Shown: positions 1 through 41,719 of the stretch, one piece after another | Numbering within the stretch: position 1 is the stretch's first letter | Layout: each line of letters begins with the position of its first letter | Origin: an uncultured Bacteroidales bacterium | GTDB taxonomy: Bacteria; Bacteroidota; Bacteroidia; Bacteroidales; Paludibacteraceae | Assembly (NCBI GenBank): GCA_903901975.1 | Contig: CAIUTB010000135.1 | Span: 1-41,719, forward strand | DNA length: 41,719 bases | Direction: 5' to 3' | The notes under the pieces: generated by a model | The model's input: the letters and a program-made list of their open reading frames with translations, nothing else | Database searches by the model: none | What the model was told of the DNA's origin: nothing | Program-made: the position numbers and the translations under genes

Positions 1-1
1 A

Positions 2-2122
2 GCCACTTATCCAACTACATTGAAAAATACCATTGTTCACAATAATGACATGACGTTTATTCCAAAAACCGGATCTACATATAGTTTAGGAAATGCTGGT
101 GCGGTAACAAATTATGCAGCTGCTAATTCACAGTCCGATTCTGTTATCAATTGTACAATTGCTTATAATAAAGGAATAAAAATAGGTTGTGCCGGTTTAA
201 AGATTGGTATTCAATTCAATAATTTCCAATATCCTTATGTAAAAATATTTAATAATGTGTGTTATAATAATGCCGTAGATGGATCAATTGGCACAATGGG
301 AAATTTGACATTGTCGGCAGGTGCTGCAACATTATTGGCTGGTGGAATTCAGATTGCAAATAATTATGCAAATGGTGGAGCAGATCAAATTGTTGAAAAC
401 TCAACTATAGTTACTGGCAATGTTAAGGATATGGCAACTGACAATAACGATGCTACCAAAGGTGCAAAATTTATTTCACCAACTACAGTTACAGGTTATA
501 ATGCTGCACTTGCTGCTTCGAAATGGACTATCGGAACTGGTTCGTATCTTATCGCAAAAGGAATAGTTACAACTAATAAATATGACAAAGCAGGCGTAAT
601 ATTTGCAACGACTCCATCGGTAGGCGCTTATGAGGGCGGAGATGTGGTTATACCAACATCCGGTACTCAAAATATTTCATTGACAACTTCATTAAAATCA
701 TTGACAGTGAATCCGGGTGCAAAACTGACTTTGAACAATAATGTTTTTCTTACTGTAGGATCGTTAAACCTACTAAGTGATGCAACCAACGGTACTGGAA
801 CTTTTGTTGACCAGAATGCCAACGGTGGTTTAACGGTAACCGGAACAAGTACAGTTAATCAATCTTTACAGGCTGCCAGTGCCTTGAGAACCTGGTATAT
901 TACGCCGCCCGTTGCTTCTGCCACACCAACACCGGCATTGACTATTATTAAATATTTCGATGAAACGATAAATACCGGTACCGCAACCGATAACTGGGTA
1001 ACTGCAACAACAATGCTTGCCCAAAAAGGCTATCAGGTAGTTCCCGTTAGCGGAAATGATATTTCATTCACAGGTACCTTGAACAATGGAAATCAAAATA
1101 TTACATTAAGCAGCAGAACCGGAACAGCTAATTATGCCGGATTCAATTTAATTGGTAATCCCTATCCATCCTATCTCGATTGGAGTTTAGTTACTGCCAA
1201 TACTGCCAATGCTGCGTTAATGCGTTCAACTACCATGTGGTATAGAACAAAATCTTCTGGTGTATATAATTTCTGGACAGTGAATGGTGCTGGTGTGGGT
1301 TCTCCAAGCAACGCAAGTTCTAAAATTCCACCCATGCAAGCATTTTGGGTCAGAGCCAATGCCGGTGGCGGAACCCTGGCTTTGACCAATGCCATGCGTA
1401 CTCATGCTCCTGCCAGCGATTTATTATTAAAAACACCAGCAGCGAAAAACAACACAGCTAAGACACTCGTTCGTTTGCAGGTAAGCAATGGAACGAATAC
1501 CGACGAAGCTGTACTCTATGTCAGTGGAAATGCCTCCAATGGAATGGATACCTATGATTCGCCTAAAATGAGCAATAATAATGTTGCCATACCCGAAATT
1601 TACACAACCGTTGGTACAGAACAACTGGTTATCAATGCTATGAATACTCTTCCATTGGATACTCCCATTGGGTTGGGATTTGTAGCCGGCAATGCCAGTT
1701 CATTTAGTCTTACTGCCAACCAGATCAGCAATCTTCCTGCAGGTGTGAAAGTAATTCTAAAGGATAATGTAACCAGCACAGAAACCGATCTGACTGATGG
1801 TATTTCGACTTATCGATTTAATCCGGTGGCAACCAGTTCCGACCGCTTTAGTGTCATTTTCCGTTCGTCAGGAGCTGTTACAAATGTTGAAACTACTCTG
1901 GATAATAACCTGATTGTTTATAGCAATGCCCCTCAACAGCTAACAGTAATTTGTAATGATAAAATTCAGGTTGGTTCAATGCTTTCAGTTTACAACGCGA
2001 TCGGTCAAAAACTGCTGAGTCAACCATTGACCAGTACAAGTACTCAAATTACCGGAAAATTTAACCCAGGAGTTTATATGTTGAAAGTGAATAACACAAC
2101 AAAGAAAGTTATTATCAATTAA
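2..2122 (+). CDS. Large T9SS-secreted beta-helix-type protein, 5' end outside window (partial)
   Basis: The frame is open from base 2, and the first in-frame start-like codon (TTG at 20) is preceded by sense codons, so the gene begins upstream of the window; 706 residues are visible. The N-terminal part is Asn/Gly/Ala-rich with motifs such as NNVCYNN and STIVTGN, typical of the end of a right-handed beta-helix (PbH1-like) domain, and ends near the marker SVGAYEGGD. Next comes a beta-rich module with the landmarks LTVNPGAKLTLNNN, GNPYPSYLDW, PPMQAFWVRA, TNAMRTH and DSPKMSNNN. The last ~75 residues (SVYNAIGQKL, then NPGVYMLKVN and KKVIIN) are a type A T9SS sorting domain, so the product should be exported and anchored at the cell surface or released. 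The C-terminal ~450 residues closely resemble those of the protein at 37431-41501. No catalytic motif was recognised; adhesin, glycan-binding or enzymatic roles are all possible. Confidence 0.9.
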   Translation, partial: ATYPTTLKNTIVHNNDMTFIPKTGSTYSLGNAGAVTNYAAANSQSDSVINCTIAYNKGIKIGCAGLKIGIQFNNFQYPYVKIFNNVCYNNAVDGSIGTMGNLTLSAGAATLLAGGIQIANNYANGGADQIVENSTIVTGNVKDMATDNNDATKGAKFISPTTVTGYNAALAASKWTIGTGSYLIAKGIVTTNKYDKAGVIFATTPSVGAYEGGDVVIPTSGTQNISLTTSLKSLTVNPGAKLTLNNNVFLTVGSLNLLSDATNGTGTFVDQNANGGLTVTGTSTVNQSLQAASALRTWYITPPVASATPTPALTIIKYFDETINTGTATDNWVTATTMLAQKGYQVVPVSGNDISFTGTLNNGNQNITLSSRTGTANYAGFNLIGNPYPSYLDWSLVTANTANAALMRSTTMWYRTKSSGVYNFWTVNGAGVGSPSNASSKIPPMQAFWVRANAGGGTLALTNAMRTHAPASDLLLKTPAAKNNTAKTLVRLQVSNGTNTDEAVLYVSGNASNGMDTYDSPKMSNNNVAIPEIYTTVGTEQLVINAMNTLPLDTPIGLGFVAGNASSFSLTANQISNLPAGVKVILKDNVTSTETDLTDGISTYRFNPVATSSDRFSVIFRSSGAVTNVETTLDNNLIVYSNAPQQLTVICNDKIQVGSMLSVYNAIGQKLLSQPLTSTSTQITGKFNPGVYMLKVNNTTKKVIIN

Positions 2123-2141
2123 CTATAAAAAAAAGAAAGAC

Positions 2142-2315
2142 ATGAAAACAATAATTGATAAACGAGACTATTCTCAACCAGAAATAACGCATGTAGAACT
2201 TGACAATGAAATCTCGTTGGCATTGGAATCGAATCCGGCTCCCGGACCTAATGAAGTTATGAATAATGCTCCTGAACACTTCAATAATGATCCGTTTAAA
2301 GCGAATTTGACGTAA
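2142..2315 (+). CDS. Small acidic protein (57 aa), conserved partner of T9SS beta-helix gene
   Basis: An ATG at 2142 opens a 57-codon frame ending at TAA 2313-2315, 19 bases after the upstream gene, so the two are probably co-transcribed. I recognise no named family. The protein has no signal peptide or membrane segment, is acidic (about 10 Asp/Glu against 4 Lys/Arg), has a central Pro-rich stretch (SNPAPGPNE), and ends in NNAPEHFNNDPFKANLT. A homologue of 58 residues lies at 41522-41698, also directly after a T9SS protein with the same C-terminal module; both carry ELDNEI, LES and NAPEHFNNDPFK-x-N. Most base differences inside the shared C-terminal block are synonymous (CAC/CAT, AAT/AAC twice, GAT/GAC, AAA/AAG), which is good evidence that it is translated and under selection. 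A chaperone, assembly factor, or processed peptide linked to export of its partner are possibilities, none demonstrated. Confidence 0.75.
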   Translation: MKTIIDKRDYSQPEITHVELDNEISLALESNPAPGPNEVMNNAPEHFNNDPFKANLT

Positions 2316-2340
2316 GTTTGTTATTCAATCTCATTAATTT

Positions 2341-2390
2341 AAAAAGAAAGGATGTTTGGTATTATAGTCAAACATCCTTTCTTTTTTAAC
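2341..2390 (+). terminator. Rho-independent terminator after small-protein gene
   Basis: An 18-base perfect inverted repeat (2341-2358 with 2369-2386; core GAAAGGATGTTTG / CAAACATCCTTTC) with a 10-base loop ends in a run of T. The A-run on the 5' side makes it plausible in both directions. It closes the transcription unit made of the beta-helix gene and the small protein. Confidence 0.9.
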
Positions 2391-2448
2391 TAGCATATTT
2401 TTCATTTAATTTGAACACGAAAATAACTTTTGGTAATTGCAAACTTTG

Positions 2449-2462
2449 TTTAAATTTAAACG
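2449..2462. repeat. 14-base direct repeat, left copy
   Basis: TTTAAATTTAAACG occurs here and again at 2871-2884, flanking the recombinase remnant. The core TTTAAATTTAAA is itself palindromic and AT-rich, so chance similarity cannot be excluded; the shared CG tail adds some weight. Confidence 0.45.
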
Positions 2463-2613
2463 AATCCGGGTTTACTGGTTGAATTATTTCCACTTGTTGA
2501 ACGGATTATATCATTGGAAAAAGAAATTGTCCCAGAATGGAGATGTTTAACATATATTAATAGATGGGAATCATTCAGTATACTGAACAAGAGTCACAAA
2601 AATAAGACAAATC

Positions 2614-2793
2614 ATGAATAAAGACCTTACTGAAACCAGTAGAAAACTAAACTTATCCATACCCTTAAAATTAGAAACTGCCAGAGATTCTTACGCAACA
2701 ATATTAAAACTTGGTGGTAAATCCAAAGACCAAATAGGGGAAATGCTGGGACATTCCAACTCGGTGCTAACCGAACATTACTTAACTGTATAA
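2614..2793 (+). pseudogene. Remnant of tyrosine recombinase/integrase (C-terminal end only)
   Basis: A 59-codon frame starting ATG 2614 and ending TAA 2791-2793 carries the end of the tyrosine recombinase catalytic domain. ETARDSYATILK matches the HxxRHSFAT box (Arg kept, first His replaced by Thr), and GEMLGHSNSVLTEHYL matches the LGHS...T..YL box including the nucleophile Tyr. A normal integrase is 300-400 residues, and the upstream catalytic Arg, Lys and N-terminal DNA-binding domain are missing. The same frame is open back to a TGA at 2584-2586, and no N-terminal part is recognisable further upstream. It is a decayed mobile-element fragment; expression of a functional protein is unlikely. 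Confidence 0.8.
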
Positions 2794-2870
2794 AATGAAT
2801 TAAAAATTTTCCGTATTTCCCAAAAAATTCAAAACACGCCAGGTTTTGAGGAAAATTATGAGAAATGTCA

Positions 2871-2884
2871 TTTAAATTTAAACG
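2871..2884. repeat. 14-base direct repeat, right copy
   Basis: Identical to 2449-2462 (TTTAAATTTAAACG), same orientation, about 420 bases away. Together they bracket the integrase remnant and could be old attachment or insertion-site duplications. Confidence 0.45.
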
Positions 2885-2967
2885 GGATGAAGGAAAAGAA
2901 CTTCCTGACAGGTGACAGGAAGTTGGGAAAAAGCAAATAAAAAAAACAGTCTTAAAATATTAATTTT

Positions 2968-3906
2968 TTACTTTTCTGATTTGATAATTTTAAAATTATA
3001 CAAATATTCATTAGTTTGGACACTTACAAAATAAACCCCCTGATTTACTGACGAATAAAATGAATACTCTTTTTGTTCCAGTTTTCCGGAAAGTAGAGTC
3101 TTAAGAAGCGTTCCCTTCACATCATATAAATTTACAGTTGCATTCGTATTCATTCCTGACCGCAAAGTAATCATACTTCCGCTGCTGAAAACTTTTAATT
3201 TTTCATTGTCCATTGCAGTTTGAGTTCCGGTTGTATTTAATCGGCGGGTTTTGATATTGTCAATATAGCAAACGTATTCTGTTTGTAATGTTACCCCCGA
3301 ATTATAAGTTGGCATGATGGCAATACCAAGTACGCCGGTTGATAAGGTTGTGAGATTAGCTGCACTAAACTTCGATTTGTCAATCAGCACTTTATAATTA
3401 TACCAATCACCTATTTGTGTAAAAGGAACTACTGCGCCGCTAAAGGTTAGTGCCACGCCTGCATCTTCCCGGCTATCTTGCGTGGTATTGAAATAAGTCA
3501 AAAGTTTTACATGAATTTCCTGAGTGGTTGCCGGAGTTGAACTATAGGTAGTATTCACCGCTTTTCCTACAATATTAGCCGACTGATAAATATCGAAACT
3601 GAGGGTATCAATATCGTCAATATTCAAAGGGGCAGAGAACTTAAATTTGAGACCATACCAACGTGCTTCAAGCGAACTGTAACGAAGCACTTTTGTAGAA
3701 CTATTTTTGCTATTTATGAGTGGATTATCAACTACGTTATGTGAATAACTCCATCTTGGAAAATAGGTGACACTCGTACTGTTACCGAAGCGAAAATAAT
3801 AAGGTGTTGAATCAAAAGTCTCAAAGTTGCCTGTAAATGTGTTTTGTGCTATGTTTATCTGGCAACAAAAGAATATAATCAAAAACGTTGTTAAAATATT
3901 TTTCAT
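2968..3906 (-). CDS. Secreted beta-sandwich-like protein with T9SS sorting domain
   Basis: 312 residues with a clear signal peptide (hydrophobic stretch LTTFLIIFFCCQINIAQ at residues ~5-21). The body, residues ~25-225, is rich in Trp/Tyr/Phe and beta-prone segments (YFPRWSYSHNVVDNP, RWYGLKFKFSAPLN, DTLSFDIYQS), resembling the carbohydrate-binding jelly-roll fragments common in Bacteroidota secreted proteins. The last ~75 residues (KVFSSGSMITL, then NLYDVKGTLLKT and NQGVYFVSVQ) form a type A T9SS sorting domain. No catalytic residues are recognisable, so a surface glycan-binding protein is the best inference from its position beside a polysaccharide lyase gene transcribed the other way. ATG at 3906 is followed directly by the signal peptide, supporting this start. 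A -7-like TATTTTTG lies about 35 bases upstream. Confidence 0.8.
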   Translation of the reverse strand: MKNILTTFLIIFFCCQINIAQNTFTGNFETFDSTPYYFRFGNSTSVTYFPRWSYSHNVVDNPLINSKNSSTKVLRYSSLEARWYGLKFKFSAPLNIDDIDTLSFDIYQSANIVGKAVNTTYSSTPATTQEIHVKLLTYFNTTQDSREDAGVALTFSGAVVPFTQIGDWYNYKVLIDKSKFSAANLTTLSTGVLGIAIMPTYNSGVTLQTEYVCYIDNIKTRRLNTTGTQTAMDNEKLKVFSSGSMITLRSGMNTNATVNLYDVKGTLLKTLLSGKLEQKEYSFYSSVNQGVYFVSVQTNEYLYNFKIIKSEK

Positions 3907-3940
3907 TTCAATCTAATTTGTCGATTCAAAAATTACAGAA

Positions 3941-3948
3941 CAAAAATA
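3941..3948 (-). promoter_or_regulatory. Candidate -7 promoter element for the 2968-3906 gene
   Basis: On the minus strand the bases read TATTTTTG, an exact match to the Bacteroidetes -7 consensus TAnnTTTG, about 35 bases before the start codon. No clear -33 TTTG partner is visible. Confidence 0.4.
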
Positions 3949-4066
3949 GTCATTTGTATTGTAATAAATTATATTATAAAATACATATTAATCCAAAATT
4001 GATTATTCGGAAAATAATTACATACTTTGTGGAAGATATAAGTAGTTATTAATTATAAGATATGGA

Positions 4067-4074
4067 TACTTTTG
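4067..4074 (+). promoter_or_regulatory. Candidate -7 promoter element for lyase/SusCD operon
   Basis: TACTTTTG matches TAnnTTTG about 86 bases before the ATG at 4160, in an AT-rich divergent intergenic region (3907-4159). It would drive the long lyase-susC-susD-susC-susD unit. A -33 box is not evident. Confidence 0.35.
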
Positions 4075-4159
4075 TTCAGCAATTAATGAATAAAGGTATT
4101 TTGTTTTGTTCTGATGAATGCTTTAATACATTTAATTGTACAAAATAATTTTACACGGT

Positions 4160-5260
4160 ATGAATAAGTTACAGAAAATCATTCTCGCTATCGTTCTCGC
4201 ATTAGGAAGCATTTTTTCAAGCAGCTTGCAAGCACAAGCTAATATTGACCGTATGTTCCCTAATCTGGTTTTAACCCGTGAACAATACAATAAATGGAAA
4301 CTGGCTATTGATTCTACTACGACTTCGGATGGAAAAACAGCTTTCGATAGTTTTGTTCGTTTGTTGTCAATAACAACAATTCGGGATGATGTCACTCCTT
4401 CGCCGGTTACATCCTTGTCCGTAAGCGGTGCAAGTACTATTGTTTCGAGCGATATGCAAAGAATGTATGCACTCTGTTTATATTATGCATTCACCCAAAG
4501 CGATGTTTATCTGGCTAAAGCTAAAGAGTTTTATTTGGCATGGGCTGCAGTGAATACAGCAGTAAAAGAGAATTCCCCTGGCGAAACAATTTATAATCCG
4601 GGCATTGAAGGCTATTCTATTATTCGAAATTGTATAGATTCAACATCCAGAGTTGCTATTGATGCATGGATGAGAAAAAGAGCTGCTGTGGCATCAGCTG
4701 ATGGTGTACGCACGAATAACTGGCAAACAATTAGGCTCCAGTTTCTGCTTTATTATGGATTGCTTTTAAATGATGCAAGCATACTCACTAAATTTTCAGG
4801 TGGATACGATCCTTTTATACCTATTAATCTATATCCAAATGGAACTTCCATTGATTTATTGGGTAGAGATGCTTTTGCTTACCACGCTTACGATCTTCTC
4901 TTTTTTGCAAAAATACTTAAGGCAGAAGCTTGTTATTATGGCTTTGCCAAAGCAGACTCGATGTATGCAAAAGAATATCAGTGGGGCTCATCCATAAAGA
5001 AATCAGTTGATTTTTGGAAACCATATCTGTTATATCCTACAAAGTACTCGCATATTGAATTCTTGGAAACTGAGTATACGCCTGACATTGCGTCTCACCC
5101 CTCTGAATATAATAAACCATACAATCCGTCGGGTACAATTTATGTGGTGGATGAAATGTATCTCCTAGATCAGGACTTATTTCAAGCAATAAAATTATAC
5201 CGTGGAAATACAAAAACTGCCACTTTAGCACTTTGGTTGAGTGCATTAAGATGGAACTAG
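4160..5260 (+). CDS. Alginate-lyase-like (alpha/alpha toroid) polysaccharide lyase
   Basis: 366 residues from ATG 4160. A longer frame from TTG 4136 would put eight extra residues ahead of a clean signal peptide (KLQKIILAIVLALGSIFSSSLQAQ), so 4160 is preferred. The body is mostly helical, starting with FPNLVLTREQYNKWK, and shows hallmarks of the alginate lyase superfamily (Pfam PF05426-type toroid). These are NNW at residues 186-188 followed by LQFLLYYGLLLND, and RDAFAYHAYDLLFFAKIL with Arg236, Tyr241, His242 and Tyr244 as plausible catalytic or substrate-binding residues. Known relatives beta-eliminate (1,4)-linked uronates such as alginate or glucuronan; CAZy PL38 or a neighbouring family would fit, but I cannot assign it. 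It is the first gene of a probable operon with two SusCD pairs 51 bases downstream. The product is presumably periplasmic or surface-exposed. Confidence 0.65.
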   Translation: MNKLQKIILAIVLALGSIFSSSLQAQANIDRMFPNLVLTREQYNKWKLAIDSTTTSDGKTAFDSFVRLLSITTIRDDVTPSPVTSLSVSGASTIVSSDMQRMYALCLYYAFTQSDVYLAKAKEFYLAWAAVNTAVKENSPGETIYNPGIEGYSIIRNCIDSTSRVAIDAWMRKRAAVASADGVRTNNWQTIRLQFLLYYGLLLNDASILTKFSGGYDPFIPINLYPNGTSIDLLGRDAFAYHAYDLLFFAKILKAEACYYGFAKADSMYAKEYQWGSSIKKSVDFWKPYLLYPTKYSHIEFLETEYTPDIASHPSEYNKPYNPSGTIYVVDEMYLLDQDLFQAIKLYRGNTKTATLALWLSALRWN

Positions 5261-5311
5261 CCAATTCCCAATCTGCAAATTATTCAAACCTCAATTAACT
5301 GTTTTCTAAAA

Positions 5312-8300
5312 ATGAATAAATCACTTATAATCACATTACTATCATTTGCTTTAATTTGCTCGAATGCAGTAATGATGAAGACCTATGCACAAACAAACTT
5401 TGTTTCGGGAGTAGTTAAAGACGAAAAAGGAGAAACATTGATAGGCGTCAGTATTTTGGTGAAAGGTACTAAAACAGCATCTGTAAGCGATATTGATGGT
5501 AAATTTTCCGTATCCGCTTCATCAAAATCAACACTTGTATTCTCGTATGTGGGATATATAACGAAGGAACTTCAATTGATTGAAGGTCAGAATAAGTATA
5601 TCATTTCCATGTTAGAAAACACACAATCGTTGGATGAGGTCGTTGTTGTAGGCTACGGAACACAGAGAAAACAGACAGTAACAGGTTCTATCAGTACCGT
5701 AAAAAGTGCTGAACTTACAGATATCCCTGTATCGAACATGAATAATGCATTATCCGGGAAATTACCGGGATTAATCACCATTCAACCTTCAGGTCAACCG
5801 GGAGATGATGTTGCTACAATCTATGTTCGGGGACAATCGACCTGGGTAGATTCGAGTCCGCTCATTATTGTTGATGGTGTTGAACGTCAAAGTTTTGCTC
5901 AAATCAATGCGAATGAAGTTGAAAGCATCTCGGTTTTAAAAGATGCTTCTTCAACTGCAGTTTACGGAGTTAGAGGTGCAAATGGGGTTATACTTATTAC
6001 TACTAAAAGAGGAACAGAAGGTAAACCGAAAGTTAGTCTTTCGGTAAATTATGGATTACAAACACCTACCAAAATACCACAATTTCTGGACTCTTACCAT
6101 CAACTATTATTAAAGAAACAGGCTTATATTAATGATGGCCAGGACCCACTTGTAATGGCTCCCACTTTGTTGTCTGACCAAGCATTGGCAGGTTTCCAAG
6201 CTGGAACAGATCCATACAAATATCCGAATGTTAATTGGTATAATGCAATGACTAAGAACTCATCGCCTGAACAACAATATAATTTGAATATATCAGGTGG
6301 TACAAAATCGATTAAATATTTTGTTTCTTTGGGATATTTGAGTCAGTCGGGAATGTTTAAATATACCGATTTGCAAAAAGAGTATAATCCCGATACATAC
6401 TACAGTCGGTTTAATTTCAGAAGTAATCTTGATATTGTAATTGATAAATATCAGACACTAACAACCAATATCAGTGGTAGGGTTGAAGAAAAAAATGCAT
6501 TTCCGGGGGTAAGTAATTTAATTCAGTCGCTGATAGCAAAACCTCCTTATCTGAACCCGATATTTAATCCTGATGGAAGTATTTCTGCTTTACAAGGAAA
6601 TGGAAATCCGTTGACAAAAATTGCCTACTCCGGATTTGATAATACTAAAACCAACAATTATGATTTGGTAGGATTACTTCATAACGACTTGAGTTTTATT
6701 ACAAAAGGACTGGCTTTTGATGCTTCAGTTTCGTACACCAGCACTGTAGGCACAACTAAATCATATACTGATGGTATTGATACCTATTACTATTCACCGA
6801 CGACAGGCAGATACGATCAGATTACCGAAAGCTCACCATTTACGTATGCCGGCGAAGGTTCAGCCTCAGCATTCCGTCGAGAAGGCATACAGCTGAAATT
6901 GTATTATACTAAAAGCATAGCTAAAAATGATATTAAAGCAACTTTAGTTTATAATCAACAAAAAGATTATAATGGAATTTCAATTCCCAGTGTGTTGATG
7001 GGATATGCCGGTCGTGTGGAATATGCTTATTCAAGCAAGTATCTGGCAGAAGTAAATTTGGGTTATAACGGGTCAGAAAATTTTGCAAAAGGACATCGTT
7101 TCGGGTTTTTTCCGGCTTTCTCTGTTGGTTATGTTTTGAGTGAAGAAAAATTTATGCTGCCACTTAATTCAGTAATTCCTTATCTGAAAATCAGAGGTTC
7201 GATGGGATTGGTAGGTAACGATAAAATAGGTTCTAATGCTCGGTTTTTATATCAGGGATTATATTCCACAATGGGAGCTTCACAGTATTACGATTTTGGC
7301 ACAAATAATCCTACCAGCACGGGTGGAATTGTTGAATCGAGAAGTGAGAATCTGGACTTAACCTGGGAGACTTCGTTAAAACAGAATATCGGTATTGATG
7401 GTCATCTATTTGGGGGAAATTTATTGTCATTCAGCATTGATTTGTTTTCGGAACATAGAACGAATATTCTTATGGCTGCCCGGTCGCTTCTGCAGACCAC
7501 CGGAATTGCATCACCTATTTACAATATTGGCGAAACAAAAAACTGGGGATATGAAATTGAACTGACCCATCGTAACAAGATAGGTTCATTTGAGTATTTT
7601 TTAAAAGGAAACTTAAGTTTTGCACATAATACAATAATAAATTATGATGATCCGGGCAAAACACCCGACTATCAAAAGTATGCTGGTTATCGGATAGGTC
7701 AGTTCAGGGGCTATCAGGTTTTAGGATTTTTTCTAAGTCAGGATGATATAAATAAATCGCCCAGTCAGTCTGCTTTGGGAGGTCCAATAATTCCAGGTGA
7801 TTTAAAATACCTTGATTATAACAAGGATAATGTGATTGATGATAAAGATATAATTCCAATCGGTTATTCCAATGTTCCTGAAATTACCTATGCTGTTACA
7901 CCCGGTTTTTCGTGGAAAGGTTTTGATTTCTCGGTCATGTTTCAGGGAGCAGCTAATTCGTCCGTCTATTTTACATCCAATGCCGGATTTGAATTTGGTG
8001 GAGCAGCGGGTGGTGGACAAGTTTCTGCTATACAGCAAGACTACTGGACTCCTACTAATTTAGATGCCAGATACCCGTCATTACATATTGTTACAAAACA
8101 CAGCAATAAAAATATCAACACCTTCTTTTTGAAAAAAGGAGATTATTTACGATTGAAAACACTTCAATTAGGATATGCCATCCCGAAATCAGTTTGTAAA
8201 TTCCTGCATGTCGAAACATTGCGTGTTTTTGCCAGTGGAAGCAATTTGTACACCTGGTCGGCATTGGACAACTTTGATCCGGAAGTAATTAATCAGAGTG

Positions 8301-8356
8301 GAGAGGTATATCCTCAGCAAACAGTTTATAACTTTGGTATCAATCTTAATTTCTAA
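5312..8356 (+). CDS. SusC/RagA-family TonB-dependent outer membrane transporter (pair 1)
   Basis: 1014 residues. A signal peptide (residues 1-27, ending near TYAQ) is followed by a carboxypeptidase-D-like regulatory domain (~30-110; VSGVVKDEKGETLIGVSILV, VGYITKELQL). The SusC signature LDEVVVVGYGTQRK comes next, then the plug domain (~120-235; YVRGQSTW, PLIIVDGVERQSF, VLKDASSTAVYGVRGANGVI). The rest is a 22-strand-type beta-barrel ending in an aromatic residue (LNF) as expected for outer membrane insertion. SusC proteins import oligosaccharides across the outer membrane with energy from TonB-ExbBD, capped by a SusD lipoprotein. The stop codon directly abuts the ATG of the SusD gene, so the pair is translationally coupled. 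The substrate is not readable from sequence; context suggests uronate-containing oligosaccharides. Confidence 0.97.
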   Translation: MNKSLIITLLSFALICSNAVMMKTYAQTNFVSGVVKDEKGETLIGVSILVKGTKTASVSDIDGKFSVSASSKSTLVFSYVGYITKELQLIEGQNKYIISMLENTQSLDEVVVVGYGTQRKQTVTGSISTVKSAELTDIPVSNMNNALSGKLPGLITIQPSGQPGDDVATIYVRGQSTWVDSSPLIIVDGVERQSFAQINANEVESISVLKDASSTAVYGVRGANGVILITTKRGTEGKPKVSLSVNYGLQTPTKIPQFLDSYHQLLLKKQAYINDGQDPLVMAPTLLSDQALAGFQAGTDPYKYPNVNWYNAMTKNSSPEQQYNLNISGGTKSIKYFVSLGYLSQSGMFKYTDLQKEYNPDTYYSRFNFRSNLDIVIDKYQTLTTNISGRVEEKNAFPGVSNLIQSLIAKPPYLNPIFNPDGSISALQGNGNPLTKIAYSGFDNTKTNNYDLVGLLHNDLSFITKGLAFDASVSYTSTVGTTKSYTDGIDTYYYSPTTGRYDQITESSPFTYAGEGSASAFRREGIQLKLYYTKSIAKNDIKATLVYNQQKDYNGISIPSVLMGYAGRVEYAYSSKYLAEVNLGYNGSENFAKGHRFGFFPAFSVGYVLSEEKFMLPLNSVIPYLKIRGSMGLVGNDKIGSNARFLYQGLYSTMGASQYYDFGTNNPTSTGGIVESRSENLDLTWETSLKQNIGIDGHLFGGNLLSFSIDLFSEHRTNILMAARSLLQTTGIASPIYNIGETKNWGYEIELTHRNKIGSFEYFLKGNLSFAHNTIINYDDPGKTPDYQKYAGYRIGQFRGYQVLGFFLSQDDINKSPSQSALGGPIIPGDLKYLDYNKDNVIDDKDIIPIGYSNVPEITYAVTPGFSWKGFDFSVMFQGAANSSVYFTSNAGFEFGGAAGGGQVSAIQQDYWTPTNLDARYPSLHIVTKHSNKNINTFFLKKGDYLRLKTLQLGYAIPKSVCKFLHVETLRVFASGSNLYTWSALDNFDPEVINQSGEVYPQQTVYNFGINLNF

Positions 8357-10039
8357 ATGAGTATGAAAAAGTTTATTATAGCATTGGCATTTTTTCTGTC
8401 TATTCTGACCATGCCATCTTGTGTCGATATATTCAATGAAAATTTATTGGAACAGACACCGGAGCAGGATTTGACCTTTGACAAGATATTTACCGATTAC
8501 GAACAATTTAAAAAATATGCGGATTATTCCTATTCCTATATGCCTTGTCATCTGGGCAGAATGTGGAACTCCCTGAATTGTGCCATATCAGATGAAGCTG
8601 AAGGATTAGGCGTAAACCAGTGTTCAACGGTTTTTAATAACGGCTCGTGGAATGGTGCCACGGTTGCTATGGATGGAACTCCGTCATCAAATGCAGCTCT
8701 AGAACTTGGAGAATTGTGGAAAAAACTTTATGCCGGGATAAGGCAGGTCAATGTGTCTTTGGATAATATGGATAAAGTAACCAATTTCCCTTCGACAGAA
8801 ATAAAAAACAGGTATCGTGGAGAAATGCTGTTTCTTAGAGGATATTTTTATTTTGAACTGATTAAACGCTGGGGTGGTGTCCCAATCTTTGACAAATCTG
8901 TTGATTTAAAAACTGATAATCTGGATTTGCCCAGAAGTAGTTATGATGAATGTGTTGTATTTATTGTTAAAGATTGTGATGAAGCTGCCGGTTTATTAGC
9001 TCCCATTCAAAGTATTGATAATGGTCGTGCAACACAGGGATCTGCTCTGGCTTTAAAATCAAGAACCCTTTTATATGCAGCCCGTCCCTTAAATAATCCC
9101 TTAAATAATCCTGAAAAATGGCAGGCTGCCTCAGATGCAGCAAAAGCTGTTATGGATTTAAATCAATACACTTTATACAGCGATTATGTGAATATGTTTT
9201 TTCAGCCAATTTGTTCTGAAATTATAATGAATCGGCCACGTCCGGCCCTTAATTTTGAACAAGGAGCTACAGATAATTCTAATTTTTTAGTGCGATTTAT
9301 TGTTCCGCAAGGTTACAATGGCTGGATGGGAACAGCAGTTACTCAAAATTTTGTAGATATGTATGAAGACAGCAAGGGTTATCCTATAACTGATGCAAAA
9401 ACAAATTACGATCCAAATAATCCCTACCTAAACCGTGATCCACGTTTCAATATGACTATTTTATATAATAATCGTAGCTGGTACGACCGGAATATGGAAT
9501 TTTACGTTAATGGGCGTGATTGGGGTGAAACCTATAATAATCCTTTCAGTTATGGCATTGCAAAATTCTGGAAAGAGTCACATCAACGCTATCATAATAC
9601 TACTGAATATCTGAATTATATTGTTTTTCGGTATGCCGAAATATTATTGAATTATGCTGAAGCTCAAAATGAGCTAAATGGTCCAAATGATGCTGTTCGG
9701 GAAGCCACATCCGAAGTTCGGGCACGGGTTGGTCAGGTTCCTATTCCGGTGGATATTTCAACTACAAAAGAAACTATGCGTGAACGAATAAAAAATGAAC
9801 GTGCTATTGAATTTTGCTTTGAAGAACAACGATGGTATGATGTCCTGAGCTGGGATGAAGGTGTGAAATACTTTAACCGAACAATTACAGCTATGCGGAT
9901 TAATAAAGTTGGAACCGCTTTTACCTATAAGATATACGATTATGAAAACAGGGTTTTTAAATCGTATATGCACCGTTATCCGTTACCCAATGTTGAAATC
10001 TATAAAAGCAAGTATCTTATTCAAAATGAGGGGTGGTAA
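8357..10039 (+). CDS. SusD/RagB-family glycan-binding outer membrane lipoprotein (pair 1)
   Basis: 560 residues with a lipoprotein signal peptide (KKFIIALAFFLSILTMPSC; lipidated Cys at residue 22). The start at 8357 is immediately after the SusC stop; a second ATG two codons on (8363) is an alternative. SusD-like features include the TPR-type helical region with RGEMLFLRGYFYFELIKRWG, GGVPIF, and the C-terminal block IKNERAIEFCFEEQRWYDVL, ending PLPNVEIYKSKYLIQNEGW. The protein should sit on the cell surface as a lid on the SusC barrel and bind the glycan. It overlaps no other gene and is followed 38 bases later by a second SusC gene without an intervening terminator. Confidence 0.97.
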   Translation: MSMKKFIIALAFFLSILTMPSCVDIFNENLLEQTPEQDLTFDKIFTDYEQFKKYADYSYSYMPCHLGRMWNSLNCAISDEAEGLGVNQCSTVFNNGSWNGATVAMDGTPSSNAALELGELWKKLYAGIRQVNVSLDNMDKVTNFPSTEIKNRYRGEMLFLRGYFYFELIKRWGGVPIFDKSVDLKTDNLDLPRSSYDECVVFIVKDCDEAAGLLAPIQSIDNGRATQGSALALKSRTLLYAARPLNNPLNNPEKWQAASDAAKAVMDLNQYTLYSDYVNMFFQPICSEIIMNRPRPALNFEQGATDNSNFLVRFIVPQGYNGWMGTAVTQNFVDMYEDSKGYPITDAKTNYDPNNPYLNRDPRFNMTILYNNRSWYDRNMEFYVNGRDWGETYNNPFSYGIAKFWKESHQRYHNTTEYLNYIVFRYAEILLNYAEAQNELNGPNDAVREATSEVRARVGQVPIPVDISTTKETMRERIKNERAIEFCFEEQRWYDVLSWDEGVKYFNRTITAMRINKVGTAFTYKIYDYENRVFKSYMHRYPLPNVEIYKSKYLIQNEGW

Positions 10040-10077
10040 TTTATTCGTACTTACTTCAATACTAAAAAAATGCCAAT

Positions 10078-12864
10078 ATGATAAATACGTTTCAACATAA
10101 AATTTGCAGCTTGCTTACGCTGTTTTTATTTCCTTTAATTTCATTGAGTGCACTTGCGCAGAATGACTCTATTATTGCTAAAACAAAGCAAACAACAAAA
10201 GTTGCAATCGCCTATAGCATTGTTCCATTCGATAATATTTCGTCAGCCGTTTCAACGATTGACGCCTCAACCATTCAGAAAAACGCTGTAACAACCATCG
10301 AAGAGTCATTAAACGGAACCCTTCCCGGTTTATATTCCATAAAAAATGGCGGTGATGATTTTGGTGCCCGAAATTATGACTTCTATGTTCGGGGCAAAGC
10401 AACCACCGGTTCTGCTACTCCATTAATATTGATTGACGATGTGGAGGGAAATATCAATTTAATCGACTACAACGAGGTTGAAAGTGTTACAGTTCTTAAA
10501 GATGCAGCGGCCTTGGCCATCTATGGTATGCGTGGCGCAAATGCTGTAATTTTAATTAAAACGAAACGAGGGTTTGAGTCCAAAAATGTGATTGGTTTGG
10601 ATTTTCGTGTAGGACTACAAACTCCTGAAAAAATAAGATCAACCCTAAATGCTTACGATTATACAACTTTATATAACGAGGCATTGACAAATGATGGTAG
10701 TATAGGTATTTACAATCCTGCTGTTTATAAAAATAACTCAAATCTATATCAGTATCCGGATGTAAACTATGCCAATTTATTTTTAAAAAATCAATCATTG
10801 ACACAACAGTATAATTTTACTGCACGGGGAGGGAGTAAAACAGCTCAATATTTTTTCCTGGTTGGTTATACAAAGTTGGATGGTTTGTTTAACCTTCCTA
10901 ACAATTCTCCCGGGATAAATCAAAAGGCTTATGAGCGTTATAATTTCCGTTCGAATATTGATGTGGATTTAGGCTCCGGATTTAAAATGAGTGTTGATGT
11001 TTTGGCTGCATTTGACTATACCCGATCACCGTGGATAGGTGCTAGTTATGATGCTAATGCTTCTTCCAATTACTTATTTAACAGTTTGATTAGCACTCCG
11101 GCTAATGCTTTTCCCATCACAAATCCGGATGGTTCGTTAGCTGGTACTTCCACCTACAGGGATAATCCACAAGGCATTCTATTAAGAGGATTACGAACAG
11201 ATGAACACAAACAATTAACTTCAAAGGTTAATCTGTCAAAAGATTTAAGCTTTATTACCAAGGGTTTAAAAGCAAATCTCATGTATCATTTTGAGAATTA
11301 TAATGCTTCTTACAAAGCAAAATATAAATCCTTTGCTGTTTATCAACTTGACTCGGCATCCAATACCTATAGCAAATATGGAACGGATGACACAAAATCA
11401 ACCACGGCTGGTGGACAAGTTTCATATTATAGAGATAATAATTTTCTTGCAAGCTTGAACTATGAAAGACGTTTTGATAATCACGATGTAAATGCGGTTG
11501 TTTTATATAATCAAATCAGGTCAAATGCCGGTGGGGATGTTCCTGACCATGTCTATCAGGGAGTTTCCGGTCGGTTGATTTATGGTTATCAGAAACGATA
11601 TCTAGCAGAATTAGTTGCTTCATATCAGGGGTCGAATAATTATCAATCCGGTAAACGATATGGATTTTTTCCAGCAGTTGCTGTTTCATGGGTTGCATCA
11701 GAGGAAAAATTTATTCAACGATTGAAATTTGTCGATTATTTTAAAATCCGTGCTTCTTATGGATTGAACGGTAATGACCAAACAGGAGGAAATCGTTTTG
11801 CTTATCGACAAGCCTGGTATGCCGGTTCGGGTTATGGTTTCGGAAATCCTAATGCAACAAGCGATGGATCATACGAGGGAACACTTGCCAACACAAATGC
11901 TACCTGGGAGAAATCGTATAAGGCCGATTTGGGAATTGATTTCAAAACGATGAAAGGTGATTTATCCCTGACAGCCGATGTCTTTTATGAAAGAAGAGAA
12001 GATATAATGGTTGATCAGGCCAATGTTGTTCCTTCACTAATCGGAATTTCGCTACCATTAATAAATGGTGGTACAATTGAGAATAAAGGTATTGAAGCAT
12101 CTTTAAATTATTCAAAGAAGATTGGCGAAATTGGTATTAATCTGGGTGGAAATTTCCTTTTTGCACAAAATAAAATTATTGATTTAAAAGAACTTCCCTA
12201 TCAGTATAGTTGGTTGTATCAGAAAGGAAATTCAATAGATACACGTTATGGGTTTGTAGCAACCGGAATTTATAATACAGCGGCTGATTTAATCAATGCA
12301 CCTGCTTCGGCCTACAAATCTGTAGTTGGTTTAGGAGATATCCGGTACGTAAATCAGAATCCAACAGATGATCAGGTAATAAATGAGCTTGATAAAGTTG
12401 CGATTGGAAATGCTTTTCCGCAAATTACTTACGGTGTTAATCTCGGAGTGACTTATAAGAGTTTTGATTTGAGTTGTCATGCTGAAGGTACTGCCATGTC
12501 AACAATTAATGTTCGTCCCGGCAACTTCACTGTATATGCACTAAACAATCGTTGGACAAGCGAAACGAGTAACGATAATTATCCTAAATTAAGTATAAGT
12601 GATACTCACAACACACAAACTTCTACGTTTTGGCAGGAATCCGGCGATTTTTTCAGAATCAGCTCTGTTGAACTTGGTTATGTTTTCCCAACTTCCTGGG
12701 CAAAAAAACTGGCATTATCAAGTATCCGATTATATATAAATGCTAATAATTTGGCAACATTCTTTTCGGAACGGGAAGGACGTGATCCAGAGGCTTTACC
12801 CGCTGGCTTCAGTGAATATCCGCTTTTAAAAACATACATGATAGGTTTATCCGTAAAATTATAA
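10078..12864 (+). CDS. SusC-family TonB-dependent transporter lacking the N-terminal regulatory domain (pair 2)
   Basis: 928 residues with a signal peptide (ending LSALAQ near residue 28). Unlike pair 1, no carboxypeptidase-D-like domain follows. About 25 residues after the signal peptide the sequence VAIAYSIVPFDNISSAVSTI lines up with the VVVGYG...GSISTV segment of typical SusC proteins, then the plug follows (YVRGKATTGSATPLILIDDV, VTVLKDAAALAIYGMRGANA). The remainder is a beta-barrel similar in order to pair 1 (RYNFRSNIDVDLGSG, GFFPAVAVSWVASEEKF, SSIRLYINANNLATF) ending LSVKL. The pair-1 glycines of the VVVGYG motif are replaced, so the TonB-contact region is diverged. It probably imports a related oligosaccharide, using the SusD at 12887. 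It belongs to the same operon as pair 1, with 38 bases upstream and 22 downstream. Confidence 0.95.
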   Translation: MINTFQHKICSLLTLFLFPLISLSALAQNDSIIAKTKQTTKVAIAYSIVPFDNISSAVSTIDASTIQKNAVTTIEESLNGTLPGLYSIKNGGDDFGARNYDFYVRGKATTGSATPLILIDDVEGNINLIDYNEVESVTVLKDAAALAIYGMRGANAVILIKTKRGFESKNVIGLDFRVGLQTPEKIRSTLNAYDYTTLYNEALTNDGSIGIYNPAVYKNNSNLYQYPDVNYANLFLKNQSLTQQYNFTARGGSKTAQYFFLVGYTKLDGLFNLPNNSPGINQKAYERYNFRSNIDVDLGSGFKMSVDVLAAFDYTRSPWIGASYDANASSNYLFNSLISTPANAFPITNPDGSLAGTSTYRDNPQGILLRGLRTDEHKQLTSKVNLSKDLSFITKGLKANLMYHFENYNASYKAKYKSFAVYQLDSASNTYSKYGTDDTKSTTAGGQVSYYRDNNFLASLNYERRFDNHDVNAVVLYNQIRSNAGGDVPDHVYQGVSGRLIYGYQKRYLAELVASYQGSNNYQSGKRYGFFPAVAVSWVASEEKFIQRLKFVDYFKIRASYGLNGNDQTGGNRFAYRQAWYAGSGYGFGNPNATSDGSYEGTLANTNATWEKSYKADLGIDFKTMKGDLSLTADVFYERREDIMVDQANVVPSLIGISLPLINGGTIENKGIEASLNYSKKIGEIGINLGGNFLFAQNKIIDLKELPYQYSWLYQKGNSIDTRYGFVATGIYNTAADLINAPASAYKSVVGLGDIRYVNQNPTDDQVINELDKVAIGNAFPQITYGVNLGVTYKSFDLSCHAEGTAMSTINVRPGNFTVYALNNRWTSETSNDNYPKLSISDTHNTQTSTFWQESGDFFRISSVELGYVFPTSWAKKLALSSIRLYINANNLATFFSEREGRDPEALPAGFSEYPLLKTYMIGLSVKL

Positions 12865-12886
12865 TCTATTTAAAGACTTTGAAAAA

Positions 12887-14629
12887 ATGAAAACTTTACA
12901 ATATATTTTTAGTTTATTTTTGATTGCTCTGAGTCTGGCTTCGTGTGAAAGCACACTCGATCCAGCAAAAGATGGTACCTTGACTGAGAATGACATTTGG
13001 ACAAACACCAGACGCTCATTTGGAATATTGAATAATAGCTATACCAATTTAATAGGTAATTATAACCGTATTTCAAATGCTATGCTAGCTGCAGGTTGTG
13101 ACGAAGCTGTTCATGCTGACCCGGTAAATGCTATAAAAGGATTTAATGATGGTTCATGGAGTAAGTATAATCTGGTTGAAAATGTGTGGGATAATTGCTT
13201 TGATGGTATCCGCAAAGCTAATCTGTTTTTGGAAAATGCAGATAGTATTAAATTGCCAAAACGGGCAACAACCCTTGGAACAGACTCTACCATCTCGGCA
13301 ACAATTAATAGAATGAAAGGGGAAGCCCGTTTCATGCGTGCTTATTTTTACTTTGAACTGGTACGTCGATATGGCGGTGTTCCGGTTCTGACTAAAACTC
13401 TTACAGTGGATGAAGCTGCTTTGGTTGAACGACAGTCGACTGACAGTTGCTTTCATTTTATATTTATCGATTGTGATTCAGCTATTGTCCGTCTTCCTGC
13501 AACTTACGCTGGAACAAAACCAGGTTTTGATGATGTAAAAGATTTGGGTCATGCCACATCATGGGCAGCAAAAGCTATGAAAGCACGTGCACAGCTTTAT
13601 TATGCCAGTCCACTGTTTAATCCAAACAACCTGAAAACCCGTTGGCAAAATGCATATTTAACTGCTCAGGATATTATCAAGAAAGGACCATTCGGGCTGA
13701 ATAGCATAAATTCAGGGGGAAATATGACAAATCTTTTTGTCCCAAACTCAGCATTGGCATTATATAACAAAGAAATTATTTTTACCACTAGTTATACAGC
13801 CAATACCACTACTGAATCGCTCAACACTCCAATATCTTACGGCGGCTCTGGTTTAACTTGTCCAACTCAAAATTTGGTTGATGCTTTTGGTATGAAAAAC
13901 GGTAAAGCAATTACAACTACTGGTTCCGGCTATAATGCTTCTTCACCATTCACAAACCGTGACCCGAGATTGGATATGACTGTACTGAAAAATGGGGATG
14001 TACTGAACATCAACGATAAATCGGCTGTCATTGAAACATTCACCGGAGGAAAAGATGCAGCTGAAACATATCCGACAGCCACAAAGACCGGATATTATCT
14101 GGCAAAATTTGTGGTTCAGGGATCAGTTTCGACCACACCTATAGCAGTTTGGGACGGACGTACGGTAAATACGACTAAAACAAAAATAATTTTCCGTTTG
14201 CCCGAGATCATGTACATTTTTTGTGAAGCATACAACGAGTTTAATTCCACACCAAGTACCGATGTATATGTGTACCTGGAGAATATTATGAAACGCTCGG
14301 GTGTTTCGCTTACCGGTGGAGCATTGCCCAATATGACTCAGACTACCATGCGTAATTTTATCCGAAATGAACGACGAGTTGAATTGGCTTTCGAAGAACA
14401 TCGTTTCTTTGATATCCGCCGCTGGCGATTAATGGATGATCCTGTTGAAAAGGCTAATTATCTAAATATAAGAGGATTGAGAATAATAAAAGATGCCACT
14501 ACCGGAAGTTTGACATATCAAACAGTCACAGTTCAACAGCGGGTTTGGGACGATAAAATGTATTTCTTCCCGATACCCCAATCGGAAATTCTGAAATCAA
14601 AGAAACTTACTCAAAACACGGGTTGGTAA
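12887..14629 (+). CDS. SusD/RagB-family glycan-binding lipoprotein (pair 2)
   Basis: 580 residues with a good lipobox (LSLASC, Cys20). The family signatures are present: MKGEARFMRAYFYFELVRRY, GGVPVLTK, and near the end FIRNERRVELAFEEHRFFDI followed by RRWRLMDDP and PIPQSEILKSKKL, ending TGW. It is expected at the cell surface, closing over the second SusC barrel. The extra residues relative to pair 1 lie in the middle third, where glycan-contacting loops usually vary, so the two pairs may prefer different oligosaccharides. It is the last gene of the lyase/SusCD run; no clear terminator follows, but a promoter-like box precedes the next gene 121 bases away. Confidence 0.96.
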   Translation: MKTLQYIFSLFLIALSLASCESTLDPAKDGTLTENDIWTNTRRSFGILNNSYTNLIGNYNRISNAMLAAGCDEAVHADPVNAIKGFNDGSWSKYNLVENVWDNCFDGIRKANLFLENADSIKLPKRATTLGTDSTISATINRMKGEARFMRAYFYFELVRRYGGVPVLTKTLTVDEAALVERQSTDSCFHFIFIDCDSAIVRLPATYAGTKPGFDDVKDLGHATSWAAKAMKARAQLYYASPLFNPNNLKTRWQNAYLTAQDIIKKGPFGLNSINSGGNMTNLFVPNSALALYNKEIIFTTSYTANTTTESLNTPISYGGSGLTCPTQNLVDAFGMKNGKAITTTGSGYNASSPFTNRDPRLDMTVLKNGDVLNINDKSAVIETFTGGKDAAETYPTATKTGYYLAKFVVQGSVSTTPIAVWDGRTVNTTKTKIIFRLPEIMYIFCEAYNEFNSTPSTDVYVYLENIMKRSGVSLTGGALPNMTQTTMRNFIRNERRVELAFEEHRFFDIRRWRLMDDPVEKANYLNIRGLRIIKDATTGSLTYQTVTVQQRVWDDKMYFFPIPQSEILKSKKLTQNTGW

Positions 14630-14693
14630 TCTTTCGCACAAAACAATACACAAAACTGGAAAAAAAGCTACCCTTTGCTATTTTCTTTTGCTG

Positions 14694-14701
14694 TAATTTT
14701 G
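14694..14701 (+). promoter_or_regulatory. Candidate -7 promoter element for beta-helix gene 14751
   Basis: TAATTTTG matches TAnnTTTG about 50 bases before the start codon. A TTTG at 14674-14677 could be the -33 half, but its spacing (16 bases) is shorter than the usual 19-21. Confidence 0.4.
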
Positions 14702-14750
14702 CTGAGTAATTTAAAATAAAACATAAAGTAAACCCATAAATTATTGTATT

Positions 14751-16640
14751 ATGAATAGATTTAAACTCTTTATTTTTGCATTAACAGTTGTTTTATCGGC
14801 TAATGCAACTGTATATTATGTTAGTCCGGATGGTGATGGCACTAACGGTCTTTCCTGGTCAACAGCATTCAAAACATTGCTGGATGCACAAAAAAGCGTG
14901 GCATCACCTTGTGACGTTTGGGTAAAACAAGCTATTTACAATGTGACAGATACTACATTGACAATGTATAGCGGTGTAAATGTCTATGGAGGATTTTTAG
15001 GAAATGAAACCAGTTTAAGTGCTCGTAGTAAAAATGCAGCTCTCACGGTGTTGAATGGAAACAAAAAGCGCAGAGTATTGAGTGCATCTACTGCTTTGAC
15101 CATAGAAACGATTTGGGATGGATTCACGATTCAAAATGGAAGTTATGCAAACGCCGGGGGAGTTTCATTACTGAAAAATTCGACTTTGCAGAATTGTATT
15201 GTTCAGAATTGTAAAAATACAACCAACAGTGGCGGTGGAGTATATATGGCAACGGCAACTATGGATTCAGTAAAGTTAATAAATTGTGTGATTAAAAACA
15301 ATATTGTTTATTACAATGGAACCTCAACTTCTCCTGCTGGTGGTGGAGGCGTATATGTGCTTCCGGGTTCATTTACAGCTGTAATAAGGGGTTGTACGAT
15401 TACCGGTAATGTGGTCGATGGCGAAAGTTTCTCCGGAGCAAAAATGTATGGTGGTGGTGTTTTCCTTTGCGATGGTTCTATTTACAATTGTGTTATCAGC
15501 AAAAATAAAGCAACCAGTCTTGATCCGGGAACAGGTGCATTGACCGTTACCGGGAATGTACATGCCGGTGGTATTATGATTATGCCAGGAGCTACAACTG
15601 CTGAAATAGTTGTAAATGGCTGTAAAATTACCAACAACATGACTGATGTTGGTCAGGGTGGTGGTATGAGAATTGATCCATACTGGACAGGAACTGCTGT
15701 TTCAGGGAAAGTGAGAATATTAAACTCAGTTGTGACTAATAACTTTAGTCGCATGGCTGGTGGTGGGATTATGTGTGACTCGCAGAATGCTTCATCAACT
15801 ATTGATTATTATTTTGAGAATTGTATTTTTGGAAATAACGAAACACAATTAAGTCAGGGTGGAGGAGTATTTATCAATAATAAAACACCTACAACCGTGC
15901 GTTTTGCTAATTGTAATATTGTAAATAACCGCATGGACACTTACAACTACGGTGGTGCTGGAATCTACTTTAACAATATTGCCTGTGACATTACAAACTG
16001 TCTTTTCTGGGGAAATTTGAATGCAGGTACAGCTCCATTGAAACATCACCTTAGAACTGCCGGTGTATCAGGTAACAGTTTCATTTATTGTGCTTTTGAT
16101 TCAAGATACAGAGAATTAGAAGTCTCTCCAACAGCTTATCCTGCAATATTGGATGGGAAAGTAAGTCTGGCATTGGCAAATACAGGAACAGACTCAGTTT
16201 ATGTGAAATTTGTAAACCCAACGACATTCACAGGCACTGCTAAGACATTAACAGATTCATTAGCAATTACGAATGCAAACTGGGCTATTTCTGGAACATC
16301 AGCATGTGTTGATGCCGGTGCAACAATTCGTACGTTGACAAATGATATTATTGGCATAGCTCGTCCGCTTGGAAATGGCTATGATATAGGCGCTTATGAA
16401 TTTGATGTAACTGCCGGTGTGAAAAATGTAGTAGAAAGCAAATCGGTAGCTTATGGAGTTTCAGGTGGATTAATATTAAAAAATATTGATAATGAAACCG
16501 AAGCTACGATATATAACCTTATAGGGTCAATGCTTAGAAAAGTGAAACTAACCAACGGTGACAACAGAATTGAGCTTCCTGCTAATCAACTATATCTTAT
16601 AAAATCAGGAAAATTGTCTGTAAAAGTATTGGTTATATAG
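14751..16640 (+). CDS. Secreted right-handed beta-helix protein (PbH1 repeats) with degenerate T9SS-like tail
   Basis: 629 residues. The signal peptide (FKLFIFALTVVLSANA) is followed at once by ATVYYVSPDGDGTNGLSWSTAF, the standard opening of secreted Bacteroidota beta-helix proteins. Repeats of about 20-40 residues rich in N, G, C and V follow to residue ~540 (NCVIKNN, GGGVYVLPGS, RGCTITGNVVDG, GGGMRIDPYW, NCNIVNNRMDT), ending with the marker GIARPLGNGYDIGAYEFD. The last ~70 residues (ATIYNLIGSMLRKVKL, LPANQLYLIKSG) resemble a T9SS type A sorting domain lacking some usual glycines. It is a paralogue of the products of 20034-22187 and 37431-41501. Beta-helix folds occur in pectate lyases and many glycan-active proteins, but no catalytic triad is obvious, so the function is open. 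Confidence 0.88.
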   Translation: MNRFKLFIFALTVVLSANATVYYVSPDGDGTNGLSWSTAFKTLLDAQKSVASPCDVWVKQAIYNVTDTTLTMYSGVNVYGGFLGNETSLSARSKNAALTVLNGNKKRRVLSASTALTIETIWDGFTIQNGSYANAGGVSLLKNSTLQNCIVQNCKNTTNSGGGVYMATATMDSVKLINCVIKNNIVYYNGTSTSPAGGGGVYVLPGSFTAVIRGCTITGNVVDGESFSGAKMYGGGVFLCDGSIYNCVISKNKATSLDPGTGALTVTGNVHAGGIMIMPGATTAEIVVNGCKITNNMTDVGQGGGMRIDPYWTGTAVSGKVRILNSVVTNNFSRMAGGGIMCDSQNASSTIDYYFENCIFGNNETQLSQGGGVFINNKTPTTVRFANCNIVNNRMDTYNYGGAGIYFNNIACDITNCLFWGNLNAGTAPLKHHLRTAGVSGNSFIYCAFDSRYRELEVSPTAYPAILDGKVSLALANTGTDSVYVKFVNPTTFTGTAKTLTDSLAITNANWAISGTSACVDAGATIRTLTNDIIGIARPLGNGYDIGAYEFDVTAGVKNVVESKSVAYGVSGGLILKNIDNETEATIYNLIGSMLRKVKLTNGDNRIELPANQLYLIKSGKLSVKVLVI

Positions 16641-16656
16641 AATTAGTATTTGATGT

Positions 16657-16703
16657 AAAACTGTGCAGTGCTGACTTTCGGACAGCCACTGCGCAGTTTT
16701 TTT
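16657..16703. terminator. Terminator after beta-helix gene 14751 (probably bidirectional)
   Basis: AAAACTGTGCAGTG-CTG (from 16657) pairs with CAGCCACTGCGCAGTTTT (to 16700), with one bulged base and one G-U pair, followed by a T-run. It separates convergent genes and has an A-run on its left side, so it can act on both strands. Confidence 0.85.
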
Positions 16704-16738
16704 ATGTTAGTTTTCTGAATAAAAAGAGAAAATGAAGA

Positions 16739-17143
16739 TTACAGAACTCTTGTACAACCGGTAAACCCTGATTGGATTAATTTGTTCAGTTCTGTTACTT
16801 CTTGCTGATATTGTGCTCTTTCTCCACAATATATTAGCTCTTTCAGGGGATATTTATCAACAATTCGAGAGAGTAAAATACTCATTGGAGGCACCTCCTT
16901 CAATTTACTGTATTCCTGATAAGTAAAACTTAGAAAAGCCACATTTTCATTAATTCCTCTGTTATCCAGCAAGTAACAATATGAAAGTTGTATTGGTATG
17001 GAAAAAATCCCCTGATAATAAATATCAGATGGGTCGGGGTATGAAATGATTTTAGTTCGTTCCTCGTTCATAATTACCGGAACGAGCTTATTGTAATTAT
17101 TCGTCTTATAAATAATACCGTTTACACAAACAATATAGCCCAA
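16739..17143 (-). pseudogene. Probable degenerate BspA-like (LRR_5 type) fragment downstream of C10 protease
   Basis: The open frame encodes 134 residues but has no ATG at its start: TTG at 17143 is the only start-like codon there, and the first ATG lies 23 codons in (17074). The frame is the same as that of the protease upstream and is separated from it by the protease stop codon plus ten sense codons. The sequence VCVNGIIYKTNNYNKLVPVI, then YYQGIFSIPIQLSY, SKLKEVPPM and PLKELIYCGERAQY, weakly follows the plan of BspA/LRR_5 proteins (a 'DGIYY' opening, an 'Y.G...IP..V.Y' stretch, then 'L+EV' and 'LK..IY' repeats). This similarity is by eye only. It has no signal peptide of its own. A decayed gene or an exported-domain fragment seems more likely than an intact protein. 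Confidence 0.4.
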
Positions 17144-17173
17144 TTTCGACTTAGTCTTATCGTTCTCACAAAC

Positions 17174-19690
17174 TCATCTCCTGATAAATTTACCCGTTTT
17201 TATTTCCCCATCGGTTTCAATTCTAAGCAAATAAGTACCAGCGCTAAGTTCCTTAATCGGTACTGCAATTTCCAGTTTACTTTCAGGCTTAAAGTACAAT
17301 AACTGTCTTCCTGAAATATCGAAGATTGTTACGTTTTTGATTGTTTTATCCGATTTGAGTTGAATATAATCCAGAGCAGGATTCGGATACAATTCCATAT
17401 TTGTAGATTGAATTGGTTGTGACAACGCACTCAAATTATCCACCAAAGCAAAAATGATAGTTGCCGAATCGGATGGTGCAATTTCTTTCCAGGTATTACT
17501 TGTACTATAATAGCACACATCCACAGAATAGGTACTTGGATTCAGATTAATTATTCCGCTGAAATTGACAGTAAGTTCCTGACCTTTCTCAATGGTTACA
17601 TTTTGATTGCCTAATGTAGCAATAATACTCCCACCATTTTTGGGATATATATTTGCGACCATTCTGTTATCGAAATAACCATCTGTGTTTTTGATATGTG
17701 CGGTCAAAACAGCATTATTTTTATCTACTTTCGGTTGATTGTCGAACGAAATGATATGAGTCAATACAAGATTAGTTATTCCTGTTGGTGTTGGCAGGAC
17801 TTTTATCGGTAGTGAGCGGAGAATGGCATTCGTTGTTCCATTTGACCGAATATTCAATGAATCGTACAAAATATTCACATGGTAATTTCCGGTGGCAACA
17901 GTTACATTTCCACTGAAATCAATATTTTTTGTTACACCAGCGGCAATATTGATGGGTTGAGATGAAATGGTCTGAGTCACATCAGCCAAAGAGTCTGATT
18001 GTAGAATAACGGTAAAAGTGGAATTATATTCGCCACCCGTATTAGTGATATTTACACTCACACGTCCGGTCTTGTTCAGATAATAATTGTTCGGAATACT
18101 GAGCGAATTTACATTAAATTGAGGATATGCATCTCTGGTTGTGTAAAATTTCAGTTTAGTGTCTGTTACAGTAAGATTTACATAATCAGTTGTTCCAATT
18201 TTTTGACGTACTTTTTGCCAAACATTTTCCTCGGTGGCACGATAAATTGCATATAATTTATATTCTCCTACTGCTATGGTTGTTGGCATTGTAACTGTTG
18301 AAAAGCTAAAAGTAGTCCAACCGCTACCACTCAACAGCCGTGAAACACTTACATTCTTAAGTATCTGTACTAATGCATTATTATTGTCATATAATGCCAA
18401 TGCCACGTATCCGCCAAAAGTATTGATGCCGTTATTATACAGGTTTTGAAGATTCATGGTGAAAGCTGTTGTACGATCAATAGAATCAGTCACGCTGCTG
18501 TATAATTTACCGGAACATAAACGATACGATGAAACAGATGTCGTGTTGGGTTTTTGTATTCCGGTAGTAATACCCTGACTGGCATTGTATCCACCTGCAG
18601 TTCCACCAATACCCTGATCGGCAGGATTTAGTACCGAGAGTTCAAAATATCCATTTGATGAGCCACCCCAGCCCCAGTTGAAATGGAATAATCCGTTAGC
18701 ATCATACCCATCGCACACAAACAGGTGACCACCAGTGGTAGCTTGTCCATCGTACAAAACAGGACGGGAAGCGTTGAGTTCAGTTTTAATGATATCAGCC
18801 CATTCAGGCTTTGAATAATAATCTCGTTGAAAGAACTGGATATTTGAATCGTAATTGAAATAAGTTATTAGTGATTTGGCCATGGTAAAAGAAGATGCAC
18901 TGCTTGATTTTCCATAGTCCATATTTACCGAAACACCGCAAGAATACATCAGGTTTGCCACTGCATTTTTCTGAATATCTGTGCTTGTTGAATTATAATA
19001 ATCTGACATGTTTGCCCAATCGTAGCTTGTCGCGGAAAAATCTACTGTAAGTGGGACATTAAGCGTTTTGCTCGTATAGTTTTTTAATCCAAGTCCCGTC
19101 AGAGGCCAACTGTGATACTTCATCACCTGAGCCATTCCGGTAGCAACACAACCGGTAACACACCTGGTAGTAGCATCAAACATTGGGCATAAGTTGTTGT
19201 ATGGTGAACCTTGATTCCATTTTATGCCGACTAATAGTGGTGCTATACTTGTTGCAAATGAAGAATTATTTGATTCTTCATTTTTTGATTTCATTATAGG
19301 AATGGCAGTTACTGGAAGATTATCGAGGTTTTGTAATTCTGTCTCATAAAACGCAAGCCAGCTTTTCATATTCTCCGGAATATAGGTAGCATCAAAACAA
19401 CCTTCATCGGCATAGCCCAAAATATCTTTTGCACGGTCATTCCCTGAAACAATAACATATCCGTTATTTTCACCTATATTGTATACATAAAAAAGTGGCG
19501 AAACCGTTTTGGTGCTTGAATATACCAACCTAAGCTTTCTGATAGTTCCAGGCGCCCTCATTAATGAGCTTCCTGAAAGTTTAATAAACGAACCTGCCAG
19601 ATTTACAGCATCGCTTTCAGTCCTGTTTTTCGAATATCCGAAGGAAAGTAAAATAATTAATAATCCGGCAAGGATGGTGGCTTTTCTCAT
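17174..19690 (-). CDS. C10 family (streptopain-type) cysteine protease with T9SS sorting domain
   Basis: 838 residues. After the signal peptide (TILAGLLIILLSFGYS) comes a streptopain prodomain (~22-125; YVYNIGENNGYVIVSGNDRA, ILGYADEG). The catalytic domain (~150-375) has the nucleophile Cys181 in TGCVATGMAQVMKYHSWP and His322 in GGHLFVCDGYD, followed by FHFNWGWGGSSNGYFEL, all classic for peptidase family C10 (papain clan). Residues ~400-760 form beta-sandwich repeats of the CARDB/FN3 kind, making the protein about twice the length of streptococcal SpeB. Residues ~765-838 (NMELYPNPALDYIQL, IFDISGRQLL, LSAGTYLLRIE) are a type A T9SS sorting domain. It is expected to be a secreted, self-activating protease. 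Its place inside a glycan locus is unusual and may serve glycoprotein substrates or processing of surface proteins. A TAGGTTTG box lies about 26 bases upstream. Confidence 0.93.
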   Translation of the reverse strand: MRKATILAGLLIILLSFGYSKNRTESDAVNLAGSFIKLSGSSLMRAPGTIRKLRLVYSSTKTVSPLFYVYNIGENNGYVIVSGNDRAKDILGYADEGCFDATYIPENMKSWLAFYETELQNLDNLPVTAIPIMKSKNEESNNSSFATSIAPLLVGIKWNQGSPYNNLCPMFDATTRCVTGCVATGMAQVMKYHSWPLTGLGLKNYTSKTLNVPLTVDFSATSYDWANMSDYYNSTSTDIQKNAVANLMYSCGVSVNMDYGKSSSASSFTMAKSLITYFNYDSNIQFFQRDYYSKPEWADIIKTELNASRPVLYDGQATTGGHLFVCDGYDANGLFHFNWGWGGSSNGYFELSVLNPADQGIGGTAGGYNASQGITTGIQKPNTTSVSSYRLCSGKLYSSVTDSIDRTTAFTMNLQNLYNNGINTFGGYVALALYDNNNALVQILKNVSVSRLLSGSGWTTFSFSTVTMPTTIAVGEYKLYAIYRATEENVWQKVRQKIGTTDYVNLTVTDTKLKFYTTRDAYPQFNVNSLSIPNNYYLNKTGRVSVNITNTGGEYNSTFTVILQSDSLADVTQTISSQPINIAAGVTKNIDFSGNVTVATGNYHVNILYDSLNIRSNGTTNAILRSLPIKVLPTPTGITNLVLTHIISFDNQPKVDKNNAVLTAHIKNTDGYFDNRMVANIYPKNGGSIIATLGNQNVTIEKGQELTVNFSGIINLNPSTYSVDVCYYSTSNTWKEIAPSDSATIIFALVDNLSALSQPIQSTNMELYPNPALDYIQLKSDKTIKNVTIFDISGRQLLYFKPESKLEIAVPIKELSAGTYLLRIETDGEIKTGKFIRR

Positions 19691-19715
19691 GAATACATTT
19701 ATTTTAGTTCAATTG

Positions 19716-19723
19716 CAAACCTA
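19716..19723 (-). promoter_or_regulatory. Candidate -7 promoter element for the C10 protease gene
   Basis: The minus strand reads TAGGTTTG, matching TAnnTTTG, about 26 bases before the ATG at 19690. No convincing -33 element. Confidence 0.35.
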
Positions 19724-20033
19724 CTTTTACGATATTCCAATTAATCGAGTTGTAATTATCACAAAATTACCCATATTTAATTTAGTTAGGGGTAATCAAT
19801 TTTCCATATTTTTGTATGTTTTCTTCTGACTTAAAAATAACTTTTATATTGTTTTGTTTTTGGACTTACTACTTGTTGATTATAAATATTTTACTCTGTT
19901 TTACATCCCTCATACAAAACTGTACACAAATTTGGAAGAATGAATACCATGAGCAATGTTTTTTCAATCTATTTTTGTTTCGTGAAATTTACCCACAAGT
20001 AAAAAGATTAAAACAACTTTTAAAATAATTAGT
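19724..20033. other. Divergent intergenic region, AT-rich, promoter candidates only
   Basis: This gap between the protease and the next beta-helix gene holds two plus-strand TATTTTTG boxes (19807-19814 and 19970-19977). A 70-codon open frame at 19816-20028 is hydrophobic and Phe/Leu-rich in the way AT-rich non-coding DNA often is, and I do not call it a gene. No repeat or RNA structure stands out. Confidence 0.5.
19970..19977 (+). promoter_or_regulatory. Candidate -7 promoter element for beta-helix gene 20034
   Basis: TATTTTTG matches TAnnTTTG 56 bases before the start codon, a distance similar to the other beta-helix genes here. A second copy at 19807-19814 is a more distant alternative. 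Confidence 0.4.
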
Positions 20034-22187
20034 ATGAAAAGATTTAAACTTCTTCTTTTAGTATCAGTATTTGTTGGATTTGCTAATGCAACGGTTTATT
20101 ATGTGAGTTCTTCGGGAGACAATACTGATGGTTTAACTTGGACAACAGCCTATGCTTCTCCAACTGCTGCATTAGCAGGAACACCTGTTGCCGGTGATGA
20201 AGTGTGGGTTAAACAGGGAACTTATGTTTCTGCAGCAACTTTAAGTTGGAAAACAGGCATTAATTTCTATGGAGGATTTGTTGGAAATGAAACTCTTCGT
20301 ACTCAACGTAGTACAGATGCGACACTTACTATTTTGGAAGGAAACAGAACAAACCGTGTTTTAAATGCTCCATCCATGGCTTCACCTACAACCTGGAGCG
20401 GTTTTACTGTTCAGAAAGGTAAAACAACAACCGGTGCCGGTGCTTTTCTTCAGAAAAATGCAATTCTTGATAATTGTATTATTCAATATAACAGTGCAAC
20501 CAATAGTGGTGGTGCTATATATATACAGGGTCTTACATCAGATGCCGATTCTATAAAAGTATTGAATTGTATTATACGAGCTGATACTGCTGCCTTTGCA
20601 GGTGCAGGCAAATACGGTGGTGGAGGTATTTATATCAAAGCAGGATCATGGAAAGGTATTGTTAGGGGTTGTACAATTGATGGAAACGTGGTAGACGGAA
20701 TTGCAAATGTAAGTTCCGATATTGATGGAGCTGGTGTTTATGTAGGCGATGGAACGTTGGACAATTGCATAATAAAAAACAATTTAGCAACCAGCAAAAA
20801 TGCCACAACAAAAGCAGTTACAATTACTGGTAAATGTCAGGGTGGTGGACTTATGATTATGCCTCAGACTACAGCCAATCCAATTGTTGTGAAGAATTGT
20901 AGCATTACTGGTAACAGTTCTCAGACATCACAGGGTGGCGGTATTGCGATTGATCCACTTTGGACATCAGCTTTAATTGCTGCTCCGATTAATATTTCAA
21001 AAACGATAATAAATAACAATTTTGCCTATAAAAGTGGCGGTGGTATTATGGCTGATGGACAGTTTGCAACTTCAACCTCTTCTTATAAATTCGAAAATTG
21101 TGTAATCTCAAATAACAGGACTCAAACAGGACAGGGTGGAGCAGCATTTGTGAATAATATTGCCGCTTACAGTGGAACGGTTAGTTTTACAAATTGTCAT
21201 ATTGTAAACAACAGAATGTGTGTTTATAATTATGGTGGTGGAGGATTCTATTATAATAATATTCCTGCGGTAATTAAAAACTGTGTGTTCTGGGGAAATC
21301 TGAATGCCGGTACTTCACCATTGAAACATCATATCAGAACTGCCGGGGTTGATGGTAATCAGATACTGAATTGTGCGTTTGACACACGTTTCCTGACAGC
21401 TGATGTCTATACCACAACAACTCTGACAGGAACGGTAACTGTTGAACTTTCAAATACCGGTTCGGATGTAGGAAAATTATACCCAGCCTTTGTAACTCCA
21501 ACAAACTTTACAGGCAATGTGGTTACAACTGCAGTTGATTCATTGGCAATGATCACCAACGCTAACTGGGGAATAACGTCAGCTTCAGCTTGTTTGAATG
21601 CAGGTACAACTACTGCAGCAACTACGGATATTACAGGTTTGGCTCGTCCACAAGGAAGTGCTTATGATATTGGTGCATACGAACTAGCATATTATTACAC
21701 AACTACTATCACATTTAATACGGGTGGTACCGTAAATAGTTACACTTCTGGTGCTGTTGATTCTCAGTTACAGGGAAAACAACTGACATTTACCATAACT
21801 CCGAATCCTGGAAAAGGAATTCAGTCGATACTTTATAATGGTACTGAAGTGAAAACTCAACTTACAAATTTACTTGGTTCAAGTGTTTACTATGGAGGTA
21901 ATTACACAGCACCGGCATTAAGTGCTAATTCAACATTGGTTGTAGTATTTGAAATTGATCCTACTACTGGATTAAATCCGGTAGAGAATGAGTTTCAATA
22001 TATCTCAGCAAACAAAAAATTAGAAGTGCGTGGTTTAGTTTCAGGTTCAGAAGTATCAATATATACAGTTGCCGGACTTAAAATGGCAACCAGAACCGCA
22101 AGTTCTTCAACTGAAACTTTTGACTTGCCTCAGGGAATTTATCTCGTGAAAGCTGTCAATACTATTAAAAAGGTTGTTGTGCCCTAA
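20034..22187 (+). CDS. Secreted right-handed beta-helix protein with T9SS sorting domain
   Basis: 717 residues. The signal peptide (FKLLLLVSVFVGFANA) is followed by TVYYVSSSGDNTDGLTWTTAY and a beta-helix domain to residue ~550 (GGGIYIKAGSWKGIVRGCTI, GGGLMIMPQTT, GGGIAIDPLW, CHIVNNRMCVYNYGGGGFYY), closing with LARPQGSAYDIGAYELAYYY. An Ig-like/bacterial-repeat module follows (~552-640; TITFNTGGTVNSYTSG, LTFTITPNPGKGI). The last ~70 residues (EVSIYTVAGLKMATRT, LPQGIYLVKAVNTIKKVVV) are a type A T9SS sorting domain. Residues ~80-135 are almost identical to the protein at 37431-41501 (NETLRTQRSTDATLTILEGN, RVLNAPSMASPTTW), pointing to recent duplication or gene conversion. It sits alone between terminator-like and promoter-like elements. 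Its function is unknown; surface adhesion or glycan binding is plausible. Confidence 0.9.
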   Translation: MKRFKLLLLVSVFVGFANATVYYVSSSGDNTDGLTWTTAYASPTAALAGTPVAGDEVWVKQGTYVSAATLSWKTGINFYGGFVGNETLRTQRSTDATLTILEGNRTNRVLNAPSMASPTTWSGFTVQKGKTTTGAGAFLQKNAILDNCIIQYNSATNSGGAIYIQGLTSDADSIKVLNCIIRADTAAFAGAGKYGGGGIYIKAGSWKGIVRGCTIDGNVVDGIANVSSDIDGAGVYVGDGTLDNCIIKNNLATSKNATTKAVTITGKCQGGGLMIMPQTTANPIVVKNCSITGNSSQTSQGGGIAIDPLWTSALIAAPINISKTIINNNFAYKSGGGIMADGQFATSTSSYKFENCVISNNRTQTGQGGAAFVNNIAAYSGTVSFTNCHIVNNRMCVYNYGGGGFYYNNIPAVIKNCVFWGNLNAGTSPLKHHIRTAGVDGNQILNCAFDTRFLTADVYTTTTLTGTVTVELSNTGSDVGKLYPAFVTPTNFTGNVVTTAVDSLAMITNANWGITSASACLNAGTTTAATTDITGLARPQGSAYDIGAYELAYYYTTTITFNTGGTVNSYTSGAVDSQLQGKQLTFTITPNPGKGIQSILYNGTEVKTQLTNLLGSSVYYGGNYTAPALSANSTLVVVFEIDPTTGLNPVENEFQYISANKKLEVRGLVSGSEVSIYTVAGLKMATRTASSSTETFDLPQGIYLVKAVNTIKKVVVP

Positions 22188-22206
22188 TATATTACTTTCC
22201 TAATTT

Positions 22207-22270
22207 ACCCATTGTATTCTGCAAATAATATCGTGTTATTTGTCTGATTACAATGGGTTTATTTTTTATT
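22207..22270 (+). terminator. Nested-hairpin terminator after beta-helix gene 20034
   Basis: ACCCATTGTA (22207-22216) pairs perfectly with TACAATGGGT (22249-22258), and within the loop CAAATAA (22222-22228) pairs with TTATTTG (22236-22242). A T-rich tail follows, so this should fold as a two-storey stem and end transcription. Confidence 0.75.
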
Positions 22271-22325
22271 TTATTTGTACCTTTACGACAAAAAATTATA
22301 CAACAACAATTAAATACAGAATGGT

Positions 22326-23576
22326 ATGACTAAAAGAAACGTTCGCCATAAAAGCTTATTACTTCTTCCTTTTTTTGTTTTTTGTATTCAAATTTCAACT
22401 GCAAAAATAAATAATACAGTTACTGGTAATCAAGATCGTGCATACTGGGTCTCACTGCTCGATAAAATTGCTTCACCGGCTTTGTCCAATCTAAGCAAAA
22501 ATGAGCTGCATAAAAATATGCCGGTAGAATACAGTCCTATTTGGGACGGACGTGATAAGGAAGTGGCTTATCTGGAATGTTTTGGACGGTTAGTTGCCGG
22601 AATAGCTCCATTTCTGGCACTTCCACCCGATGGAACTCCCGAAAGTAAAATACGGGAACGGTTGCTGGTGCAAACACAGCAAAGTATAACACAGGGATTT
22701 AATCCCGAAAGTACAGATTATTTGTTCAAAGCGTCAAAAACCGCACAAACTCTGGTTGATGCTGCCTATATTGCACAAGCTTTATTAGCTGCGCCAGCAG
22801 TATTGTGGCAGCCACTCGATTCAGTCACCAAAACACGGATTATTCACGAATTTGTAAAAATACGACAAATCAAACCGTTCAATAGCAACTGGTTATTATT
22901 TGCAGCCATGGTGGAGACTTTTCTGCTTCAGGTTGGTGAAAAACCCGACGAGGCTAGAATTGACAATGCCATTGATAAAATAAATGAGTGGTATGTGGGT
23001 GACGGTTGGTACAGCGATGGTCCAAAATTTCATTTCGACTATTACAACGGTTACGTTATTCATCCTATGTTGGTGGAGGTGTTGCGGGTAAATCTTGCTC
23101 ATGGCCGGCGTAGTGCGAAAGAGTACGAACTGGCTTATAAACGGATGCAACGCTACGGGGCGTTTCAGGAAAGGTATATTTCGCCCGAAGGAACTTATCC
23201 GGTCTTTGGGCGTTCCTCAACGTATCGTGTTGGTGCTTTTCAGCCTCTTGTGAAACTCGCACTAGATCATAAACTACCGGAAGATATAAAACCTGCTCAG
23301 GTGCGTTGTGCGTTAACAGCCGTTATGAAAAATATGTTCATTCCATCCACTTTCCGACCAGGTAACTGGCTTACTCTGGGCTTGGTTGGCGACAAACAGG
23401 AGAATCTGGCAGATTACTACTCCAACACCGGCAGTATGTACCTGACGTCACTCGTGTTTTTATCGCTGGGCTTACCTGCAGCCGATGAGTTTTGGTCGGC
23501 TCCGAATGCAGAATGGACACAGAAAAAGGCCTGGAGCGGAAAGAAGTTTTCAAAAGATTATGCGGTTGATTATTAA
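22326..23576 (+). CDS. DUF2264 family secreted protein, putative glycan-active (alpha/alpha-toroid) enzyme
   Basis: 416 residues with an N-terminal signal peptide (LLLLPFFVFCIQISTAK). From residue ~36 (NQDRAYWVSLLDKIASPALS) to the end it matches the DUF2264 pattern: PIWDGRDKEVAYLECFGRLV (71-90), IAPFLALPPDG, NWLLFAAMVETFLL (~188-201), DGWYSDGPKFHFDYYNGYVIH (~226-246) and FGRSSTYR. The fold is a helical toroid like those of GH88/GH105 and many lyases, with Asp/Glu/His/Tyr-rich loops that could be catalytic. DUF2264 proteins are frequent in uronate-related Bacteroidota loci; from memory some are classed as CAZy GH154 (beta-glucuronidase), which I cannot confirm here. The gene lies 13 bases upstream of the GH31 gene, so the two are co-transcribed. 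It is GC-richer than the beta-helix genes. Confidence 0.85.
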   Translation: MTKRNVRHKSLLLLPFFVFCIQISTAKINNTVTGNQDRAYWVSLLDKIASPALSNLSKNELHKNMPVEYSPIWDGRDKEVAYLECFGRLVAGIAPFLALPPDGTPESKIRERLLVQTQQSITQGFNPESTDYLFKASKTAQTLVDAAYIAQALLAAPAVLWQPLDSVTKTRIIHEFVKIRQIKPFNSNWLLFAAMVETFLLQVGEKPDEARIDNAIDKINEWYVGDGWYSDGPKFHFDYYNGYVIHPMLVEVLRVNLAHGRRSAKEYELAYKRMQRYGAFQERYISPEGTYPVFGRSSTYRVGAFQPLVKLALDHKLPEDIKPAQVRCALTAVMKNMFIPSTFRPGNWLTLGLVGDKQENLADYYSNTGSMYLTSLVFLSLGLPAADEFWSAPNAEWTQKKAWSGKKFSKDYAVDY

Positions 23577-23589
23577 AAAAATAAATGTC

Positions 23590-26500
23590 ATGAAAAGATT
23601 CATTTTAGCCACTTTCTTTGTTGGCTTATTGCTGAATATCTCTGCTCAAAAAACAACTACAAAAGTTTTTTGGAAAGAGGACTTCTCTTCAGGAAAAATT
23701 CCAGAAGGCTGGAAATCAGTAGCCCTTAACGACAGTAGCTCCAACTGGTTTTTTACCGATCAACCTTATCCCGGTTCGCCCGGACGAAATTATCAGGCAC
23801 CGCCAATTGCTTCAGCCAGTCGTGGTTATCACATGCAAATTGCACCCGGCGTTCGCGTAGGTAAGAATATCCGCAAATGGAAAAAAGCGAATATCCAGCC
23901 CAATGCCTATATCCAAACCTGTGGCATTGACTGCTCTGCTAAAAAATCGGTGGTGCTGAAATTCCAACAAAACTTTTTTTGGGGCGAATGGGAACAGCCC
24001 GGGCTGGTTTCAGGACTTATTGTGGCGGTTAGTAACAACGAAAAAGATTGGAAAGAGTACGATGTCAGGAATAATATCGCCCCGGCTTCCGATTGTCCAA
24101 ACCCAATGAACGTGGAATTGAATATTACGGCTGTTGCTGCCGGTCAAAAGACGGTTTATATTCGATTCTGGTGGCGAAATATGTATCAATGGTATTGGAT
24201 GGTTGACGATATACAACTCTCGGAGGCATTCGATTCCGATGTGCAGGCTTTGGATATTGTTTCTCACAAAAAAGAGGGCAATGTGTTCGGTCAGCATGAC
24301 GATATGAAATTTCGTGTTGTAAACCTGAGTTCCAAACCACTTAGCCAAAACATAAATTGCTATTTACAGCTCGATAAACGTCCGTTGATGAAGGTTACCA
24401 TACCAGCAACCACTAAAAAACCAATCGGAATTATTGATACCATTGCAGTGGATTTTCCAAATCTGAATTTGACTGACATTGGTATTCATAAAGTAAGATT
24501 TTATACTGATTTGGAAAACGATTTGCGCCGTTCAAACGATACATTATCGATGGAACTGTACTCCAAGGCCTGCGAATTGGGGAATATTATTGACTTTAAA
24601 ATGAACGGAGATGAGTTTCAGATTTCATGCCATCAGGCCAAACTGAAAGTACAGCTTTTACGCAACGATATGTTTCGTATTTGGCTGGCCTACAATGGTG
24701 TTTTTAGTAATCCGGCCGGCAACGATATTATTATCAATGCTCCCAATACTTTAATAGACAAAAAGCTTACAGATGAAGGTGATTATTACCTGATAAAAAC
24801 ACCCGAAATGGCTATCAGAACCTATAAAATGCCTTTGAGATTTGCATTGTATAGGGCTGACAATAGCTCGTTGATTTGGGAAGAAGCCAAAGGGATTACG
24901 TATGGAAAACAAACCGTCCAATACCTGAAACGAGGCAGTGACGAACAGTTTTTTGGTGGTGGAATGCAAAATGGGCGATTCTCGCATCGTGGAAAAACGA
25001 TTAAAATGACTATTGATTATAATTGGGAAAATGGCGGAAATCCAAATCCGGAAACCTTTTATATGAGCACCAATGGCTATGGAGCTGTTCGGAATACCTA
25101 CGCCACCGGGGCTTACTCGTTTAACGATACGCTCAAGTTGACGCATGACGAAAGCCGTTTTGATTGCTATTATTTTGTGGGCAATTCGCTGAAAGAAACG
25201 CTGAGCGATTTTACTGACTTAACCGGCAAACCGTTTCTAATGTCCCGTTGGGCATTGGGTATGGGCGATTCCAATTGTTACAACCGTGGAGCAAAATCGG
25301 GAAAAACGATTGGTTCTACAACTAGCGGTCATGATGGTTTGACACCGAGCGTTATTAACATTATTGCCGACAACTATGTGGATTATAAGATGCCACGGGG
25401 CTGGATTTTGCCCAATGATGGGTATGGGTGCGGATATACGGCATTAGACTCGGTGGTACGTGAACTTAAAAAGCGGGGCTTTTACACCGGCCTGTGGACT
25501 GAAAACGGCGTGGAGAAAATTGCCCGGGAAGTAGGCGAATATGGCACACGCCTTTGTAAACTGGATGTTGCCTGGGTGGGTCCCGGTTTTAAATTTGCGT
25601 TGGACGGAGCTAAAATGGCCTACGAAGGTATCGAGAAAAACAGCGACGCGCGTGGCTTTGTGTGGACGGTGTGCGGCTGGACAGGTTCGCACCGAAACTC
25701 TGTGTTGTGGACCGGCGACCAAAGCGGAAGCTGGAATTATATTCGCTGGCACATTCCAACGGTTATTGGTTCAGGACTTTCGGCACAGAATTGTGCTACG
25801 GGTGATGTAGATGGTATTTTTGGCGGAAGTGATTCTACTTACACCCGCGACCTCCAATGGAAATGCTTTACGCCGGTGTTTATGTCGATGTCCGGCTGGG
25901 CAACGAACAATAAAAACGGCATTAAAGACAAGCAGCCCTGGCTTTTTGGCGAACCATTTACGTCCATTAACCGTAAATACCTGCAATTGAAACAACGTTT
26001 GACGCCTTATATGTACACCCTCTGTAACGAAGCTTATCAAACAGGCACACCTGCTGTACGTGGGTTGGTGCTTGAATATCCTACTGACACAGTGACGTAT
26101 AGCGATGCCACTAAGTATGAATTTTTACTTGGAAAAGATTTACTGGTGGCTCCGGTATATAAGTCGGAGGATAAACGGGACAGCATTTATTTACCTGAAG
26201 GAAACTGGATAGATTTCTGGGATGGGACAACTTTTACAGGCAAAACAATGCTGCGAAACTATTGTGCACTATTGGACAGATTGCCTCTCTTTGTCAGGGC
26301 AGGAACCATTCTTCCAATGTACCAGCCTATGATGTACGATTGGGAACGACCAACTGACACACTGACTTTGCAAGTTTATCCTTCCGGAATATCTTCGTTT
26401 ATAATGTACGAAGACGATGGAATAACCCGCGAGCACCGTCAGGGAAAGTATGCCACAACAAAATTTGAATCGGTTGTTGCTGAATCGGGAGGACTGAAAT

Positions 26501-26754
26501 TAAACATTAATGCAGCAAGAGGTGATTTCAACGGACGGCTTAAAGAACGAACTTATCTGGTTGATATTCATACGAGTGTTAGTCCAAAAGAAATAATTTT
26601 CAACGACCGTAATCTTAGAAAAGTCAAAAATAAAGAAGCTATTGCAAAGGCGTTATACGGTTGGTATTATGATCCGTCTAATGAACATGGAATTATTCAT
26701 ATCAAAACATCAAAAGTTTCAACTAACAAGGAGTCTGAACTTGTAATAAAGTAA
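23590..26754 (+). CDS. GH31 family alpha-glycosidase with N-terminal jelly-roll module
   Basis: 1054 residues from ATG 23590, where a signal peptide starts (KRFILATFFVGLLLNISAQ). An in-frame start upstream (23485) would run through the DUF2264 gene and is rejected. Residues ~25-215 form a MAM/jelly-roll-like module (FWKEDFSSGKIPEGWKSVAL, YWMVDDIQLSEAF), then linker and GH31 N-domain (FFGGGMQNGRFSHRG, MAIRTYKMPLRFALYR). The catalytic barrel carries the nucleophile Asp659 in CKLDVAWVGPG and the acid/base Asp710 in LWTGDQSGSW, with GWTGSHRNSVLWTGDQ and MSMSGWATNN around them. The C-terminal beta domains contain LLVAPVYKSEDKRDSIYLPE, GNWIDFWDG and YEDDGITREHR. GH31 enzymes cleave terminal alpha-linked glucose, xylose or galactose. 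The KLD site rather than KTDFGE points away from the alpha-xylosidase type; alpha-galactosidase or another exo-activity is possible. It is probably periplasmic. Confidence 0.93.
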   Translation: MKRFILATFFVGLLLNISAQKTTTKVFWKEDFSSGKIPEGWKSVALNDSSSNWFFTDQPYPGSPGRNYQAPPIASASRGYHMQIAPGVRVGKNIRKWKKANIQPNAYIQTCGIDCSAKKSVVLKFQQNFFWGEWEQPGLVSGLIVAVSNNEKDWKEYDVRNNIAPASDCPNPMNVELNITAVAAGQKTVYIRFWWRNMYQWYWMVDDIQLSEAFDSDVQALDIVSHKKEGNVFGQHDDMKFRVVNLSSKPLSQNINCYLQLDKRPLMKVTIPATTKKPIGIIDTIAVDFPNLNLTDIGIHKVRFYTDLENDLRRSNDTLSMELYSKACELGNIIDFKMNGDEFQISCHQAKLKVQLLRNDMFRIWLAYNGVFSNPAGNDIIINAPNTLIDKKLTDEGDYYLIKTPEMAIRTYKMPLRFALYRADNSSLIWEEAKGITYGKQTVQYLKRGSDEQFFGGGMQNGRFSHRGKTIKMTIDYNWENGGNPNPETFYMSTNGYGAVRNTYATGAYSFNDTLKLTHDESRFDCYYFVGNSLKETLSDFTDLTGKPFLMSRWALGMGDSNCYNRGAKSGKTIGSTTSGHDGLTPSVINIIADNYVDYKMPRGWILPNDGYGCGYTALDSVVRELKKRGFYTGLWTENGVEKIAREVGEYGTRLCKLDVAWVGPGFKFALDGAKMAYEGIEKNSDARGFVWTVCGWTGSHRNSVLWTGDQSGSWNYIRWHIPTVIGSGLSAQNCATGDVDGIFGGSDSTYTRDLQWKCFTPVFMSMSGWATNNKNGIKDKQPWLFGEPFTSINRKYLQLKQRLTPYMYTLCNEAYQTGTPAVRGLVLEYPTDTVTYSDATKYEFLLGKDLLVAPVYKSEDKRDSIYLPEGNWIDFWDGTTFTGKTMLRNYCALLDRLPLFVRAGTILPMYQPMMYDWERPTDTLTLQVYPSGISSFIMYEDDGITREHRQGKYATTKFESVVAESGGLKLNINAARGDFNGRLKERTYLVDIHTSVSPKEIIFNDRNLRKVKNKEAIAKALYGWYYDPSNEHGIIHIKTSKVSTNKESELVIK

Positions 26755-26780
26755 AAAGAGTTGACTGTTTCAAACAAAAT

Positions 26781-26815
26781 AAAAGCGACGAAAGATTGTG
26801 TTTTTCGTCGCTTTT
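26781..26815. terminator. Bidirectional terminator between GH31 and regulator genes
   Basis: AAAAGCGACGAAA (26781-26793) pairs perfectly with TTTCGTCGCTTTT (26803-26815), GC core with A-run and T-run on either side. It lies between two convergent genes and can stop both. Confidence 0.92.
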
Positions 26816-26824
26816 ATTCATTGG

Positions 26825-29800
26825 TTACCCTTCATTTTCATCCGACTCTTCTTCCACCTCTTTATTAGCAAAAGCAGGATTATTTGCTTTACGGTAATTA
26901 AGTGGTGAGATTCCGAATAATTCCTTGAAGCACTTACTAAAATAACGAGGCGTGTTGAATCCAAGTCTATAAGTGATATCCGATATGTTCAGTTCATTCT
27001 CTGTCGTTAGCAAAGTTGCAGCAGTTTTTAGCCTGATATTCAGAATAAAATCATTCGGAGTCATACCAATAATACCTTTCAGTTTCAGGTACAGTTTACT
27101 TCGTCCCAATGCCATTTCCTGTGCAAAAATAGTTACGTCAAAGTCATAATCGTCGAGGTGTTTCATCACAATTTCTGTAGCTTTATTCAGCAAGTCCTGA
27201 TCCATTTTGTTGGTAGCAATGGAAATTGGTGCATTGTCGGTTTGCTTTGAAAAACGATCCTGCATTCGTTTACGGCTTATAACCAAATTGTTACAGCGGC
27301 TTATCAGCATTTTTACATTGAATGGCTTGGTAATATAATCATCTGCACCCACCATCAAGCCTTCCAGGTTCAGTTCTTCCGACGAATCGGCTGTCAGCAA
27401 AACAATCGGAATATGTGAGGTTTCGAAGTTTGTTTTCAGCTTCATACACATTTCTTTACCGGACATCCTAGGCATCATCACGTCACTCAACACAATGTCT
27501 GGCTGCAGCTCTTTTACTTTTTCCAGTCCATCCAGTCCATCAATGGCCGTTTCCACATGATAAATTGGTGAGAAAATATCAGAAAGGAAATGCAACATTT
27601 CTTCGTTGTCCTCCACAATCAGAATGGTTGAATTCAGCTTCTGTGTTTCAGTATCTGATTCTTCTTTGATAGATTCAATAAAGAAATTATCGGGGAAACT
27701 TGTATTTTTGATGTAATCTACATCCGATTCGGAACTCGATTCTTTTTCTTTTGTAGTAAATTGATCGCTACCGGTTAAGAGCGAAACGCGGAACATGGTG
27801 CCTGCATCTTCTTTTTTCTCGGCAACAATAGTTCCGTGATGTAATTCTACAATTCCTTTCGAAAGGGCTAGTCCGATGCCTGTTCCATACGAACCCGAAG
27901 AATGATCGATCTGATTTTTGGCCTGGTAAAAACGGTCGAAAATCTTCGGCAAATCGTCTTCAGAAATACCAATGCCGGAGTCGATGACACTAATTCGTAC
28001 TGTATTTGAAAGTTTTTCTATTTTTATGGTAATCGAACTGTTATTCTGAGAGTATTTGAATGCATTGGAAATCAGGTTATAAAAAACTTTCTGCAACTGT
28101 ACAGGGTCATACCAAAGCAGGATGTTTTTCTCAACAGTAAAAAATGTGTATTCAATTTTGCGTGAAGCTGCCAGATCATTAAAGGACAGGTAGATATTTT
28201 TGACAAATTCGACTATGTTCTGATTACTCACTTTAAGCGACAGTAATTCATGTTCTTGCTTTCTGAAGTCGAGCAATTCGGTAATTAAAATTCGCAAATG
28301 AGTGGCATTTTTATAAATTTTTGATAAGCGATTATAAATAGATGGTGTGATATTATCCATTTGTGTCATTGACTCAATCTGTCCGATTATCAAGGTTAGA
28401 GGTGTGCGGAATTCGTGGGATATATTGGTGAAAAACTGTAGTTTTGCCTGATTTAATTCTTTGATATGGTCATTTTCTTTGATTTCATATTCCAACGAAG
28501 TTTGCAACAGAATTTTTGATTTGTTGAACGAAATAATCCACCAAATGGCACCACCGATAAGTAACAAATAAATAATATAAGCAATATTAGACGCGTAAAA
28601 TGGTGGCGAAACTCGCAGCTGTAATTCAATTTCTTTTGGTTTTACATTCGAACTGTTTGGAAGCACCTCTCGAACATGAAGCACGTAACTTCCCGGACTT
28701 AAATTGGAGTACTTAATGCTTTGTTCGGCCACCGGCATCCACTTGTCTTCAAAACCAACCAACTTATATTCGAAAGCCGTTTTATTAGCTTTTATATAAT
28801 TGGAAGTTGCAAATTTTATAGTGATATTTGTCTGGTCATAGCTTAATTTAAGCTTATTCAAATATGGCATGCTAGTCAACAAAATACCTGTTTTATCTGT
28901 TGGTCTGATGAGTTGATTATTGACATAAATATCGGAGAAAAAGAGGTTATAGTCCTTCTGATTGGAATTAATCTGATTTTCAAAAAACGAGGCCATACCG
29001 TTAGTTCCGCCAACAAATATTTCCCCGTTACGGGTTACGTATACCCCACACCCAAAGTTAATCATTTCCAATGGAAGTCCGTGCGATTTATCCAGACTAT
29101 AGGTTTTATTGCTTTCCGGATCAAACAGATTCACGCCTTTGTTTGTTAGCAAGACGATATACCCGTAATTTGTTTCGGTAATGTCGTAGATAAAGTCCGA
29201 CAATAAACCGTTTTGCTCAACATTATAACAGCGGAAATTATCTGTTTGAGGCAAGTATTCATAAAGCCCGGAACCTTTAGTGGCAAATAAGATTTTTCCT
29301 TTCTTATTCTCATAAATTCGTGTAATGGTATGTCGGCCAATTGAAGCTGTTTTTTCGAAAGCGTGAGAATACGATTTAAGTTTCTTATTTATAAGATTAT
29401 AGCATTTTACACCACCGTCTGTTTGCGCCAGCCACAGATTTTGCTTTGAGTCCACCAACAGGGTAGTTATGTCGCTGCCTATTATACTCTCTATCTTCGC
29501 GTTATCGAAAAATGGCACAACAGTTTCGGTGTTCAAATTCAACTGCACAATTCCTTTTTGCGTCAGAATAATAAGATTTTCTTTGTATGGACAAAGTGCT
29601 TCAATAACATCATTGGGCAAATGTTGTGAAGTACGGGTAGAAAGTTGGTTGAAACGATGTCTTTTGCTATCGTAAATGGACACACCGCCCATGTGAGTCC
29701 CTATGTAAAGTTTCTCGTTTTGAGGATTATACCAAATGCATTTCAGGTTGTTATGCGAAATACTGTTTGCTCCATCAGCTTTAAATGCTTGAAAAGTTTT

Positions 29801-30898
29801 GGTTCGTCGGTCATAATAATTAAGTCCGCCACCTTCGGTGCAAATCCATAGATTACCGGCTTTATCTTCAGTCATTTTGCCAACAAACGGAAAATTAATA
29901 TTTTTGGGGCTACTGACATTGGGATAATAATAGGTGTAAATATTGGCTTCGGGATTGTAGTAATTAATTCCTCCGTAATATGTGCCAATCCAGATAGTCC
30001 CTTGTCTGTCTTTAAAAAGTGCATAAATGGATGTGTGCGAAAGGTCAGTTGGTTTATCTCCCGTTTTTTTGAAGTTTACAATAACACTGCTTTCAGGAGT
30101 TAGTCGATCAAGACCCATAAAAGTTGCTATCCAAATCTGACCAAAGTTATCTTCGCAGAAATCGCGTATTATGTTGCTGGATAAAGAATTTGAGGAAGCT
30201 CCATTCTGAAAGTAATGTTCTATCAATCCTGACCAGTTTACCTTAAATACCCCATTTTCGGCCGTTCCAACCCAAATATTCTTTTTAGAATCTTCGTAAA
30301 TGGCTGTAATTTTAAAATTAGGAATAATCACATTAAATATCTTATTGTCATCCAATAAGCAAAGTCCATTTTCAGTTCCTACATACAGTTTATTGTTGCT
30401 TGCTTCAAAGAGTCGTGTAACCGGATATTTATCACTTACTTTGAAAAAGTCAGTACCTTTTCTTTTTGTATAATCGTACTGGATAATTTTATTTTCAGCC
30501 GCATACCAGAGATTTTTCTTACCCTGACCTAAAGCACGGCACTTGTTATTGATAAGCGTGAACTTATCAGCCATAATATCAAACGAAACCAGATGTTTAT
30601 ATCCACATAGTAAGTATAAATGTCCTTTATTATCTCCCGAAATCTTATTAATTATATTACTTGTCAAACCAAATTGATCGTTTTCCGTTGCCCGGAACAC
30701 TTCAATGTCTCTTCCGTCATAGCGGTTCAATCCCTCAGCAGTTCCGAACCACATGTAGCCAAGTTCATCCTGATAAACAGACATTACTGAAATTTGGGAC
30801 AGACCATTTGCAGCTCCGAGATGTTCAAAATTTATTTCCTGAGCAGAAATCGATAAAAAGCCACACAAAACGAGTAGCAATGACAATAGATGTTTCAT
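26825..30898 (-). CDS. Hybrid two-component system sensor kinase/response regulator (HTCS) of the glycan locus
   Basis: 1357 residues, one protein combining sensor and transcription factor. After the signal peptide (LLSLLLVLCGFLSISAQ) come reg_prop beta-propeller repeats (e.g. GYMWFGTAEGLNRYDG, NIWVGTAENGVFKV, TIWIGTYYGGINYYNP) and a Y_Y_Y domain (~690-765; FEYKLVGFEDKWMPV), forming the periplasmic sensor. A membrane segment lies at ~770-793 (IAYIIYLLLIGGAIWWIISF). Cytoplasmic parts are HisKA with His828 in NISHEFRTPLTL, HATPase (NAFKYSQNN, DSGIGIS, GTGIGLAL), a receiver domain with Asp1139 in VLSDVMMPRMSG and Lys in YITKPFN, and an AraC-type helix-turn-helix (~1255-1345; ITYRLGFNTPRYFSKCFKEL). 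Such HTCS proteins bind a breakdown oligosaccharide and switch on nearby PUL operons. All key residues are intact. It stands between the GH31 and GH88 operons and has its own TATTTTTG box. Confidence 0.97.
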   Translation of the reverse strand: MKHLLSLLLVLCGFLSISAQEINFEHLGAANGLSQISVMSVYQDELGYMWFGTAEGLNRYDGRDIEVFRATENDQFGLTSNIINKISGDNKGHLYLLCGYKHLVSFDIMADKFTLINNKCRALGQGKKNLWYAAENKIIQYDYTKRKGTDFFKVSDKYPVTRLFEASNNKLYVGTENGLCLLDDNKIFNVIIPNFKITAIYEDSKKNIWVGTAENGVFKVNWSGLIEHYFQNGASSNSLSSNIIRDFCEDNFGQIWIATFMGLDRLTPESSVIVNFKKTGDKPTDLSHTSIYALFKDRQGTIWIGTYYGGINYYNPEANIYTYYYPNVSSPKNINFPFVGKMTEDKAGNLWICTEGGGLNYYDRRTKTFQAFKADGANSISHNNLKCIWYNPQNEKLYIGTHMGGVSIYDSKRHRFNQLSTRTSQHLPNDVIEALCPYKENLIILTQKGIVQLNLNTETVVPFFDNAKIESIIGSDITTLLVDSKQNLWLAQTDGGVKCYNLINKKLKSYSHAFEKTASIGRHTITRIYENKKGKILFATKGSGLYEYLPQTDNFRCYNVEQNGLLSDFIYDITETNYGYIVLLTNKGVNLFDPESNKTYSLDKSHGLPLEMINFGCGVYVTRNGEIFVGGTNGMASFFENQINSNQKDYNLFFSDIYVNNQLIRPTDKTGILLTSMPYLNKLKLSYDQTNITIKFATSNYIKANKTAFEYKLVGFEDKWMPVAEQSIKYSNLSPGSYVLHVREVLPNSSNVKPKEIELQLRVSPPFYASNIAYIIYLLLIGGAIWWIISFNKSKILLQTSLEYEIKENDHIKELNQAKLQFFTNISHEFRTPLTLIIGQIESMTQMDNITPSIYNRLSKIYKNATHLRILITELLDFRKQEHELLSLKVSNQNIVEFVKNIYLSFNDLAASRKIEYTFFTVEKNILLWYDPVQLQKVFYNLISNAFKYSQNNSSITIKIEKLSNTVRISVIDSGIGISEDDLPKIFDRFYQAKNQIDHSSGSYGTGIGLALSKGIVELHHGTIVAEKKEDAGTMFRVSLLTGSDQFTTKEKESSSESDVDYIKNTSFPDNFFIESIKEESDTETQKLNSTILIVEDNEEMLHFLSDIFSPIYHVETAIDGLDGLEKVKELQPDIVLSDVMMPRMSGKEMCMKLKTNFETSHIPIVLLTADSSEELNLEGLMVGADDYITKPFNVKMLISRCNNLVISRKRMQDRFSKQTDNAPISIATNKMDQDLLNKATEIVMKHLDDYDFDVTIFAQEMALGRSKLYLKLKGIIGMTPNDFILNIRLKTAATLLTTENELNISDITYRLGFNTPRYFSKCFKELFGISPLNYRKANNPAFANKEVEEESDENEG

Positions 30899-30917
30899 GG
30901 TTTCAATGTATTTTTTA

Positions 30918-30925
30918 CAAAAATA
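30918..30925 (-). promoter_or_regulatory. Candidate -7 promoter element for the HTCS gene
   Basis: The minus strand reads TATTTTTG about 20 bases before the HTCS start codon, matching TAnnTTTG. It would give a short leader, fitting low constitutive expression of a sensor. Confidence 0.4.
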
Positions 30926-31094
30926 GTGGATGTTCAGCTATTTATTGTGTATATTCTTCCGTATTATAGCCAAATATGTACGAGTATAAATTTTGACAGA
31001 TAGTTATTGTCTTAATAATGAGTACGTAAACTAATTACATAATTTGGTGACAAAATAGGAAAAATTTAGCACAATGAGTGTGACTTAATCAATA

Positions 31095-31102
31095 TACATT
31101 TG
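31095..31102 (+). promoter_or_regulatory. Candidate -7 promoter element for GH88-GH16-GH35-lyase operon
   Basis: TACATTTG matches TAnnTTTG about 30 bases before the GH88 start, in the 234-base gap shared with the divergent HTCS gene. This gap is a likely HTCS target, though I see no strong inverted or direct repeat to name as operator. Confidence 0.4.
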
Positions 31103-31132
31103 TAACAGAAAAATTTTAAGAATACTAAGATT

Positions 31133-32356
31133 ATGAATAGGAGCTTTTTTTTGATACTTTGCACAGTAGCATGGATGAGTTGTGCAGCGCAAGAGAACAA
31201 ATTTATTGATGAGAATATTTCGTTTGCTAAAACTCAAAGCTTGCAGATATTGAAAGTTTCTCCCGATGTAACTCAATACCCAAGAACTACAGATAAAAGT
31301 GGTGCCATAAAGTATACCGATATGTACGACTGGACAAGCGGATTTTTTGCGGGTAATCTGTGGTATTTATTTGACTATTCAAAAGATGAATACTGGAAGA
31401 AAGAAGCCGTACAATGGACAGAATCGTTAGAATCCCTGAAAAACTTTACTAAACATCACGACCTTGGCTTTATGATGTATTGTTCTTACGGAAATGCATA
31501 CCGTCTTACCCACAATGCCCAATATAAAGAAGTCCTCATTAAATCCGCCGAATCACTCTGCACACGCTTCAATCCTAAAACCGCTTGTATCAAGTCGTGG
31601 AACTACCGTCGTTCGTTAGACCGGAAATCGGAATGGTTTTACCCGGTAATTATCGATAATATGATGAATCTGGAATTACTATTTTTTGCATCAAAAGAAT
31701 CTGGCAATCCAAAATATAAAAATATTGCCATTACACATGCCGAAACGACCTTGAAAAATCATTTCCGACCCGATTTCAGCACCTATCACGTGGTGAATTA
31801 CGATACGATAACCGGAGCAGTTCTTAATCGTGGCGCAGCACAAGGTTATACTGATGCTTCAACCTGGGCACGTGGTCAGGCATGGGCCATTTACGGATTC
31901 ACTATGGTTTACCGCGAAACGAAAAAAACTGAATTTTTAAATGCAGCCATGAAAGCAGCCGATTTTTATTTGAATAGCAAAAATTTACCCAACGATTTGG
32001 TTCCATACTGGGATTTAAATGTAACAGACTCGACATTTAAACCGGCGTGGAAAAATATCAGTAAACAATCACTTTTGCAGCGGGATGCCTCTGCTGCTGC
32101 AATAATTTCGTCTGCACTTTTTGAACTATGTCAATATGCCGGAGATAAAGGTATCAGTTATAAAAAGGCGGCAAAAACGATCTTGGAAAGTCTATCTAAA
32201 TCGTACAGATACTCGCCGGGTTCTAACAGCTTTTTTTTGCTGAAACATAATGTGGGAAGTTTCCCTAATAATGATGAAATAGATGTACCTTTGATCTATG
32301 CAGATTATTATTATCTTGAAGCACTATTGCGCTTTAAAAGCTTGTCAAAAAACTAA
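31133..32356 (+). CDS. GH88 unsaturated glucuronyl/galacturonyl hydrolase
   Basis: 407 residues with a signal peptide (RSFFLILCTVAWMSCAAQ; the Cys17 context is only a weak lipobox). GH88 landmarks are all visible: MYDWTSGFFAGNLWYL (64-79), HDLGFMMYCSYGNAY (109-123) with Asp110, IIDNMMNLELLFFA (173-186) with Asp175, and STWARGQAWAIYGFTMVYRE, plus NDLVPYWDLN. In characterised UGL enzymes the two Asp residues at these places hydrate the C4=C5 bond of the unsaturated uronate, which then falls off the oligosaccharide. This makes it the natural follower of the polysaccharide lyases in the window (4160-5260 and 35283-37220). First gene of a tight operon with GH16, GH35 and a heparinase II/III-type lyase (gaps 21, 35 and 23 bases). 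Probably periplasmic. Confidence 0.95.
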   Translation: MNRSFFLILCTVAWMSCAAQENKFIDENISFAKTQSLQILKVSPDVTQYPRTTDKSGAIKYTDMYDWTSGFFAGNLWYLFDYSKDEYWKKEAVQWTESLESLKNFTKHHDLGFMMYCSYGNAYRLTHNAQYKEVLIKSAESLCTRFNPKTACIKSWNYRRSLDRKSEWFYPVIIDNMMNLELLFFASKESGNPKYKNIAITHAETTLKNHFRPDFSTYHVVNYDTITGAVLNRGAAQGYTDASTWARGQAWAIYGFTMVYRETKKTEFLNAAMKAADFYLNSKNLPNDLVPYWDLNVTDSTFKPAWKNISKQSLLQRDASAAAIISSALFELCQYAGDKGISYKKAAKTILESLSKSYRYSPGSNSFFLLKHNVGSFPNNDEIDVPLIYADYYYLEALLRFKSLSKN

Positions 32357-32377
32357 GAAACAGTTTAAAGTTTAAAA

Positions 32378-33424
32378 ATGAAAGATCGTAAGCTACTATT
32401 TTCTATTTTGTTTATTGCCTGTTTTTCAGTTTGTAATCAATGGGTTACTCCCGAAAACCTTCAACCTACTTTTAATATTAGTGATTATAATCTCGTTTGG
32501 CAGGACGAGTTTGATGGTGCCACGCTGAATACTGCTAAATGGAATTATCGTGCCGAAAATACAATACGAAATTATGCTACTGTTTCCCGAAATACAATTG
32601 TGTTGGATGGTCAGGGTCATGTAGTTATTAGTGTCACAAAAGATATAAACGGAACGTATTATGTTGGAGAACTCGGAACTCAGGGTATATTTGAAACTAC
32701 TTATGGCTATTTTGAATGCAGAGCAAAAATGAATTCCCAATTAGGTCCGCATGTAGCTTTTTGGTTGCAATCGCCCACAATGAGTAATGTTGGTGATCCT
32801 GCCATTAACGGCACTGAAATAGATGTTTTTGAATACCACCGCAAAACTCCTACCAGTCTCTATCATAATTTGCATTGGGACGGATATGGAACATATCATC
32901 AGACGATTGGAACACAGTTTATCTGGTCGGGAATTGATACCGGTTATCACACATTTGGATTGCTATGGACAAGTACTTCTTATACATTTTACGTGGATGG
33001 AGTTCAAACCTGGCAAACCACTACGGCTGTCTCACAACGAAGTGAATACATGATACTTTCAACTGAACTTACCGGTTGGGGTGGCACTTTTACTTCAAGC
33101 ACCTTTCCAGATAATTTCACAGTAGATTATGTTCGTGTCTATAAACCAAAGGATGTAAGCACAGCAACAACTAATCCATTGACTTCAACCTCCTTGAAAG
33201 TTCATCCTAATTTGGTCAGAAGTGGTGATCTGGTAACAATCTCAGCATCAAAAACTGCAGAGAAATCAATCGTAAATATCTATACAGCAGCAGGAAGTTT
33301 ACTTAGAAATTTTGATGTTACACCTGATATGAATTCACAAATTAAGATGAATACCGCAGGAATGACAAGTGGTATTTACATTCTCAGATGTAATAATCAG
33401 GTTGGAAAACTGGTTATCGAGTAA
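32378..33424 (+). CDS. GH16 family endo-glycanase with T9SS sorting domain
   Basis: 348 residues. The signal peptide (LLFSILFIACFSVC) leads to a GH16 beta-sandwich (~35-258) opening NLVWQDEFDGATLNTAKWNY. The active site GTEIDVFEYHRK has the ExDxxE signature of the bulge-type GH16 enzymes, with Glu147 nucleophile, Asp149 and Glu152 acid/base; GYFECRAKM and YHTFGLLWTSTSYTFYVDG are also typical. Residues ~275-348 (KVHPNLVRSGDLVTISA, NIYTAAGSLLRNF, SGIYILRCNN) are a type A T9SS sorting domain, so this enzyme works outside the cell. GH16 members cut beta-1,3/1,4-glucans or beta-galactans; the GH35 gene next door suggests a galactan backbone, but the subfamily is not decided by eye. Confidence 0.93.
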   Translation: MKDRKLLFSILFIACFSVCNQWVTPENLQPTFNISDYNLVWQDEFDGATLNTAKWNYRAENTIRNYATVSRNTIVLDGQGHVVISVTKDINGTYYVGELGTQGIFETTYGYFECRAKMNSQLGPHVAFWLQSPTMSNVGDPAINGTEIDVFEYHRKTPTSLYHNLHWDGYGTYHQTIGTQFIWSGIDTGYHTFGLLWTSTSYTFYVDGVQTWQTTTAVSQRSEYMILSTELTGWGGTFTSSTFPDNFTVDYVRVYKPKDVSTATTNPLTSTSLKVHPNLVRSGDLVTISASKTAEKSIVNIYTAAGSLLRNFDVTPDMNSQIKMNTAGMTSGIYILRCNNQVGKLVIE

Positions 33425-33459
33425 ATAATTATTCGTAAATTATTTTTAATTAATTGAAT

Positions 33460-35259
33460 ATGAGAAAAATAGTATTATTGATTTGTGTATCGTTACTGAC
33501 TGTTACCGTAATATTTTCTCAGAAACATATTTTTTCCTTCAATAAAACGGATTTTCATCTTGATGGAAAGCCTTTTCAGATTATCAGTGCTGAAATTCAC
33601 CCAGGGCGAGTACCACAAATGTATTGGCATCACCGGATTCAGATGGCAAAAGCGATGGGATGCAACACCATTGCTGTTTATGTATTTTGGAATTATCTGG
33701 AGGAAACTCCCGGTGTGTTTGATTTCAAAACTGAAAACCGCAATATCGCTCAGTTTATCAAATTCTGTCAGGAAGAAGGTATGTGGGTATTATTGCGTCC
33801 GGGTCCTTATGTGTGTGGTGAATGGGATTTGGGTGGGTTGCCATCATGGTTACTCAAAATTCCCGATATAAAACTGCGCTGTATGGATGAACGCTATCTC
33901 ATCGCTGTAAAAAGATATGTTGCAGCATTGAGTAAAGAGCTAAAACCATTGTTATGCAGCAATGGAGGTCCCATTCTGATGGTTCAGGTAGAGAATGAAT
34001 ACGGCAGCTATGGAAATGACAGACTATACGTGAAAACACTTCATGACTTATGGCTGAAAAATGGGGTTGATGTGCCATTTTACACCGCAGACGGTGCAAC
34101 ACCACACATGTTGGAAGCCGGCAGTTTGCCGGGGTGTGCCATTGGTCTTGACAGCGGAACCAATGATGCTGACTTTAATGAAGCCACAAAATGCAATCCG
34201 AATGTTCCTGTTTTTAGCAGTGAAACATATCCCGGCTGGCTCACGCATTGGAAAGAACAATTTGCAAAACCCGATACAGCTGCCTTACTGAAAGAAGTTA
34301 GATATCTGCTTGAAAATAAGAAGTCTGTCAATTTCTATGTCATTCACGGCGGTACAAACTTTGGCTTTTGGGCGGGTGCAAATGCATTTAGCCCAACACA
34401 ATATCAACCGGATTTGACAAGCTACGATTATGATGCACCAATAAACGAACAAGGACAGCCAACCCCCAAATATTTTGCTTTGCGAAAGCTGATAAGTCAG
34501 TATGTCAGCTACAATATTCCCTATGTCCCAAAATCGCCTGAGGCAATCGAAATTCCTGAATTTCAACTACAATCCCTTACAAGTATTTGGAATAATCTGT
34601 CCAAACCACTGCTTTCGGCACAACCGAAACCAATGGAAATGCTCGATCAGGCAAGCGGCTTTGTGCTTTACCGCACCCGACTTATTGGTCATAAAAGTGG
34701 CAACCTGACGATTACCGAACCGCATGACTTTGCGTTGGTACTGCTGAATGGTCAATTGGTGGATACTATTTACCGCGATGGTGGAAGGTGGACAATAAAA
34801 TTACCCAAAACAAATGTAAAAGAACCGGTGCTGGATATTCTGGTGGAAGGAATGGGACGCATCAATTTTGCCCAATATATGATTGATCGAAAGGGGATTA
34901 CAGACAGGGTAAGCCTGAACGGAATGACTTTGATGAATTGGGAAATATTCTCATTGCCCATGACTGAAAAGTATATCACAAGCCTGCAATCAAATACTCA
35001 AAACCAACACGACGGAGTATTTTTCAGCGGAAAATTCAATGTGGAGAAACCTGCCGATACTTACCTGGATATGAGCAATTATGGAAAAGGTGTGGTATGG
35101 GTAAACGGACATAATCTGGGGCGTTACTGGAAAGTTGGTCCGCAAAAAAGATTGTATTGCCCTGCCAACTTTATGCTGAAAGGCGAAAATAAGGTAACTG
35201 TGCTGGACTTGCTAAATAGCGAACCAAAATCTCTGAAAGGCTTGAAAACACTGGAATAA
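33460..35259 (+). CDS. GH35 family beta-galactosidase
   Basis: 599 residues from ATG 33460; an in-frame TTG two codons upstream (33454) is rejected. After the signal peptide (RKIVLLICVSLLTVTVIFSQ) the GH35 barrel begins FHLDGKPFQIISAEIHPGRV. It contains GCNTIAVYVFWNYLE, LLRPGPYVCGEWDLGGLPSW, the acid/base Glu180 in QVENEYGSYG and the nucleophile Glu255 in FSSETYPGWLTHW, then HGGTNFGFWAGAN. The C-terminal part has the usual jelly-roll domains (KGVVWVNGHNLGRYW near the end). Length is normal for a bacterial GH35. It releases terminal beta-linked galactose (sometimes GlcN or other exo-beta activities) from oligosaccharides made by the endo-enzymes nearby. Third gene of the GH88 operon. Confidence 0.96.
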   Translation: MRKIVLLICVSLLTVTVIFSQKHIFSFNKTDFHLDGKPFQIISAEIHPGRVPQMYWHHRIQMAKAMGCNTIAVYVFWNYLEETPGVFDFKTENRNIAQFIKFCQEEGMWVLLRPGPYVCGEWDLGGLPSWLLKIPDIKLRCMDERYLIAVKRYVAALSKELKPLLCSNGGPILMVQVENEYGSYGNDRLYVKTLHDLWLKNGVDVPFYTADGATPHMLEAGSLPGCAIGLDSGTNDADFNEATKCNPNVPVFSSETYPGWLTHWKEQFAKPDTAALLKEVRYLLENKKSVNFYVIHGGTNFGFWAGANAFSPTQYQPDLTSYDYDAPINEQGQPTPKYFALRKLISQYVSYNIPYVPKSPEAIEIPEFQLQSLTSIWNNLSKPLLSAQPKPMEMLDQASGFVLYRTRLIGHKSGNLTITEPHDFALVLLNGQLVDTIYRDGGRWTIKLPKTNVKEPVLDILVEGMGRINFAQYMIDRKGITDRVSLNGMTLMNWEIFSLPMTEKYITSLQSNTQNQHDGVFFSGKFNVEKPADTYLDMSNYGKGVVWVNGHNLGRYWKVGPQKRLYCPANFMLKGENKVTVLDLLNSEPKSLKGLKTLE

Positions 35260-35282
35260 TATCTGAATTAAACGTTGAACCA

Positions 35283-37220
35283 ATGAGAAAAATACAGATA
35301 ATTTTAATCTTCATATCATTACTTATTGCTGCCAAAAGTGTTGGACAGGCTCAGCGAAATTTACTTCAAAACATTGCTTCGAAATGTTCTGACGCACAAT
35401 TATTGAATAAAGACTTTAAACCCTACGCTTCCTACCACGACCGAGAATTCTGGAACTCATTACCCCCCGAGATAAAAGAAAAATGTATTTCAGCAGCTGA
35501 AAAAAGTAGCACCTATGTTTTTGGAACCGTTTCGTTGACCTCATTTCTCGATTATAAACGAAGCGGAAGCAGAGCTGAAAGCGAAAAATACTACAATGAC
35601 CGTAATGATAATCTCCGTAACCTCGTGCTTGGCGAACTGGTTGAAGGAAAAGGGCGCTTTATGGATGCCATTCTTAATGCCAGTTGGTCTGTTTGTGAGC
35701 AAACCTATTGGGGAGTTTCTGCTCATCTCGCTGCTCAAAAAGCGGGCATTGGAGTTCCGGATGTAAATGAACCGACAATTGATTTGGTTTCGGGCGAAAT
35801 GGCTAATTTACTTGCATGGACATACTACTTTTTTCATGCTGAATTTGATAAAACTTCGCCATTAATTAATCAACGAATCAAGCAGGAAGTAGATCGAAAA
35901 ATAATTCAGCCCTATCTGGTACGCAACGATTTTTGGTGGCAAGCTACCAAACCGGGAGTTATGGTGAATAACTGGAATCCGTGGTGCAATTTCAATGTGC
36001 TGACGGCTGCGCTGTTGACTTCAGACGATTATGAATTGAAAGTAAGATTATTGCGCAAAACCATGACATCCGTCGATCAGTTTATCAATTATTATAAAAA
36101 TGATGGTGGTTGCGAAGAAGGACCAACGTATTGGGATCATGCAGCCGGTAAAATGCTTGAATACCTGGAACTTGTGAAAAAGTCTTCGGGTGGAAATGTG
36201 GATATATTCGGCAATGAGCTGATAAAACGCATGGGAAAATACATTGCCACAGCCTATATTGGCGACAGCTATTATCTCAATTTTGCAGATGCAATGGCTG
36301 TAAACAAAGGACTTCCTGATATTGTCTATCGCTATGGAAAAGCTATTAACGATAAAGGGTTGATGAATTTTGGTGTTTATCTGGTTCAGCAAATCAGCCC
36401 AATGCCCGAAGTTGGAGGCACCTTGGATATGTCGTTGCAAAAATACCTGATTTGGAATGAGATGAAAAACTGTAAAGCTGAACTTGCTCTTCCTGATCAT
36501 TTTTGGCTGGACGGATTGGAAGTTGCCGGAGCTCGAAGCAAAGAAGGTTCTACAAGTGGATTTTTCTTTGGCGCTAAAGGTGGGTATAATGACGAAAGTC
36601 ATAACCATAACGATGTAGGCTCATTTGTCCTTTATTATAATGCCGACCCGATATTAATTGATGCCGGAGTAGGTACTTATACGGCAAAAACCTTTAGTTC
36701 AAAACGTTACGAGTTGTGGAATATGCAGTCGGCTTACCATAATGTGCCCATGATAAACGGCTTTCAACAAAAAGACGGCAAAAAATACAAAGCCACTCAG
36801 GTAAATTTCAGCAACACAAAATCAACGTCAAGTTTCAGTTTAAATATCGCCAAAGCCTATCCTGAAGCCGCAAAATGCAAGTCGTGGATACGCAGCTATA
36901 GTTTCGACCGAAAATCAGGGCTGACTATAAACGACCGATTTGAATTGGATTCAGCAGTTAATTACAACCAAATCAATCTTTTGGTTGCCGGCAGCATAAA
37001 GGAAGTATCGAAAGGCAAACTCTTGCTTTCGGGCAAAAAAGAAAAACTGGTTTTAAAGTACAACCCCATGCAATTTAGCTATCAAATTGAGGAAATTGTA
37101 TTGGATGACCCCCGATTATCGAATGTTTGGGGAAAAAGTATTTTCCGTTTATCATTCACTGCCAACGACAAAGCGCTGAAAGGAGAATATCAGCTGAATA
37201 TAATAGCTGATATCAACTAA
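35283..37220 (+). CDS. Heparinase II/III-family polysaccharide lyase
   Basis: 645 residues with signal peptide (KIQIILIFISLLIAAKSVGQ). The N-terminal two thirds are a helical toroid (PYASYHDREFWNSLPPEIKE; VMVNNWNPWCNFNVLTAALL with Asn229-Trp231; GCEEGPTYWDHAAGKMLEYL). The C-terminal third is the Hepar_II_III beta-sandwich with SHNHNDVGSFVLYYN (His440, His442, Asn443, Asp444), DAGVGTYTAKTFSSKRYELW and SAYHNVPMINGFQQ. In related PL families (PL12, 15, 17, 21, 33 and others) Tyr and His from these loops carry out beta-elimination on uronate glycans. The substrate is not assignable; together with the downstream-acting GH88 in the same operon it supports a uronic-acid polymer. No sulfatase accompanies it. 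It ends the operon; a small hairpin follows at 37245-37265. Confidence 0.9.
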   Translation: MRKIQIILIFISLLIAAKSVGQAQRNLLQNIASKCSDAQLLNKDFKPYASYHDREFWNSLPPEIKEKCISAAEKSSTYVFGTVSLTSFLDYKRSGSRAESEKYYNDRNDNLRNLVLGELVEGKGRFMDAILNASWSVCEQTYWGVSAHLAAQKAGIGVPDVNEPTIDLVSGEMANLLAWTYYFFHAEFDKTSPLINQRIKQEVDRKIIQPYLVRNDFWWQATKPGVMVNNWNPWCNFNVLTAALLTSDDYELKVRLLRKTMTSVDQFINYYKNDGGCEEGPTYWDHAAGKMLEYLELVKKSSGGNVDIFGNELIKRMGKYIATAYIGDSYYLNFADAMAVNKGLPDIVYRYGKAINDKGLMNFGVYLVQQISPMPEVGGTLDMSLQKYLIWNEMKNCKAELALPDHFWLDGLEVAGARSKEGSTSGFFFGAKGGYNDESHNHNDVGSFVLYYNADPILIDAGVGTYTAKTFSSKRYELWNMQSAYHNVPMINGFQQKDGKKYKATQVNFSNTKSTSSFSLNIAKAYPEAAKCKSWIRSYSFDRKSGLTINDRFELDSAVNYNQINLLVAGSIKEVSKGKLLLSGKKEKLVLKYNPMQFSYQIEEIVLDDPRLSNVWGKSIFRLSFTANDKALKGEYQLNIIADIN

Positions 37221-37244
37221 AAACCTCCCGGTTATATATCTGAA

Positions 37245-37265
37245 AAGTCTTGTTGAGCAAGACTT
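37245..37265 (+). terminator. Weak hairpin downstream of lyase operon
   Basis: AAGTCTTG (37245-37252) and CAAGACTT (37258-37265) form a perfect 8-base stem with a 5-base loop, but no T-run follows, so it may be an attenuator or mRNA-stabilising end rather than an intrinsic terminator. Confidence 0.4.
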
Positions 37266-37395
37266 ATAGCCCCACTCCTCTTCAAGATAAACCTATAACT
37301 GTTTATCACCAAACTCATTCCTTAATAAATTCCAATCACACAAAAATGGATATAAAAATGGAAAAATAAGGCACTTTATCCATTATTTATACTCC

Positions 37396-37403
37396 TATTT
37401 TTG
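37396..37403 (+). promoter_or_regulatory. Candidate -7 promoter element for gene 37431
   Basis: TATTTTTG matches TAnnTTTG 28 bases before the start codon. A CTTTAT stretch 17 bases further up might act as the -33 part but is a poor match. Confidence 0.4.
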
Positions 37404-37430
37404 CCATACTAATTTAAAAGAAATCAAATC

Positions 37431-40400
37431 ATGAAAAAAATTACATTATTGATTATTTGTGTGTTGGGCTTTATACTTGGGTCTAATGCTGGAACTGTTT
37501 ATTATGTAAGCTCAACTGCGACGTTAGGGTTACAGAATGGTTCGTCCTGGGATAATGCTTTTTTAAGCCCTGCTGCAGCAATTGCCAGTGCAACACCTGT
37601 TTCCGGGGATGAATTCTGGGTGAAGCAAGGGACTTACGTTCTAACTGCTCAATTATCATGGGAAACCGGTCAAAGTTTTTATGGTGGCTTCGTTGGTACA
37701 GAGACTCTTCGAAGTCAACGAAGTACGGATGCAACATTGACAATTTTAGATGGAAATAATTTATACCGGGTTTTAAATGCTCCATCTATGGCATCGCCTA
37801 CAACCTGGGATGGTTTTACTATACAGAATGGTGCTCAAGCTACTGGCGCAGGTGCATTTCTTCAGAAAAATGCAATTTTAAGTAACTGTATTTTTCAAAA
37901 TAATAAAGCAGTAAATGTAACATCACCTTATGTTGCAGCAGGTGGTGCAATTTATATTCAAGGATTAGCAGGAGATGCTGATTCTATCAAAGTTCTAAAC
38001 TGTACGATTAAAACTAATTCTGTAAAATCAGCAGCTGTTGCTTCAAATTATTGTGGAGGCGGTGGAATTTATATCAAACCCGGTTCTATTAAAGCTGTAG
38101 TTAGAGGATGTACCATAGATTCAAATATAGCAGATGGTTTGGGTACCGCTAATGCAATTGTATCTGGTGGAGGTATATATATGTGTGATGGCATCATTGA
38201 TAACTGTACTATCAAAAATAATACTGCAACCAATGCAAATCCCACAACATTTGTACTTACAAATGCAAAAAACCAAGCAGGTGGTATATTTATAATGCCT
38301 CAGGCTTCTACAAATACAATTGTAAAAAATACTACAATTTCAGGAAATTCTGCTCCCACTTACGTTGGCGGAGGTATTGCAATTGACCCATTATATACAA
38401 CCACAGTTGTAACTGCGAAAACAAGTATTTTAAATTGTACTATAGTTAATAATTCTACCTGGGGTGCAGGTGGAGGTGCTATTACGGCTGCAGGAAATGC
38501 AACCTCAACTTCAGAATATGCATTTAACAATTGTATAGTTACAAATAATGAATCGAGTAGTGTTGCTGCAGGTGGAGGTGGTATATTTGTAAATAATGTT
38601 GCTGGCACATCTATTGCTAAGTTTATAAACTGTACAGTTGTTAACAATAAAATGTTGACTACAAATTATGGAGGTGCAGGAGTATTTTATAACAATATAG
38701 CTGCAGATATTACAAATTGTGTTTTTTGGGGAAATGGCAGTGTTGGAGCATTAGCACCCTACAATGTAAGGGTTAAAAATACACTCACCACAAACAAATT
38801 GATTAATTGCGCTTTTGATAGTCATTTTAACGAATTAGAAGTTTCCCCTGTTGCTACACCAGCTGATCTTACTGGTAAAGTAATTGTAGATGTAAATAAT
38901 ACAGGTTCAACTGGTGGTACATTATATGCTAATTTCACAAGTCCTACGAATTTTATAGGCAAAGTGGTTACAGCGGGAGATGTTACTTCATTTGCTAGTG
39001 CTGATTGGTCTATTGCATCAACATCAGCTTGCAAAGATGCCGGAACTACAGTTGCTTCAGTAACTACCGATATACTTGGAACTCCACGTCCACAAGGAGG
39101 GGTTTATGATATAGGTGCTTATGAAGTAAAAACTATTCCTATTCTTGATGCTACTACTGCTGCAAGTTCAATTACTTCAAGTTCAGCTTCGAGTGGAGGT
39201 AATATTACTGCTAATGGTGGTGCAAGTGTTTCTGCACGTGGTGTATGTTGGAATCAGTCTATTAATCCAACAATATCTAGTGCTCACACCACTAATGGAA
39301 CAGGAAATGGAAGTTTCACAAGTAGTTTTTCAGGGCTTCAACCAAATAAAACTTACTATGTAAGAGCTTATGCAACCAATAGTGTCGGAACAGGTTATGG
39401 TGCGCAAATAAGTTTTACAACACTTCTTGGAACTCCAGATATAACATTCAGTACTCCAACATCTGTTAGTAAATCTTATGGAGATGCTAAGTTTACAAAT
39501 ACAGCAGGAAGCAGCAACTCTGCTGGTGCTATAACTTACAGTAGCGGGAATACAAGTGTCGCAACGGTCGATGCATCAACCGGAGAAGTTACTATTCTAA
39601 CCTCAGGTTCAGCAGTAATTACCGCTAATATTGCAGCCAATGGAGACTATAATTCAGGTTTATCAACGTATACTGTAAATGTTTCACGTGCATCACAAAC
39701 CATTACATTTGGAATGCAGGTCAATAAAAATGTAGGTGATGCCGATTTCAGTCCTGCTACCGTCAGTTCGGGCTTGACCGTTTCGTACAGCAGTACCAAT
39801 ACGGCAGCAGTAAGCATTGATGGTACTACGGGATGGATTCACATTGTTGCTCCGGGAACAACTACTATTACTGCCTCTCAAGCCGGAAATGGGAATTATA
39901 ATGCAGCCAGCAGTGTGGATCAAAGTCTAACGGTGAATTCGTCAACTATAACCGTTTCGTCAAACAGTAATATCTCAACATTATCTCCAACTTCGGCTAT
40001 CGATCTAACTGTTTCGGCTGGCTATGAATTAACCGTTAATGCCGATGCAAATGTGAAATCTATCACTGTTGCCCCGGGAGCAAAATTGACTTTAAATAAC
40101 ACAAGTGTGCTTACTTCCACAAATGGAATTACACTTCAAAATACCGCTTCCGGTACAGCCTCTTTTGTGGATAGTCGTACTGCAGATAATCCTTCGGTCC
40201 TAGCCGGTATAGTACAACAAGACATTACCGAAACCAATCGGAACTGGTATGTGGCTGTACCTGTTTCAGGAAAATCTGCTTCCGATATTACACTTTCAGC
40301 TGCAAAAATTATAAAACGCAACGAAGGATTTTCAAGTTGGGATGATGTAAGTGGTTCTCTAACTGCAGGTGTCGGTTATATAGCTGTGGCTTCAACTAAT

Positions 40401-41501
40401 TCAGGAACCACAAGCTGGTCGTTGAATGGCAACCTGAACAGTGGTAAAGTGGAAGTGCCTGTAACAAATTCAGGAGCAAGTTCAACTGGTTATAATTTGT
40501 TGGGCAATCCTTATCCCTCGTACCTTAACTGGGAACAAGTACTAAATTTGAATGCTACCAACGCCTCACTTCTGCAATCCACTATTTGGTATCGAACAGC
40601 AACTTTCAATAACGGCCTGAGCAAATTTGATTATAGCTTCAATACCTATAATTCCACCGGAAGAATGAGTATACCAGCCAGCACAACGGGTTATATTCCA
40701 CCTATGCAGGCATTTTGGGTTCTTGCTGGCAGCGCCGGAACAGTAACATTTACCAATGCCATGCGTTCGCATGGCGATGGAGCAAGCAATAAACTCAAAG
40801 CACCAAGTCTAAATCAGCAACAAATCCTTCGTTTGCAGGTATCTAATGCTGTAAACAGTGATGAAACCTTAGTGTATTTCAACCCGAATGCTTCAAACGC
40901 TTATGATAATTTTGATTCTCCCAAAATGTCGAACAATATAGCTTCTATTCCTGAAATATTTACCATGGTAGGAACGGAAAAATTGGTTATCAACGGAATG
41001 AATAGTGTCATACCTAATCAGGAAATTCCACTCGGTTTCAGCACCGGACAATCCAATACATTCACTATTAAAGCCACTGAAATAAGTAATTTTAATGATG
41101 GTACTCAAATCTTTTTAAAAGACAGTCAGACAAATAATGAATGGAATTTGACGGATGGTTCGGCATATAACTTCAGTTCAGATATTTCAAGTTCTAATAC
41201 CAGTCGTTTTAGTGTGATTTTCAAAGCAGCGTCAATCACTACCGGTATTATAAATAGTAAAGGTGCTTCCAATTCAATCCTGATCTATCGGAATGTCAAC
41301 AATCTGATTAGCATAAATTGTGTAAATGGTATTGTAGGAGAAGCCAGCGTGAGTGTTTATAACGCAGTGGGTCAGAAATTAGCTGAACAAGCATTACAGA
41401 GTTCAATAACCATTTTAAGCAGATCATTTACTCCAGGAGTTTACCTTGTAAGTGTTAGGGCTAATGCTAAAAGTTGCACTCAAAAAGTAGTTATCAATTA
41501 A
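37431..41501 (+). CDS. Giant multi-domain T9SS-secreted beta-helix protein (beta-helix, FN3-like, Ig-like repeats)
   Basis: 1356 residues. A signal peptide (KITLLIICVLGFILGSNA) precedes a beta-helix domain to ~565 (TVYYVSSTATLG, GGGIYIKPGSIKAVVRGCTI, GGGIAIDPLYT, closing PRPQGGVYDIGAYE). Next are an FN3-like module (~569-660; GVCWNQSINPTISSAH, NKTYYVRAYATNS) and two Ig-like repeats (~663-748 and ~750-831; ITYSSGNTSVATVDASTGEV, SYSSTNTAAVSIDGTTGW). A beta-rich module (~840-1265) has GNPYPSYLNW, PPMQAFWVLA, TNAMRSH and DSPKMSNN. The end is a type A T9SS sorting domain (~1283-1356; SVYNAVGQKLAEQ, FTPGVYLVSVRA, KVVIN). The C-terminal ~450 residues are homologous to those of the partial protein at 2-2122, and the beta-helix part to the product of 20034-22187. 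The likely role is a surface-exposed or released adhesin or glycan-binding protein; no enzyme site recognised. It is followed 20 bases later by a small-protein gene, as is the partial paralogue. Confidence 0.92.
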   Translation: MKKITLLIICVLGFILGSNAGTVYYVSSTATLGLQNGSSWDNAFLSPAAAIASATPVSGDEFWVKQGTYVLTAQLSWETGQSFYGGFVGTETLRSQRSTDATLTILDGNNLYRVLNAPSMASPTTWDGFTIQNGAQATGAGAFLQKNAILSNCIFQNNKAVNVTSPYVAAGGAIYIQGLAGDADSIKVLNCTIKTNSVKSAAVASNYCGGGGIYIKPGSIKAVVRGCTIDSNIADGLGTANAIVSGGGIYMCDGIIDNCTIKNNTATNANPTTFVLTNAKNQAGGIFIMPQASTNTIVKNTTISGNSAPTYVGGGIAIDPLYTTTVVTAKTSILNCTIVNNSTWGAGGGAITAAGNATSTSEYAFNNCIVTNNESSSVAAGGGGIFVNNVAGTSIAKFINCTVVNNKMLTTNYGGAGVFYNNIAADITNCVFWGNGSVGALAPYNVRVKNTLTTNKLINCAFDSHFNELEVSPVATPADLTGKVIVDVNNTGSTGGTLYANFTSPTNFIGKVVTAGDVTSFASADWSIASTSACKDAGTTVASVTTDILGTPRPQGGVYDIGAYEVKTIPILDATTAASSITSSSASSGGNITANGGASVSARGVCWNQSINPTISSAHTTNGTGNGSFTSSFSGLQPNKTYYVRAYATNSVGTGYGAQISFTTLLGTPDITFSTPTSVSKSYGDAKFTNTAGSSNSAGAITYSSGNTSVATVDASTGEVTILTSGSAVITANIAANGDYNSGLSTYTVNVSRASQTITFGMQVNKNVGDADFSPATVSSGLTVSYSSTNTAAVSIDGTTGWIHIVAPGTTTITASQAGNGNYNAASSVDQSLTVNSSTITVSSNSNISTLSPTSAIDLTVSAGYELTVNADANVKSITVAPGAKLTLNNTSVLTSTNGITLQNTASGTASFVDSRTADNPSVLAGIVQQDITETNRNWYVAVPVSGKSASDITLSAAKIIKRNEGFSSWDDVSGSLTAGVGYIAVASTNSGTTSWSLNGNLNSGKVEVPVTNSGASSTGYNLLGNPYPSYLNWEQVLNLNATNASLLQSTIWYRTATFNNGLSKFDYSFNTYNSTGRMSIPASTTGYIPPMQAFWVLAGSAGTVTFTNAMRSHGDGASNKLKAPSLNQQQILRLQVSNAVNSDETLVYFNPNASNAYDNFDSPKMSNNIASIPEIFTMVGTEKLVINGMNSVIPNQEIPLGFSTGQSNTFTIKATEISNFNDGTQIFLKDSQTNNEWNLTDGSAYNFSSDISSSNTSRFSVIFKAASITTGIINSKGASNSILIYRNVNNLISINCVNGIVGEASVSVYNAVGQKLAEQALQSSITILSRSFTPGVYLVSVRANAKSCTQKVVIN

Positions 41502-41521
41502 TACCCTAAAACACACAGACA

Positions 41522-41698
41522 ATGAAAGCACAAAATAAAATGAACCGATTGTATGAATCGCCACTGATTGAGCGGATAGAATTGGATAACGAAATAGCTC
41601 TCCAATTGGAATCCACACCACCACCGGCACCGGGTGAAGCGAAACTAAATGCTCCTGAACATTTCAACAACGACCCGTTTAAGACGAATCAGGTCTGA
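41522..41698 (+). CDS. Small acidic protein (58 aa), homologue of 2142-2315 product
   Basis: ATG 41522 to TGA 41696-41698. The order of features equals that of the 57-residue protein at the other end of the window: a Tyr/Ser/Pro start (LYESPLIERI), ELDNEIALQLES, a Pro-rich hinge (TPPPAPGE), and the C-terminal block LNAPEHFNNDPFKTNQV. It has no signal peptide, no membrane segment and no Cys. It lies 20 bases behind the T9SS gene, nearly the same spacing as the first pair (19). Cytoplasmic location is expected unless it is exported by an unusual route. A later in-frame ATG (codon 7) is an alternative start, but the first fits the matching upstream position better. Function unknown. Confidence 0.75.
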   Translation: MKAQNKMNRLYESPLIERIELDNEIALQLESTPPPAPGEAKLNAPEHFNNDPFKTNQV

Positions 41699-41719
41699 AA
41701 TGAATTATTCGGTTTACTC

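Follow-up and report, generated by a model that had tools for sequence, protein, structure and literature searches.

A family of small genes behind T9SS surface protein genes

The stretch of DNA analyzed here (the window; 41,719 nt, contig C135 of a 3.97-Mb genome in 170 contigs) carries a small gene near each end, both on the forward strand. ORF calls and the family alignment placed C135a (57 aa) at 2142..2315 and C135b (58 aa) at 41522..41698, starting 19 and 20 nt past the stops of the genes at 20-2122 and 37431-41501, respectively. This is what the sequence-only reading had described, and the blocks that it had found common to the two small proteins were likewise present. Both genes encode acidic, precursor-like peptides (pI 4.5 and 4.9). 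In C135b, a leader-type stretch from Tyr11 to Ser31 (41552-41614, with the codon of the invariant Ser31 at 41612-41614) is followed by a tail containing NDPFK (41615-41695); the corresponding stretch of C135a, Tyr10-Ser30, lies at 2169-2231.

The gene upstream of C135b (37431..41501, +) encodes a T9SS type-A surface protein of 1356 aa with a beta-helix (a sub-threshold Pfam match), a choice-of-anchor Q domain and a RemA-like C-terminal module. The gene upstream of C135a (20..2122, +), whose 5′ end is cut by the contig start, encodes the C-terminal 700 aa of a T9SS type-A surface protein with the same module. The conserved module core (A3 profile) was found at 40650..41246 (314.7 bits) and 1292..1882 (283.7 bits), and the T9SS type-A sorting domain (TIGR04183, cut-off 23) at 41283..41498 (39.0 bits) and 1916..2119 (34.0 bits), all on the forward strand. 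The two proteins are 40% identical over their last 500 residues, in agreement with the homology previously claimed for their C-termini. Downstream of C135a, an intrinsic-terminator-like stem-loop followed by a U-run occupies 2341..2386 (+; z-score of the 2316-2400 stretch, -6.6), a site at which a pattern scan reported no terminator. The stem-loop would fit a single transcription unit that ends with the T9SS gene and the peptide gene.

A search of the whole genome returned 20 peptide matches, none of which (0/20) had an internal stop. Contigs C92 and C119 each begin with a 19-residue match, and both share exactly 82 nt with the ends of C135 and C80, so these two matches only repeat the 3′ ends of other copies in the count. 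The match on C134 is incomplete, truncated by the contig start, and belongs to a further copy. The genome therefore holds about 18 peptide genes, 17 of them complete, so that the earlier description of the family as present twice was right about both copies but understated their number. The identical 82-nt 3′ end (41638-41719 in the window, and the ends of C80, C92 and C119) breaks the assembly, and the window stops 21 nt past the stop codon of C135b because of this repeat. The identity of the 3′ ends of C135b and the C80 copy suggests a recent exchange between copies.

Peptides in this genome are 53-79% identical to the window copy and mostly acidic (pI 4.05-6.55), and no signal peptide was seen in them by eye. 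Over the 17 copies, mean pS was 0.705, mean pN 0.237 and mean pN/pS 0.34, with regional pN/pS values of 0.25 in Tyr11-Ser31 and 0.32 in the tail; dN/dS was saturated, and hence unusable, for 52 of the 136 copy pairs. The small ORFs are a coding family under purifying selection, which bears out the proposal, made from the two window copies, that selection acts at the protein level.

The peptide genes follow a RemA-like C-terminal module

All 17 complete copies in this genome lie 11-129 nt downstream of a T9SS type-A gene with one RemA-like module. The TIGR04183 sorting domain is present in 17/17 of the upstream proteins, which have a C-terminal module of roughly 400 residues in common. Positions 13-497 of the profile of module plus sorting domain align with RemA residues 930-1435 (PDB 8gl6_D, E 4.8e-33). 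RemZ, reached through RemA in PDB 8gl6, was considered as a known small partner and dropped, as it is a large substrate in the accessible text of PMC10994853.

When the genome was searched with the module core profile, 20 places were found. The 17 strong ones (277-344 bits) are exactly the paired genes, and behind the three weak ones (56, 49 and 26 bits) the next 700 nt contain no small gene. Of 232 candidate T9SS tails, 150 were scored, including those of the 17 paired genes; no complete peptide copy lies behind the other 133 (Fisher 9e-23), where the count covers complete copies, the sequence upstream of the C134 fragment being absent from the assembly. The two other beta-helix genes of the window, which start at 14751 and 20034, have neither the module nor a small gene; the former has no sorting-domain match and the latter a sub-threshold one (22.7 vs 23 bits). 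The sequence-only reading had tied the small gene to the C-terminal module, not to the beta-helix, and this assignment held in the genome, where 17/17 strong modules are paired, and beyond it. In eight genomes of the genus, 93 of the 96 peptides with at least 250 nt of upstream sequence follow a sorting domain and module, the exceptions being L322, L331 (250 nt upstream) and the second peptide of L318. This set consists of the present genome and 80 peptide-fetched regions from seven others, taken from among the matches listed, and omits two of 99 matches (the C134 fragment and one in L332 that was missed by the motif filter).

Relatives without a T9SS neighbor, which the sequence-only reading had named as counting against such a link, exist but are a minority. 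Among 111 distinct peptides of a wider set with at least 300 nt upstream, a number that includes 17 peptides from module-fetched loci, 99 have a T9SS gene upstream, 90 directly and 9 with a PqqD gene between. Four of the remainder have a PqqD gene but no T9SS gene within 700 nt, and eight have neither, although a separate flank analysis placed PqqD beside the peptide at two of these eight loci (L124 and L136). Divergence of the peptides followed that of the modules only weakly across the 17 paralogues (Mantel r 0.28, a value reached in 283 of 5000 permutations), which does not support paralogue-specific contact between peptide and module.

Several variations of the arrangement were observed. 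At L318 (G039 contig C409), two close peptide genes apparently lie behind one T9SS gene. At L092 (G000 contig C131), the ORF behind a distant module gene ends in a Pro/Gly-rich stretch, a hydrophobic segment and basic residues; by eye, this end resembles a different type of sorting tail. Gaps of 92-129 nt separate the genes in 11 of the 17 pairs in the genome (e.g. L011, L014, L017 and L019). In 9/11 of these long gaps there is a stable stem-loop with no obvious U-run (z-scores of -2.8 to -6.6; the exceptions are C85, z -0.4, and C63, z -1.2), and this structure may make the expression of the T9SS and peptide genes unequal; the short gaps (11-22 nt) are too small to contain one. Downstream of the peptide gene, 7 of 18 examined copies have a terminator-like hairpin (-12 kcal/mol or lower, before a T-run), consistent with a two-gene transcription unit of T9SS gene and peptide gene.

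A constant N-terminal half and a variable tail

Across relatives, the N-terminal half of the peptide is constant (Y..P.I..I.LD.EISL.L.S), a leader of the lasso type (YxxPxI...LDxEISLxLxS), and the tail varies among genera (NDPFKTN, DPYKMA, YTYENW and others) while being alike within a genome. A conserved leader (Y, P, D, S/T) with a more variable tail is the form taken by precursors of RRE-dependent RiPPs. In the eight genus genomes, the Tyr, the Pro, the Asp and the Ser 20 residues past the Tyr (Y+20) are each present in 97/97 peptides, and the L332 peptide, which falls outside the motif filter, has Ser at Y+20 by eye. In the wide set of 115 distinct peptides, a count that skips matches without [YFHW]xxP, Pro is found in 115, Tyr in 113 and Asp in 114. 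Y+20 is Ser or Thr in 114 of the 115 (102 Ser, 12 Thr), and the one miss, L100, reflects a shift of register in the counting script. No double-glycine was seen by eye at the end of the leaders.

A profile of the peptides from this genome detected the family in 13 of 150 genomes of the taxonomic family. A 45-row profile, run at the order level only, detected it in 33 of 393 genomes and 27 of 207 genera, the present genome included, and a narrow profile matched the present genome alone among 395 genomes of the phylum. The peptide had no match among Pfam, NCBIfam and PADLOC models and no relative by sequence in the PDB, and the 26 pattern matches in viral contigs included no relative of it.

A cassette of RRE, kinase, peptidase and exporter genes

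We compared the flanks of 20 distant relatives, a choice that favored PqqD-linked loci. In 8 of the 20, PqqD, the peptide, an HprK-like kinase, an S26-type peptidase and an ABC transporter occur together (L125, L127-L131, L133 and L142), and 6 contain part of this cassette, some of them at contig ends (L126, L132, L135-L137 and L143). PqqD or the kinase lies beside the peptide in 14/20 flanks, and no cassette gene does so in 6/20 (L134, L138-L141 and L144). Among the 14, the gene immediately before PqqD belongs to the T9SS-type cluster in 8 (L125-L128, L131-L133 and L142); L129, L135, L136 and L143 have such a gene elsewhere in the flank, and the available flanks of L130 and L137 contain none. 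The operon order in the distant relatives is T9SS protein, PqqD/RRE, peptide, HprK-like kinase, S26-type peptidase and ABC exporter. When 15 cassette loci were compared, including that of the present genome on contig C60, T9SS-type genes clustered together in 13/15. The only families recurring in at least 12 of the 15 were T9SS, PqqD, kinase and S26/ABC, and every other family was found in two at most. The unit of the distant relatives is thus larger than the two genes proposed from the window.

On contig C60, a T9SS gene is followed by the peptide C60a, the RRE, the kinase (294 aa) and a 750-aa ORF that combines peptidase and ABC regions. The kinase is the only one in the genome. Two PqqD genes scored above the cut-off, one of them just behind the C60a peptide, so that, as for RRE-dependent RiPPs, PqqD is linked to one copy of the precursor and acts, if at all, in trans on the others. 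Because a terminator-like hairpin separates the C60a peptide gene from the RRE gene, the two need not be on one transcript. The second PqqD gene (G000 contig C96 near 91898; L145, L153) is followed by ORFs that we take to be ATP-grasp-like and then decarboxylase/racemase-like, and its locus possibly belongs to a different peptide or amino-acid pathway. Kinase loci of the genus have PqqD and a single ORF with S26 and ABC matches in 27/27 cases, with a peptide within 1.5 kb in only some; at 29 further kinase loci of the order (L181-L209), PqqD was found in 24 and S26 in 25.

The RRE matched PF05402 with 46.2 bits (cut-off 23.4), and its best PDB matches were lasso PqqD/B1 proteins, 9x90 (3.6e-10) and TbiB1 5v1u (6.8e-9). 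By motif and PDB matches, the combination of a YxxPx[LI] leader and a B1-type RRE would therefore be of the kind seen in lasso systems. The four RREs scanned stayed below the lasso PqqD model NF033536 (26-44.7 bits vs a cut-off of 80). The kinase has a conserved GxSGxGK[ST]T P-loop and an invariant DD, and its PDB matches, to PEPCK (2.9e-4) and HPr kinase (2e-3), are weak. In Pfam, the best match of the kinase in this genome was PEPCK_ATP (30.2 bits, cut-off 26.5); it scored 20.6 bits against HprK_rel_B (cut-off 200), and the four kinases scanned were all below the HPr-rel-A/B cut-offs (TIGR04352/TIGR04355; 41.7 bits at most vs 200). In the peptidase, the motifs GxSMxP and HR are present in 11/11 sequences and KGD in 10/11 (RGD in L133), and the L127 protein matched the signal peptidase I model TIGR02228 (67.6 bits vs a cut-off of 51.85). 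With PADLOC models at 0.01, no match was found for the peptide, the RRE or the T9SS protein; the kinase and the ABC ORF matched several ATPase-bearing models, weakly except for mad3 (ABC ORF, E 1.6e-30).

Among the matches listed for a single search pattern, a complete cassette was also present in a MAG titled Alphaproteobacteria (L249, contig SACF01000018.1), and its adjacent T9SS gene suggests a mis-binned Bacteroidota contig. Two Flavobacteriales MAGs (Crocinitomicaceae; L252 and L253, again among the matches listed) contain kinase and PqqD and, nearby on the opposite strand, divergent peptides behind module-bearing T9SS genes. The pairing of T9SS gene and peptide seems to reach named Flavobacteriales too.

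Peptide, module and kinase co-occur across genomes

Among 48 genomes of the genus, the kinase is present in 27, once in each, and the peptide was found in 26 of these 27 vs 5 of the 21 kinase-free genomes (Fisher 1.3e-7, or 2.0e-7 with the present genome left out; Fisher values across genomes are descriptive, as the compared genomes are related). The module was found in 26/27 vs 2/21 (Fisher 3.4e-10). Peptide matches numbered up to 26 per genome and rose with the number of modules (Spearman 0.94, and 0.97 within kinase-bearing genomes). Exceptions were the five kinase-free genomes with the peptide (G007, G008, G016, G021 and G041), of which G008 and G041 are 94% and 97% complete, G036, with the kinase and no peptide in a single-sequence search, and G002, with kinase and peptide and no module at 1e-20.

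At the order level, where the peptide and kinase searches were taken to cover the same 393 genomes from their matching number and handles, the peptide was found in 26 of 29 genomes with a strong kinase match (a cut of 1e-45, set after the scores had been seen) vs 7 of 364 others. Since 12 peptide-linked loci had supplied the sequences for the kinase profile, we recounted without their genomes and obtained 14/17 vs 7/364 (Fisher 6e-18). With a kinase cut of 1e-10, the peptide was present in 27 of the 70 genomes with the kinase and in 6 of the 323 without it (Fisher 2e-17). Seven peptide genomes of the order are without a strong kinase, and three genomes with a strong kinase (G616, G687 and G886) had no detected peptide. 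A kinase at E <= 1e-60 was found in 3 of 395 genomes of the phylum, including the present one.

Discussion

We propose, with a probability of about 0.75, that the small proteins serve as precursors in a RiPP-like system of Bacteroidota, guided by an RRE, that modifies and exports peptides. The sequence-only reading had offered three functions, namely a chaperone or escort, a regulator, and a peptide that is modified or exported with the large protein. Of these, a modified peptide is now the best supported, because of the recurring PqqD/kinase/peptidase/ABC operon of the distant homologues and the genome-by-genome co-occurrence with the kinase. A cargo-specific chaperone or a regulator is not favored, given the Mantel r of 0.28 and a unit of more than two genes.

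The family, its pairing, the operon, the co-occurrence, the conserved residues and the catalytic motifs can be read directly from the sequences, and from them we infer leader binding, phosphorylation, leader cleavage, export and contact with the module. The N-terminal half of the peptide (about Met1-Ser31) would serve as a leader, with the PqqD-type RRE binding its lasso-like YxxPx[ILV] motif and handing the peptide to the HprK-like kinase, whose most likely target for phosphorylation is the invariant Ser/Thr at Y+20. The S26-type peptidase, which has Ser, His and Asp motifs and is fused to the ABC transporter in the genus, would then cut off the leader, and the transporter would export the tail. 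In the bsf lasso system, as described in the accessible text of PMC10368454, the YxxPxL precursor BsfA is phosphorylated by the HprK-like BsfK at Ser3, which by its numbering is 19 residues after the leader Tyr, and the reaction is faster with the RRE BsfB1. Because of this precedent and of the similar spacing (19 vs 20), phosphorylation of Ser/Thr at Y+20 is our leading hypothesis. Several observations count against the RiPP-like reading: the tails resemble each other in a genome, whereas many RiPP antibiotics have varied cores; the peptide matches no known model; the kinase and the RREs score below the HprK_rel_B and lasso cut-offs; some genomes have the peptide or the kinase but not both; PqqD and S26 are each missing at a few kinase loci of the order; and a hairpin precedes the RRE gene on C60.

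A single cassette on C60 would have to serve about 18 dispersed precursors, each behind a module-bearing, adhesin-like T9SS gene, and this arrangement may give each surface protein its own dose of an interchangeable peptide. The dose argument fits because every module gene has its own peptide gene despite the single cassette, the peptides are alike, and their divergence only weakly tracks that of the modules. If one common peptide is needed per surface protein, this points to the shared module as its partner, and the exported tail most likely ends on, or acts with, this module at the cell surface. We advance more tentatively the possibility of a peptide-decorated adhesin, in which each module-bearing T9SS protein carries one kinase-modified, ABC-exported peptide, covalently or non-covalently, so that the Sec/T9SS and RRE-ABC routes converge.

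A variant of the RiPP-like reading concerns the HprK-like protein, which could be another P-loop enzyme of the PEPCK/HprK superfamily, with the invariant Ser/Thr as the last residue ahead of the S26 cleavage site. PEPCK_ATP is indeed the best Pfam match of the protein in this genome, and a small residue such as Ser at -1 suits signal-peptidase-type proteases. Thr, however, which is common at phosphosites and rare as a -1 residue, occupies Y+20 in 12 of 115 peptides, and the L128 homologue matches Hpr_kinase_C, although with 26 bits it stays under the cut-off of 33.3; we hold this variant to be somewhat unlikely. Less probable still is a free secreted signal or bacteriocin-like peptide for which the T9SS protein would be a receptor, an immunity factor or a delivery partner. 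The RRE, putative modifying enzyme, protease and ABC transporter are indeed arranged as in RiPP export, and the precursors are many and dispersed. The tails of paralogues in one genome, however, resemble each other and show purifying selection. Nor does an immunity gene stand out, because no family outside the cassette occurs in more than two of the 15 cassette loci.

It is improbable that the peptide gene is a passenger that moves with the 3′ end of T9SS genes by module recombination, most dispersed copies being redundant. Such movement would explain the identical 3′ ends of C135b and C80 (82-nt overlaps) and the weak co-divergence of peptide and module, but not the purifying selection in both leader and tail, the lack of internal stops in the 20 matches of the genome or the leader residues that are invariant in 97/97 peptides. 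We give the least weight, as very improbable, to a cargo escort, in which the small protein would act in the cytoplasm as a chaperone or pilot, bound to the C-terminal module of the partner T9SS protein until Sec export. Strict adjacency to module-bearing genes and a small, mostly acidic product (pI 4.05-6.55) with no signal peptide by eye would suit such a role. It leaves unexplained, however, the RRE-kinase-peptidase-exporter operon, the co-occurrence with the kinase at the genome level and the lasso-type leader, and the paralogues co-diverge only weakly with their modules. We return to the RiPP-like reading: as far as sequence comparison goes, the small proteins fit best as RiPP-like precursors whose genes lie in cis to T9SS genes and in trans to one RRE-kinase-protease-exporter cassette.

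If this is true, RiPP-type peptide modification is linked to the Type 9 secretion system, and one maturation cassette serves many dispersed precursors, each tied to a surface protein. For one class of short hypothetical genes in Bacteroidota, the reading would supply a function that can be tested; it would also offer a route to learning the role of the RemA-like C-terminal module, and it suggests an S26-type analogue of bacteriocin protease-exporters. In the open-licence literature in PMC, we found no paper on this peptide-T9SS system, and in open-licence literature none that brings PqqD together with T9SS. In term searches of the accessible text of RiPP papers, 'HPr kinase' and 'HPr' were absent from PMC10352776, PMC7470986 and PMC12710340, and T9SS was absent from PMC10352776 and PMC12710340. 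We did not find a prior description of one processing set serving many scattered precursors linked to surface proteins.

The closest resemblance among known systems is to the phosphorylated lasso peptides (BsfA/BsfB1/BsfK and the paeninodin type), in which, as far as the accessible descriptions go, a YxxPx[LI] leader, a separate PqqD-type RRE, an HprK-like kinase and an ABC exporter also occur together and the Ser lies at nearly the same distance from the Tyr (19 vs 20 here). The present system differs in its S26-type peptidase and in its precursors, which are dispersed behind T9SS genes, and flank clustering of the 15 cassette loci gave no recurrent family corresponding to a lasso B2 peptidase or an AsnB-like cyclase C. 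The upstream proteins resemble the RemA/RemZ-type T9SS substrates of Flavobacterium johnsoniae in their C-terminal module and sorting domain, although no small companion of RemZ is mentioned in the accessible text of PMC10994853. The NCBIfam models for HPr-rel-A/B and SynChlorMet cassettes likewise pair an HprK-like kinase with PqqD and match weakly, but the scores are far under the curated cut-offs, and the present cassette includes a T9SS gene and S26-ABC. As in the PCAT (C39-ABC) bacteriocin exporters, a protease forms the N-terminus of the ABC exporter in the present and genus cassettes (27/27), but it is of the S26/S24 type with Ser, His and Asp motifs rather than C39, and no double-glycine was seen by eye in the leaders. 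In systems of the prochlorosin type, one maturation set likewise serves many precursors dispersed over the genome; the precursor genes here, in contrast, are coupled to those of surface proteins, and tails from one genome resemble each other.
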